Shown piece after piece: positions 1 to 56,555 of a DNA stretch of 56,555 nt. Both the position numbers and the translations under genes were made by a program. Numbering within the stretch: position 1 is the stretch's first letter; every line of letters starts with the position of its first letter. Location of the stretch: contig PWNK01000060.1 of NCBI GenBank assembly GCA_003557865.1, positions 1-56,555 on the forward strand. The letters run 5' to 3'. The notes under the pieces were generated by a model. It made no database searches. It worked only from the letters and a program-made list of their open reading frames with translations, and was not told the origin of the DNA. Origin of the DNA: Desulfonatronovibrio sp. (GTDB lineage Bacteria; Desulfobacterota; Desulfovibrionia; Desulfovibrionales; Desulfonatronovibrionaceae).

Positions 1-640
1 CTGGGCAGAAATCCAGTCCCTGAAGGTCCAGGTTGCCACCCTGACCGGCAGGCTTGACGCACTGGACAGGCAGCACTTGGCGGACAGAGAAGGACGCAGG
101 GAAGCTGATCAGGCCCTCAAAGAGCTCAGAACCAGGGCTGAGAGGCTTGACCGGTCGGTACAGATGATGGCTTCCCAGCTGGGAGTGGAGATCGCCGAGG
201 CAGAAAGGGCTGAAAAGGACGATCCTGCGCCTGCCGGGGAGATGCCCCATATTTCCGCTGATGCGGATTCTGCACAGGTTCTTTACCAGCGGGCCCTGGA
301 TTCATTTTACGAAAGAAATTATCAGCTGGCCCAGGCTTTGTGGGAGGAGTTCGCGGACAACTTTCCAGACCATGCCCTGACTGCCAATGCCTATTTCTGG
401 CAGGGGGAAAGTTATTATCAGATGCAGAACTATGCCCAGGCGGTCCTGGCTTACCAGGAGGTTATAACCAGGTTCCCTGACAGCAATAAGCTGAGCGCCA
501 GCCTGCTCAAGCAGGGCATGTCCTTTTATCTGCTAGGCCGCCAGGAGGCTGGAAAGCTGGTACTGACTGAGCTTCTGGAAAAATTTCCCGACACGGCCGA
601 GGCCAGGCGGGCCAGAGCTGTTATGGCTGAGCACCAATAA
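1..640 (+). CDS. cpoB: Tol-Pal system protein YbgF/CpoB-like, C-terminal part (5' end outside the window)
   Basis: Coiled-coil N-terminal part, then TPR-like repeats (ALYQRALDSFYERNYQLAQALWEEFADNFPDHALTANAYFWQGESYYQ) ending at 640. Frame is open upstream of 77 to the window edge. Confidence 0.8.
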   Translation, partial: WAEIQSLKVQVATLTGRLDALDRQHLADREGRREADQALKELRTRAERLDRSVQMMASQLGVEIAEAERAEKDDPAPAGEMPHISADADSAQVLYQRALDSFYERNYQLAQALWEEFADNFPDHALTANAYFWQGESYYQMQNYAQAVLAYQEVITRFPDSNKLSASLLKQGMSFYLLGRQEAGKLVLTELLEKFPDTAEARRARAVMAEHQ

Positions 641-682
641 TGAGTCAGTCCTGATATTCAACTGATTTTTAATGATCAACCG

Positions 683-852
683 CAATAGGTTGGGAGCATT
701 ACGCGTTTCTGAAAACTCAACTGGGGACAGTCCCGAAGCCAGGGACAGTCCCCGTGCCAAGCCGTCATAATCGTGTTTTAACCCCAAAATAGCAATGACA
801 TACAACTCAAATTTATAGTTTTCAGAAACGCGTAATGCTCCCTCAATAGGTT
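683..852. mobile_element. MITE-like non-autonomous element with terminal inverted repeats and target-site duplication
   Basis: 26-bp perfect inverted repeats GGGAGCATTACGCGTTTCTGAAAACT (692-717) and its reverse complement (817-842), flanked by direct repeats CAATAGGTT (683-691 and 844-852). No ORF of transposase size inside. Confidence 0.75.
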
Positions 853-856
853 TGTA

Positions 857-1291
857 ATGGTTTCATCAAAACAGTACTCCAAGATCATTTCCTTGCATTT
901 TTCACCCGATGTAGTACGGCGGCCCATGATGTACAATCTGGCCAAGCAGTTTGATCTGACCTTCAATATTCTCAAGGCCAGGATCAGCCCCAGGGAAGAA
1001 GGGCACATGACCCTGGAGCTTTCGGGAAAAGAGGAAGACTATAAAAAGGGTATATCCTATCTCCAGGAGCACGGGATCAGCATTCAGGATGTTGCCCAGT
1101 CCATTACCAGGGATGAGGAGTCATGTACCCATTGTGGTCTGTGTACAGCTCTGTGCCTGGTCAGGGCTCTCTGGCTGGATGAAGAAAGCAGAAAGGTCCT
1201 GTTTGACAACAACAAGTGCACGGCCTGCAGCATGTGTACCAGGGTTTGTCCTGTGGGAGCCATGAATTCCGAAGCCAACGGCGATTTTTAG
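857..1291 (+). CDS. NIL domain / 2[4Fe-4S] ferredoxin protein
   Basis: N-terminal NIL-like domain; C-terminal CTHCGLCTALC and CTACSMCTRVCP clusters. Confidence 0.85.
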   Translation: MVSSKQYSKIISLHFSPDVVRRPMMYNLAKQFDLTFNILKARISPREEGHMTLELSGKEEDYKKGISYLQEHGISIQDVAQSITRDEESCTHCGLCTALCLVRALWLDEESRKVLFDNNKCTACSMCTRVCPVGAMNSEANGDF

Positions 1292-1321
1292 GTCTAAAGG
1301 AACAGCCTTTAATGAATTTTT

Positions 1322-1873
1322 ATGGCAAAGCTGGCCAGACTTGCCGAATCTTCGGCTGTCATGGTCCATAGTCTGCAGAAGAATGGGCAATCAACCATTT
1401 TTTCTCAGAAAGATCAGATCCAGATCAATATTTCAGATTACCTGAACTGGCTTCTGGAATTCTGGAACAATAACCTTTTCTTCAAGCACAGGATTTCCTG
1501 GGAAGGGTTGTTTGAAAATCCAAGAATTAATCTTTTGCTGCCTCCATTTTACTTGACTCTTTGCCTGGAACAGGGGATAAGCAATGCAGTAGAAGCATAT
1601 CAGGAATCTGATGCGCCCGGAAAGCACAGGCTATTGATTGAAACTTGTCACCTTGACAAGGGTGTCAAAATTATAGTGACATCTTTTGCACCATTCCCTG
1701 ATCTGGACCCCTGGGTGGAAGGGACTTCTTTCAAGCCAGGGCATCTGGGCATGGGGCTTCCAGTAGCTTCTTTTCTGGCCCGGAAAATGGGATGGGGTTT
1801 GGATCTGAAAAGAGATACTTCCAGCACTGACTTCATGATTCTGATTCCAGACCCGGCCTCTTCTGTTCATTGA
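1322..1873 (+). CDS. Small GHKL/HATPase-like protein (histidine-kinase catalytic domain without a clear DHp domain)
   Basis: ISNAVEAY (N-box-like) and GHLGMGLPVASFLARKMG (G-box-like) motifs. Confidence 0.55.
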   Translation: MAKLARLAESSAVMVHSLQKNGQSTIFSQKDQIQINISDYLNWLLEFWNNNLFFKHRISWEGLFENPRINLLLPPFYLTLCLEQGISNAVEAYQESDAPGKHRLLIETCHLDKGVKIIVTSFAPFPDLDPWVEGTSFKPGHLGMGLPVASFLARKMGWGLDLKRDTSSTDFMILIPDPASSVH

Positions 1874-1944
1874 AGGTTTTGACTTTGGATGGAGAAAATA
1901 CGAGTAACGTGGTTTTTTAATCTTTAAATTGGGAGGAAACGCAT

Positions 1945-3048
1945 ATGATCAAGTACACTGGGAAATTGTTGTTGGCTTTATGCCTGATTTTTACCCTTGG
2001 TGCCGCCGGCACGGCTTTTGCTCAGACCACCACGGTCATTGAGCCCAAGGCGGAAAACTTTGTGTTTTATGTGGATAATTCCGGATCCATGGGTTTTCCG
2101 TATAGAGAGCTGGGCATGCCCAAAAGCAAGATCGCCACAGACCTGCTTCTGGCTATTAATAATGAACTTCCCGAGCTTGATGCCAACTTCGGGGTGTATA
2201 CCTATGGACCTTACCGGCAGTATCTGTCTGTGACAGCCTTCAACAGGCAGGCCATGGAAAATGCCTTTAAGGCCATCCCCACAAGCTTTGAAATTTTCGG
2301 CCGTCAGACTCCCATGGGGGCGGGCCTGCAAAGTCTGGATAACACCATCTCCAGGCTGCAGGACAGAGTGGCGGTTGTGGTGCTCACCGACGGCGAATCC
2401 AATATCGGTCCTGAGCCCTATGGTGTCATGCGGGATATGTATGCCAAGTACGGAAACAGGATATGTTTTCATTTCATCAGCTTTGCTCAGAGGCCTCCTG
2501 CCGGGACAACCGTGTCTGACGAGCAGGCCTTTGTTAATGCCTTGGCTGGGATAAATCCCTGCTCTGTCACCGGTTATGCGGAAGAGTTGAAAAAAGACTT
2601 TGTCCGGGCGGACTTCATCAGGGAAGTCTTTTATGACATCAGAGAAGTGGTCACAGCACCGGCTCCTCAGCCTGCGCCCATTATCGTACCTGAAGATCCT
2701 GCCCCTGTGGAGGAAGTCATTGTTTTCAGCAACATCACCTTTGATTTTGACAAAGCAGTGATCAGGCCCGAATACAGAGAAATACTCAGAGAGGCCGCTC
2801 AGATTATTCAGGGACGGCCCGGGGTCAATGTTCATGTTGAGGGACACACCTGCAATATTGGTCCTGCCGAGTACAACATGGGCCTGTCCCAGAGAAGAGC
2901 CCAGTCAGTAGCTGACTTTCTTGCGGAAGAAGGAGTAAGTGCCAACCGCCTGCAGACAAGAGGCTACGGTCTGACCAGCCCCAGATTCGACAACAACACC
3001 AGAGAAGGCAGATCCCTCAACCGACGGGTTGAAATGCGCCTTGAGTAA
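1945..3048 (+). CDS. vWA domain plus OmpA-family C-terminal domain protein
   Basis: Signal peptide; MIDAS-like DNSGSMG; OmpA_C region FDFDKAVIRPEYREIL...VEGHTCNIGPAEYNMGLSQRRAQSVADFL. Confidence 0.9.
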   Translation: MIKYTGKLLLALCLIFTLGAAGTAFAQTTTVIEPKAENFVFYVDNSGSMGFPYRELGMPKSKIATDLLLAINNELPELDANFGVYTYGPYRQYLSVTAFNRQAMENAFKAIPTSFEIFGRQTPMGAGLQSLDNTISRLQDRVAVVVLTDGESNIGPEPYGVMRDMYAKYGNRICFHFISFAQRPPAGTTVSDEQAFVNALAGINPCSVTGYAEELKKDFVRADFIREVFYDIREVVTAPAPQPAPIIVPEDPAPVEEVIVFSNITFDFDKAVIRPEYREILREAAQIIQGRPGVNVHVEGHTCNIGPAEYNMGLSQRRAQSVADFLAEEGVSANRLQTRGYGLTSPRFDNNTREGRSLNRRVEMRLE

Positions 3049-3057
3049 TTCCTTCAA

Positions 3058-3135
3058 GCCAGGCGTCCACCTGAAAAGACAATCCTTTCCCCAAATAAAG
3101 GATCTTCTTCAGAGCGGACGTCTGGCTCTTTATTT
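3058..3135 (+). terminator. Putative rho-independent terminator after the OmpA/vWA gene
   Basis: CCAGGCGTCC (3058-3067) pairs with GGACGTCTGG (3116-3125, one G-U), followed by CTCTTTATTTTT. Confidence 0.5.
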
Positions 3136-3222
3136 TTCCAGGTTTAAACTTCTATTCCAGCTCCCGGAGCCTTGATGAATAGACTTGCAGGGTGCCTACA
3201 ATATCTGCTGAGAAGAACTGCC

Positions 3223-3657
3223 ATGAAAAAATCATTGTGCATGCTTTTTTTGATCATTCCCTGCCTGTTCTTAAACCCGAAAAACGCCGAATCACAGGAT
3301 AACTCCCTGGTCCTTGCCAAGGACCACTCCCTGCACATTCATTTCCTTGATTTCGCCTTCTCCCGGATTCATGCCCTGAACCGCCATTATCTGCACACCC
3401 CGGAAAACATTTTTATTGAATCAGCAGGTGCCAGTTTCATCGCCCGCTATCATAAGGTTGATCCCTCATCCGTCTCAATTGAAGTCAAAAAGACCAGCTC
3501 CAGTCAAACCCCCTTTGTCGGCATTCTAAGATACATTGAAAGTGTTTATGAAAGCAACGGAGGGTGCCGGATCAGTGTTGCTCAAGGGCCCTTCAACCCG
3601 GTTCACCATCGCAGGGTAACTGAGATTTTCAGATATGTTCAAAACAGATGGCAGTAA
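3223..3657 (+). CDS. Hypothetical secreted protein
   Basis: ORF 3172..3657; the in-frame ATG at 3223 gives a signal peptide (MKKSLCMLFLIIPCLFLNPKNAESQ). Confidence 0.6.
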   Translation: MKKSLCMLFLIIPCLFLNPKNAESQDNSLVLAKDHSLHIHFLDFAFSRIHALNRHYLHTPENIFIESAGASFIARYHKVDPSSVSIEVKKTSSSQTPFVGILRYIESVYESNGGCRISVAQGPFNPVHHRRVTEIFRYVQNRWQ

Positions 3658-3836
3658 CTGGTTACGGGCCATGTTTCAGCTGAAACAGCTACTTCAACCA
3701 AAAGGGCTGGTAGACAGGCGTTGAGGACGCTGCCAGAACAGGAGAACCGGCATTAGAACCAGGGTTGAATATAGTTGCTTGTTGATAGTTCTTGCCTTTT
3801 GCCAACTTCCATCCTTTTAAGCACGGGGGCTAGATC

Positions 3837-4835
3837 ATGACTAAAATTGCAGTGCTTGGAGGCGGCAGCTGGGGTACCACCCTGGCTGACATGCTCTGCC
3901 GTAAAGGTCTCCAGGTTGGGCTGTGGGTCCGGGAAAAAGAGCTGGTTGATGAGATCCGAGTCCAGGGAGAAAACACCTGGTATCTTCCTGGAATAAAGCT
4001 GTCCAGGGAGCTTTTAGTCAGCTCGCATCCTGCTGAAGTCATGGCAGGAAGCGATAATTTTCTGGTAGTAATCCCCTGTCAATTCATGCGCGGGGTCCTG
4101 AATTCCATCAAAGACCTCTTTCCTGAGGATCCTGTAGTTGTCTGCGCCAGCAAAGGGATTGAGCTTGCCACTCTCAAGCCTCAGTCCAGCGTCATTAATG
4201 AGGCCCTGAAAGGAAAGAACCCAAGATATGCCATACTTTCAGGCCCATCCTTTGCCCATGAGGTCAGCAGAAAACTTCCAACGGCAGTAAGTCTGGGCTG
4301 TCAGGACGAGTCACTCGGCAAGGTCCTTCAGGATACCATGTCTACCCCTTTTTTCCGGGTTTACGCCAATCCTGATTATCGCGGAGTAGAGCTGGGTGGA
4401 GCCCTTAAAAATATCATGGCTGTGGCAGCCGGGATTTCCGACGGCTTGGAATTCGGCCATAATGCCAGAGCCGCCCTTATTACCAGAGGCCTGGTGGAAA
4501 TGAGCCGCTTCGGAGTTGCCCTCAAGGCAAGAGAAAAGACCTTTATGGGTCTTTCCGGCATGGGGGACCTTGTTCTGACCTGCACCGGGGATCTGAGCCG
4601 CAACCGCCAGGTCGGCCTGGAGATCGGCAGAGGCAAAACCCTTGAAGATATTCTGAGTCACCGCAAAACAGTTGCCGAAGGGGTCAAGACCACGGAATCA
4701 GTTTTCCTGCTGAGTCGCAGGCTGGGGGTGGAAATGCCCATTACCGAACAGGTCTACGCTGTTCTTTTTGAAAACAGGGACCCCCGTGAGGCTGTTGAGG
4801 AATTGATGACCAGAGAGCTTAAGACTGAACACTAA
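3837..4835 (+). CDS. gpsA: Glycerol-3-phosphate dehydrogenase [NAD(P)+]
   Basis: N-terminal GGGSWGTTLA nucleotide-binding motif, CASKGIE, and ALKNIMAVAAGISDGL signature. Confidence 0.95.
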   Translation: MTKIAVLGGGSWGTTLADMLCRKGLQVGLWVREKELVDEIRVQGENTWYLPGIKLSRELLVSSHPAEVMAGSDNFLVVIPCQFMRGVLNSIKDLFPEDPVVVCASKGIELATLKPQSSVINEALKGKNPRYAILSGPSFAHEVSRKLPTAVSLGCQDESLGKVLQDTMSTPFFRVYANPDYRGVELGGALKNIMAVAAGISDGLEFGHNARAALITRGLVEMSRFGVALKAREKTFMGLSGMGDLVLTCTGDLSRNRQVGLEIGRGKTLEDILSHRKTVAEGVKTTESVFLLSRRLGVEMPITEQVYAVLFENRDPREAVEELMTRELKTEH

Positions 4836-5843
4836 TTGGATTTTTCCCAGGTGAATTTAGTCAAAAGAGTATTAGCCAAAATATTGTGGCTGGGAATAGT
4901 GCTTCTGGGCATCACTCTGCTCAGTTTCTGGATTATTCATCTGGCACCCGGCTCACCCACTGACATGCAGACCACTTTAAGCCCCACTGCCGGGGCTGAA
5001 GCCAGAGAGCGCCTGGAAAAAATTTACGGACTGGATCAGCCCATTCACATTCAATACCTGAACTGGGTGAAAAGGGTGGCCCTGCTCGATTTCGGACAGT
5101 CTCTGAGCGGAGACCACCGTCCGGTCTGGGACAAGATCAGGGAACGCATCCCCTTAACCTTGAGCCTGAACATCATTTCCCTTGTCCTTATTCTGGGCAT
5201 CAGCATTCCCATAGGCATTTTTTCAGCTCTGTACCAGGGTGGCTGGTTTGACAGGTCCATGACCATCTTCGTATTCATCGGCTTTGCCATGCCCAGTTTC
5301 TGGCTGGCTCTTCTGCTCATGATGGCCTTTGGAATATACTGGCCCGTATTCCCCATTTCAGGAGTAACTTCTCTTGACTTCGAATACCTGAGCTTCTGGG
5401 GCAAGACAGCAGACCTGGTCAGACATCTGGCCTTGCCAATCTTTGTCTTCACCATCACCGGGCTGGCCGGAATGTCCAGATTCATGAGGACATCCATGCT
5501 GGAGGTCCTCCGCCAGGACTATATCCTGACCGCCAAAGCCAAAGGCTTGCCCGTCAGGGTTGTTGTTTTCAAGCACGGCCTGCGCAACGCCCTGATGCCG
5601 GTGATCACCATCCTGGGCTTGTCATTGCCCACACTCATTGGTGGAAGTGTTATTGTTGAGTCCATCTTTTCCCTTCCCGGTCTGGGTCAACTTTTTTACC
5701 AGTCAGTGCTGGCCAGGGACTACCCTCTGATCATGGGCAATCTTGTTCTGGTTTCCGTGCTGACCCTGGCCGGAAACCTTCTGGCCGATCTGGGATACGC
5801 CCTGGCTGATCCCAGGATCAGGCTTGGAGCAGGAAGGCAGTAA
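4836..5843 (+). CDS. ABC transporter permease, DppB family (TTG start)
   Basis: Multi-TM protein with the binding-protein-dependent transport signature; TTG directly follows the gpsA stop. Confidence 0.9.
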   Translation: MDFSQVNLVKRVLAKILWLGIVLLGITLLSFWIIHLAPGSPTDMQTTLSPTAGAEARERLEKIYGLDQPIHIQYLNWVKRVALLDFGQSLSGDHRPVWDKIRERIPLTLSLNIISLVLILGISIPIGIFSALYQGGWFDRSMTIFVFIGFAMPSFWLALLLMMAFGIYWPVFPISGVTSLDFEYLSFWGKTADLVRHLALPIFVFTITGLAGMSRFMRTSMLEVLRQDYILTAKAKGLPVRVVVFKHGLRNALMPVITILGLSLPTLIGGSVIVESIFSLPGLGQLFYQSVLARDYPLIMGNLVLVSVLTLAGNLLADLGYALADPRIRLGAGRQ

Positions 5844-5846
5844 AAA

Positions 5847-6689
5847 ATGCTCTACCGCTTTCTGAAAAAAGTGTTTTCTTCAAGGTATATCCTTCTTTCC
5901 CTGGGGCTGTTCATTGTCGGAACAATGAGTCTTGCAGCCATATTCGCCCCGTTGATTGCTCCTTATGATCCAACCCAGATAAACGTGGATGCCATCCTCC
6001 AGCCACCTTCTGCTGCTTATATTCTGGGTACTGACAACCTGGGCCGGGATGTGTTTTCCAGGATGATATACGGGGCAAGGATTTCTTTGTGGGTAGGTTT
6101 TGTTGCCGTGGGTATTTCGCTGAGCATAGGCATTTTGCTGGGGCTCATTGCCGGTTATTTCGGACGGTTCATTGATGAAGTGATCATGCGCTTTGTGGAT
6201 GTCATGCTCTGCTTTCCTTCATTCTTTCTTATTCTGGCCGTAATCGCGTTTTTGGAACCCAGCCTGACCAACATCATGATCGTCATCGGCCTCACTTCCT
6301 GGATGGGAGTGGCCAGGCTGGTCAGAGCTGAAACCCTGACCCTGAGGGAGAGAGAATTCGTCCACGCGGCCAGGCTGAGCGGAGCCGGCACCTTCCGTCT
6401 GCTCCTGGTACATATTCTGCCCAACGCCATGCCCCCGGTTCTGGTGGCGGCCACCCTGGGCATAGCAGCGGCCATTCTCACTGAGTCAGCCCTGAGCTTT
6501 CTGGGGCTTGGAGTCCAGCCTCCCATCCCCAGTTGGGGCAACATTCTCATGGAAGGCAAGGATGTTATGGGAATCGCCTACTGGCTGTCGATTTTCCCGG
6601 GTCTTAGCATTCTGATTACTGTTCTTGGATACAACCTCCTGGGAGAAAGCATCCGGGACCTGCTTGATCCAAGACTGAAGCAGAATTAA
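5847..6689 (+). CDS. ABC transporter permease, DppC family
   Basis: GTDNLGRDVFSRMIYGARISLWVG and ESALSFLGLGVQPPIPSWGNIL motifs. Confidence 0.9.
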   Translation: MLYRFLKKVFSSRYILLSLGLFIVGTMSLAAIFAPLIAPYDPTQINVDAILQPPSAAYILGTDNLGRDVFSRMIYGARISLWVGFVAVGISLSIGILLGLIAGYFGRFIDEVIMRFVDVMLCFPSFFLILAVIAFLEPSLTNIMIVIGLTSWMGVARLVRAETLTLREREFVHAARLSGAGTFRLLLVHILPNAMPPVLVAATLGIAAAILTESALSFLGLGVQPPIPSWGNILMEGKDVMGIAYWLSIFPGLSILITVLGYNLLGESIRDLLDPRLKQN

Positions 6690-6695
6690 TAGGTT

Positions 6696-8309
6696 ATGAA
6701 AATCCTTGCAGTCAACCTTTCTCTGTCAGCTCAGCTAAAAACCCTGGGGCATGAGGTCCTGGAGCTCAGACCTCCTCCCGGCATTTACAGTATCTCCACA
6801 GATCCGCAGGTCGCGGCTTTCAATCCTGATATGCTTATCCAGCAAGAGACCCTGGGATCCCGGATCCTGCTGGCAGGAATTGAAAATCTGAACTGCCCCA
6901 AAATATTCTGGTCCATTGATACCCATCTCAATTTTTTCTGGCATAGACTATATGGCAGAAATTTCGACCTGGTCTTTACCACCCAGCAATCCTGGACAAA
7001 ACACTTCATCAGCCATGGTTGTTCCAGATCACATTGGCTGCCATGGTTTGGCAAAAAAAGACCCTGGACTCCCTGGAGTATCAGGAGCCATGACATTTCT
7101 TTTGTGGGCAGGATAACCGAACACAGACGGGTGCGCGGCTGGATGGCCGAATTTCTGAAAAATAATTACCAGGCCACTATTACTGAAGGCTTAAGTTTCA
7201 GTGAGATGCTTGCCCTTTACTCCAGCACCAGGCTTGTGCCCAATGAGTCCATCTCCGGTGAAATCAACTTCAGGATCTTTGAGGCCGCTTCATGCGGAGC
7301 ACTGGTTTTAAGCCAAAGTCTCATGGAAGAACTTTCCACCCTCTACGTTCCCGATCAGGATGTAATCCTGTTTGAGCATGTACTGGAGCTAAAGGAAAAA
7401 ATTGACTATTATCTGGGCAGCCCTGAGAAAGCGAAAAAAGTCGCCTTCAGCGGCTGGAATGCTACTCAGAACAGGCATCTTCCTGAGCACAGAGCCCTGG
7501 AAATGCAGAGCCATTTGCTTAATGCAACGAGTATTGGAACAGGTCATGCCTTCAGAACAAACTTATTCCTGGCAATTTTTGAACTATGGGAATGTGGACG
7601 GTTGCCATTACAAAAAGAAGCAATCCAGAAAATGATGTTTTCCGTACCTCTGGATGAAGAGGTTTTATGCGCCATTATTCGCCTGCATAGCCTTGAACCG
7701 GAAAAAATTTTGGACTTGATCATCCCCATATTGCATCAAAAACAGTATGATCATGATCTGATGGTCAATCTTAACTGTTCTACGGCTGCTCTCAAGGCTG
7801 AAAGGTTTGACCTTGCTCTACAGTTCTGGAAAAGATGCCTGTTAAGTCAAGGCAGACCGCCTATGGTTCCTGATTCACCTTTGCAACTCTACCTGTTCTG
7901 GTCTAAAGAACTGACCAGGCAGGGCCGCAGATTCCGACATGGATTTATGTTTGACCACAACATTCATCTGCCTCAGTCAGGGCTGGAATGTCTGGTATCG
8001 GCCTCGCGCATTGAACCGCAAAACAAGGAAATCCTATTGAATATGAAAAGACTGGTTCAGGGGCAATACGGTCTGGAATCCATGGTTTTGAGCATTGTTT
8101 CTCTGGAGAGTCTGAAAGAGCGGCACAACTGGAGGTGGAACCTGGAGCTTGCCTTATATCATCTGCGCTGCTTCAGGCTCAGAGAGGGACTTGAAGAGCT
8201 TTTGCTGGGGGAGGAAAACGCCCGGAAGAGCGGTGAGTATGAACTATTCATAAACCTCCTCTCCGCAAGGAACGCCGATCTTGGCAGGTACCTCGGGAAC
8301 CCTGATTAA
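6696..8309 (+). CDS. CgeB-like glycosyltransferase (DUF3880-type N-terminus)
   Basis: IFWSIDTHLNFFWHRLYGRNFDLVFTTQ and NFRIFEAASCGALVLSQ resemble CgeB/GT4-like proteins; long helical C-terminus. Confidence 0.7.
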   Translation: MKILAVNLSLSAQLKTLGHEVLELRPPPGIYSISTDPQVAAFNPDMLIQQETLGSRILLAGIENLNCPKIFWSIDTHLNFFWHRLYGRNFDLVFTTQQSWTKHFISHGCSRSHWLPWFGKKRPWTPWSIRSHDISFVGRITEHRRVRGWMAEFLKNNYQATITEGLSFSEMLALYSSTRLVPNESISGEINFRIFEAASCGALVLSQSLMEELSTLYVPDQDVILFEHVLELKEKIDYYLGSPEKAKKVAFSGWNATQNRHLPEHRALEMQSHLLNATSIGTGHAFRTNLFLAIFELWECGRLPLQKEAIQKMMFSVPLDEEVLCAIIRLHSLEPEKILDLIIPILHQKQYDHDLMVNLNCSTAALKAERFDLALQFWKRCLLSQGRPPMVPDSPLQLYLFWSKELTRQGRRFRHGFMFDHNIHLPQSGLECLVSASRIEPQNKEILLNMKRLVQGQYGLESMVLSIVSLESLKERHNWRWNLELALYHLRCFRLREGLEELLLGEENARKSGEYELFINLLSARNADLGRYLGNPD

Positions 8310-8334
8310 GCAATATGAGGTCATGAGATCTGGC

Positions 8335-9936
8335 ATGCTGGAATTATTGAACATAAAGAACCTGGCTCTGATTGAGGATATGCGGCTGGAATTTCATCCG
8401 GGCCTCAATGTGCTTACGGGGGAATCCGGGGCTGGGAAATCCTTTATTCTCAGGGCGCTGAACTTTATCATGGGAGAACGGATTCAGTCTTCAATGGTCA
8501 GACCTGGTGCAGAAAAAGCCATTGTTGAGGCCATGTTCGAGCTGGATGGTCAGGAGCTGATTTTAAGAAGAGAGCTAGTTGCGGCCACGGGCAGAAGCCG
8601 CTATTTTCTTAACGACTCCCTGAGTTCCCAGGATAAGATCCAGTCAATGCGGGACAGACTGTTGATCCACACCAGTCAGCATGCCCAGCAAAAACTTTTA
8701 AAGCCAGCCTTTCACCGGGAGATTCTTGATTCATTTCTGCCGGAAAGATCACTTGTAAACCAAAGAAATCTGATACTCGGAAAACTGCAGAAGCTTTCCT
8801 CTGAAAAAAATGCCCTGGAATCAGAACTTTCCTCTCTCAGGGAAAAAAGAGATTATCTCGAGTTCCAAAGTGCGCAGATTGAAAAAGTCAAACCCAGAAA
8901 AGGCGAGGAAGAGGAGCTGACCATTAGAAGAGAAAAAATCAAGTCCAGGGCCGAGCTGGCTGAGTGGAGGCAAAAGGCACTGGATATCCTGCACAGACCG
9001 GATACAAGTCTGAGAGACTCCTTTTTTGAGCTGAAAAAGGCTGTAACTCACCTGGCAGAACATTATTCTGACTTTTCAGCTCAAGCAGGGGAGCTGGAAA
9101 ACGTCCGGATTCTTCTTGAAGACATTGATCGATCTTTGAGAACGGCTGAGACCAGTAGCGATACCATGGAACTTGAGTCCATAGAGTCCAGGCTCTGGGA
9201 ACTGGCTCAGCTCAGAAGAAAGCTGAACCGCAGTCTTGAATCCATCCTGCTTCTGGAGCAGGAAATCAAAGAGAATATATCTTTTCTGGACCAGGGAGAA
9301 CTAAGCCTCAAACACCTTTCCAGAAAAGAGCTGGAGCTGGGGCAGCAGCTTTCCGAGACAATTTCCAGGCTGGACAGCCTGAGACAATCCAGTGCTCAAG
9401 AGCTTAAATCAAGACTGGAAAACGAACTGAGGTTTCTTGGGTTTTCTGAATACGCGCGCATAGATTTTGAATTCACCCCTGAAGAAATCTTTCCCGGAAT
9501 CATGGAGAACAGGCTAAGGCTGCTCTGGGTTCCCAATCCCGGGCAGCCTTCGCAGCCCCTGGACAGAATCGCGTCCGGAGGAGAACTGTCCAGATTTCTT
9601 CTGGCCCTGGTCGGTCTTCAATCGCAGCATAATCTTCCCACTCTGCTCTTTGACGAAGTGGACGCGGGCATAGGAGGAACAATCCTGAACCAGGTGGGAC
9701 AAAGGATAAAAGACCTGGCTATGGACCGCCAGATCATCCTCATCACTCACTGGGCCCAGCTGGCATGTCTGGCTGAAAAACATTTTCTGGTTGAAAAAAG
9801 AGTGGTTGATAACGAAACTTACACCTCGTGCCTGAGTCTGAACAGACTGGAATCAAAGCAGGAACTGGCCAGGATGGTTGGGGGAGATCAGGGCCTGGAC
9901 CTGGCAACGGAGCTCAGAAATGAAACAAAGCATTAA
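8335..9936 (+). CDS. recN: DNA repair protein RecN
   Basis: MLELLNIKNLALIEDMRLEFHPGLNVLTGESGAGKS Walker A; C-terminal LLFDEVDAGIGG Walker B. Confidence 0.95.
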   Translation: MLELLNIKNLALIEDMRLEFHPGLNVLTGESGAGKSFILRALNFIMGERIQSSMVRPGAEKAIVEAMFELDGQELILRRELVAATGRSRYFLNDSLSSQDKIQSMRDRLLIHTSQHAQQKLLKPAFHREILDSFLPERSLVNQRNLILGKLQKLSSEKNALESELSSLREKRDYLEFQSAQIEKVKPRKGEEEELTIRREKIKSRAELAEWRQKALDILHRPDTSLRDSFFELKKAVTHLAEHYSDFSAQAGELENVRILLEDIDRSLRTAETSSDTMELESIESRLWELAQLRRKLNRSLESILLLEQEIKENISFLDQGELSLKHLSRKELELGQQLSETISRLDSLRQSSAQELKSRLENELRFLGFSEYARIDFEFTPEEIFPGIMENRLRLLWVPNPGQPSQPLDRIASGGELSRFLLALVGLQSQHNLPTLLFDEVDAGIGGTILNQVGQRIKDLAMDRQIILITHWAQLACLAEKHFLVEKRVVDNETYTSCLSLNRLESKQELARMVGGDQGLDLATELRNETKH

Positions 9937-10711
9937 CCCGGCCAGGCCCTCCTGTCTGAAGGTTCAGATACTGGGCATCAGCTACGCACGATCTGGAAAT
10001 TTTTTCCATCTTTACCTGGAACCAACCCCATGGGAATCCAGACCAGGACAGTTCGTCATGCTCAGACCCCAAGGCTGGGACAACGATCCCATCTGGCCAA
10101 GGCCCTTCTCCATCTGTGAAAAAAATGATGACAGCTTGCGAATTTTTATTCAGATTGTGGGCAGGGGGACCGGACTGATCAGCCGCCTGCAGCCTGGAAG
10201 CACGCTTCATATATGGGGACCTCTGGGCAATGGCTTTCAATTCTCGCCAGACATGCCTCTGCTGATCCTGGCTGGTGGCATGGGCATAGCCCCGTTTGTC
10301 GGTCTTTGCAAAAGCCACCCTAACCCTGAACTGATCAGGTTCATTTTCGGCCACAGGATGGACATCGGGTGCTACCCGTTTGCGGAGCTGCCTCCGGCGA
10401 GCAGCAGAATACATCTCCAGCAGACAGGTCAGGCTGACATTTTTGACTTTCAGAGATTATTGCGACAAGAAATTGAGGACTGCCCGGCAGGAAGCCGGAT
10501 TCTGGCCTGCGGGCCAACACCCTTTCTCAAGGTTGTCCAAGAGTATGCCAGGGAGTCTGTAAAGGATGCCTGGATGTCCCTGGAAAACAAAATGGCATGC
10601 GGGGTTGGGGCCTGCCTCGGATGTGTGACCATGACCAGCAGCGGTGATTATGTCCAGACCTGCTCACATGGTCCTGTTTTCAGGGCTGAAGATGTTGTTT
10701 TTGAAGAATAG
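9920..10711 (+). CDS. pyrK: Dihydroorotate dehydrogenase electron-transfer subunit
   Basis: FAD/NAD-binding reductase fold with C-terminal [2Fe-2S] CGVGACLGC; adjacent to pyrD. Confidence 0.9.
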   Translation: MKQSINPARPSCLKVQILGISYARSGNFFHLYLEPTPWESRPGQFVMLRPQGWDNDPIWPRPFSICEKNDDSLRIFIQIVGRGTGLISRLQPGSTLHIWGPLGNGFQFSPDMPLLILAGGMGIAPFVGLCKSHPNPELIRFIFGHRMDIGCYPFAELPPASSRIHLQQTGQADIFDFQRLLRQEIEDCPAGSRILACGPTPFLKVVQEYARESVKDAWMSLENKMACGVGACLGCVTMTSSGDYVQTCSHGPVFRAEDVVFEE

Positions 10712-10726
10712 GTAGAAAAGAGCCAT

Positions 10727-11638
10727 ATGGATTTAAAAGTAAACCTGGGAGAATTGAGCCTCAAAAACCCCGTAATGACAGCTTCCGGAACATTCGGTTA
10801 TGGCCTGGAGTTCACTCCCTACGGCCGCCTGGAAGAACTGGGAGCTATTGTGGTCAAAGGTTTGTCTTTGAAGCCCAGAAAGGGCAATCCCATGCCCAGG
10901 ATCACCGAAACCCCCTGCGGAATGCTCAATGCCATCGGCCTGCAGAATATCGGGGTGGAGAAGTTTATTCAGGATAAACTGCCACTTCTTCCCTGGAAAA
11001 AAACTCCGGTGGTAGTCAACCTCTATGCTCAGAGCGCTGCGGAATTTGCCGACCTGGCCCGGATCCTCAAGTCTGAGCCCGGGGTAGGAGCCCTGGAGGT
11101 CAACATTTCCTGCCCCAATGTCAGTCAGGGTGGCCTTCAGTTCGGGCAGGATCCATCAGCTGCGGCGGCTGTTGTGGACAGAGTCAAAAGCAATGCCGGC
11201 TCCAAACCTGTCATTGTCAAGCTGAGTCCCAATGTTTCCGACATCAGGGCAGTTGCCCTGGCTGCAGAGTCAAGCGGAGCAGATATCATTTCTCTGATCA
11301 ACACCCTGGGGGGTATGGCCGTGGATGTCGGCACACGAAAGCCCTGCCTGGCAAACGTGTTTGGAGGTCTGTCAGGGCCGGCCATAAAGCCCGTGGCCCT
11401 GAAAATGGTCTTCGAGGTTTGCAGAGCTGTCAACCTCCCGGTTATTGGTCTTGGGGGAATTGTCAGCGCCAGAGACGTCCTGGAGTTTATCCTGGTTGGA
11501 GCCAGTGCCGTGCAGGTTGGAACAGCCAGCTTCACCCGTCCGGACAAGGTTTTCAGCCTTGTGGGCGAACTCAAGGAGCTTGCAGATGAACTGGAAATCA
11601 GTTCCTGGGAGGCTTTCCGGGGAAGTCTTCATATTTGA
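10727..11638 (+). CDS. pyrD: Dihydroorotate dehydrogenase B, catalytic subunit
   Basis: NPVMTASGTFGYG, LEVNISCPNVSQGG and VGTASFTRP motifs. Confidence 0.95.
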   Translation: MDLKVNLGELSLKNPVMTASGTFGYGLEFTPYGRLEELGAIVVKGLSLKPRKGNPMPRITETPCGMLNAIGLQNIGVEKFIQDKLPLLPWKKTPVVVNLYAQSAAEFADLARILKSEPGVGALEVNISCPNVSQGGLQFGQDPSAAAAVVDRVKSNAGSKPVIVKLSPNVSDIRAVALAAESSGADIISLINTLGGMAVDVGTRKPCLANVFGGLSGPAIKPVALKMVFEVCRAVNLPVIGLGGIVSARDVLEFILVGASAVQVGTASFTRPDKVFSLVGELKELADELEISSWEAFRGSLHI

Positions 11639-11952
11639 GGTCTTGGGCTGAGGTCTTTCCGGTAAAGATGTTCCTTTAACCGGCATTGACCAGAGTCTCA
11701 TTGAGCCTGACAAATCCACATAACGACTTGGCGTTATTCATAATCAGAAATCAAAGCACCCCACTCTCATTTAAGCATTGCTGTTACTGAATTCACTCTA
11801 ATGAGTGTCGCCCTTGTTTTATCCACAGCTCATCTGATATTTTTTCATGGCACTTTCGGGGACTTGAGAAAATAATCATTTACGGATATTAAAAATACCC
11901 ATTAATTCCAAGCCCCATTGAAGCCTTTCCAGAAGGCCGGAAGGAGAGAAGA

Positions 11953-13278
11953 ATGCCCCAGCCATTAAAAGAAGCCGTGGCTTTATGTAAAACAGTAATG
12001 CGCAACGGCTATGACGCTTATGTAATCAACGCTCCTTTGCAGCAAAGAGCGATGGATGACCAAAACCTGGAAGTGGATATTTGCACGGAACTGGACAGTG
12101 AAGGCCTGGCCAAGCTTTTTCCCAACCTGGAGGAGTCGCTGGCCTCTGATTTTTCCGGAAGCCTCGTTCAGGGAGGTGTTAAGTTTAATTTTTTCCCGGC
12201 TGATATCATTGAAAGCTCCTACACAGATGGAACCATTGCCAGGCTCACCCCCAGACTGGTAAAAAAACTCGAAGCAATGGGCGACCTTCCTCTTTCCTGG
12301 GCATGTCCTTATATCCCGGGGGCCAGGGATGTCTATGACGGCTTTGAAAGACTTGACTCAGGAGTCATCTGCCTGGAGGGGATACCTGATGAAACTTTGA
12401 AAAAGGACTACTTGCGGGCCATCAAGGCGCTGCGGTTTTCGGCCAATTATCATCTGCCCATTGAAGGCAACACCTGGCTGGCGATTATCAGAGCCTGCCG
12501 CAGAGTTCTGGATTATGTTTCAGTGACTGATTTCATGGATGAGTGGCGCAAGGTTGAAGCTGAAAACATGTACAGGTTCGTAGAGCTGTTGTACGAAAGC
12601 ATGATCCTGCATGGTTTGGTGCCTGAATTGACTTCACTGAGCAGGGTCAAGCAGGTCAAGAACCCTGAGGAAGGAGAAGAATCCGTATGGGAGCACACTA
12701 TAGAGACCATGCGCCGCTATCCCGAGGAGCTGCCCTATGACTGGTACGGAACAATGGCCTGCCTGTTTCACGATGTGGGCAAGCTATTTGCCGGAGAATT
12801 CTTTGAGGGCAAGATATATTTCTATCAGCATCACCGCATCGGGGCCAAGGTAACCCGCAAGATACTTAAAAGACTGCGCTTCAACACCGATGAAGTGGAC
12901 CTGATATGTCACCTGGTGCGCAATCATATGCGCTTTCACTTCATGCTTACAGACAGGGGAATCCGAAGATTCAAACTCCTGGACGAGTACCCAAGGCTGA
13001 TTGAAATGGCCAGGGCGGACATCAAGGCCAGAAACGGCAGATACAAAGAATTTAATCACAATATGAAGATGCTTGACCGGGCTGATTTGTCTGAAGAGAT
13101 GGTGGAGCCTCTGCTCAATGGACACGAAATAATGGACTTTACAGATATCAAGCCAGGGCCTGCAGTGGGAATCATCCGGGAAGCCCTGCTCGAAGCCCAG
13201 ATATCAGGGCAGGTTTCCTCTGTACCTGAGGCCATAGAGTTTATTATGCGCTATCAGAAGAAGGAGAACATTCAATAA
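11953..13278 (+). CDS. HD domain protein related to CCA/poly(A) nucleotidyltransferases (NTase half degenerate)
   Basis: RAIKALRFSANYHLPIE resembles the tRNA-NT neck; LFHDVGK HD motif; no GGxVRD motif in the N-terminus. Confidence 0.7.
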   Translation: MPQPLKEAVALCKTVMRNGYDAYVINAPLQQRAMDDQNLEVDICTELDSEGLAKLFPNLEESLASDFSGSLVQGGVKFNFFPADIIESSYTDGTIARLTPRLVKKLEAMGDLPLSWACPYIPGARDVYDGFERLDSGVICLEGIPDETLKKDYLRAIKALRFSANYHLPIEGNTWLAIIRACRRVLDYVSVTDFMDEWRKVEAENMYRFVELLYESMILHGLVPELTSLSRVKQVKNPEEGEESVWEHTIETMRRYPEELPYDWYGTMACLFHDVGKLFAGEFFEGKIYFYQHHRIGAKVTRKILKRLRFNTDEVDLICHLVRNHMRFHFMLTDRGIRRFKLLDEYPRLIEMARADIKARNGRYKEFNHNMKMLDRADLSEEMVEPLLNGHEIMDFTDIKPGPAVGIIREALLEAQISGQVSSVPEAIEFIMRYQKKENIQ

Positions 13279-14315
13279 TTAACATCCTTGACCAGGATTT
13301 AGGTCAGCTGGAACAGTGTGTTACAGCCATGGGAGAGCCTGCATACCGGGCAAGGCAGGTCATGAAATGGATCTGGGGACAGGGGATTGATGACTTTGAA
13401 TTAATGACCAATGTTTCCAAGAAGCTAAGGGTAAAGCTTAAGCAGGATTTCCAGATTATTCACCCTGTGGTCAAGCACCGCAAGACCAGCAAGGACGGAA
13501 CCATAAAATTTCTGCTGAGCCTTGCCGATGAAATGGTCATTGAAAGCGTTCTTATTCCCTCGGATAATCATTATACTCAATGTATATCCACCCAGGTCGG
13601 CTGCTCCATGGGCTGCAGATTCTGCAGCACCGGGATTATGGGCCTTGAAAGAAACCTGACCAGCGGGGAAATTGCCGGTCAGATCCTAGCCGCCAGGTCT
13701 TTTCTCAAGCAGAACAACCATCCTCTGCCAGTAAACAACCTGGTTCTCATGGGCATGGGAGAACCTCTTGCCAATTGGACTCAGGTCAAAAAAGGTCTGG
13801 AAGTTATAAGAAACCCTGACGCTCTCTGTTTCTCCAGACGGAAGGTCACTCTGTCAACTGTCGGTGTCCGGGGAAAACTTGACGATCTGGGCCGGTCGAG
13901 ACTGGTCCTGACCGCATTATCTCTGCATGCACCCCATCAGGAACTCAGAAAACAGCTTATGCCGGCTGCAGCAAAATACAATCTTGGAGAACTTATCGCC
14001 TGTCTGGAGCGATACATCCTGGCGCCAAGGGAGAGGATAACCGTGGAATACGTAATGCTGAAAGGGGTCAACGACTCCCTTTCTCACGCCGCAGATCTGG
14101 TCAGGCTGTTATCCAGGGTTAAGTGTAAAATAAACCTGATCAACTTCAATCCCGGGCAGGTTACTGGTTTTAAACCATCAGAGCATGAAGTAATTGAAGC
14201 TTTTCAAGGTTATTTAAGATCAAGAGGGTTTACGGTCATGCTTCGCAAGAGCATGGGATCTGATATTTTCGCAGCCTGCGGTCAACTCAAAACCAAGATC
14301 CAGGACCGCCAGTAA
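13278..14315 (+). CDS. rlmN: Dual-specificity 23S rRNA/tRNA adenine methyltransferase RlmN (start uncertain; ORF track begins at 13329)
   Basis: CSMGCRFCSTG radical-SAM motif; RlmN-like N-terminus INILDQDLGQLEQCVTAMGEPAYRARQ extends upstream of the ATG at 13329. Confidence 0.9.
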   Translation: MNILDQDLGQLEQCVTAMGEPAYRARQVMKWIWGQGIDDFELMTNVSKKLRVKLKQDFQIIHPVVKHRKTSKDGTIKFLLSLADEMVIESVLIPSDNHYTQCISTQVGCSMGCRFCSTGIMGLERNLTSGEIAGQILAARSFLKQNNHPLPVNNLVLMGMGEPLANWTQVKKGLEVIRNPDALCFSRRKVTLSTVGVRGKLDDLGRSRLVLTALSLHAPHQELRKQLMPAAAKYNLGELIACLERYILAPRERITVEYVMLKGVNDSLSHAADLVRLLSRVKCKINLINFNPGQVTGFKPSEHEVIEAFQGYLRSRGFTVMLRKSMGSDIFAACGQLKTKIQDRQ

Positions 14316-14336
14316 AAAGATAAAAGGAGTCATGTT

Positions 14337-14711
14337 TTGAAGCCGGATTTTGCAAAGGGAAATGGTCTTCTGCCGGCCATTGTCCAGGAATTTGAGACAA
14401 ACCAGGTTTTGATGCTGGCCTATGTCAATGAAGAGGCCTGGGACAAGACTCTGAAAACCGGGGAGGCCCACTATTTCAGCCGGAGCAGAAATGTCCTCTG
14501 GCATAAAGGAGGTACTTCTGGTCACGTCCAGAAAATTAAAGATATCAGGGTTGACTGCGATCTGGACACTGTACTTTATATTGTGGAACAGATTGGAGGG
14601 GCAGCCTGTCATAAAGGATATAAAAGCTGCTTTTTTACCAGGCTTACTGGTCAGAAACCGGAAATATGCGAAAAATTAGTTTTCGATCCCAAGGAGGTTT
14701 ATAATAAATGA
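14337..14711 (+). CDS. hisI: Phosphoribosyl-AMP cyclohydrolase (TTG start)
   Basis: [42 protein letters not shown] and CDLDTVL motifs. Confidence 0.95.
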
Positions 14712-15589
14712 TTAACGGCAAGGTATTAAAGCTTGGAATTCCCAAAGGTTCCCTGGAAGAAGCAACCATGCGTCTTTTTGCCAGGGCCGGGTGGAAGATC
14801 AGGCCGCACCACCGCAACTATTTTCCCGAAGTCAATGACCCGGAGCTGATCTGTTCCCTGTGCCGGGCGCAGGAAATATCAAGATATGTGGAAAATGACA
14901 CCATGGATGCCGGCCTGACCGGAAAAGACTGGATTATGGAAAATGAATCCGATGTGGTGGTGGTTTCGGACCTGATTTATTCCAAAGTCAGCAACAGGCC
15001 GGCCAGATGGGTTTTGGCCGTGGCCGGAGAATCCCCTTACAAAAGGCCGGAAGATCTTGCCGGAAAAAAGATTGCCACGGAGCTGAAAAACTTTACTCTT
15101 AATTACTTCAAAAATGCCGGAATCCCGGTTACTGTTGAATTTTCATGGGGGGCCACCGAGGCCAAGGTCGTGGAAGGGCTGGCCGATGCCATTGTTGAGG
15201 TCACTGAAACAGGAACCACCATCAAAGCACACGGATTAAGGATAATTGCCGACATGCTCCAGACCAATACCCAGTTCATCGCCAATAAAAAGGCTTGGCA
15301 GGATCCATGGAAAAGAAAGAAAATTGAAACCATTAATACTCTTTTGCACGGAGCTCTCAGGGCTGACCGCCTGGTGGGCCTGAAAATGAATGTCCCGCAA
15401 AGCAAAATGAACGGGCTGATGGCCATTCTGCCCAGCATGACAGCCCCTACTGTCGCCAATCTTTACAACAAAGACTGGCTTTCAATAGAAATCGTGGTTG
15501 AGGAGGACCAGGTCCGCCACCTGGTCCCCCTTTTGCAGGCAGGTGGAGCAGAAGCAATAATTGAATACTCCTTGAACAAGGTCATTTAA
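14708..15589 (+). CDS. hisG: ATP phosphoribosyltransferase, long form
   Basis: [23 protein letters not shown] and [17 protein letters not shown] motifs. Confidence 0.95.
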
Positions 15590-15602
15590 ACAGGGTTTAG
15601 TC

Positions 15603-16352
15603 ATGATAAGGCTGCTGCCACTTATACTTTTGCTGGTCATGAGCTGCGCTCACACTTCTCGCCAGGACCAGTTCATCCCGCCAAGAGAGGTCCAGAGCCG
15701 TCTGGAGCTTGCTGAAAAATACCTGCTGGAGGCTGAGCCGAGGATGGCCATGGAGCAGTTGCGGATTGTCCGGAACAGCGCAAAGAACAATCCCACCCTT
15801 TATTTTTTCCAGGGAGTGGCATACGAGCTTCTCAATGACCTGGAATCATCAATAATGTCCTATGAACGGGCCGTAGATCTTCACCCTGACTACGGAGAAG
15901 CCTGGAACAATCTGGGACAGGTCAGGCAGGCTGCAGGAGAATATGAAGCAGCCCAGGCAGCATATGAACGGGCCCTGGCCCTGGATGATTACATGACTCC
16001 TGAATTCGCTGCCTATAATATGGCATCCCTCATGGCTGAACAGGGAAAGCTGGACATGGCTCTGGCATATTCCAGACTGGGACTTGAGAAAAACCGCCGC
16101 TACACGCCTCTTTACCAGCAAAGCGCCGACCTGTTGAGAACTACGGGCAGACTTGAGGAAGCGGTGGAAGTTCTTGAGATGGGTGTCCTGGCCAGGCCCG
16201 ACAGCCTGCGCTTAAGGATTATGCTGGCTGAAGAACTGATCCGGCTTGGCCGGGAAAATGAGGCCAGAAAATGGTTTGCCGGAATAATAGAAAATGCCCC
16301 AGACTCAAGTGAGGCAGAAACCGCTGCCCATTACCTGGAAGTCCTCAAATAA
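15603..16352 (+). CDS. TPR-repeat lipoprotein
   Basis: Lipobox-like LLLVMSC at the N-terminus; tandem TPRs (YGEAWNNLGQVRQAAGEYEAAQAAYERAL). Confidence 0.8.
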   Translation: MIRLLPLILLLVMSCAHTSRQDQFIPPREVQSRLELAEKYLLEAEPRMAMEQLRIVRNSAKNNPTLYFFQGVAYELLNDLESSIMSYERAVDLHPDYGEAWNNLGQVRQAAGEYEAAQAAYERALALDDYMTPEFAAYNMASLMAEQGKLDMALAYSRLGLEKNRRYTPLYQQSADLLRTTGRLEEAVEVLEMGVLARPDSLRLRIMLAEELIRLGRENEARKWFAGIIENAPDSSEAETAAHYLEVLK

Positions 16353-17706
16353 ACCAGGTTCACCGAGGATTCTCGGCATCAATCCATGGATTTATGACTT
16401 TGCTGCATACAATGTCTGGTCCCGTCCGGCCGGGCTGCTTACCTGCCTGGAAATGCTTTGGCGGGCGGGATGCCATACGGCTCTCATGGATCTCATGGAC
16501 AAGGAGCTGTCAGATGAACCATGGCCTGCAGTAAAGCCCTCCGGAAACGGACATTATCCCAAGGTTGGCCTGCCTAAACCCTTTCTCCTGAGACAGGTCC
16601 CCAGGCAGTACAGCAGGTACGGTATTGCAATCCAACGAGCTGAACAGGCTCTGCTTGATCTCCATCCAAAGCCTGACCTGATCCTGATTACTTCACTCAT
16701 GACCTACTGGTACCCAGGAATAATATCTGCCATAGAGATGGTCAGGAGAATACTTCCAGCCGCCCATATCTGCCTGGGAGGCATTTACGCGTCCCTGTGC
16801 TTTGAGCACGCCCTGAAGCTTGGTGCTGACTCGGTAATATCTGGCCCCATGGAACGTCCTGACAACTGGGCCAGAATCTGGGGGATTCTGGGCAAGCCCC
16901 CCCCTCACTTGCCCGAAAATGCAGGGATGATCCAGGATACTTCCCACTACCAGCGGCCAGATTTTTCCATAATCATCACTTCCAGGGGGTGTCCGTTCAA
17001 ATGTTCATATTGCGCTTCACCAAGACTGTACCCCTGCTTTTGCCAGGCCCGTCCCCAATGGGTAATTGCTCACATCAAGGCCGAATACGGAAGGGGAGTA
17101 AGAGATTTTTGTTTTTATGACGACGCCCTTCTGGTAAATCCAGAAAAAGTGCTTTACCCTGTCCTGGAGTTTATCATTGGCAGCGGTTACAGCCTGAGGC
17201 TGCATGCTCCCAATGCGCTCCATGTGAAGTATCTTACACCGGAAAGCTGCACACTTTTAAAAAAAGCCGGCCTGGTTACAGTCAGGCTGGGCCTGGAAAC
17301 CATAAACTTCACTGACAGGCGGGACTCCAAGCTTACGGATATGGAATGGCGCCAAGGCATATCCAACCTGCTTCAGGCCGGATTCTCTACAAACGAACTG
17401 GCCATATATGTTCTGGCCGGGATGCCTGGTCAGAAGGACCGGGATATTGAGCTGACGATGCGCGCATGCCTGAGCATGGGCATCAGGCCTGAGTTGAACC
17501 ATTACTCCCCTATTCCAGGAACCCCTCTTTTCTCAAGGGCCCTGGAGGAGTCGGACTACCCTCTGCAAGAACCTCTCTGGCACAACAATTCTCTATGGCC
17601 TTGTGTCAAGGGAGGGTTCTCCTGGGAAAAACAGAAGCACTGGAAGGAACTCAAACTCAAGCTTGCAGGTCATGGCCGAAGAAAAAGCTTTGCCCCAGGC
17701 CGTTAA
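16294..17706 (+). CDS. Radical SAM protein with B12-binding-like N-terminal domain (start codon uncertain)
   Basis: CPFKCSYC cluster motif; N-terminal RILGINPWIYDFAAYNVWSRPAGLL and CLGGIYASL. Confidence 0.85.
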   Translation: MPQTQVRQKPLPITWKSSNKPGSPRILGINPWIYDFAAYNVWSRPAGLLTCLEMLWRAGCHTALMDLMDKELSDEPWPAVKPSGNGHYPKVGLPKPFLLRQVPRQYSRYGIAIQRAEQALLDLHPKPDLILITSLMTYWYPGIISAIEMVRRILPAAHICLGGIYASLCFEHALKLGADSVISGPMERPDNWARIWGILGKPPPHLPENAGMIQDTSHYQRPDFSIIITSRGCPFKCSYCASPRLYPCFCQARPQWVIAHIKAEYGRGVRDFCFYDDALLVNPEKVLYPVLEFIIGSGYSLRLHAPNALHVKYLTPESCTLLKKAGLVTVRLGLETINFTDRRDSKLTDMEWRQGISNLLQAGFSTNELAIYVLAGMPGQKDRDIELTMRACLSMGIRPELNHYSPIPGTPLFSRALEESDYPLQEPLWHNNSLWPCVKGGFSWEKQKHWKELKLKLAGHGRRKSFAPGR

Positions 17707-17785
17707 CACCTTGCCTGCCAGCTTGCTGAACATGCCGTTTTATGGATTATTTCACCAGTTAGGCTTTAAACTACAAGGAGATATC

Positions 17786-17977
17786 ATGGCCACCATTATT
17801 TCTGAGGATAAAAATGTCCGCAGGGCTGTAAAATGGATTGGAGAAGAACTGCTGGAAGGCAAAAAAATAGACATACTGTTAACTGAAGCCGGAATGAGAT
17901 TCAATTTGAGCCCCAAACAGGAGCAGTTCGTAATCAAATTTTTCAAAAACTCCGACAAACCGCCCAAAACCGAATGA
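17786..17977 (+). CDS. Small conserved-type hypothetical protein
   Basis: In-frame ATG within ORF 17603..17977, preceded by AAGGAGAT; product MATIISEDKNVRRAVKWIGEELLEGKK... Confidence 0.6.
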   Translation: MATIISEDKNVRRAVKWIGEELLEGKKIDILLTEAGMRFNLSPKQEQFVIKFFKNSDKPPKTE

Positions 17978-19128
17978 AACTTCTGCATCGACAGATTCTC
18001 AAAGAGGTCTGTCTTATCTTTACGGTAACCCTGACCTCCATGATTTCTCTGATTGTCATTGGAAGAATGATCGATCTCAAGGAAATCTTTGTGGGGCAAA
18101 ATATTTCCGTATTGGATGTTATCAAGGCCTTCTTTTTTCTGGGACCCTCGTTTTTGGGCCTGGTCATCCCTATTGCCTGCATGCTCAGCATATTTTTGTG
18201 CTTTCTGAGAATGGCCAGCGACAGAGAACTGACAGCCTTGCAGGTCAGCGGAATATCCATCAAGAACCTGGTACTTTCTCCTCTTATTTTTTCCCTGCTT
18301 GCCTTCGGGGTTACTCTTTATGTTTCTATGCACCTGGTTTCCTGGGGCATGGACAATTTTAGAAAAACAGCCCTGGAAATGATCAAATCATCCACTGAGC
18401 TTTCCATTCAGCCAGGGGTATTTAATAAATTTCTGCCCGGCATGGCCATTTTTGCTCAGCAGTCCGACCTGGAAACCAGGAGCCTCATCAGTATTTTTAT
18501 CAGGGACGAAACAAGACAGGACAGTCCCCTGACCATTGTAGCCCCTAAAGGGAGGATCGTTACCGATACCGGGCAAGGCGAAATATTCTTCATTCTGGAA
18601 AATGGGAATATTTACAGACACAATCAAAGGGAAAACACGGTGGTTTCATTTGGCGAATACCGGATCAGGCTTGATCTGTTCGGCCTTTTGGGGGGCATTG
18701 AACTCCGTGACAAGGATCCCGAGGAAATGTCCTGGGCTGAGCTCGGCAGGGCAAAGATTGAAACTGAACCAGATACCAGGTCCTATCGCCTGCTGGTCCT
18801 GGAGCAACACAAAAGATTCGCATTGCCCCTGGCCTGCCTTATTCTTGGTTTTTTTTCAGTACCCCTGGGAATGACTCTTCAGGGGATGGGCAGAAACTGG
18901 GGGCTCTTCCTGGCCATCCTCTGCTTTCTTGTGTATTATAGTTTGTTTACCGCCATGTACAGCCTGGGGGAGATAGGAGTGATTCCACTGTCCATTGCCC
19001 TCTGGATCCCCAATGCCTTTTTTCTGTGTCTGGCCCTGGCCGGGTTTTATTTCTACAGCCTGGGAAGAGAGATTAATCTCAAATATTTGCTGCAATTCTC
19101 AAAGGGTGGCCATCAGCCGGCCTCTTAG
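17974..19128 (+). CDS. lptF: LPS export permease, LptF-type (YjgP/YjgQ family)
   Basis: Six-TM YjgP/YjgQ architecture with N-terminal FTVTLTSMISLIVIGRMIDL and C-terminal permease helices; paired with a second family member. Confidence 0.85.
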   Translation: MKLLHRQILKEVCLIFTVTLTSMISLIVIGRMIDLKEIFVGQNISVLDVIKAFFFLGPSFLGLVIPIACMLSIFLCFLRMASDRELTALQVSGISIKNLVLSPLIFSLLAFGVTLYVSMHLVSWGMDNFRKTALEMIKSSTELSIQPGVFNKFLPGMAIFAQQSDLETRSLISIFIRDETRQDSPLTIVAPKGRIVTDTGQGEIFFILENGNIYRHNQRENTVVSFGEYRIRLDLFGLLGGIELRDKDPEEMSWAELGRAKIETEPDTRSYRLLVLEQHKRFALPLACLILGFFSVPLGMTLQGMGRNWGLFLAILCFLVYYSLFTAMYSLGEIGVIPLSIALWIPNAFFLCLALAGFYFYSLGREINLKYLLQFSKGGHQPAS

Positions 19129-19134
19129 CCGGCT
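19115..19134 (+). terminator. Hairpin overlapping the lptF stop codon
   Basis: AGCCGGC-CTCTTA-GCCGGCT, followed by TTCTGTT; the stop TAG spans loop and stem. Confidence 0.4.
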
Positions 19135-19258
19135 TTCTGTTGCTCTAATCTCCAGGCTTGATCTCCCCGGCCAAGACCAGCCGAGAGGCAGGTTTGGCGT
19201 AAATCATCGTGGTAAATTGATCCAAGAAGTTTTCACCTAAACCAGGAAAATAAAAAAC

Positions 19259-20329
19259 ATGCTCTCCACCCTTAACCATTATCTTCTGCGCCAGAACCTT
19301 TTGTTAATGTTTATCATCCTTCTGTGCGGAATCGGTATTTATCTGGTGGTGGATCTCCTGGAACGGATCAATATCATTGTTGACTCCCAGGTTGGCCTAG
19401 ACGTCGCCCTGAAGTATTTCATATCCAAGCTGCCATTGATAATCTCCCAGATACTGCCGGCCATTTTCATGCTCTCGGTAATTGTCCAGATAGCCATTAT
19501 GTTTTACAATAACGAGATGCTCGCCCTTGAAAGCAACTCCATTTCCTTTTCCAGGACTGTGCTCTTTTTTATTTTTTATGCCTTTGTCTTTTTTCTAATG
19601 CTGCTTGTATTCTCCGAAACCCTCGGGGTCAGAGGTTACCAGGAAACAGAGAAAATATGGAATGTTGACATCAGGCAACGACAGGTGGAACAAAGAGAAA
19701 TCAATGACCTGTGGTTCAAGGACCAGCAAAGGATCATCTTTGTAAAAAAAGCCTGGCCTCAGCAGGGAAAGGGGAAAGGGCTGACCATATATGAACTCCA
19801 GGGAACAGACAGGATCAGGGAGATTGTTCAGGCGGATACATTCAAGGCTGCCCCCGGAAAATGGACCCTGCACAATCCTGTTCTTCTTAAGCCCCATGAA
19901 TTCAGGAGCTGGGAAAGGGATACGCTTGAGGTGCCTCTGAAGACCGACCTGACTTCATTTGCCTTGACAGATTCCAGGCTGCCGGTGGAAGCCAGGTCCA
20001 TATTCACTCTGGGCTCCCTCATTACCCAGTTGAAGGAAAGCGGATCAAATGTGGAAAAGCTGGCTACGGCCTGGCACAGCAAAATTGCCTATCCCTTTGC
20101 CCTGGTGGTTATGACTGTTCTTGGACTGGCCCTGGCCACAGTTTTCAGAAACATTTACATCCTGGTTACCTTGAGCCTGGTTATTGTCTTTTTGTACTAC
20201 ACGGTTTATGTGTTCGGGGTAAGCTATGCTGAAGAAGGCCTGATCGGTCCTTTCTGGGGTGCCTGGCTGGCGAATATTCTGTTCGGGACCCTGGGGATTG
20301 GCCATATCCTTTGGGCTGAGCGGTGCTGA
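19259..20329 (+). CDS. lptG: LPS export permease, LptG-type
   Basis: YjgP/YjgQ family: LLERINIIVDSQVGLDVALKYFISKLPLIISQILPAIFMLS. Confidence 0.85.
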   Translation: MLSTLNHYLLRQNLLLMFIILLCGIGIYLVVDLLERINIIVDSQVGLDVALKYFISKLPLIISQILPAIFMLSVIVQIAIMFYNNEMLALESNSISFSRTVLFFIFYAFVFFLMLLVFSETLGVRGYQETEKIWNVDIRQRQVEQREINDLWFKDQQRIIFVKKAWPQQGKGKGLTIYELQGTDRIREIVQADTFKAAPGKWTLHNPVLLKPHEFRSWERDTLEVPLKTDLTSFALTDSRLPVEARSIFTLGSLITQLKESGSNVEKLATAWHSKIAYPFALVVMTVLGLALATVFRNIYILVTLSLVIVFLYYTVYVFGVSYAEEGLIGPFWGAWLANILFGTLGIGHILWAERC

Positions 20330-20384
20330 TGGGTTGCGGTGGGACTCTATTCCCTGAAGTTCAACTTTTTTATACCGGACAAGG

Positions 20385-20969
20385 TCAGCTCCTGCCAGCA
20401 GCAGCCTGGACAATCCTGCTCCATAAATGCTCTCTGCCCAGGCCGGTTCGGGCTGAAAATACAACCGGTTCATAATCCAGCCCAAGGAGCTGATCCCAGA
20501 TCCTCCTGATATGTTCAAGATGACTCTGCCGGCACTTGTCAGCCTTGGTCATAACCGGGATCAGCTCCAGGTTGAAAGCCCTGGCGAACTGGACCAGTTC
20601 CAGGTCCAGAACCTGGGGTTTATGCCGGGAATCCAGCAGCAGAACAACAGCCCTGAGCCCTGATGAGCCCTGAAAGTAGGTTTGGATGAGCCGCCTGAAC
20701 TTTTCGCGTTCGGACCTCGAGCATCTGGCATAGCCGTACCCTGGGAGGTCAACCAGGTAAAAACTGTCCGGCTGCACCAGGTAAAAATTGATACTTCTGG
20801 TCTTGCCGGGAGTAGAGCTGGTTTTGGCAAGACTTTTCCGGCCTGCCAGGGAGTTGATCAGGGAAGATTTACCCACATTAGATCTGCCGGCCATGGCCAC
20901 CTGAGGCAGGTCAAGTCCCGGCAGCTGCCCCGGATCATATGCGGTTTTTTCCAGTTTAAGCTTGCGCAT
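20385..20969 (-). CDS. engB: Ribosome biogenesis GTPase EngB/YsxC
   Basis: AMAGRSNVGKSSLINSL, TPGKTRSINFY, LVDLPGYGYA and MTKADK G-motifs. Confidence 0.95.
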   Translation of the reverse strand: MRKLKLEKTAYDPGQLPGLDLPQVAMAGRSNVGKSSLINSLAGRKSLAKTSSTPGKTRSINFYLVQPDSFYLVDLPGYGYARCSRSEREKFRRLIQTYFQGSSGLRAVVLLLDSRHKPQVLDLELVQFARAFNLELIPVMTKADKCRQSHLEHIRRIWDQLLGLDYEPVVFSARTGLGREHLWSRIVQAAAGRS

Positions 20970-21047
20970 CTGTATTCTTTGAAAGGATGCGGGCTTTCTA
21001 AGCCAATTGGTCTTTATTGTAAACTGCCGTCAACTCCAGGAGGAAAT

Positions 21048-21866
21048 ATGAAGTACACAATTATTATTGCCTTGGCCCTTTTCATTATTTCCTGTAAAAA
21101 TCAGGAAGTGGCAGACATGTTTTACCCTGAACCTCCTTACATGAGCATTGAGAAACATGCTGAAATTAATATCAGGATAAGCAGTTACGACCAGGAACTT
21201 ATCTCCGGGACAGGGCCTGCTTTTCAGAGCAGGGCCGCACAAGAGTGCTTTGTACGCACTGCAAGGCAGGTACTCCAGATGCAGCCGCTGTTAAAGGCCG
21301 GCCTGACTGCTGATGTGCACCTCAATTCAAGGCTCTTGGAATTTCATGGGGCCATAAAACCTCAAAAGGCCCCTTTGACCGACTTTCTGGTTCATGACTT
21401 CCAGTGTTCTCTAAGCATCCTTCCTCACTATAACCTGGCAGGAATCATTTCCGGACTTGAAGAACAAAGGACCATTGCAGCCAGAGGCGATCGGGTGGCG
21501 CTGACTCTTTTCAGCGACTCTCCCCCTGATCTTCCGGCATATTTCGTTATCGGCCGCGGGACAACTGAACAGGGAGTCAACTTGATAAAAGTATTCGGGT
21601 CAGGCCGAATAATCCAGATAGTTGGAGAAGCCTTTGATCCTCAGAATCCGCAGGAAAAACTGATCATGGCACAGGGCATGATTATGGAGACCAATCATGA
21701 AGTAGCCAAGGACGACCTTATCTTCCTGTCCCTGCTGGATGTTACCGCAATTTCGGCTTATGAAGAGACCCCTCCCGCACCTGCTGAGCCCACCCCCACC
21801 GAAGACGAGGTGTGGGTAAGGCCGGAAATAAGAGAACCTGCACCTGCTCCTTCAGAGATGAAATAG
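21048..21866 (+). CDS. Putative lipoprotein
   Basis: MKYTIIIALALFIISC lipobox after AGGAGG (21039-21044); part of ORF 20682..21866, whose 5' portion is antisense to engB. Confidence 0.7.
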   Translation: MKYTIIIALALFIISCKNQEVADMFYPEPPYMSIEKHAEINIRISSYDQELISGTGPAFQSRAAQECFVRTARQVLQMQPLLKAGLTADVHLNSRLLEFHGAIKPQKAPLTDFLVHDFQCSLSILPHYNLAGIISGLEEQRTIAARGDRVALTLFSDSPPDLPAYFVIGRGTTEQGVNLIKVFGSGRIIQIVGEAFDPQNPQEKLIMAQGMIMETNHEVAKDDLIFLSLLDVTAISAYEETPPAPAEPTPTEDEVWVRPEIREPAPAPSEMK

Positions 21867-21869
21867 TCA

Positions 21870-22345
21870 TGGACAGCTCTTTTTACAAAATCCTGGTGGT
21901 CAACGGACCAAACCTGAAGTTTATCGGGAAGCGGGATACTCAGGTTTACGGATTTGACAGCATTTACGATCTGCATGACATCCTGAATGCTAACTATAAG
22001 GATCTTATTTCCCGGGTGAGCATGGAAATTTTCCAGGCCAATGGTGAAGGGGCAATTATAGACAGGCTGGAAAAAGCCTGGCAAAGCAAGGTTTATGGAA
22101 TGGTAATCAATCCTGGAGCATATACTCATACCAGCCTGGCCCTGGCCGACTGCCTTGGATGGATCCGCATCCCCTATGTGGAAGTGCATCTAAGCAATAT
22201 CTGGTCCAGGGATACCATCAGACATCAAAGCCTTACCGCCCGGCACAGCCTGGGTGTGATTGCCGGGTTCGGGATAATGAGCTATGTTTATGGCCTGCAG
22301 GCTCTTGTTGATTTTCTTGATAATGATCAAAAGACGGGAAGCTGA
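21870..22345 (+). CDS. aroQ: 3-dehydroquinate dehydratase, type II
   Basis: ILVVNGPNLKFIGKRDTQVYG, INPGAYTHTSLALADCL and EVHLSNIWSRD motifs. Confidence 0.95.
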
Positions 22346-22465
22346 ATCAAGATGTAAAGCCGGATATAGAAGCTGACCTTCAACGCCCTGCATATGGCTG
22401 AAAACAATTTGATGACGCAAAATAAATACTGGCATTCAAGGCAAAGTTTTCTCGGAGGATAATTA

Positions 22466-23029
22466 ATGCTATCAACAACTGATTTTCGTCGCGGACTGAA
22501 AATTGAACTGGATAATACGCCCTATGAGATCGTTGACTTCCTGCATGTCAAACCCGGCAAGGGAGGAGCCTTCGTTCGAACCAAGCTCAAAAACCTGCTG
22601 ACTGGAGGTGCCATAGACCAGACCTTTCGTTCCGGCGAAAAAGTCGGCAAGCCCGACATGGAAACCAGAGACATGCAGTATCTCTACCATGACGGCAGCG
22701 GATATGTTTTCATGGATATGAGCACTTACGAACAGATCGCCATCCAGGACGAGAGCATGGGCGAGAAAGGAGGCTTTCTCAAGGACGGTCAGACTGTAAA
22801 GGCTCTTTTCTACAATGGCCAGCCCCTGGACATTGATTTACCGGCAGCGGTTCTGCTCAGGATACAGACAACCGAGCCGGGGATAAAGGGAGACACCGTA
22901 TCCGGGGCTTCCAAGCCTGCAACCCTGGAGACCGGGGTCGTGGTCAGCGTGCCCCTGTTTATTAACGAGGGAGATATAATCAAGGTTGACACCCGCTCCA
23001 GACAGTACCTGGGCAGGGAATCGGCCTGA
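22466..23029 (+). CDS. efp: Elongation factor P
   Basis: [24 protein letters not shown] and C-terminal [13 protein letters not shown]. Confidence 0.97.
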
Positions 23030-23087
23030 TCTGATTTCTGAATAAAGATCTGCCTTACAGATCCAACCCATGGACAGCTGATTTATT

Positions 23088-25229
23088 ATGGACGGAAGCA
23101 GGTTGCTAAGAGAAATCCCGGCCCTGGCCCTGCTGTTTGTGGCCATCTTTCTGGGAGTCAGTCTTCTGGGCTTTTCTCCGGGTGACCCCACCTTCAACCA
23201 TCATCCGGGTCCTGCCCACGAGGTCCACAACCCCGCGGGGACCGCCGGGGCATATGCCGGAGGAACCTTTGTCGAGCTTTTTGGCACTGGCTCTTTTATC
23301 TGGCCTGTTGCGCTTGGATACCTTTCCCTGATTCTTTTCAGGCCTTCAGTCAAAGCCAAATGGTGGCGATGGGCAGGTTTCGTTTTGCTCTATATTTCTT
23401 TTTTGGTATGGGCTGAATTCCCTTTTATAAAAGACAATTTTTCAATTTCCGGCATATCCGGGGGTGGCTTTTTAGGGTTGACCATCTTTTCACTGGCCTT
23501 TTCGATCCTGTATTTCTGGGGGACCTTAATCACCAACTCCTTTCTTTCTTTGCTTGGTCTGCAGCTGGTAACAGGTTTTTCATGGGCCTTTCTCTTTTCC
23601 AAGGCCGGCATGGCGGTTGCCGAATCCAACTTAAGCGGAACAATGCGCCACCTGAAAAATAATCAATGGAGCCATCAAAAGACAAGCCCTGCCTGCGACA
23701 AGAGAAAACAGGTTCATCCCTCTTCTCAGGAAAGACGACCTGCAGCTGAATCACAGACTGCCTCAGCTGCAAAAATCAAACAAAGCGACCTGCTTAATCA
23801 ATCCTTTCCTCCGCTGGACCTGCTCTCAACTCCCCAAGTTGACGGTCTCAAAATGGACCAGAACCGTTTGAACGAAATGTCTCAGGTCCTTAAGTCCTGC
23901 CTGGAAGATTTTTCTGTCCAGGGTGAGGTGCACAAGGTTCTTCCCGGCCCGGTGGTAACCATGTTTGAGTTCAAACCTGCCCCGGGAATAAAGATCAGCC
24001 GCGTTGCAGGACTAAATGATGACCTGGCTCTTGCCCTCAAAGCATCCGCAGTCAGGATAGTGGCCCCCCTTCCGGGCAAGGACACCATTGGAGTGGAAAT
24101 TCCAAATGAGCACAAGGAGATGGTTTATTTGCGGGAAATCCTTGAAGCTCCGGTTTTTTCCCGGTCCAGATTCAAGCTTCCCCTGGCAGTTGGCAAGGAC
24201 ATACAGGGAAATCCCAGAGTTGAGGATCTGGCACGAATGCCGCACCTTCTGGTGGCAGGAGCTACGGGTGCCGGGAAAAGCGTGTGCCTCAACTCTCTTA
24301 TCCTCAGCCTGTTGTTCAGGTATTCGCCTCAAGAACTGAAATTTTTGCTTATTGATCCCAAACGAATTGAGCTTGCAGTTTACAATGACCTTCCTCACCT
24401 GGTTCACCCTGTGGTAACTGACATGAACCTGGCTAAAAACGCCCTGGACTGGGCTGTTTTCGAAATGGAAAACAGGTATGACCGGATGGCAAGGCTCAGT
24501 GTCCGCAATATTGAAGGTTACAACCAAAAGCTGGCTGCCTTTTCCGGACAGATGCCTGAAGGCCTGGAAGATCTGGAACCTATGCCGTACCTGGTTCTGA
24601 TCATTGACGAAATGGCAGACCTGATGCTCACTTCCGGCAAGGAAGTAGAAATGGATATTGTGCGCCTGGCACAGCTGGCCAGAGCATCAGGGATACACAT
24701 CATCCTCGCCACCCAGAGACCTTCGGTTGACGTCGTCACCGGAATAATCAAGGCAAATTTTCCCTCCAGAATAGCCTTTCAGGTCAGTTCCAGGCATGAC
24801 TCCAGAACCATCCTTGACTCCATCGGAGCTGAATACCTTCTCGGACACGGGGACATGCTGTTCAAAAGCAGCGGAGGTCAGCTGCAGCGAGCCCATGGCG
24901 CATTTGTGGACGAAGATGAGATTGCCAGGGTGGTCGGATTCTGGAAAAGCAAGGCAAACCCTGATTTTGATCTTGATTTTACTGACTGGAAAAAAAATGA
25001 CTCTCCTGGTAGCAAGGAAAACGGAGGAAACGACCCGGTCATTGATGATCCCAAGTATGCTCAGGCTGTGGAATTCATAATGGATCAGGGTAAAGGCTCC
25101 ATTTCACTTATTCAGAGGCGCTTTCGCGTCGGATACAACAAAGCGGCCCTGTTTATCGAACAAATGGAAAAGGATGGCATTCTTGGTCCTCCTGACGGAA
25201 GCAGGCCGAGACAGGTTCTGAAAAAGTAG
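23088..25229 (+). CDS. ftsK: DNA translocase FtsK/SpoIIIE
   Basis: N-terminal TM segments, LLVAGATGAGKSVCLN Walker A, LVLIIDEMADLM Walker B, and a C-terminal gamma-like winged helix. Confidence 0.95.
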   Translation: MDGSRLLREIPALALLFVAIFLGVSLLGFSPGDPTFNHHPGPAHEVHNPAGTAGAYAGGTFVELFGTGSFIWPVALGYLSLILFRPSVKAKWWRWAGFVLLYISFLVWAEFPFIKDNFSISGISGGGFLGLTIFSLAFSILYFWGTLITNSFLSLLGLQLVTGFSWAFLFSKAGMAVAESNLSGTMRHLKNNQWSHQKTSPACDKRKQVHPSSQERRPAAESQTASAAKIKQSDLLNQSFPPLDLLSTPQVDGLKMDQNRLNEMSQVLKSCLEDFSVQGEVHKVLPGPVVTMFEFKPAPGIKISRVAGLNDDLALALKASAVRIVAPLPGKDTIGVEIPNEHKEMVYLREILEAPVFSRSRFKLPLAVGKDIQGNPRVEDLARMPHLLVAGATGAGKSVCLNSLILSLLFRYSPQELKFLLIDPKRIELAVYNDLPHLVHPVVTDMNLAKNALDWAVFEMENRYDRMARLSVRNIEGYNQKLAAFSGQMPEGLEDLEPMPYLVLIIDEMADLMLTSGKEVEMDIVRLAQLARASGIHIILATQRPSVDVVTGIIKANFPSRIAFQVSSRHDSRTILDSIGAEYLLGHGDMLFKSSGGQLQRAHGAFVDEDEIARVVGFWKSKANPDFDLDFTDWKKNDSPGSKENGGNDPVIDDPKYAQAVEFIMDQGKGSISLIQRRFRVGYNKAALFIEQMEKDGILGPPDGSRPRQVLKK

Positions 25230-25295
25230 CCCGAAGCTTCATTGCCTGCGCTTTTTCGTATTCACACCTGTTGCATATCTGAACATTCATGAGCC

Positions 25296-27764
25296 GTGCG
25301 TTACCTTTCAGATTCAACACTTCCAAAGGGAATTCTTCCCTGGCAGAAACTGGTCATGGCCTATATCCTGGGCATCTGGGCCCTCAAGTATCCCTGGCCC
25401 GGTCTGTGCGCGCTTCTGCTCCTTTTTTTATTCCTGCCTCTTAAAAACCACGGTCAGAACGTCCTTGCCATGGTCATCTTTGTCTGCGGATTCGCCCTTT
25501 GCTGGTTCAGGCTGCCTGACCTTCCAGTGCACATCCCGCAGGAAGTCAAGACTACCCAAAGAACCCTCATTATGGGGCAGGTCGAATCCGTAGCAATGTT
25601 GCCCGGGAAAAGACAAAGAATTATCCTTGATAATCTTACCCTCGGACATGAAGATGAGGCCCGCTCTTTAGAGGGCAAGCTCGTCTTTACCTGGCAGGAG
25701 GCTCCTGTTCAGGTATACCCGGGACAGGTCGTTCAGGCCAACCTCAACGTCCGCCCCATCCATGGTCTGGCCAATTTTGGAGTCTGGAACAGCGAATTTT
25801 TCTGGCGTACCCAGAATGTTTTGTGGCGCAGTTATTCCCGGGGGGAACATTTCTGGTTCAGGGTCAAAGGTGACCCTGGATATTCTTCAGTCATGAGAGG
25901 ACATCTCAAAGACAAGGCCAGATCAGGGCTTTCTCTTGACAGGATTGACCCGGACAGGAAAACCCAGGTTCAGGGGCTGGGCCTGGCCCTTTTTTTCGGG
26001 GACAGATACCTTGTGGATCAAGACGTTATCGACTCCATTCGCCTGGCTTCACTGGCTCACAGCCTGGCCCTGTCCGGGCTTCATCTGGGCATTATGGCCG
26101 GCATGGGATTCATCCTGGCCTGGCTGACGGGGCTGCTTTATCCCAGAATCTATCTTTTCCTGCCCTTCATGAAGCTCGGAGTTCTGCTGGCCGCTCCATT
26201 ATGCCTGATTTATATCTGGATGGGCCAGGCTCCTCCCACCCTCATCAGGTCGGCCATCATGTTCGCGAGCTGGGGCCTGCTTCTGTTTTTGAATCAAAAA
26301 AGAATTCTCTTGGACGGTCTTTTTCTGGCCGCGGCAGTTATCACCATTTATGATCCGTGGTCTGTTTTTGACCTGAGACTCCAGCTTTCCATGGCAGCAG
26401 TGACCGGCATCGCCCTGGTGCTTCCTGTTCTGGAACAGGGCCTTAAGAAAGCCAAAAAAGTTTGGGAATCAATTATTCTAAAATATTTTTTGGGTCTTGC
26501 CGCCGTAACCATAGCTGCCAATATTGCCTTGCTTCCGGTTCAGGCCTGGACTTTTAACTATGTCAGCCCTCATCTTTACCTCAACCTGATATGGCTTCCC
26601 GTGCTGGGATTTATCGTGCTGCCTGCGGGGTTCGGGGGGATTATTCTATCCCTGGTGCCCGGCCTGCAGTGGCTCGGCAGCCTGCTGCTGGCACTATCCG
26701 GGCATACCCTGCATTATTTTCTTGTTTTCCTGAATTATCTTGATCTCAAGGACCTGCTTCATCCCATGGTTACTCTTAGACCCTCCTGGCATCAGAACAT
26801 GGCCTTCTGGATGATCATGCTGCTGATAATCTTCTGCAGAAGCCTAAGCCTCAAAAATAAAAGGCACCTCGCGGGAATCACTCTGGTTTTTATTCTTGCC
26901 GTTCTGCCTCTTGTTGCAAATAAGCATCCTGAAGAGCTTAAGCTTAAGGTTCTGGATGTGGGACAGGGGCAGGGAGTTATCATGCAGCTTCCCGGCAATA
27001 AGACCATCCTGGTAGATGGAGGCGGCAGCTGGAACCCGGATTATGATCTCGGAAAACTGGTCATCGTTCCTTCCCTGACCTGGAGGCAATGGCCTTCAAG
27101 ACTGGAAAAAACAATATTGAGCCATGCCCATGTTGACCATTACGGTGGGCTGCTCTACCCGTTACAGTACCTTGGTTCAGACGCTTTCCTGCATAACGGC
27201 ATTCTGCCCCGGGGAGCAGACCGTCAGCGCCTGGAGACCGCCCTTAACCGCCGGGGTACCCCCCAGGGAATAGTTGCCCGGGGAGACATACTCAAACAAG
27301 CCCACGGATTGATTATTGAGGTTCTCCATCCAGGCAGCAATCCTGAGCATTATGACAAACTCAACGATACTTCACTGGTTTTAAGAGTAACCTGGAAAGG
27401 CAAGGGGATGATCCTTATTCCCGGAGATATCGAGGAACAGGCAATAGATGCGCTCCTTGAAACAGGCTCAGATCTTTCGGCCAAGGTGCTGGTAGTCCCT
27501 CATCACGGCAGCCGCAGCAGCGCCAGCAGAAAATTTTACAAGGCGGTCAATCCGGAAATTGCTGTTGTCTCCAGAGGATTTATGAACCGATTCGACCTTC
27601 CCCACCAGGAGGTGCTGGATATAATATCTGAAATGGGCATTGCCCTCTACGACACAAGCCGGCACGGGGAAACTGTCATCAGCTGGAAAAGTTTTGACAG
27701 CGATCCGCTTATTGTCTGGGCAAGGGAAAAAACCGGACCCAAAAATATCCCGTACTGGTTCTAG
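25296..27764 (+). CDS. comEC: DNA internalization-related competence protein ComEC/Rec2
   Basis: ComEC membrane domain (LAHSLALSGLHLGIMAG) and metallo-beta-lactamase domain (LDVGQGQGVIMQLPGNKTILVDGG; LSHAHVDHYGG). Confidence 0.9.
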   Translation: MRYLSDSTLPKGILPWQKLVMAYILGIWALKYPWPGLCALLLLFLFLPLKNHGQNVLAMVIFVCGFALCWFRLPDLPVHIPQEVKTTQRTLIMGQVESVAMLPGKRQRIILDNLTLGHEDEARSLEGKLVFTWQEAPVQVYPGQVVQANLNVRPIHGLANFGVWNSEFFWRTQNVLWRSYSRGEHFWFRVKGDPGYSSVMRGHLKDKARSGLSLDRIDPDRKTQVQGLGLALFFGDRYLVDQDVIDSIRLASLAHSLALSGLHLGIMAGMGFILAWLTGLLYPRIYLFLPFMKLGVLLAAPLCLIYIWMGQAPPTLIRSAIMFASWGLLLFLNQKRILLDGLFLAAAVITIYDPWSVFDLRLQLSMAAVTGIALVLPVLEQGLKKAKKVWESIILKYFLGLAAVTIAANIALLPVQAWTFNYVSPHLYLNLIWLPVLGFIVLPAGFGGIILSLVPGLQWLGSLLLALSGHTLHYFLVFLNYLDLKDLLHPMVTLRPSWHQNMAFWMIMLLIIFCRSLSLKNKRHLAGITLVFILAVLPLVANKHPEELKLKVLDVGQGQGVIMQLPGNKTILVDGGGSWNPDYDLGKLVIVPSLTWRQWPSRLEKTILSHAHVDHYGGLLYPLQYLGSDAFLHNGILPRGADRQRLETALNRRGTPQGIVARGDILKQAHGLIIEVLHPGSNPEHYDKLNDTSLVLRVTWKGKGMILIPGDIEEQAIDALLETGSDLSAKVLVVPHHGSRSSASRKFYKAVNPEIAVVSRGFMNRFDLPHQEVLDIISEMGIALYDTSRHGETVISWKSFDSDPLIVWAREKTGPKNIPYWF

Positions 27765-27893
27765 GCGATAGCATGTCATGGACAATTTATAATAAGTTAG
27801 ATAACGTTAAGGGTTTGCTGACTTCGGGAACAAAATCTCGACTTGATGCAGAGTTTTGGGCTGATTCACTTTTTTCAGACACATATTGCACCC

Positions 27894-28757
27894 ATGGAAA
27901 TAGTAAGTGATCTTGGACAGATGCAGGATATCTGCATGCGTGCCAGAATTGACAACCAAAAAATCGCCCTGGTCCCAACCATGGGTTTCTTTCATGAAGG
28001 GCATTTAAGTTTGATGCGCTGGGCAAGGCTCAATGCTGATCAGGTTGTTGTTTCTGTGTTTGTCAATCCGGCCCAGTTTGGTCCAGGAGAAGACCTTGAC
28101 CGGTATCCCCGTGACCTGGAGCGCGACAGCAGCATGGCTCGATCTTTGAGTATTGACTTCCTCTTTGTTCCTTATGCTGCGGACCTTTACCCTGAAGGCT
28201 TTGACACCTGGGTGGAAACCCAGAAGCTGTCAAAATTTCTTTGCGGGCAGGAAAGACCAGCTCACTTCAGAGGAGTAACGACCATTGTCTGCAAACTCTT
28301 CAACCTGACCATGCCCCGCATGGCTGTTTTTGGCCGTAAAGACCGCCAGCAGCTTTTGATCATCAAAAAAATGGTCCGGGATCTGCATATGCCTGTGGAT
28401 ATTGTGGGACTCCCCACCATCAGGGAACATGACGGCCTGGCAATGAGTTCCCGCAACGCTTACCTGTCCCCCCGTCAAAGGAAAGAGGCAGCAAATGTTT
28501 ACAAGGGCCTGGCGATGATCAGGCAGGAGGTTTTGTCAGGCAGGACCGACCGCCTGGAACTGGAGAGTCTCCTTGGAAATTATTACCGCCAAAACATCCC
28601 GGGGGCGGTTATTGATTATATACAGCTGGTGAACGCTGAGACTCTGGAGAATGCTTCCAGGGCTGATAATAATACGTTTATGGCAGTTGCCCTGAAACTG
28701 GGGCGGACCAGGCTCATTGACAACATTGAGCTGGGGCAGTCGACTGAAGATGCATAA
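27894..28757 (+). CDS. panC: Pantothenate synthetase
   Basis: IALVPTMGFFHEGHLSLMRWAR, SVFVNPAQFGPGEDLDRYPRD, AVFGRKDRQQL and LAMSSRNAYLS. Confidence 0.95.
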   Translation: MEIVSDLGQMQDICMRARIDNQKIALVPTMGFFHEGHLSLMRWARLNADQVVVSVFVNPAQFGPGEDLDRYPRDLERDSSMARSLSIDFLFVPYAADLYPEGFDTWVETQKLSKFLCGQERPAHFRGVTTIVCKLFNLTMPRMAVFGRKDRQQLLIIKKMVRDLHMPVDIVGLPTIREHDGLAMSSRNAYLSPRQRKEAANVYKGLAMIRQEVLSGRTDRLELESLLGNYYRQNIPGAVIDYIQLVNAETLENASRADNNTFMAVALKLGRTRLIDNIELGQSTEDA

Positions 28758-28830
28758 CCTGACAGCCGCTGCAAAGAGGAGTATCGAGCAGAAACGGCTT
28801 CAGGCGGTTGTTAGGTTTTCATTTTTTACT
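28756..28830 (+). terminator. Putative rho-independent terminator after panC
   Basis: AACCTGACAGCCGC (28756-28769) pairs with GCGGTTGTTAGGTT (28804-28817, G-U pairs), followed by TTCATTTTTT. Confidence 0.55.
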
Positions 28831-28993
28831 TAATGCCTTGACAGTCAAAAGTTCTCAGGCAACGTTTTTGTTTACAGACAAATACCAGGATTTAAAATGT
28901 CCGGAGTCTTGGCTAATTTAACTGCTTGATTTTTTGTCTTTATTTTTAACCTTTTACCTTTAACTTTTCACTCTCAAGTTAATACTCCTGTGT

Positions 28994-29365
28994 GTGAAAC
29001 AGATTATGAAAATTCGCCATTTTCTGCAGGCCAAAATTCACCGGGCCGTATTGACCGGTGTAAATATTGATTACCATGGCAGCCTCTCTGTCTGTCCTGA
29101 TCTTCTTCAGGCCTCAGGCATATTGCCTTTTGAACAGGTGGACGTCTACAATCTGGACAACGGAGAACGGCTCACCACCTACGCCATTGCAGGGGAAAAG
29201 GGGAGGGTAATGCTCAACGGAGCTGCGGCCCTCAAAGGCTCCCCGGGACAAAAGGTTATCATCGCCTCTTACGTTGGCCTGGACAGGGATGAGATTTATT
29301 CTCATAGACCGGTTCTGGTTTTTGTGGATGACCAAAACAGAATTCTGGAAGTGAGCAATGGATGA
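28994..29365 (+). CDS. panD: Aspartate 1-decarboxylase
   Basis: AKIHRAVLTGVNIDYHGSLSVCPDLL contains the Gly-Ser self-processing site; C-terminal region is PanD-like. Confidence 0.92.
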   Translation: MKQIMKIRHFLQAKIHRAVLTGVNIDYHGSLSVCPDLLQASGILPFEQVDVYNLDNGERLTTYAIAGEKGRVMLNGAAALKGSPGQKVIIASYVGLDRDEIYSHRPVLVFVDDQNRILEVSNG

Positions 29366-30020
29366 CAAGCATGAAAAGCTGACCGTTTTTGCAAGAATCA
29401 GGAAATTTTTTAAAGTCAACCTCATAGCAGGGCTGCTTTTTTTGACTCCCATTGCAGCCACTTTTTTTCTGCTGAAGCTTACCATTGGATGGCTTGACCA
29501 GATCCTGCTGATCATTCCAGGAAAATACCGCCCGGAAAACTTTTTGCCCTTTCCTGTACCAGGACTGGGACTGATTGTCCTCTTCGTGGTCCTTCTTCTG
29601 TCCGGAGTCTTTGTCCGCAATTACCTGGGCAACAAGCTGGTGTCCATCTGGGAAAGGATTATCAACTACATTCCCATAGTCAACAAGGTATACACAGCGG
29701 TCAAGCAGCTCATTGACACCATTGCCAGGGGAACCTCCAGGGATTTCAAGCGGGTGGTGCTCATTGAGTACCCCAAAGAAAATATCTATGCCATGGCTTA
29801 TGTCACAGGCGTAGCAGTTGGGGAACTCCAGGAAAAAACCAGAAGAAAAATGATCAACGTCTACGTTCCCACAACCCCCAACCCGACTTCAGGTTTCTAC
29901 CTCATGGTGCCTGAGGATGAAACAATCCCCCTGGATATGTCTGTGGAGGAATCTTTTAAACTGCTTATGTCCGGAGGCATTATCTCTCCGGAGAGAAAAC
30001 ATAAAAACGGAGGAAAATAA
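29358..30020 (+). CDS. DUF502 family membrane protein
   Basis: [30 protein letters not shown] and [21 protein letters not shown] typical of DUF502. Confidence 0.9.
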
Positions 30021-31189
30021 TGATTTCATCCAACAAGCGCTATTTGTTCACTTCCGAGTCTGTAACCGAAGGCCATCCGGACAAAGTGGCCGACCAGATT
30101 TCAGACTCGGTTCTGGACGCCATTATCTCTCAGGACCCTAACGCCCGGGTTGCCTGTGAAACCCTGGTCACCACCGGCCTGGCATTTATCGCCGGGGAAA
30201 TCAGCACCGACGCCTACGCGGATTTCCCAAGCATTGTCCGTCAAATGGTCAAGGAAATCGGCTACAATAATTCAGACATGGGTTTTGACTATGAAACCTG
30301 CGCAGTAATTTCTTCAATTGACAAGCAGTCTCCTGACATAGCCCAAGGGGTCAACCGAAAAAAGGCCGAAGATCAGGGTGCCGGAGACCAGGGCATGATG
30401 TTCGGTTTTGCAGTCAATGAAACCAAAACCCTTATGCCGGCTCCCATCTACTATGCTCACAAATTGTCCAAGCGGCTGGCCTATGTCCGCAAAAACAACA
30501 TCCTGGACTTTTTACGGCCTGATGGAAAAACCGAGGTCAGCATTGAATACATCAATGGAGTACCCAGGCGCATCCACGATGTTGTGGTGGCATGTCAGCA
30601 TAATGAAAATATTTCCTATGAAGAGCTGGTGGAAGCGGTCAAAGAAGAGGTCATCTTCAAGGTACTGCCCCAGGAGATGGTGGATAAGGACATGCGGATT
30701 TTTATCAACACAACAGGCCGGTTTGTTGACGGAGGCCCCAAGGCGGACTGCGGCCTGACAGGAAGGAAGATAATCCAGGATACCTATGGCGGGATGGGCA
30801 ACCATGGCGGAGGGGCCTTCTCCGGGAAAGACCCCTCCAAGGTTGACCGATCTGGAGCTTACATGGCCAGGTATATTGCCAAAAATATTGTGGCTGCCGA
30901 ACTGGCTGACCGATGTGAGGTCCAGGTGGCCTATGCCATTGGAGTTGCCGAGCCGGTATCAGTTTTAGTTACTTCATGGGGAACAGGGCAGGTCTCGGAC
31001 GAGATTCTTACCCAGGCAGTTGAAGATGTGTTTGATTTAAGACCTTATCATATTATAAAAAAACTGGATCTGCTCAGGCCCATCTACAAGAAATCTTCAT
31101 GCTACGGACATTTTGGACGCGAGGATATTGACTTATCCTGGGAGAAAACAGACTCCGTGGATGACTTAAGAACAGCCTGCAAAGTCTAA
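30020..31189 (+). CDS. metK: S-adenosylmethionine synthetase
   Basis: [31 protein letters not shown] and [16 protein letters not shown]. Confidence 0.97.
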
Positions 31190-31208
31190 ACATACAAAAG
31201 ACCAGTTC

Positions 31209-32015
31209 ATGTCTCAGAACCTGTCTGACAAGGTACGCAGTTTCTTCCTGACTAAAGCAGTCAGCGACAGCAAACATCGTCCCAGCGATTTTGACTTGCT
31301 GGAAATGCCTGTGGAAGCAGTTTTGGCCTACTGGCTGTCATTAAAAAAGGTTATTGAAGCAAAAGGCCGGGTGATTATAAGGGAGGAAAAGCAAGGCACC
31401 AGCGAACCATACGTATCGCATCTGCTTGGGCTGTTGCAATCCTCCCTTTCATCAGACAATATTGAAAAATTCGGACTGATCAAGAAACAGGCTATTTTAA
31501 GAGACCTGCAGCGAAAATTTATTCTCATGTCCATTTCAATCCTGGGCATGGCCACCAATGAAAATCCGCAAAAGGTGCTTATCCGTATCATTTCAAAATT
31601 TCCCATCTCCCCGATTTATGAACAGCAGGTCTTTGACGCGGCAGCTGCGGTGCTGAAAAAAATGGATGAAGGGGATATTAACAGGGACAAGTTTCTAAAT
31701 ATTGATCACCGGATGAAAATTGAATCCCTGATCCTGAATCTGATCATTTTTAATATGCTGGCCAGGCGACTGGGCAAACGGGAGCTGGGTGGGTTCATTG
31801 AGAACATCCGTTCTTTCTATTTTGCCGAAGGCATGTCGCTGATCATTGACGGATTTGAGTATGACTTTATCAAGCACCGCCTTAATCTGCAGAAAAAAGA
31901 AATCATGGATCTTACTGAAACCAAGATGGACATGTCGCTGCATCTTTGCTCAGGTATAAAATCCGGCCTGAATTATGATGACCTTCAGCTTATAGGTTCA
32001 TCTTATCTTCTGTAG
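31209..32015 (+). CDS. Hypothetical protein
   Basis: 268-aa intact ORF, no motif I can name. Confidence 0.55.
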   Translation: MSQNLSDKVRSFFLTKAVSDSKHRPSDFDLLEMPVEAVLAYWLSLKKVIEAKGRVIIREEKQGTSEPYVSHLLGLLQSSLSSDNIEKFGLIKKQAILRDLQRKFILMSISILGMATNENPQKVLIRIISKFPISPIYEQQVFDAAAAVLKKMDEGDINRDKFLNIDHRMKIESLILNLIIFNMLARRLGKRELGGFIENIRSFYFAEGMSLIIDGFEYDFIKHRLNLQKKEIMDLTETKMDMSLHLCSGIKSGLNYDDLQLIGSSYLL

Positions 32016-32066
32016 CAATGCCGGTTTTACCTGCCTTCAGTTCTCGTCTTTTTACTGGTTTATCCG

Positions 32067-34091
32067 TCATGCCCTCCTCATTTCCTCGATGATGGCCTTG
32101 AGTTCTCCTGCCAGCTTGGCCAGCTCTGCAATGGCCATGGCGGACTGATTCATGGAATCGCTGGTTTCAGAAGAAATCCTGTTGATATCTTCAACTCTTC
32201 TGGTTACCTCCTCACTGGCAAGAGACTGTTCTTCTGCTGCAGAAGCTATGGAACTGATCTGGCTGGAAGAAGTTTCCACAAGCCCAACAATTTCCCTGAG
32301 CTGCTTGCCTGACTCACTAGCCTGTTTTGTGGCTCCTTTCACCGATTCAACTGTCTTATCAACACTGCTCACATTTTTCTGAACCTCTTCCTGGATAGTC
32401 TGAATATATCGGCCTACCTCATTGGTGGCGCCCATGGTTTTTTCTGCCAGTTTCCGTACTTCATCGGCAACCACTGCAAACCCCCTGCCTGCCTCGCCAG
32501 CCCGGGCAGCCTCAATAGCCGCGTTGAGAGCCAAAAGGTTTGTCTGATCAGCTATGTCATCGATTACATTCATTATTTTGCTGATACCTTCCGCCTGCTG
32601 ACCAAGATTGGCGATCTGTTTCTTGAGACCAAGAGCATTGCGCTGGACATCAGCAATGGCCTTGACCGCATCCTGTACAGTTCTGGCTCCGGACTGGGCT
32701 GTTGTCTTTACCTTATCCGAAGCCTCCGCAGCCTGAGACGCATTTTTAGCCACATCTAGCACGGTGGTATTCATCTCTTCCATGGAAGAAGCTGTGGTTG
32801 CAGCCATGTTCTTCTGTTCCTCAGCCCCTCTGCTGGCCTGCTCTACCTGAGCCGATAACTCTTCAGATGCGGAAGATACCTGTTCAGCGATTTTGTCCGC
32901 CTTGGCGGCCGAAGCTTCTATTATCGAATTTTTTGATTCTATCAGAACCTGCTGATTTTTGATATCGGTCAAGTCTGTTATAAGTTCAAATGCCCCCAGG
33001 AGCTGATTATCAAGGTCATACAGAGGTGCGGCATCAACCTTGAGAAACAGCTGCCTGTTCTTGTGGCTGGTCAGCTCCAGTTCCAGCCCCAGTACCGGCT
33101 CCCTGGTCTCAAGCACTTTGTGTACCACCGTTTCCCGCTCATCACCATAAATCAGCATGGATGCGGAACTCCCAATAAATTCACCCTCCTTCCGGTCATG
33201 CCCCAGCAGCTCCAGTAAGGCACTGTTCACATAGGAAACTTTAGCATCGGTGTCACAGACAAAACAGGGCGCTGTCATGCTGCCGAGTATTCCTTTGGAG
33301 AACCCCAATTCCTTCTTCATATTGGCCACCATTATCTTCATATGCTCAGACAAACTTCCCAGTTCATCTTTGCTTGAGACATCAAAGTCAGCTGCAAAAT
33401 CACCCCCGGCAACCTTCTGTGTGGCCTGATCCATCTTGACGATGGGGGTGATGACCAGTTTGCGCATGAAAAGATAAGTGGCTGATATCATGATAGCAAT
33501 TCCCACAAGAATCATCAGCGTGGTATAAAGAGCGTTATCACGCATGGCGCCCATGGTAGATGAAATATCCTGAATAACCACCATCTTGCCGAGAATCGGC
33601 TGGGACTGTCCATGGCAGTGGTAGCAAGCCGGTTCGTTGGGAATGCTGCTCACGCTGACAAATACATCTTTTCCTTGCATCTGGAAAAAATTACTCTGGT
33701 TTATGTTTCTTCGCAGGGCTGCCTCACCGATGGCAGCAATTTCAGGATGATCTATTGACGCCTGAAAGGGTTTGCGTATGCTTCCAGATTCAGTGCTGTA
33801 GGTTACCCGACCGTTGAAGTCGGTCAGAAAGGCCCTGGTCTGGACGTATCTCTGAGAAAGATTATGAAATTCCTGCCTGGTGCCCGCGTCATCACCTACC
33901 ACCATGGGACGTTCAATGGTTGTTTTCAACAGCTCAGTAAATCTGGTCACCTCCATGGCCACCTGTTCCTGCATCAGGCTTTTCTGCCACATAACAGTCA
34001 CCACGGTAATCAGGGAAAAGATGCTCAGGGAAATCAACGCAATGCTCAAGCCTATCTTGTAACCGATCTTTGCCAGCATTTTATTCATCAT
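32067..34091 (-). CDS. Methyl-accepting chemotaxis protein with periplasmic CxxCH motif, HAMP and PAS domains
   Basis: Conserved signalling tip [63 protein letters not shown] in the sensor domain between two TM segments. Confidence 0.92.
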
Positions 34092-34107
34092 GATCTGAAT
34101 CTCCGGT

Positions 34108-34566
34108 TTAATGGGCGCCGCTATAGATTAATGGTCTGAAATTAAATGCTTCATTACGTTCGTCTGTATGACAGTTGAGACAGTCGCTCATGGATGGAAG
34201 CCTGATAATCGCATCGGGATAACCGGTATCTGAATGCTCTTTTCCCGGACCGTGGCAGGTTTCACATCCCACATCAGACAGCTCTGGAGTCAGCTCATGG
34301 GAGATAAAGCCTCCCTGGTTATAGCCGGTTGTATGGCACCCATAACATCCTTCCAGTTCCTGTCTGGTGAGCTTGGGGGCCATAACCGAAATATTTTCCC
34401 AGGAGTTGGCCTTTTTGGAATAACTGATGAAGTTTTCATACTCATGCGTATGGCAATATCCACAGGTCTCAGTGCCCACGTAGTTGCCATCTGCCAGGGA
34501 ATGGCATGACAGTCCTGCAAACAGCATCAGCGCCAGAGATGCAAAAAAATATTTTACCCAGAACAT
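34108..34566 (-). CDS. Tetraheme c-type cytochrome
   Basis: Signal peptide and four CxxCH motifs (CGYCH, CYGCH, CETCH, CLNCH). Confidence 0.88.
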
Positions 34567-34600
34567 GTTTTATTTCTCCTATAGCCGGTTTGACTTGTAA

Positions 34601-34637
34601 GTTTCCATCCGGAAAAATTTTCTTTCCGGATAGAAAC
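34601..34637. promoter_or_regulatory. Imperfect dyad upstream of the cytochrome gene
   Basis: GTTTCcATCCGGAAA ... TTTCCGGATaGAAAC; 14 paired bases with one internal mismatch. Confidence 0.4.
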
Positions 34638-34855
34638 CGGTTAGCAACTGTCCAATATTTCTGCTCACCAGTGAATCAGCAGGCAGCGGCATCTCAACAT
34701 TTGTATTAAATTTCACAAATGACTGCTGTTATCAAAGAAAAATCAACTCTTTTTCAGGCTGCTTGGTTGGTATTGTCCAATTCATCGGGTTTTATACTGG
34801 AAACTTTAGATTTGAACAGTTGTTTCCTGTAACAGGGTATCAATGAGCCACTGTC

Positions 34856-34883
34856 TTGACACTGATTTTTTTTTTCTTATATT
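34856..34883 (+). promoter_or_regulatory. Candidate sigma70-type promoter of the hsp20 cluster
   Basis: TTGACA (34856-34861), 16-bp spacer with a T-tract, TATATT (34878-34883), about 30 bp upstream of the hsp20 start. Confidence 0.6.
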
Positions 34884-34911
34884 TAAAAAAAATATCATGG
34901 AGGTGATGATC

Positions 34912-35325
34912 ATGGTTATTGATTTCAGTAATTTCTACAATCTGCCGCGACAGCTGGACAGATTTTTCGACGAAACCTGGAGACCCTCAATGATCAGTCA
35001 GAGAAGAAATGTCTATCCTCCAGTCAATATCAGTGAGGACAAGACAAACATCTATGTCTTCTCTGAAATTCCGGGTGTCGAAATTGGCGATCTAGATATC
35101 ACCCTCAGTGACGGAAGCCTGGTCATTAAAGGAAACCGCAAGCACGGCACTGGCAGCTATTACCGGCAGGAAAGACCAACCGGACTGTTCCAGAGAGTGG
35201 TCAACCTTAATGTTCCCATAAACCCGGACAAGGTAAGCGCGAAAATGAAAGATGGGATTCTGGAGGTGGTCATTCCCAAGACTGACGAGGCTATCCCCAG
35301 AAAAATCAACATTAAGGCTGAGTAG
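34912..35325 (+). CDS. Small heat-shock protein, Hsp20 family (copy 1)
   Basis: Alpha-crystallin domain (PPVNISEDKTNIYVFSEIPGVEIGDLDITLSDGSLVIKGNRK); start chosen after GGAGGTGATGATC. Confidence 0.85.
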   Translation: MVIDFSNFYNLPRQLDRFFDETWRPSMISQRRNVYPPVNISEDKTNIYVFSEIPGVEIGDLDITLSDGSLVIKGNRKHGTGSYYRQERPTGLFQRVVNLNVPINPDKVSAKMKDGILEVVIPKTDEAIPRKINIKAE

Positions 35326-35340
35326 TTCAAGGAGGTGTCT

Positions 35341-35710
35341 CATGACTAAACAAGTTCAAAAAAGCGAAGCAGGCAGATTGCCTCGGTTTTCTCCCAGCAC
35401 GGACATCATTGAACAACAGGATGGATTTCATATTTACATGGACATGCCTGGTGTTGCCAGGGAGAATCTGGTAATCGACCTAAAGGAAAATGACCTGGAA
35501 ATCAGTGCCAAGGCTGATTATCCGAGAATGGAAGGTGTAAGCAACATTCATCTGGAGTTTGGGGACTGTGAGTATGCCAGAAGCTTCACTGTCTCCGATG
35601 TGGTTGACCGGGAAAACATCAAGGCAACCCTGAAAAACGGAGTTCTTGAGATGTTTTTGCCTAAGGCTGAAAAGGCCAAGCCGAAAAAGATCGAGATCCA
35701 GGCCGGATAG
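35341..35710 (+). CDS. Small heat-shock protein, Hsp20 family (copy 2)
   Basis: FSPSTDIIEQQDGFHIYMDMPGVARENLVIDLKENDLEISAKA ... LKNGVLEMFLPKAEKAKPKKIEI; start MTKQVQKSE after GGAGGTGTCTC. Confidence 0.85.
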
Positions 35711-35965
35711 AAGTCTGGATGATACTTATTTCTGCAGCTAAACTTATTTTATACCCTGCTAAAGGTTTTTTCCCTGCACCCATGGAATGTTTCCAGGGCT
35801 GCTGCAAGAAAGCCTGTTTACATGAGAGATGCTGATTATTTTCGCAAGGGTTGGCTGCAGGTTGCTCAGATCTATTTTTTATCACCCTTATCCCCGGCAC
35901 TGCTCTGTCACCGGGAAGTTTAAAACAAGACCTTACTTTTTACAACAACGCGGAGGTGAACTGAA

Positions 35966-36421
35966 ATGATGGAGAAATGGTTACCCTCGAACATTTCCGG
36001 AAGTTTACCCCGGGATAAATATCCGGAAAAAATGCTGGATTTGCTTGAGGAAATGTGGACCCGTCCCTCAGCTGGATTTAGCGCATTTTCAAAAAGCTTC
36101 ATGCCTTCAGTGGAGGTAGTTGAAAAAGATGATGAAATCCTGGTAAAGGCTGAGATTCCCGGCCTGGATCCCCAGGACATTGAGCTCAGCGTGGAAAACA
36201 ACAACTTGATCCTGCGGGGAGAAAAAAAGCGGGAAAAAAAGGATGAGCAGGAGAACTATGTTCACATGGAATGCTCCTATGGAGCGTTTAACAGAGTGAT
36301 CCCCCTGCGGGCCGAGGTGGACAGAGAAAAAGTATCTGCAGGTTATAAAAACGGGGTGCTGTCGGTTTCCCTGCCCAAGGCCAGAGAGAGCAGGTCCAAA
36401 AAAATCCCCATTGAAAGCTGA
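35966..36421 (+). CDS. Small heat-shock protein, Hsp20 family (copy 3)
   Basis: PSVEVVEKDDEILVKAEIPGLDPQDIELSVENNNLILRGEKKRE ... YKNGVLSVSLPKARESRSKKIPI. Confidence 0.92.
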   Translation: MMEKWLPSNISGSLPRDKYPEKMLDLLEEMWTRPSAGFSAFSKSFMPSVEVVEKDDEILVKAEIPGLDPQDIELSVENNNLILRGEKKREKKDEQENYVHMECSYGAFNRVIPLRAEVDREKVSAGYKNGVLSVSLPKARESRSKKIPIES

Positions 36422-36434
36422 GCCTGTGCGGCTG

Positions 36435-36474
36435 CCAAGAGAAAGGCCGGGAAAATTCCCGGCCTTTCTCTTGG
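36435..36474. terminator. Perfect 19-bp inverted repeat after the hsp20 cluster
   Basis: CCAAGAGAAAGGCCGGGAA-AA-TTCCCGGCCTTTCTCTTGG. Confidence 0.65.
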
Positions 36475-36624
36475 AAAATGTTTCTCCAGAAACTATAAGC
36501 TTCATCTGAACAGCCTGCTCAGATGAAAGCCACTGCATGCCATTAACAAGGCACCCTGTCAGTCAGGAGTTCTGCCTGATGCCCCTTGGCTTGAACAACA
36601 ACCCGGACAACACAACAAACCTTC

Positions 36625-36987
36625 TTACTTTTTAAACAGAGATCCCAGGTCGGTAACCTGTCCTTTGCCCTTACCGGAAAGATTGCCCAGGTTTTTAAGA
36701 TCAGCTGCGCTGGAAATAGTCAGATTGCTGGAGGCTTCCAGATACTTGTTCTTGAGATCCTCAGGCGTATTCCTGTAAAAATATAGAATGTTCCTGCCGT
36801 CAATTTCTCCTGATATATCATTGTCTATGGGATATCCGAACGGAAGCAGAAGCATCTGTACACCGCCCTGCTGGGTGGGAACCATCTGCAGCATTGCCAG
36901 ATCAATCAATTTATTGTCTTTTTCACTCCACTTTCCCAGCACCATGTCACCGGTTACAATTTTAACCAGCCTGATATCATATGCCAT
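36625..36987 (-). CDS. Hypothetical protein; N-terminus possibly Sm/LSm-like
   Basis: Intact 120-aa ORF: MAYDIRLVKIVTGDMVLGKWSEKDNKLIDLAMLQMVPTQQGGVQMLLLPFGYP. Confidence 0.6.
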   Translation of the reverse strand: MAYDIRLVKIVTGDMVLGKWSEKDNKLIDLAMLQMVPTQQGGVQMLLLPFGYPIDNDISGEIDGRNILYFYRNTPEDLKNKYLEASSNLTISSAADLKNLGNLSGKGKGQVTDLGSLFKK

Positions 36988-37154
36988 AATTTGCTCCTTG
37001 TGCTAAAATATCAAATTGTCTTGCTTTCAAAACTATTGAAGTTAATTGCTGAATCGTATACTGTCAAGATTATCAGAACAGGCATTCTAAACAGCACCAA
37101 ACCCTGCTTTGCTGTAGATGTTTCCACAGCTCATTATTCTGCCGGAGGCCTCCC

Positions 37155-37715
37155 ATGAACAGTCTGGACATTTTTTTCGTGGTAATTATCAGCCTTTTCC
37201 TGTTCAGGGGCATTTTTCGAGGTCTTATTCTTGAGGCATCATCCATTGCCGGTCTTGTAGCCGCCTTTGTAGCTTCAAATAAATTTTATTCAGATCTCCA
37301 GCCGGTGGCGGCCAGAATCGTCCCAAGCCCGGAATGGTCACAGGCCCTGGCTTATGTGGCCATTTTTCTGACCACCATGTTTGCCGTAGCCATCCTTTCA
37401 CAGCTGCTAAAAAAAATTATGCGCATGATTATGCTGGGATGGCTGGATCATCTGGGCGGAGGCGTGCTGGGTTTTATTAAGGCGGGGATCATCTGCGGGC
37501 TGAGCCTGCTTATTCTGACAATCTTTTTGCCCAAGGATCACGATCTTATTAAAGCTTCCAGAATAGCTCCATACATGTACACCATGACCAGCAGTCTTTC
37601 TGACTTTCTGCCTGAAGAACTTAGAGAATCATTTACTGAAAAAACTCAGACAGCCAGATTTTTTCTGGAAGAAAGCCTTGGAGAGATGGTCAGACCCGGA
37701 AAGGAAGAGCCATGA
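37155..37715 (+). CDS. cvpA: CvpA family membrane protein
   Basis: NSLDIFFVVIISLFLFRGIFRGLILEASSIAGLVAAFVASNKFY and GWLDHLGGGVLGFIKAGI. Confidence 0.88.
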   Translation: MNSLDIFFVVIISLFLFRGIFRGLILEASSIAGLVAAFVASNKFYSDLQPVAARIVPSPEWSQALAYVAIFLTTMFAVAILSQLLKKIMRMIMLGWLDHLGGGVLGFIKAGIICGLSLLILTIFLPKDHDLIKASRIAPYMYTMTSSLSDFLPEELRESFTEKTQTARFFLEESLGEMVRPGKEEP

Positions 37716-38488
37716 ACCAGGAACATGGAATTGAAAAGATTATGAGCGTAATCAAAAGGCTGCTGGGTCCAGAAGGATGTCCCTGGGACCGGGAACAGAC
37801 CCCTGACAGTCTTTGCGACTACCTTATTGAAGAAACTTTTGAGCTGGTCAGTGCCATTCATTCCCAAAACATCCCCGAGATAGTGGAGGAAATGGGGGAT
37901 GTCTTTTTTCTTCTGCTCTTTATATCCAGCCTTTATGAAAAAGAATTCACCCTAAATGAAGTCTGGATGAATAACTCCGCCAAGATGATCTCCAGACATC
38001 CGCACGTTTTTGATGGGGAACATTTTGCAACCAGAGAAGACCTGCTGCGCAACTGGGAAAAGGCAAAAAAAAGGGAGAAGGCCGATAAAAGCTTGTCCCC
38101 TTTTGACTCCATTCCCAGAAATCTCCCTCCTCTGCTCTTGGCCTACCGCATTAATTCCAAGGCGGCCAGGACCGGATTCACCTGGAGCGATGTCCAGGCA
38201 GTAGAGAAGAAGCTGAAAGAAGAATGGCAGGAATTCCTTGAGGCCAGAAGCATGAATGATGAAAAAATGGCTGAGAAGGAATTCGGGGACTATCTTTTCA
38301 CGCTGGTGGAATTCGGACGCAGAAACAGGATAAAGGCCAATACCGCCCTTTCCATGGCCAACAGCAAGTTTCTGGACAGAGTTTCTCAAATGGAAAACCT
38401 GGCCCTGGCACGAGGCCTGGATATCTGGAATCTGGACATGGAGGAAATGGACGCCCTGTGGGAAGAAGTCAAATCAACTAAGCATTAG
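37712..38488 (+). CDS. mazG: Nucleoside triphosphate pyrophosphohydrolase MazG
   Basis: LLGPEGCPWDREQTPDSLCDYLIEETFELVSAI and EEMGDVFFLLLF. Confidence 0.95.
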   Translation: MNQEHGIEKIMSVIKRLLGPEGCPWDREQTPDSLCDYLIEETFELVSAIHSQNIPEIVEEMGDVFFLLLFISSLYEKEFTLNEVWMNNSAKMISRHPHVFDGEHFATREDLLRNWEKAKKREKADKSLSPFDSIPRNLPPLLLAYRINSKAARTGFTWSDVQAVEKKLKEEWQEFLEARSMNDEKMAEKEFGDYLFTLVEFGRRNRIKANTALSMANSKFLDRVSQMENLALARGLDIWNLDMEEMDALWEEVKSTKH

Positions 38489-39170
38489 CCCCTGGCTGCT
38501 TATTCCCGGACTGCAGGACCCTGTGAATCTCTTCAAGTACACCATCAGGGCAATATTTCCCAGTATCAATTACGTATGCGTCAGGAGCCGGCCTGAGGGG
38601 GGCTATGGCCCTGGTTCTGTCCTGCTCATCTCTTTTGATCATCTGCGCAAGAATTAGACCATAATCAGCTTTTATCCCCATGGATTCAAGCTGGGACACT
38701 CTTCTTTCCGCCCGGGTCCTGGGGGATGCGTCAAGAAAAAACTTATACCGCGCGCCGGGGAAAACAACACTGCCCATATCCCTGCCTTCGGCCACCAGAG
38801 AGGTGGATCCCCCTATTCTTTGCTGGGTTTCTTTCAGAAAATCTCTGACCACTTCAAGCTGTCCTGCCCTTGAGGCCAGCATGCCCACCTCTTCTGTCCT
38901 GATCTCCGGACCCAGCCTGCTGTTGTTCAGGGTAACCGAACTCTGCCTCGCAGAACCCTCCAGACCAAAACTTATCCCGGCAAGGATAGTTTTTATCTTT
39001 TCCTGGTCATGTCCGCAGCCTTTACGCTCAAGGATCAAACCCACGGCTCTGAACATTGCTCCAGTGTCCAGATAGGCTATGTCCAGGCTGTCTGCCAGTT
39101 TTCTGGCCAGTGTGGTTTTGCCGACCCCTGCCGGACCGTCAATGGTTATTATCAGAGGGATAGCATTCAA
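38478..39170 (-). CDS. cmk: Cytidylate kinase
   Basis: IITIDGPAGVGKTTLARKLAD, YLDTGAMFRAV and VAEGRDMGSVVFP. Confidence 0.92.
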   Translation of the reverse strand: MNAIPLIITIDGPAGVGKTTLARKLADSLDIAYLDTGAMFRAVGLILERKGCGHDQEKIKTILAGISFGLEGSARQSSVTLNNSRLGPEIRTEEVGMLASRAGQLEVVRDFLKETQQRIGGSTSLVAEGRDMGSVVFPGARYKFFLDASPRTRAERRVSQLESMGIKADYGLILAQMIKRDEQDRTRAIAPLRPAPDAYVIDTGKYCPDGVLEEIHRVLQSGNKQPGANA

Positions 39171-40270
39171 TGCAGGATCGCCCGAAGTTCACTGATAAAA
39201 GTCTTGTTCTCTGTTTCAGTTCCCACGCTGACCCTTATCAGATGCGAAAGCCCATAACTGTTCAAGGGCCTGACAATCACCCCCCGGGCCAGAAGCTTTT
39301 CAAAAACAACCCGGGCATCTGCCGGAGGTTTGAACATAAGAAAATTGGCCTGGGAGGGATAAACCTCGCAATCCATAATTTCAAGCTCATGAGCAAGATA
39401 CTGCCTGCCCCTTAAGACCAGCTCCAAGGTCGCCTGCTTGAACATAGAGTCCTTAAGGGCTGCCTGAGCCGCTTTTTCCCCAAGTACATTTATACTGAAA
39501 GGCAGCCTGACCCGCCGGACATAATCAGCCAGAAACCTGGGAAAGATGCCAAAGCCCACCCTGAGTCCAGCCAGACCGAATAATTTGGAGAAGGTTCTCA
39601 AAATGACCATTCGCTCTGACTTGAGAGCTGTCTGCAGCGAGCTGAACTTGTCCAGGGGAGAGGCAAAATCGATATAGGCCTCATCAATTACCAGAATGGC
39701 TGTCTCGGGAAGACTCATGCACAGTGTTTCAATTTCTGAAAAAGGAACTGCAAAGCCTGAAGGATTATCAGGGTTTGTCAAGAAGACAAGCTTGGTATGC
39801 TCATCAACCAGGCCAAGCAGGCCTTGCCAGTCAAAGGAAAAGTCCGGTTTAAGAGGACACTGCCTGAAATCAACTCCGCAAAGCTTTGCCTGCAGCTGAT
39901 ATATACTGAAACAGGGCTTAAATGCTAGAATATTGTCTCTGCCTGGACAGGCTTAAATCCTGATCAAAAGATCGATAATTTCATCAGAACCATTGCCGCA
40001 GACTATTCTGCCGGGGTCAACTCCCAGATAGAGCCCTAGTGCTCTGCAAAGCTCAGGATTGCCTGCTGAGGGATACCTGAAGGAAAGGGGAGCGTTCCTC
40101 TTGATTGTTTCCTGGACAACAGGTGAAACCCCCAGGGGATTTTCATTGCTGGCCATCTTAATGACATTGTTCAGCTTATATTTTTCCCTGATCTCATCTA
40201 TACTCAGGCCGGGTGAATACGGGTCAAATATCAGCACCTCAGGCCTGATGAACCTCTGAATCAATTCCAT
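39167..40270 (-). pseudogene. hisC: Histidinol-phosphate aminotransferase interrupted by one in-frame TAA (39953..39955)
   Basis: ORFs 39953..40270 and 39167..39781 are in one frame. Read through the TAA: ...CGNGSDEIIDLLIRI*ACPGRDNILAFKPCFSIYQLQAKLCGVDF...LTNPDNPSG...; PLP-lysine region RTFSKLFGLAGLRVG intact. Confidence 0.88.
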
Positions 40271-40358
40271 AATGGTAACAGCCTATGTTTTTTATCTACG
40301 GTATGCCAAAAGGGCCAAGAAAGATACTCGACCTGCAGCAAAAATAATTGTCCAACGG

Positions 40359-40643
40359 TCAAGAACAGGTGCTGCTGATCTTTTCCAGGAGGTTTTTATC
40401 AGCCCTGATAATTTTGAGAAAGGTGCCCCTGGGCAGGTCTGCGCTCACTGGCCCGAAAAGGTTGGACCAAACTGGAAGGACCTGGGCTTTTCCCCAGGTT
40501 TCATTGGCTATGGAGATGGTTAAGCCGATCTGTTGACCCAAAGGAAAGACCTTCTCCCCGGGGATAAACAGCCCTTCAGCCCCCAGGAAGTCCTTCCTCC
40601 AGATTTTTAAAAAGTCGTTCAGACTGGTCAGCCTTAATTCCAT
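40359..40643 (-). CDS. Small protein, possibly PilZ-like
   Basis: GLFIPGEKVFPLGQQIGLTISI ... LPRGTFLKI resembles a degenerate PilZ barrel; lies directly downstream of pilQ. Confidence 0.45.
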   Translation of the reverse strand: MELRLTSLNDFLKIWRKDFLGAEGLFIPGEKVFPLGQQIGLTISIANETWGKAQVLPVWSNLFGPVSADLPRGTFLKIIRADKNLLEKISSTCS

Positions 40644-40645
40644 TT

Positions 40646-42394
40646 TTAAAGAATTTCCGGTCTAATAAAAATCAAAAGTTCATTTTTACTGTCGCTGATG
40701 AACTGATTTTTAAATAACCATCCCAGAAAAGGCAGGCTTCCCAGACCAGGGATCCGGCCTTCTGCCTCTTCTTCTATGGTTTTCTTTATCCCCCCGATGA
40801 CAATTGTTTCGCCGTTTTCAACCAGAAATTTTGTCCTGGTAACCCTGGTCTCTATGCCATCCCCTGAGGGACTGTCGTCTGTCAGCTCCAGATCCAGGAT
40901 CAGTCTGTCATCAGCTGTTATCTGGGGTTGAACAGCCAGCCTTAAAACAGCATCTTCATAATCTGTCCTGGTTCCTCTCTCATCAACAACCTGAATGGGT
41001 ATCCTCAGCCCCTGTTCAATTTCCGCACGGACATTATTTAAAGTCACAATTCTTGGAGCGGATACAGTCCTGGACTTGTTTTGAGTTTCGCCAAGCCTCA
41101 GCTCAGCGTCAAGGGTAAACAATGATCCGCTTACCCTTTCCAGGGTTCCGGTGAGGGACGCCGTGTACTCTGGCATTCTGGGAAAATTCATGCTGGAATA
41201 TTCCACTCCACCAACAATATCCCCGCTTGGTGAAAAGGCGTTCTGTTCAGGGTACAGAAAATTCCATCCAATCCCCAATCCCCTTCGAAAATCTTCAGTG
41301 GCGTATACGATCCTTGCTTCAATGTAAACCTGTCTTTCCGGACGATCCAGATTCTGAATAAGGGCTCTTACCTCAAGCAGACTGGAAGCCGTGTCCTGAA
41401 CGATAAGCGTATTGGTTCTAGCATCATGGGTAACCTTGCCCCTCTCTGAAAGAAAATCCCTGACCTGGGGCATGATTTCGCTGGCAGTTGAGTAGTTTAT
41501 CTGAATGAATTCATGTTCCAGGGGCTCAAGCTGCTTCATGCTCTCCCTGGCCTGAGCCGCTGCTTCCCTGGCCCTTCTGGCCTGATCCCTCTCAGCTTCG
41601 AGCTTCTGGGCGGTAGCAATACGGATGATATTCCCCCTGTGCACCATTCCCAGATTTTTCTGGATAAGAACCAGATCCAGGGCCTGGTCCCATGTAACAT
41701 TCATCAGCCTCAGGGAAATTCTGCCCCGGACCTCCTCATCAAGGACCAGGTTGTAGTCAGTTATGGATGTTATCAGCCGGATTACATGCTCAACTTCGGC
41801 ATTCTGCAAATCAATGGAGATGAGCTCTCCTGTATACTCTTGCTTCATACCCGGAAAAAGGGTGTTAAGCTCCAGAAACTGAAAATCATCACCCGCCTCT
41901 CTGTCAACGGCCTGGACAGAGGAGTTCCCTCTGCTGCTTCTGACTGCCTTGACTGCTCCTATGGAAGAATCATCATTCCTGGAAAACCTGAAGGTCAGGC
42001 TGTTCTCCCCGGGCATTACTTCATATTCAACGCTTTCATCCCAAGTCCAGATGAGTCTGGTTCCGTCAGGTGTACTCCGGACAAAAAGCGACCTGACACT
42101 GGAATCAAAATCGTCCAGGCGGTAAAGGCGAACCATGGACATAGGTGCCCTGAGTCCAGGGATGAGCGCTTCCAGACGGGAGTCGTCTTGATGTGCAACA
42201 GATGGAACCGGTATATTGCTCCCTTTAAGCGACACATAGAGATATCCGTCTCTGTCCTTCCAGAAATCAAGATCGGTTATTTCTCCCTTATAGCCTGGAT
42301 CAGCTGCAGCAGACAAGTGATCATGGCTGATGAGCATAAGCACCATGACCGCGACAATCAGGGAGGAAACAATCCACGTTTGTCTTTTAATCAT
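40646..42394 (-). CDS. pilQ: Type IV pilus secretin PilQ
   Basis: NTLIVQDTASSLLEVRALIQNLDRPERQVYIEARIV and secretin C-terminus VIGGIKKTIEEEAEGRIPGLGSLPFLGWLFKN. Confidence 0.93.
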   Translation of the reverse strand: MIKRQTWIVSSLIVAVMVLMLISHDHLSAAADPGYKGEITDLDFWKDRDGYLYVSLKGSNIPVPSVAHQDDSRLEALIPGLRAPMSMVRLYRLDDFDSSVRSLFVRSTPDGTRLIWTWDESVEYEVMPGENSLTFRFSRNDDSSIGAVKAVRSSRGNSSVQAVDREAGDDFQFLELNTLFPGMKQEYTGELISIDLQNAEVEHVIRLITSITDYNLVLDEEVRGRISLRLMNVTWDQALDLVLIQKNLGMVHRGNIIRIATAQKLEAERDQARRAREAAAQARESMKQLEPLEHEFIQINYSTASEIMPQVRDFLSERGKVTHDARTNTLIVQDTASSLLEVRALIQNLDRPERQVYIEARIVYATEDFRRGLGIGWNFLYPEQNAFSPSGDIVGGVEYSSMNFPRMPEYTASLTGTLERVSGSLFTLDAELRLGETQNKSRTVSAPRIVTLNNVRAEIEQGLRIPIQVVDERGTRTDYEDAVLRLAVQPQITADDRLILDLELTDDSPSGDGIETRVTRTKFLVENGETIVIGGIKKTIEEEAEGRIPGLGSLPFLGWLFKNQFISDSKNELLIFIRPEIL

Positions 42395-42898
42395 CTAATC
42401 TTCCTTTCCGGGGCGCAACTTAAGCGTGGTTCGTCTTTCCTCGGTCACTCCGAATATGTTGGCAACCTTTTCCAGAACAACGACCTGATCGGGCAAAACC
42501 TCGATTACTTGACCCTGATGCCGACCTACCACTGTGCCCTTTCTGAGGATAAAACCTTTTCCGTCCGGCAGCTCCACCATGGCCGCAGGCTCATGCAGCG
42601 GGGCGCTTGCCCAGAGGACACCCACAAGGTTAAGCTGTCTGACATCTATCCTTTCCAAACGAGTCAGGGGCCTCTGCGGTATTGCCGGCTCCTGTCTTTC
42701 TTCCTGAACAGGAGGCTGAACAAAAGGAACGAAAGGATCGGCTATGCCTTGAGGACTGTAGGAATATGCCGGGGGCGCCAGCCATTCAGGGTAAACACTT
42801 TGATCCAGATCCATAAGCCCTGATGTGTTGTCCATGGCATAAACGGCCCTGGCAGTAAAACAAACCATGAGCAGTATTGCTGAGAGCCTAACCGCCAT
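42395..42898 (-). CDS. pilP: Type IV pilus assembly lipoprotein-like PilP
   Basis: QLNLVGVLWASAPLHEPAAMVELPDGKGFILRKGTVVGRHQGQVIEV; between pilO and pilQ. Confidence 0.85.
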   Translation of the reverse strand: MAVRLSAILLMVCFTARAVYAMDNTSGLMDLDQSVYPEWLAPPAYSYSPQGIADPFVPFVQPPVQEERQEPAIPQRPLTRLERIDVRQLNLVGVLWASAPLHEPAAMVELPDGKGFILRKGTVVGRHQGQVIEVLPDQVVVLEKVANIFGVTEERRTTLKLRPGKED

Positions 42899-43502
42899 CC
42901 CTGGCCTCCTGTTCCGCCTGTGATAATGATCTGTATACCAGAAGCACTGCCTCCGCAGAAAGCAATATCCTTTCACCCTGCTGCCCAGAAACAGGGTTCA
43001 GCCTCAGGCTTTGAAGACTGACCAGTCTGTCAAGTCTTGCCAGCTCATCAAAATAGCTGACTAGATCATGAAAGTTCCCCTGCAGCCGCAACTGCACGCT
43101 TCTGCTGGCGTAGTAGCTGTGCACTTCTTCAGAGCCTGGCTGAAAAAGCAAAAAACGAACTCCTTTCTCATTTCCCAGTCTTTCAAAAGACGCCAGGAGT
43201 CTTTCAAGGGCATGGGCATCTTCAGGCAACAGGGCTCTGGCCAGAATAAGCTCTCTTTCCATAATTTCAAACTTGTCCTCCATCTCGGGAAGCCTGGCTG
43301 CCTGTATGGAAAATCTTGCAATATCCTGCTCCAGAGATTCAACCTCCTGCTGCAGACTGCTGATCCTGTCCAGGGCGGGGCTCAGATAGAAGTACCAGGA
43401 CAAACCGCAGATTACTGCCAGTATCAGGACCTGCACCAGAACCTTCTGCGTCCTGGAGAGTTTTTCAACGCTCGATAGAATATCCTGCTTATTGATTTTC
43501 AT
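42888..43502 (-). CDS. pilO: Type IV pilus assembly protein PilO
   Basis: One N-terminal TM, coiled coil, PilO-like topology; gene order. Confidence 0.85.
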   Translation of the reverse strand: MKINKQDILSSVEKLSRTQKVLVQVLILAVICGLSWYFYLSPALDRISSLQQEVESLEQDIARFSIQAARLPEMEDKFEIMERELILARALLPEDAHALERLLASFERLGNEKGVRFLLFQPGSEEVHSYYASRSVQLRLQGNFHDLVSYFDELARLDRLVSLQSLRLNPVSGQQGERILLSAEAVLLVYRSLSQAEQEARDGG

Positions 43503-43507
43503 ATGTT

Positions 43508-44065
43508 TTAATGTTCTGGAGCAGGTCCTGCCCTGATCTGAAACTGAAATTCCACCAGATTGAGGTTCATGACCTGCCTGCTTGAAGTCCTTTGCGTGCT
43601 GACTGAGCGCACAAAAGGAGAGCTCCTGAGCTCATCTACATATCTCGCGAAAGCCTGGTTATCCAGAGCTACTCCTCTTATATCCAGGACCGAGTCCCTG
43701 CTGAGGTTGAAAGACTCAAACCAGATCATTTCCTGGTGGAGGTGCCTTACTGTCTCATCAACGTATCTAACCGGCAACTGCTGCTTACGGCGAATATCCT
43801 TGATGGCTGAAATATTGGACTGAATTTCCTCAAGCTGTCTCTGCAGCTGATTAATTCTTCCGACCCTGGCCAGGAGTAACTGTCTCTGAGTTTGTTTTTC
43901 CTGGACTGTCTCTTCCAGTTCAATGATTTTTCTCCCGGACCAGATCCCGGAGGCAACGATTGCAGCTGCCACAATAAGCACCAGAACCGCAAACACAATT
44001 ATCTGTTTTTCCGTGTCTGAAGCCTTGGCCCTTTTGGAGTGCGGAAGAAGATTTATTTTGATCAT
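43508..44065 (-). CDS. pilN: Type IV pilus assembly protein PilN
   Basis: MIKINLLPHSKRAKASDTEKQ (NLLP motif), one TM, gene order. Confidence 0.88.
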   Translation of the reverse strand: MIKINLLPHSKRAKASDTEKQIIVFAVLVLIVAAAIVASGIWSGRKIIELEETVQEKQTQRQLLLARVGRINQLQRQLEEIQSNISAIKDIRRKQQLPVRYVDETVRHLHQEMIWFESFNLSRDSVLDIRGVALDNQAFARYVDELRSSPFVRSVSTQRTSSRQVMNLNLVEFQFQIRAGPAPEH

Positions 44066-44089
44066 AACCGGATTAAATAAGATGCCATT

Positions 44090-45145
44090 TTAGATTATAC
44101 TTCTCAAGGCAAGCCCCGTGGCCACTGCAAACTGGGGTTTTACAGTTTCCAGATATTTAAAATCATAATCATTAATGGAAGTCTGAATATTCTTCCAGGG
44201 ATCCATATGTCTGGTTTCAATTTTGAGTTCCTTCTGGAATAAGGAATCTATTCCCTTGAATAGACTTCCTCCTCCTGAAAGAAACACCTTTTGGGCCTGA
44301 CCTGCATCAGGGACCGATGTCTGGTAAAAGCTAATTAGTCTTTTGATCTCGTCAACCCAGGACCTGATAATCCCAGCAATCTCTTTGGAGATATCAAGAC
44401 TTAGGCTGTTGTCCAGCGATCCTGGGCCTTCAATCTTCAGCTTCTCAGCCTCCAGCCTTCCTGTGTCAAAATTTTGAGCGATAGCATCAGTAAGCTGTCT
44501 GCCTCCAAAAGACATTTCCCTGAAAAATACCGGCTGATTGCGCCAGAAAATGGTAAACACGCTTTGCATCCCGCCAATATCCAGAAGATAAGCCGGCTCA
44601 TGGGCCAGCTCAGGATAATTGAACTCAAAGCAGTTGCTCAGGGCAAAGGCGTCAACATCGACTATGCCCAGGGAAAGGCCGGATTGGTCAACAAGCTTCA
44701 GCAGCTCCTGGACCACTTTCTTCTTGCTGGCCACAAGCATGACCTCGCGCGTGTCCTGCCTGGCGCCCTGTCCCAGGAGCTGATAATCAAGATAAACGTC
44801 ATTAAGATCAAAGGGAATATACTGACGGGCCTCCTTGAATATGGTCTGCTCCAGATCCTTGGAGGTTCCTGCATTTAAAAATACCCGCTTCACAATCACA
44901 GCATGCCCAGCCATGGAGGAAATAACCACCTTATCCTTGAGGCCCAGATGTTCCCACAGGGTTTTGACCTTTCCTCCCTGTGCCGATGTGGACTCCAGAT
45001 CCTTGTAAGACCATGGCAGACGGGCAAAACCAGCCAGAGAAACCGATTTCCCTTTGCTGGCCAGTTTGACGGTCTTGGCCCATGAGCTGCCCAGATCCAG
45101 CCCGCACATGGGCTTGCTTGACTTTAAAAAGTTAAATATCTTCAA
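44090..45145 (-). CDS. pilM: Type IV pilus assembly ATPase PilM
   Basis: CGLDLGSSWAKTVKL, FKEARQYIPFDLNDVYLDYQLLG and VFLSGGGSLFKGIDSLF. Confidence 0.93.
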   Translation of the reverse strand: MKIFNFLKSSKPMCGLDLGSSWAKTVKLASKGKSVSLAGFARLPWSYKDLESTSAQGGKVKTLWEHLGLKDKVVISSMAGHAVIVKRVFLNAGTSKDLEQTIFKEARQYIPFDLNDVYLDYQLLGQGARQDTREVMLVASKKKVVQELLKLVDQSGLSLGIVDVDAFALSNCFEFNYPELAHEPAYLLDIGGMQSVFTIFWRNQPVFFREMSFGGRQLTDAIAQNFDTGRLEAEKLKIEGPGSLDNSLSLDISKEIAGIIRSWVDEIKRLISFYQTSVPDAGQAQKVFLSGGGSLFKGIDSLFQKELKIETRHMDPWKNIQTSINDYDFKYLETVKPQFAVATGLALRSII

Positions 45146-45159
45146 AGTGTCAATGGTTG

Positions 45160-45609
45160 TTATGGTCTAATGGTCATCACTGGGATAGAGGCGGACTTGA
45201 CAATCTTTTCAGCTACTGATCCGAACAGCACCCTGTCTATTCCTTTTCGACCGTGGGTGCCCATGATAATCATGTCAACATCTTCCGCCTTTGCGAAATT
45301 AAGAATTTCTTCAGCAGCATAGCCGCTCAGGACCCTGCCGGAGACTTCAATGTCGCTGAAGTGCTCCTGGACAAAGGAATCCATGGTCTTTTCTGCTCCT
45401 GACACGATTTCACCCACAAAGTTTTCAATGGAAGTTGGGGGCACATGAAAACCAACATACTGTGACAGGCTTGGAGCCACATAAACCACCTTGACAGAGG
45501 CGTTAAAAGCTTTAGCTAACAGCTTAGTGTAAGCAGCGACCTTGGCGCTGATGTCTGAAAAATCAACAGCGCACATAATGCTTTTAATTGTAGCCATGAT
45601 AACCTCCAT
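45160..45609 (-). CDS. Universal stress protein, UspA family
   Basis: IKSIMCAVDFSD and DMIIMGTHGRKGIDRVLFGSVAEKIVKSASIPVMTIRP. Confidence 0.95.
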   Translation of the reverse strand: MEVIMATIKSIMCAVDFSDISAKVAAYTKLLAKAFNASVKVVYVAPSLSQYVGFHVPPTSIENFVGEIVSGAEKTMDSFVQEHFSDIEVSGRVLSGYAAEEILNFAKAEDVDMIIMGTHGRKGIDRVLFGSVAEKIVKSASIPVMTIRP

Positions 45610-45696
45610 TTCAGTGTTAAATACTTTTTATTAAGTTTCATGCCTTAATCAAAAACAAAAAACAAGGCCTTTAATCAAAGTTGAAAGGAGTACCCA

Positions 45697-45906
45697 ATGC
45701 CCATATTTGAATATTATTGCTCAAATTGTAAAGAATTATTTGAAGAACTGGTAATGAATCCTGCTACATCCAGGGTTGCCTGTCCCAAATGCGGTGAGAT
45801 CAAAAAAGTAAGGAAACGCCCCTCTGCGACCTCTCTTCATAAGGTACCCTCTTTTTCAGGGCAGCCATCAACCAGCGCCAGGTGCTCATCAGGTTCATTT
45901 TCCTGA
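45697..45906 (+). CDS. FmdB family zinc-ribbon protein
   Basis: MPIFEYYCSNCKELFEEL ... CPKCG. Confidence 0.88.
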   Translation: MPIFEYYCSNCKELFEELVMNPATSRVACPKCGEIKKVRKRPSATSLHKVPSFSGQPSTSARCSSGSFS

Positions 45907-45920
45907 GCTTGAAATGTGCG

Positions 45921-45935
45921 TCCCGGTCCGGGACA
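45921..45935. terminator. Short perfect hairpin between converging genes
   Basis: GTCCCGG-T-CCGGGAC between the FmdB-like stop and the fusA-paralogue stop. Confidence 0.35.
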
Positions 45936-47984
45936 CTATCTGCTGGCAGTATCAAACCTAGCAAAATTCATGCTCAACCCGGCCCTGCCTTGGGTTGCTG
46001 ATCGAAGATCTGTTGAGAAACCGAACAGCCTGCTAAGAGGAGTTGATGACTTTATGATTTTCAGGCCATGCTTGTCATAAAGGTTATCTATCTGCCCCCC
46101 CTTGCTTCCCAGAAGGCTGACGCATTCGCCCACAAACTCATCTGGAGTGGATATTTCCACCATCATTATCGGCTCCAGAAGAACAGGCTCTGCTTTTGAT
46201 ACTGCGACTTTCAAAGCTTGAAAGGCAGCCAGTCTGAACCCGATGGGATCTGACCCCTCTCTGGATGAAATTTCCTTAACCCTGACAATAATATCTGTTA
46301 GAGGATAACCTTTGAGTTCGCCTGCCTGCAAGCCGTCTTCGATACCCTGGTAAATTGCATCAATCCAGGATCGCGGCCATCTTTCTGTATCAATTTCCAT
46401 TATTACTGTGTTGCCTTTGCCCCTTGAGGCCGGCTCCACCACCAGCGAGGCATGGCCGCAGTGAAAAACCTCTCCCAGCTCTTTAGCATATTCAAATTCA
46501 GCAGCAGCCATCCTGCTGACAGTCTCCTGGTAAACCACCTGAGGGTTGCCAGCCCTGAATTCAACCCCGTAATCCCTTCGGATACGGTTCAGAACCACAT
46601 CTAGATGCAGCTCTCCCATTCCTGAAAGGACGATTTGGTCGGTATCCTTATCCCTTTCATAAAAAAGTGTCGGGTCTTCCTGCAGAAGCTTTTCCACCGC
46701 AAAAATGAGTTTTCCCTCATGTTCACTGTTTTTCGGCTCCATTGCCAGTGAAATCACCGGTCTGTACTCACTGATTTTTTCCAGGATCAATGGCTGATCC
46801 CTGGAGCAGAGAGTGTCTCCGGTCCGTGAATCCTTAAGGCCTGCTGCCGCCACAATCTGTCCTGCCAGGGCCTGATCAACCTTTTCTTTATGATTTGCAT
46901 GTAAAACAAAAATCCTGGCCACTCGCTCAACAATGTTCTGGGTGGAATTGAAAATTTCTTGACCGGCCTGGATATTGCCAGAGTAAACTCTGATGAAAAC
47001 AAGCTTTCTGCCGGTTTCCACACTGACCTTGAACGCAAGCGCGGACAATGGAGATTTAACCTGGGGAGAGAAGGAAATGGAGTTTCTTTTTTCAGGGTGG
47101 ACACCCTTGGCCTGGGGCACCTCTTCCGGAGAAGGCAGAAAAGTACATACAGCGTCCATCACCGGCTGGACACCGACATTTTTCAGGGCCGAGCCGGCAA
47201 GAACCGGTACTCCTTTCAGTTCGATGGTGGCCTTGCGCAGTGCCTTTCGGATTTTGTCCTGAGAAACAGGCCTGTTTTCAAGATAATCCTCCATAATGTC
47301 ATCATCTAATTCGGAAAGCATCTCCAGGAGATAATTGCGCCATTTATCAATTGCTTGCGCTTCTGAGGCAGAGGGGTCGTGCCTGCTTACCTGGCGGCCC
47401 AGGCTTTGCTCATCAAAAACAAGCTTACTCCCTGAGATAACATCGAGCATAGCTTCAAACTCAGAGCCTTGTCCCCATGGGACCCCAATCGGCATTGGTT
47501 TTGCTCCGAGCTTGGCGCGCATGGCTTCAAGAACGGCTTCAAAGTCTGCCCCTGGCCGGTCCATTTTGTTAATAAAGGCTATCTTGGGAATATGATACTT
47601 TTCCGACTGCCTCCAGACTGTCTCGCTCTGGGGTTCAACACCACCCACGGCACAAAACACTGCGACAACGCCGTCCAGAACTCTTAAGGCCCGATCAACT
47701 TCAATTGTGAAATCAACATGTCCAGGCGTGTCAATAATATTTATCAGCTTGTCCATCCATGGACAGGTGGTGCACGCAGAGCCTATGGTAATCCCTCTTT
47801 CCTGCTCCTCCGGCATGAAGTCCATGGTGGCTGTCCCATCATGCACCTCGCCCAACCGGTGAATCTTATTGGAGTAATAAAGCATGCGCTCCGTGAGGGT
47901 GGTCTTGCCGGCATCAATATGGGCAATTATGCCGATATTTCTGATTTTTTGAATGTATCCTGAACCAACAGCAGGGCTTTTCAT
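45936..47984 (-). CDS. Elongation factor G paralogue
   Basis: IRNIGIIAHIDAGKTTLTERMLYYS, DTPGHVDFTIEVDRALRVLDG and NKMDRPGADF; not in an str operon. Confidence 0.93.
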   Translation of the reverse strand: MKSPAVGSGYIQKIRNIGIIAHIDAGKTTLTERMLYYSNKIHRLGEVHDGTATMDFMPEEQERGITIGSACTTCPWMDKLINIIDTPGHVDFTIEVDRALRVLDGVVAVFCAVGGVEPQSETVWRQSEKYHIPKIAFINKMDRPGADFEAVLEAMRAKLGAKPMPIGVPWGQGSEFEAMLDVISGSKLVFDEQSLGRQVSRHDPSASEAQAIDKWRNYLLEMLSELDDDIMEDYLENRPVSQDKIRKALRKATIELKGVPVLAGSALKNVGVQPVMDAVCTFLPSPEEVPQAKGVHPEKRNSISFSPQVKSPLSALAFKVSVETGRKLVFIRVYSGNIQAGQEIFNSTQNIVERVARIFVLHANHKEKVDQALAGQIVAAAGLKDSRTGDTLCSRDQPLILEKISEYRPVISLAMEPKNSEHEGKLIFAVEKLLQEDPTLFYERDKDTDQIVLSGMGELHLDVVLNRIRRDYGVEFRAGNPQVVYQETVSRMAAAEFEYAKELGEVFHCGHASLVVEPASRGKGNTVIMEIDTERWPRSWIDAIYQGIEDGLQAGELKGYPLTDIIVRVKEISSREGSDPIGFRLAAFQALKVAVSKAEPVLLEPIMMVEISTPDEFVGECVSLLGSKGGQIDNLYDKHGLKIIKSSTPLSRLFGFSTDLRSATQGRAGLSMNFARFDTASR

Positions 47985-47985
47985 T

Positions 47986-48852
47986 TTATTGTATCTCCTC
48001 CCAGAAGACCCTGTTTACAGCAAAGCACTTTTTATCTAGGTTTGGCCATAACCAGAACGGCTCCATACCGGGAGCAAAGCCCTGGGCTATGGAGCTGGAC
48101 CTGAAAATATCCCAGGGACCCAAAAAAATATCATAGTGCCTTGCAAGCAGCTCCCGGCTATCTTTTTTGGCAGTATCAAAGTGGGCAGAAGCCCGAGATG
48201 CCCCGGGACCGGCAACTGTGAACCTGGTATCAGGGTGAGCCCATTTAATTATTTCATAGTCCCATGTGGAATCCTCTTCAGACCATATCAGCCCCTGAGG
48301 TTCAGGCCCCAGAACAAGTCGAGTATAGTTTTCCCGCCGGCATGGACTCTCGGGCCGCACTTCTTTGTAGGGGCTTGCTGCGCACATATCAATTACGGGA
48401 AAGATTTCCTTGCTCTTGACAAACTCTTTGATCATGGAGACAGCAGCTGATTTTTCAAGGAGATAGATACTTTCAACTCCAGATAGTTCCAGACAGGTAA
48501 GTATTTCCGCACAGGTCTTTTGGCGACCACTAACCAGAAACACATAAATATTTCCCACTCCTGAGGCAATTGCCGGGATAACAGCGGCAGTCAATAGGTT
48601 CCATGCCCGGTGAGAATTATCCGCAAAAACAAACAGCTCGGGAAACGGGCCGGATAATCTCCGGGAGATGTAACCTGCCCTGAAACTCCGAGACCAGGAG
48701 ACTTCCAGAGAGGTATCCAGGCCATACATACAGGATAAATAAGCTATGTGCTTCTTCATCCAGGACCTTTTAAGCCCTCCAACATGTTCGTATGCCTCTT
48801 CCATTTCAGCGTCGCTGACCTGTAATTTAGTCCAGTCCATATTTGTAACCAT
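47986..48852 (-). CDS. Uncharacterised protein between selD and the EF-G paralogue
   Basis: ORF 47986..48948; more plausible start MVTNMDWTKLQVSDAEMEEAYEHV near 48852. Central NLLTAAVIPAIASGVGNIYVFL...CLELSGVESIYLLE. Confidence 0.65.
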   Translation of the reverse strand: MVTNMDWTKLQVSDAEMEEAYEHVGGLKRSWMKKHIAYLSCMYGLDTSLEVSWSRSFRAGYISRRLSGPFPELFVFADNSHRAWNLLTAAVIPAIASGVGNIYVFLVSGRQKTCAEILTCLELSGVESIYLLEKSAAVSMIKEFVKSKEIFPVIDMCAASPYKEVRPESPCRRENYTRLVLGPEPQGLIWSEEDSTWDYEIIKWAHPDTRFTVAGPGASRASAHFDTAKKDSRELLARHYDIFLGPWDIFRSSSIAQGFAPGMEPFWLWPNLDKKCFAVNRVFWEEIQ

Positions 48853-49177
48853 TATTATGCCTATAAGAATTATCGTTGGAGACTTAAAATCTTTATATGC
48901 CGCCCATGCCTTGTCAAGGAGAACATGGCCTGACACTGTGACTGCCAATGCAGGAAGAATTCAAATTACACATATTGGTTTTGAATTACGCACATGGTCT
49001 TAAATGTCCAAGCACTTATTATCAAGGAAAATGGGACCTGGTAAGCATGCCCAGCTGATTTTTCAGCTGTAATGTTGCTTAATACAGTAAAATCTGAAGG
49101 AGCAGAAGAGGGGATCACGGTCACTTGAACCGGGACCAAAGGAGCCTGGAAAGAGCATGAATCAGCAATCAGGAGCG

Positions 49178-49226
49178 AGCTGCCCGGGGAATCATGACCA
49201 TAAAACTCCCCGGGAAGAAGGCAGCT
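49178..49226. terminator. Composite hairpin just downstream of selD
   Basis: AGCTG + CCCGGGGA (49183-49190) ... TCCCCGGG (49207-49214) ... CAGCT (49222-49226); no clear U-tract. Confidence 0.4.
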
Positions 49227-49239
49227 GGCCATGGTTGGT

Positions 49240-50283
49240 TTATTCAAAGAATATTTTTTCTGACGGATCCTGGACGACCTCACCTATCAAGGCACAGTCG
49301 CTCAGGCCGCGGGCGTCAAGTTCAGACAAAAGGGCTTCAGACTGGGAAGATGAACAACAAATTAGAAGTCCTCCGGATGTTTGAGGATCAAACACTACAT
49401 CCCTGTAAACAGCGGAAATCCGGGGTGAAAACCTGGTCATGCACTCTCTGTATTCCCTGTTTTTGTGTGCTCCAGCAGGAACTATGCCCATAGAGCCGAA
49501 CTCAAGGGCCTCGGGTATGACCGGAATGTTGGAGCTGACAATTGCCAGGCTTTTTCCAGATCCCTGGACCATTTCTGCCAAATGCCCCCCAAGGCCAAAG
49601 CCGGTGACATCCGTGCAGGCATGCACATCATAGGCCTGCATTATGCTCCCGGCGACGTTGTTCAACTGAGCCATGAGCCTGGTGACTTTTTCAATGAGCT
49701 CAGGGGTCGCCAGCCCACCCTTTATAGCCGTGTTCACAATCCCGGTTCCCAGCGGTTTGGTTAAAATCAGAGCGTCTCCTTCAACCAGGCTACTTTTTCT
49801 CAATAATTTGGCGGGGTGTACAAAGCCGGTTACTGAAAGTCCGTATTTCAGCTCCTTGTCTTCAACGCTGTGCCCGCCCACAAGGACCGCCCCGGCCTCT
49901 CTGATTTTTTCAATACCGCCTAGAAGAATCTGGCGCAGGACTTCAATGTCCATCTCGCCCAAGGGAAAACCAACCAGGTTCATAGCGGTCTTGGGCTGGC
50001 CGCCCATGGCATAGACATCGCTCAGGGCGTTGGCAGCTGCAATCTGCCCGAACCAGTATGGGTCATCGACGATGGGGGTAAAAAAATCAACGGTCTGAAT
50101 CAGGGCAAGGTCAGGGGAGACCTGGTACACTCCGGCGTCATCTGCCCTGTCCAGCCCTACGATGAGGTTGCTGTCTGTGGGGAACTCAATCCCCTTAAGC
50201 ACGGCATCCAGGTCCCCTGGAGGTATTTTTGAAGCTCAGCCGGCACCTTTGACGGTTTCAGTGAGACGTTTAGGTATATTCAT
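49240..50283 (-). CDS. selD: Selenide, water dikinase as a selenoprotein (in-frame UGA at 50236..50238 read as Sec16)
   Basis: ORF track starts at 50202 because of a UGA. Extended frame from ATG 50283: MNIPKRLTETVKGAG-U-ASKIPPGDLDAVLKGIEFPTDSNLIVGLDRADDAGVYQ...; downstream SelD motifs ANALSDVYAMGG and GGHSVED. Confidence 0.93.
50207..50221 (-). promoter_or_regulatory. Candidate bacterial SECIS apical hairpin in selD mRNA
   Basis: Sense strand UCCAGG-GGA-CCUGGA; loop begins 20 nt after the UGA, with G in the first loop positions. Confidence 0.6.
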
Positions 50284-50486
50284 TGTTTTCAGTCCGGTAA
50301 TAGATTGAGGGGATCAATCAACGCCCTGTATTTGGAGCTGTGGGCTGCTCTGAAAACCACCTTCGCAGTGGAGGCGTTTTATTTGCACAATGGCATGCAA
50401 GATGATCAATTTCCAATAGATAATATCAATATCATTGCTTGCATTTGATAGGCTTTTTAGATGGGATGCTGTGAAGCATGTTTGCA

Positions 50487-50524
50487 ACAGGGCGGAGATT
50501 GTAGAAGATTCTTCTCCGCCCTGT
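50487..50524 (-). terminator. Inverted repeat downstream of lon
   Basis: ACAGGGCGGAGA (50487-50498) / TCTCCGCCCTGT (50513-50524), 12-bp perfect arms, just after the lon stop on the minus strand. Confidence 0.6.
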
Positions 50525-50532
50525 GGTAATCA

Positions 50533-52983
50533 TTACTGCGCCTGCTGCCTGAACTCATCCTTCATCAGCTTGCAGGATACTGGAAGACAGGACTCTTTTC
50601 CGCAGAAAAGCTCCTCGGGAGTCGTTCCCAGAATAGCTTCCGAGAGCACGTCGTCCATGTGCTTCACAGACACAATCTCCATGCCCTTGAGAACATTATC
50701 CGGGACTTCTTCCAGATCCTTTTCATTGCCGTCAGGAATAAGAACCTTGGTTATCTGGGCCCTTCTGGCAGCCAGAAGCTTTTCCCGAAGACCACCTATG
50801 GGCAGAACCCGGCCCCTCAGGGTAATTTCTCCGGTCATGGCCAGGTCGTTGTGCACCGGAAGATTTAGCAGGGCAGATATAAGGCTCGTGGCCAGGGTTA
50901 CCCCAGCTGAAGGACCGTCCTTGGGGGTTGCTCCTTCCGGAACATGGACATGAATGTCCACCTCTTTATAGAATTCCGGCCTCAGGCCAAAGACATCCGA
51001 CCTGGAACGAAGATAGCTCAGTGCGGCCCTGGCGCTTTCCTGCATCACTTCACCAAGCTTCCCGGTTATTTCAACCTTGCCTGATCCAGGCATTATAGCC
51101 ACCTCAACCAGCAGGATCTCTCCTCCAACTTCAGTCCAGGCAAGCCCGTTGGCAACACCGACCAGAGGCTTGTCTTCTCGCTCACCATGCCTGATTTTCG
51201 GCACACCAAGATAAGAGCCGATGCTGGTCTTGGTGATCAGGACCTTTTTGTCTTTGTCCTGAGCATTTTCGACCTGCCTTTTTGCCACCTTGCGGCATAT
51301 TGAGGCGATTTCCCGTTCAAGATTTCTCACCCCGGCTTCCCTGGTGTACTTTCTGATTATTTCATTGATAGCCCCTTCTGAAAACGATACCTTATCAGGA
51401 TCCAGACCATGAAATTTAAACTGCTTAGGGCAGAGGTAGTCTTTGGCGATTTTATTTTTTTCAGTCTCCAGGTATCCGGGAAGCTTGATTATCTCCATCC
51501 TGTCCTGGAGCGGCAGTGGAATGGTGTGCAGATAGTTGGCCGTGGTAATAAAAAAGATGTTGGACAGATCATAGTCCAAATCCAGATAATGATCATTAAA
51601 CGCGTAGTTTTGTTCAGGATCTAATACTTCCAGCAAAGCAGAAGAAGGATCACCACGGAAATCGGTGCTCATTTTATCAACTTCATCGAGACAGAATACT
51701 GGATTGTTGGTTTTAACCCTTTTCAGGCTCTGAATAATTTTGCCAGGCATTGCTCCAACATAGGTCCTTCGGTGTCCGCGTATTTCTGCTTCATCGCGAA
51801 CACCCCCCAGGGACAGCCTTATGAATTCCCTGCCAGTAGCCCTGGCCACTGATTTGGCCAAAGAAGTTTTCCCCACCCCCGGGGGCCCAACCAGGCACAG
51901 AATCGGACCGCGCATTTTATCCACCAGGCTTTGTACCGCAAGGTATTCCAGAATGCGCTGCTTAGGCTTTTCCAGACCATAATGATCATCGTCAAGAATC
52001 TTTTCTGCTGCGGGCAGGTCAGTTTCTGTAGTTTTGAGTTCGTTCCAGGGCAGCGATAGAATCCAGTCAATATAGTTAAGCAGAACGCTGTATTCGCCGG
52101 CATTGGGGGGCATGGTCCTTAGTTTTTTCAACTCTTCCAGAGCCTTGTCTCTGGCATGTTCAGGCATGTTCTTTTCTTGAATCTTTTCCTGCAGATGATC
52201 CAGTTCAGCTTTGGGATCATGCTCACGACCCATTTCTTTGTGGATCGCCTTTAGCTGCTCTGCGAGATAGTAGTCGCGCTGATTCTTTTCCATTTGCTTT
52301 TTGACCCTGGACTTGATTTTCTTCTCCAGGGAAAATACTTCTATCTCTCCCTGCAGATGCGCGTAAGCCATCTGCAGCCGTTTAAAAGGGTCAAGCTGCT
52401 CCAGGACGCTTTGCTTGTCTTGAAAATCAACCTTCAGATGGGGCATCACCGCATCAGCAATCGCCCCGGGGCTGGTCAGGCTGAGGATGGACAAGACAGT
52501 CTCCTTGGCTATCCTGGTATTGATTTTACCATACTCGTCCAACGCCTGGTGGACAGCCCTTACCAGAGCTTCTGATTCCGGGCTGGACAAATCATCCTCT
52601 GTTATGACCTGTGCGGAAGCAATGGGCACTTCCACGGAAAAATCAACCGTTTCAGGATCTATAACTGCCCGCTGCAGGCCTTCAAATAGAACCTTTATGG
52701 TCCCGTCCGGAAGCCTGAACATTTGAAGGATTCTGGCAATGCATCCGAACGTGTAGACACTCTTGGAGTCAGGTTTTTCAATTTTTGGCTCTTTCTGTGT
52801 TACCAGGAAAATCTTTTTATCATAGCTGTTAAGCGCTGTTTCAATGGCTTTAATGGAAGCATCCCGTCCCACCAGAAGGGGAATAATGGCCTTGGGAAAC
52901 ATCACAACTTCCCTGAGGGTCATCAGTGGGAGGTCCTGGTTTTCTGAACTGAAACCTTTGGATATTTTTGATCTTTTAAGCAT
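50533..52983 (-). CDS. lon: ATP-dependent protease La
   Basis: [54 protein letters not shown], and catalytic region [19 protein letters not shown]. Confidence 0.96.
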
Positions 52984-53190
52984 AGGTGTTCACCTTGGTA
53001 TTATTATTGAATAAAATATTTGGGTACATGGTTAATACAATTTGATCTTCATAGCACCGTGATTAAGTTTAAGCTAATCACTGCAAGATACATTGGCAAC
53101 CACAAAGATGACGACGCTTTGATTAATGGCAGCCGAACCAGACACTGAAGCTTTCCCCTGATAAAAAGGCAAGGGAAACAACAACAGGGC

Positions 53191-53733
53191 TTAAGCCTGA
53201 TACAAAGAAGCATCTTTGTCACCCGGCCAGCCCTCAAGAAACAAAAGCATTTTTTTCATCTCAATGCCGGAGGAGAATCCTCCCAGCATGCCGCTGGAGG
53301 TCAAGACCCTGTGACAGGGGACAATAAGCGGCCAGGGATTACTTCCCACTGCTTGGCCAACAGCCCTGGCCGCCCCGGGGAAACCGGCCATGCGGGCCAG
53401 TTCTTTGTAGGAGGTAGTATGCCCGTGCCCAATTTGATCCATAAGCGTTTTAAGTACAGACCTTTGAAAAGCTGAGGTTATCACTGCCCAGTCCAACGGG
53501 AGGTTGTCCCAGTCTGGGTTTTTTCCGCGGACGTGGCGCTCCAGGGCCGCGTGAATAATTCTGGAGTACCTATTGATGCAATCTCCTGAACTTTTTTTTG
53601 TCTTTCCAGGACCCAGCTCAACCCTGTGCAGCAGTCCGTCCCGCCACCAGCAAAGCATGGAATAGTGTTCGTTGGCAAAGAGTTCAGGAGCAAGGTTAAG
53701 AGTTGATTTATTGAGCTGGCCAGAGTTATTCAT
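53191..53733 (-). CDS. ogt: Methylated-DNA-[protein]-cysteine S-methyltransferase
   Basis: [56 protein letters not shown] (PCHR active site). Confidence 0.93.
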
Positions 53734-53990
53734 AAGTACAAGTAAAAGCTGGTGGTTAAGAGCAGGTTACTGATTGAGGCTTTATTGCCATGCATTGACG
53801 GTCTTTACAGACTCAGAAAAACTTTATAAAGTAAGAAACCGCGTGTTGGCTAGACAGCTCCGGGTACCAATGACTTTTTATTTCGGCGTTCAGGAAAATT
53901 TTCTTTACTTTTTTTCCATCTAACCATTTAATAGTTAAAAGTCCGCGCAAGATTACAACCCTTAATTAATAATCGGCGTTAGGAGCAATT

Positions 53991-54158
53991 ATGAATATCC
54001 CATACTTCAGAGGCATTATCATGGGAGGGACTGTTGGTCTCACTGCCAGCCTGGTTTTCGGCATCGAACCCTTAAGATCTCTGGTTTTAGGAGTTCTGTG
54101 CGGACTGCTTGCTGTTGCCACCAAAGTTGCAATAAACAGGAACACCAAGCAGGAATAG
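53991..54158 (+). CDS. Small membrane-type protein, 55 aa (absent from the ORF track)
   Basis: AGGAG at 53981-53985, then ATG: MNIPYFRGIIMGGTVGLTASLVFGIEPLRSLVLGVLCGLLAVATKVAINRNTKQE. Confidence 0.6.
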   Translation: MNIPYFRGIIMGGTVGLTASLVFGIEPLRSLVLGVLCGLLAVATKVAINRNTKQE

Positions 54159-54207
54159 AGCATATAAACTTAACCCCTGCACCAGTTGTAATTCCTAAGC
54201 ACTGTTT

Positions 54208-55335
54208 TTAATAATCACCATGCCTTCCCTGAATCTTTTCTTCAAGACGCAGAGCAATTAAGGGCAGCAGAAAACTGAAAGCTTTATCAGCCAGAAAGGG
54301 TGGCAGCCCCAAAGTCAGCTTTCTCAGCAACAACCTTTTTCGCATGCTGCTGATTATCTTTCCTAAATACCCGGCATACAAATCAACGCATGCATGAGCA
54401 ATGCCCTTGGATTCCAACACCGCTCGAGCGGCCATGTTGCCTGAAGCATGAGCAAAATAGATTCCTTCTCCCAGGAGCGGCTCAGCCAGTCCCGCAGCAT
54501 CCCCCACAAGAAGCACATTCCTGTAGCCCGGTCTTGGCTCATAGTCACCGTAAGGCAGCAAACTGGCCTGGATTTTCATCTGATTCTTATCTGCAACTCC
54601 GTAGCTTTTGAGAAGATAGAGCAGCCTTTGCTTCAGCAGTCTTCCATCTTTTTGCTTTGCTGAGCAAATGCCGACAGCTTGTACCTTACTGCAGGGGAAG
54701 GACCAGGCATAGCCATCCTTTATCAGCCCGAGAATCAGCTCAGGGCTGTCACTAAAACTTCCATAAACCTTGGGAACAAAGGTCTCCACAGCCAGGGCTG
54801 CATATCCTGACCTGGGAGGGGATACTACTTTTTTTCGGGCCAATTCCAAGCGCACTCGACTCCCGGCGCCATCAGCGGCAAGGATGAACTTCCCCCGGTA
54901 GGTGTTTCCGGATGAGGTAACCACAGTGCAACCTGAAAAATCAACTTTTGCCGCTTTTTCAACTTTCAGCTGAACTCCCTCCTGGATGGCACTTTTTATC
55001 CACAGGAAATCATACTTTTCACGGTTGATAAGAACAAACGGATGCCTTGCCCTGGCGGTGTGCAGGTTTCTGTTTTCTGTTTTTATCAGGTAGGTCAGGC
55101 ACTGGTTTTCAATAATTCCTTCCTGCTCCAGTTGAGAATAAAAGCCTGGATGGATTTCTTCAGCCAGTTCAATTGTTTTTCTGGTAATCATTCCTCCGCA
55201 AAGCTTGAACCTGGGCATGGATTTTTTTTCCAGGAGAAGGACATTTAATCCTCTGCGGGCAAGATTCAGGCCAGCGGTAGCTCCTGCGGGACCTCCTCCG
55301 ATTATGATTACATCATATATTTTTCCCATAAACAA
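54208..55335 (-). CDS. Geranylgeranyl reductase family FAD-dependent oxidoreductase
   Basis: YDVIIIGGGPAGATAGLNLARRGLNVLLLEKK, FILAADGAGSRVR and GRNVLLVGDAAGLAEPLLGEGIYFA-type motifs. Confidence 0.88.
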   Translation of the reverse strand: MFMGKIYDVIIIGGGPAGATAGLNLARRGLNVLLLEKKSMPRFKLCGGMITRKTIELAEEIHPGFYSQLEQEGIIENQCLTYLIKTENRNLHTARARHPFVLINREKYDFLWIKSAIQEGVQLKVEKAAKVDFSGCTVVTSSGNTYRGKFILAADGAGSRVRLELARKKVVSPPRSGYAALAVETFVPKVYGSFSDSPELILGLIKDGYAWSFPCSKVQAVGICSAKQKDGRLLKQRLLYLLKSYGVADKNQMKIQASLLPYGDYEPRPGYRNVLLVGDAAGLAEPLLGEGIYFAHASGNMAARAVLESKGIAHACVDLYAGYLGKIISSMRKRLLLRKLTLGLPPFLADKAFSFLLPLIALRLEEKIQGRHGDY

Positions 55336-55373
55336 AGATATTACCTTGAAAGGTCAATGATTTATCCAACAGA

Positions 55374-55402
55374 TTTGGCAAAAAATACTATTTTTTGCCA
55401 AA
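55374..55402. promoter_or_regulatory. 29-bp perfect dyad, candidate operator
   Basis: TTTGGCAAAAAATA-C-TATTTTTTGCCAAA, about 40 bp upstream of the FAD-reductase start. Confidence 0.6.
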
Positions 55403-55731
55403 GCCTGAAGCATCCTGCCCCTTTTGATTAAAAAATTAGGCGCAGGATTCTCGTCCCATCAGTCTTGTGCCTTTAAAAGCTGACAATCAAACCAAAATGT
55501 AGCACAAAGCTTGAGCAGAAGCAAAGGAAATTCAACGCTGCACCCGGCACCTCTTTTCGGATTGATAAGCCTGATGTGCTCGAATTCTCCCTGCTCTTCA
55601 AGCTGTTCAGAAACGACCCCATCCTCATCCAGTCAGCACCTGGAGCATTCTTGTCCATCCCCCTTAATTTTTTACAGAAAATCTTTTCTTGTTTTTTCAT
55701 TTCTTTTCTTCTAAACAATCATCAGACTTAA

Positions 55732-55747
55732 TGTTTCACGTGAAACA
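55732..55747. promoter_or_regulatory. parS centromere site
   Basis: TGTTTCACGTGAAACA, an exact match to the canonical chromosomal parS palindrome, about 30 bp upstream of parA. Confidence 0.93.
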
Positions 55748-55774
55748 TTTTACGGGAGCACAAAGGGGAACAAA

Positions 55775-56542
55775 TTGAATAATGTTATAGTCATTGCCAA
55801 TCAAAAAGGCGGTGTAGGCAAAACCACAACCGCAATCAATCTTGCGGCCTCTCTTGCGGTTATGGAAAAAAAGGTGCTGCTGATTGATTGCGATGCCCAG
55901 GCCAACGCAACAAGCGGGCTGGGGCTGGACAAAAACAGCGTTGGCCAGGGACTTTACCAGGGTCTTTGCGGGTCGACTGAATTTCAGGATCTTGTCCTTG
56001 ATACAGAGCTGAAATACCTGAAAATAATCCCGTCAACCCAAGACCTGGTGGGCGCTGAAGTCGAGATGATAAACAGGGAAAACAGGGAGTATTACTTGTA
56101 CAATCTTATAAAAGACAATGTGTCGCAGTATGAATATGTACTTCTAGACTGCCCTCCCTCATTGGGCATTGTCACAGTGAACGCCCTTTGCGCTGCAAAG
56201 TGGCTTCTGATTCCTTTGCAGTGCGAATACTACGCCCTGGAAGGGGTTGCCCACTTATTCAGGACTTACGAACTAATAAAGAAAAGACTGAACACGGAGC
56301 TGGAACTCCTGGGAGTGGTACTTACCATGTTTGACAAGAGAAACAGGCTCTCTCATCAGGTTTCTGAGGAAGCAAGATCTCATTTCCAGCATAAGGTCTT
56401 AAGAACAGTAATCCCACGTAACGTAAGGCTGTCCGAAGCACCTAGCCACGGCAAACCTGTTCTGACATATGATATCAGGTCTACAGGATCCCACGCCTAC
56501 CTGGAGCTGTCCCGAGAGCTGGTCAAAAAATGCGGACATTGA
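55775..56542 (+). CDS. parA: Chromosome partitioning ATPase ParA/Soj (TTG start)
   Basis: [25 protein letters not shown] and [16 protein letters not shown]. Confidence 0.95.
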
Positions 56543-56555
56543 TCCCCTGCTGTAA

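Follow-up and report, generated by a model that had tools for sequence, protein, structure and literature searches.

A MITE with ISKra4-type ends and a duplicated target site in the gap separating ybgF-like and NIL-ferredoxin genes

Elements with Mutator-like transposases, those of the ISKra4 group included, have been described to carry ends of 18-39 bp with a conserved terminal residue and to cause target duplications of 8-9 bp (PMC3942029). Within the ISKra4 group, four elements have additional genes of unknown function and some members insert upstream of sigma-A promoters, while the word MITE does not occur in the paper concerned (PMC3942029). Our literature search likewise found no paper describing a MITE family of the ISKra4/Mutator-like group. 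The locus described here lies at the start of a 56,555-nucleotide stretch (positions 1-56,555 of contig PWNK01000060.1, further referred to as the window), where a first-pass annotation had proposed a MITE with target-site duplication next to a ferredoxin gene (Table 1).

Recomputation confirmed the proposed perfect terminal repeats: both arms are reverse complements of each other over all 26 bp (GGGAGCATTACGCGTTTCTGAAAACT), with the match ending at base 27, and the chance expectation for such an arm pair within 200 bp in the window is about 2.5e-9 (rough estimate). The flanking repeat was also found as annotated, with one extra T on the right, and can be read as 9 bp (CAATAGGTT) plus one base, or as 10 bp with one change (GCAATAGGTT / TCAATAGGTT). 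Since the ends of other copies correspond to GGGAGC...GCTCCC, T843 falls outside of the element. The absence of a transposase-sized ORF was borne out as well, with none in the ORF list within positions 692-842, and with only two minus-strand ORFs of at least 60 aa (90 and 76 aa, both running out of the element) touching it. An Rfam scan of positions 1-2400 of the window matched no described RNA family at E<=1.

Table 1. Features of the element and of its surroundings in the window.
Feature	Positions	Strand	Basis
MITE, non-autonomous ISKra4-type, 151 bp	692..842	+	multi-copy, conserved ends, 8/9-bp duplications, no coding capacity
Left terminal inverted repeat, 26 bp	692..717	+	exact inverse of 817-842; outer 19 bp identical to left end of ISKra4+DruA IS in L183-L185
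Right terminal inverted repeat, 26 bp	817..842	-	exact inverse of 692-717
Target-site duplication CAATAGGTT, 9 bp, left copy	683..691	.	direct repeat and target-duplication statistics
Target-site duplication CAATAGGTT, right copy	844..852	.	one extra T at 843 before it
Internal hairpin, two GGGACAGTCCC palindromes with GAAGCCA between	723..753	+	filler conserved among Desulfonatronospira-type copies
NIL-domain [4Fe-4S] ferredoxin gene, 144 aa, ATG at 857	857..1291	+	domain match; orthologs in 17/17 other family members searched
YbgF/CpoB-like (tol-pal) TPR gene	77..640	+	TIGR02795 above cut-off; ORF as listed, start putative

When the window's own genome (G000) was searched with positions 683-852, the element was encountered at seven places, i.e., as five complete copies (contigs C122, C111, C154, C163, and C170) and two copies cut by contig ends (C168 and C29), as commonly happens to repeats in assemblies. 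The copies on C111, C154, and C163 were flanked by perfect 8-bp duplications of different sequence (GTCAGTAT, ACCGCCAG, and ATGATGAA), and the one on C170 by a decayed duplication. In the congener G003, the 19-bp end yielded 108 forward and 107 reverse matches at up to 3 mismatches (215 in total, corresponding to about 100 copies), with 0 matches for a reversed-pattern control. The end was matched 24 times in G006 and 4 times in G009, and the same search gave 0 matches in G001 and G002. Multiple copies with common terminal repeats and different 8-9 bp duplications, as anticipated by the first-pass annotation, are thus present in both the own genome and G003. More broadly, the element or same-ended cousins occur in Desulfonatronospira, Desulfonatronum, Desulfobulbaceae, and Desulfobacteraceae MAGs. 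Exact 17-mer matches in Firmicutes, Kluyvera, Planctomycetes, and others were single ends without a second end that probably arose by chance, and were left out of the analysis.

The G003 copies were studied as a sample of about 60 regions, not as an exhaustive catalogue. Scored matching of the flanks of 77 copy candidates returned a duplication of 8 bp in 33 cases and of 9 bp in 13, next to one of 7 bp and one of 10 bp. Perfect 8/9-bp duplications were found for 35 of the 77 true flank pairs vs. 4 of 5852 mismatched flank pairs, the observed fraction being conservative because a few candidates pair the same ends in alternative ways. Moreover, one copy (L138:460-657, contig C42 of G003) is situated inside the GGGACAGTCCC unit of another copy and is bordered by the duplication GTCCCGAAG from the GGGACAGTCCCGAAG filler, and therefore provides direct evidence of the element jumping. 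The target duplications thus show the constant length and variable sequence of a MITE. The insertions are also strongly biased to non-coding sites, as only 4 of 40 duplicated sites lay in a frame open for 300 nt, vs. 49-68% of random positions (49% for controls from G003 loci and the window, 68% for controls from the window). This bias shows that intergenic DNA is either targeted or where copies survive, both of which fit.

Between the arms, the Desulfonatronospira copies have the filler GGGGACAGTCCCGAAGCCAGGGACAGTCCCCGTGCCAAGCC in common, with one or two palindromic units in nearly all of them and three in L050; most GGGACAGTCCC sites in the window's genome are located inside MITEs. A larger form of 182-184 bp occurs in G003, where CTCCGGGCTGTAAGCCTCCGGGCAGGAAGC, a second repeat module, is inserted in the filler (e.g., L129, L131, L137, L140, L143, and L199). 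A further repeat, resembling GTGCCACATGCAA..GGC.TAAACT.TTACAAAT, was observed in the flank of the C170 copy and in L210. Separately, Desulfonatronum and Desulfovibrionales hosts contain cousin MITEs of 262-273 bp (L031, L041, L046, L053, L060, and L102) with the same ends, other filler, and 8-9 bp duplications. In the arms, 23 substitutions were common to both arms of the same copy, vs. a mean of 3.0 and a maximum of 11 in 2000 shufflings. The copies with such substitutions were C163, C170, L030, L037, L138, L143, and L204, with most substitutions stemming from the diverged lineages C163, C170, L030, and L204. Restricting the count to near-consensus copies left 3 both-arm substitutions vs. 0.4 by shuffling (p 0.005). 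Such paired changes could mean either that the arms co-evolve with diverging transposases or that the two arms of a hairpin correct each other.

The gene starting at the downstream ATG indeed encodes the NIL-ferredoxin named by the first-pass annotation. Of the 17 relatives, 16 have the ybgF-like gene adjoining the ferredoxin gene, and the element separates the two at 0 of 17 orthologous loci in the family; in G011, neither a ybgF match nor an element match anywhere in the genome was found. Absence of the element was read from the upstream sequence for plus-strand orthologs and for the congeners G001 and G004, and from short gene spacing in tblastn coordinates at the other, minus-strand, loci. 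Conservation of the element at this locus in relatives, which had been named as an argument against a mobile element, was therefore not observed. The hoped-for empty site was recovered in part, in that orthologous loci are element-free, but an empty site with identical flanks was not found among the 17 relatives, whose orthologous intergenic regions have diverged. As a separate observation, G003 carries a shortened MITE of 113 bp about 1.2 kb upstream of its orthologous ferredoxin gene (L228:153-265; C1:125606-125718), which is a different insertion from that in the window.

The element ends 14 nt before the ATG, so that the insertion alters whatever lies farther upstream than these 14 nt. The first-pass annotation had suggested that the right-hand duplication provides the AGG that could serve as ribosome-binding site of the ferredoxin gene, and that expression may have been reshaped by the insertion. 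The proposal on the ribosome-binding site fails, because the duplicated target leaves the ATG-proximal copy in place and because the congener G004, which is element-free here, has the same AGG. More specifically, the reconstructed empty site reads CCGCAATAGGTTTGTAATGG, and the right duplication preserves the ATG-adjacent sequence exactly. G004 in turn reads ...CAGCAGGTTTGTAATGG where the window has TCAATAGGTTTGTAATGG, with an AGG before the ATG without insertion, and AGGTTTGTAATGG is also present in the element-free congener. If the MITE has a local effect at all, this would likely lie in a highly stable hairpin within transcripts that read through from ybgF into the ferredoxin gene, and the element does not by itself alter the view of the latter.

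To trace the enzyme that moved the element, the ORFs at loci with its ends were inspected. In Desulfurivibrio sp. SURF_16 (L091, 4470-6776), two such ends 2307 bp apart enclose an ORF with a DruA domain (PF14236) and an ISKra4 transposase whose frame is disrupted. ISKra4 pieces were likewise found beside such an end in L082 (1-1933) and L054, with an N-terminal piece in L096, and the order of DruA followed by ISKra4 adjoins the same ends in L091 and L082. A transposase search in 395 genomes of the phylum subsequently revealed an intact relative (87% identity) in another Desulfobacterota genome (G468), as part of an insertion sequence (IS) of 2406-2415 bp that is present in three copies (L183-L185). 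Its left end (GGGAGCATTACGCGTTTCT) is identical to the outer 19 bases of the MITE and its right end is GGGTGCATTACGCGTTTCT, with perfect 8-bp duplications (TATTCGTG and ATATAATC) bordering two of the three copies. The first ORF of this IS encodes a 313-aa PF14236 DruA protein, and its 472-aa transposase scores 246.7 bits with the ISKra4 profile (vs. a cut-off of 205). The match between MITE and IS is confined to these outer 19 bp, with unrelated interiors. DruA matches from G003 (L292) and G006 (L293) lacked a flanking pair of such ends; viral contigs yielded no relative of the transposase, and plasmids only distant ISKra4 relatives of less than 60% identity. The nearer relative G009 carries a 2786-bp DruA+ISKra4 IS (L290, contig C1) with a 9-bp duplication and different ends (GGGTGCGGCTCTTTT), and was rejected as the partner of the MITE on account of those ends. 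The two-gene arrangement therefore recurs, with lineage-specific ends, and in L183-L185, L091, L082, and L290 alike the DruA-domain gene stands immediately before that of the ISKra4 transposase.

Based on the matching ends and the duplication length, we infer that the MITE most likely owes its movement to an ISKra4 (prokaryotic Mutator-like) transposase. Two ends recognised by the transposase around a short, non-coding filler would constitute the MITE, and an ISKra4-family DDE transposase (p-MULT 4) acting in trans would have inserted it in the gap between the ybgF-like and the NIL-ferredoxin gene. Cutting of the target with an 8-9 bp stagger and joining to the element would then have duplicated CAATAGGTT. 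We consider this explanation as a whole, including an unchanged ribosome-binding site, to be very likely. The autonomous IS with the same ends that the first-pass annotation had called for was recovered in G468, as far as the outer 19 bp are concerned, but not in G000 or G003. Profile and protein searches detected no ISKra4 transposase in either G000 (87% completeness) or G003 (97%), so that the MITE appears to be an orphan in both. Presumably, an IS of the G468 type mobilised the Desulfonatronospira copies and has since disappeared from G000 and G003, or is not covered by their assemblies. The 4.8-Mb genome of G003 is a case in point, with about 100 MITE copies and an engine that is missing, lost, or unrecognised.

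The absence of an ISKra4 transposase in G000 and G003 despite the many copies in the latter might also point to a transposase of another family that recognises similar GGGAGC ends, produces 8-9 bp duplications, and still resides in Desulfonatronospira unrecognised by our searches, the more so as ISLre2 and ISH6 relatives likewise give duplications of 8-9 bp (PMC3942029). We regard such a mover as unlikely, given that, of all elements found with these ends, only the ISKra4+DruA copies in L183-L185 are both complete and coding, and that four further loci (L091, L082, L054, and L096) have ISKra4 pieces beside such an end.

Less likely still is that the insertion is more than tolerated and has been recruited to regulate the ferredoxin gene, through promoter or RNA hairpin control. 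The short distance between element and ATG, the promoter targeting by some ISKra4-group elements (PMC3942029), and the very stable RNA fold of the element (-73.1 kcal/mol, z -10.6) would fit such a role. This stability is, however, explained by the inverted repeats alone. Moreover, the ribosome-binding site is the same with and without insertion, and the orthologs manage without the element. The sole promoter-like match inside the element (742-771, 9/12 bases) is at the level of shuffled sequence, and in a simple consensus scan of 80 junctions, promoter-like -35 sites were not enriched at the published distance of 10-19 bp (2 in this bin), and hence gave no signal of promoter targeting.

Finally, it is hardly credible that the element belongs to the palindromic REP/REPIN repeats, with a RAYT (Y1 tyrosine transposase) as its mover and the GGGACAGTCCC units as REP. 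The interior does hold such palindromic units, and Y1-type transposase genes are present in these genomes. The frequent 8-9 bp target duplications, which Y1-type mobility is not expected to give, nevertheless refute this origin for the whole element. No Y1/RAYT link emerged for the filler either, with GGGAC(A/T)GTCCC occurring only twice in 89 kb of sequence surrounding 30 Y1 transposase loci and with most GGGACAGTCCC sites of the window's genome lying within MITEs.

Returning to the reading of an ISKra4-mobilised insertion, it is well supported that the window element is a genuine MITE, flanked by an equally genuine target duplication, and that it is ordinary in kind. The proposal of the first-pass annotation in this respect stands, given the multiple copies with differing 8-9 bp duplications, the IS with the same outer ends, and the element-free orthologous sites. 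The family is not named in the papers searched and is most likely mobilised by ISKra4. More tentatively, it might be an undescribed ISKra4-derived MITE family that spans several Desulfobacterota lineages, reaches about 100 copies in one Desulfonatronospira without detectable parent IS, has co-evolving arms, and descends from a parent IS with a DruA accessory gene; this combination is possible, though we would not yet favor it. The domain in question (PF14236) is that of the Druantia protein DruA, from a family known from the Druantia phage-defence system. DruA homologs may have accessory roles in transposition in addition to those in defence, and if so, a protein family known from phage defence would be part of a transposition module, which bears on annotating Druantia from DruA alone. 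The ISKra4/Mutator-like group would in addition gain a clear high-copy MITE family, tied to a two-gene IS that encodes a DruA-domain protein. In annotation, the family accounts for many intergenic GGGAGCATTACGCGTTT and GGGACAGTCCC repeats in Desulfonatronospira and relatives, and for contig breaks there.

Compared to known systems, the element resembles bacterial MITEs in general, such as MITEAba12 from Acinetobacter (PMC6382973) or the MITE of P. gingivalis that has a minisatellite in its interior (PMC4596501), in being short, non-coding, multi-copy, and bordered by inverted repeats and a target duplication, but it differs from these in its ends and sequence and in its internal GGGACAGTCCC palindromes. 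With REP/REPIN sequences and their RAYT transposases, as described in PMC2817692 and PMC3733652, it shares a palindromic nature, an intergenic location, and a high copy number, whereas it gives target duplications and lacks an association with RAYT-type genes. Unlike the ISKra4 group (p-MULT 4; NCBIfam NF033572; PMC3942029), the window element encodes no transposase and has an unrelated interior, and its family shows no sign of inserting upstream of sigma-A promoters, as some members reportedly do, so that it is at most an ISKra4 derivative and not an ISKra4 IS. It nevertheless matches this group in its 26-bp ends (within the range of 18-39 bp), its terminal GGG, and its direct repeats of 8-9 bp, and the ISKra4+DruA IS in having the same outer 19 bp.
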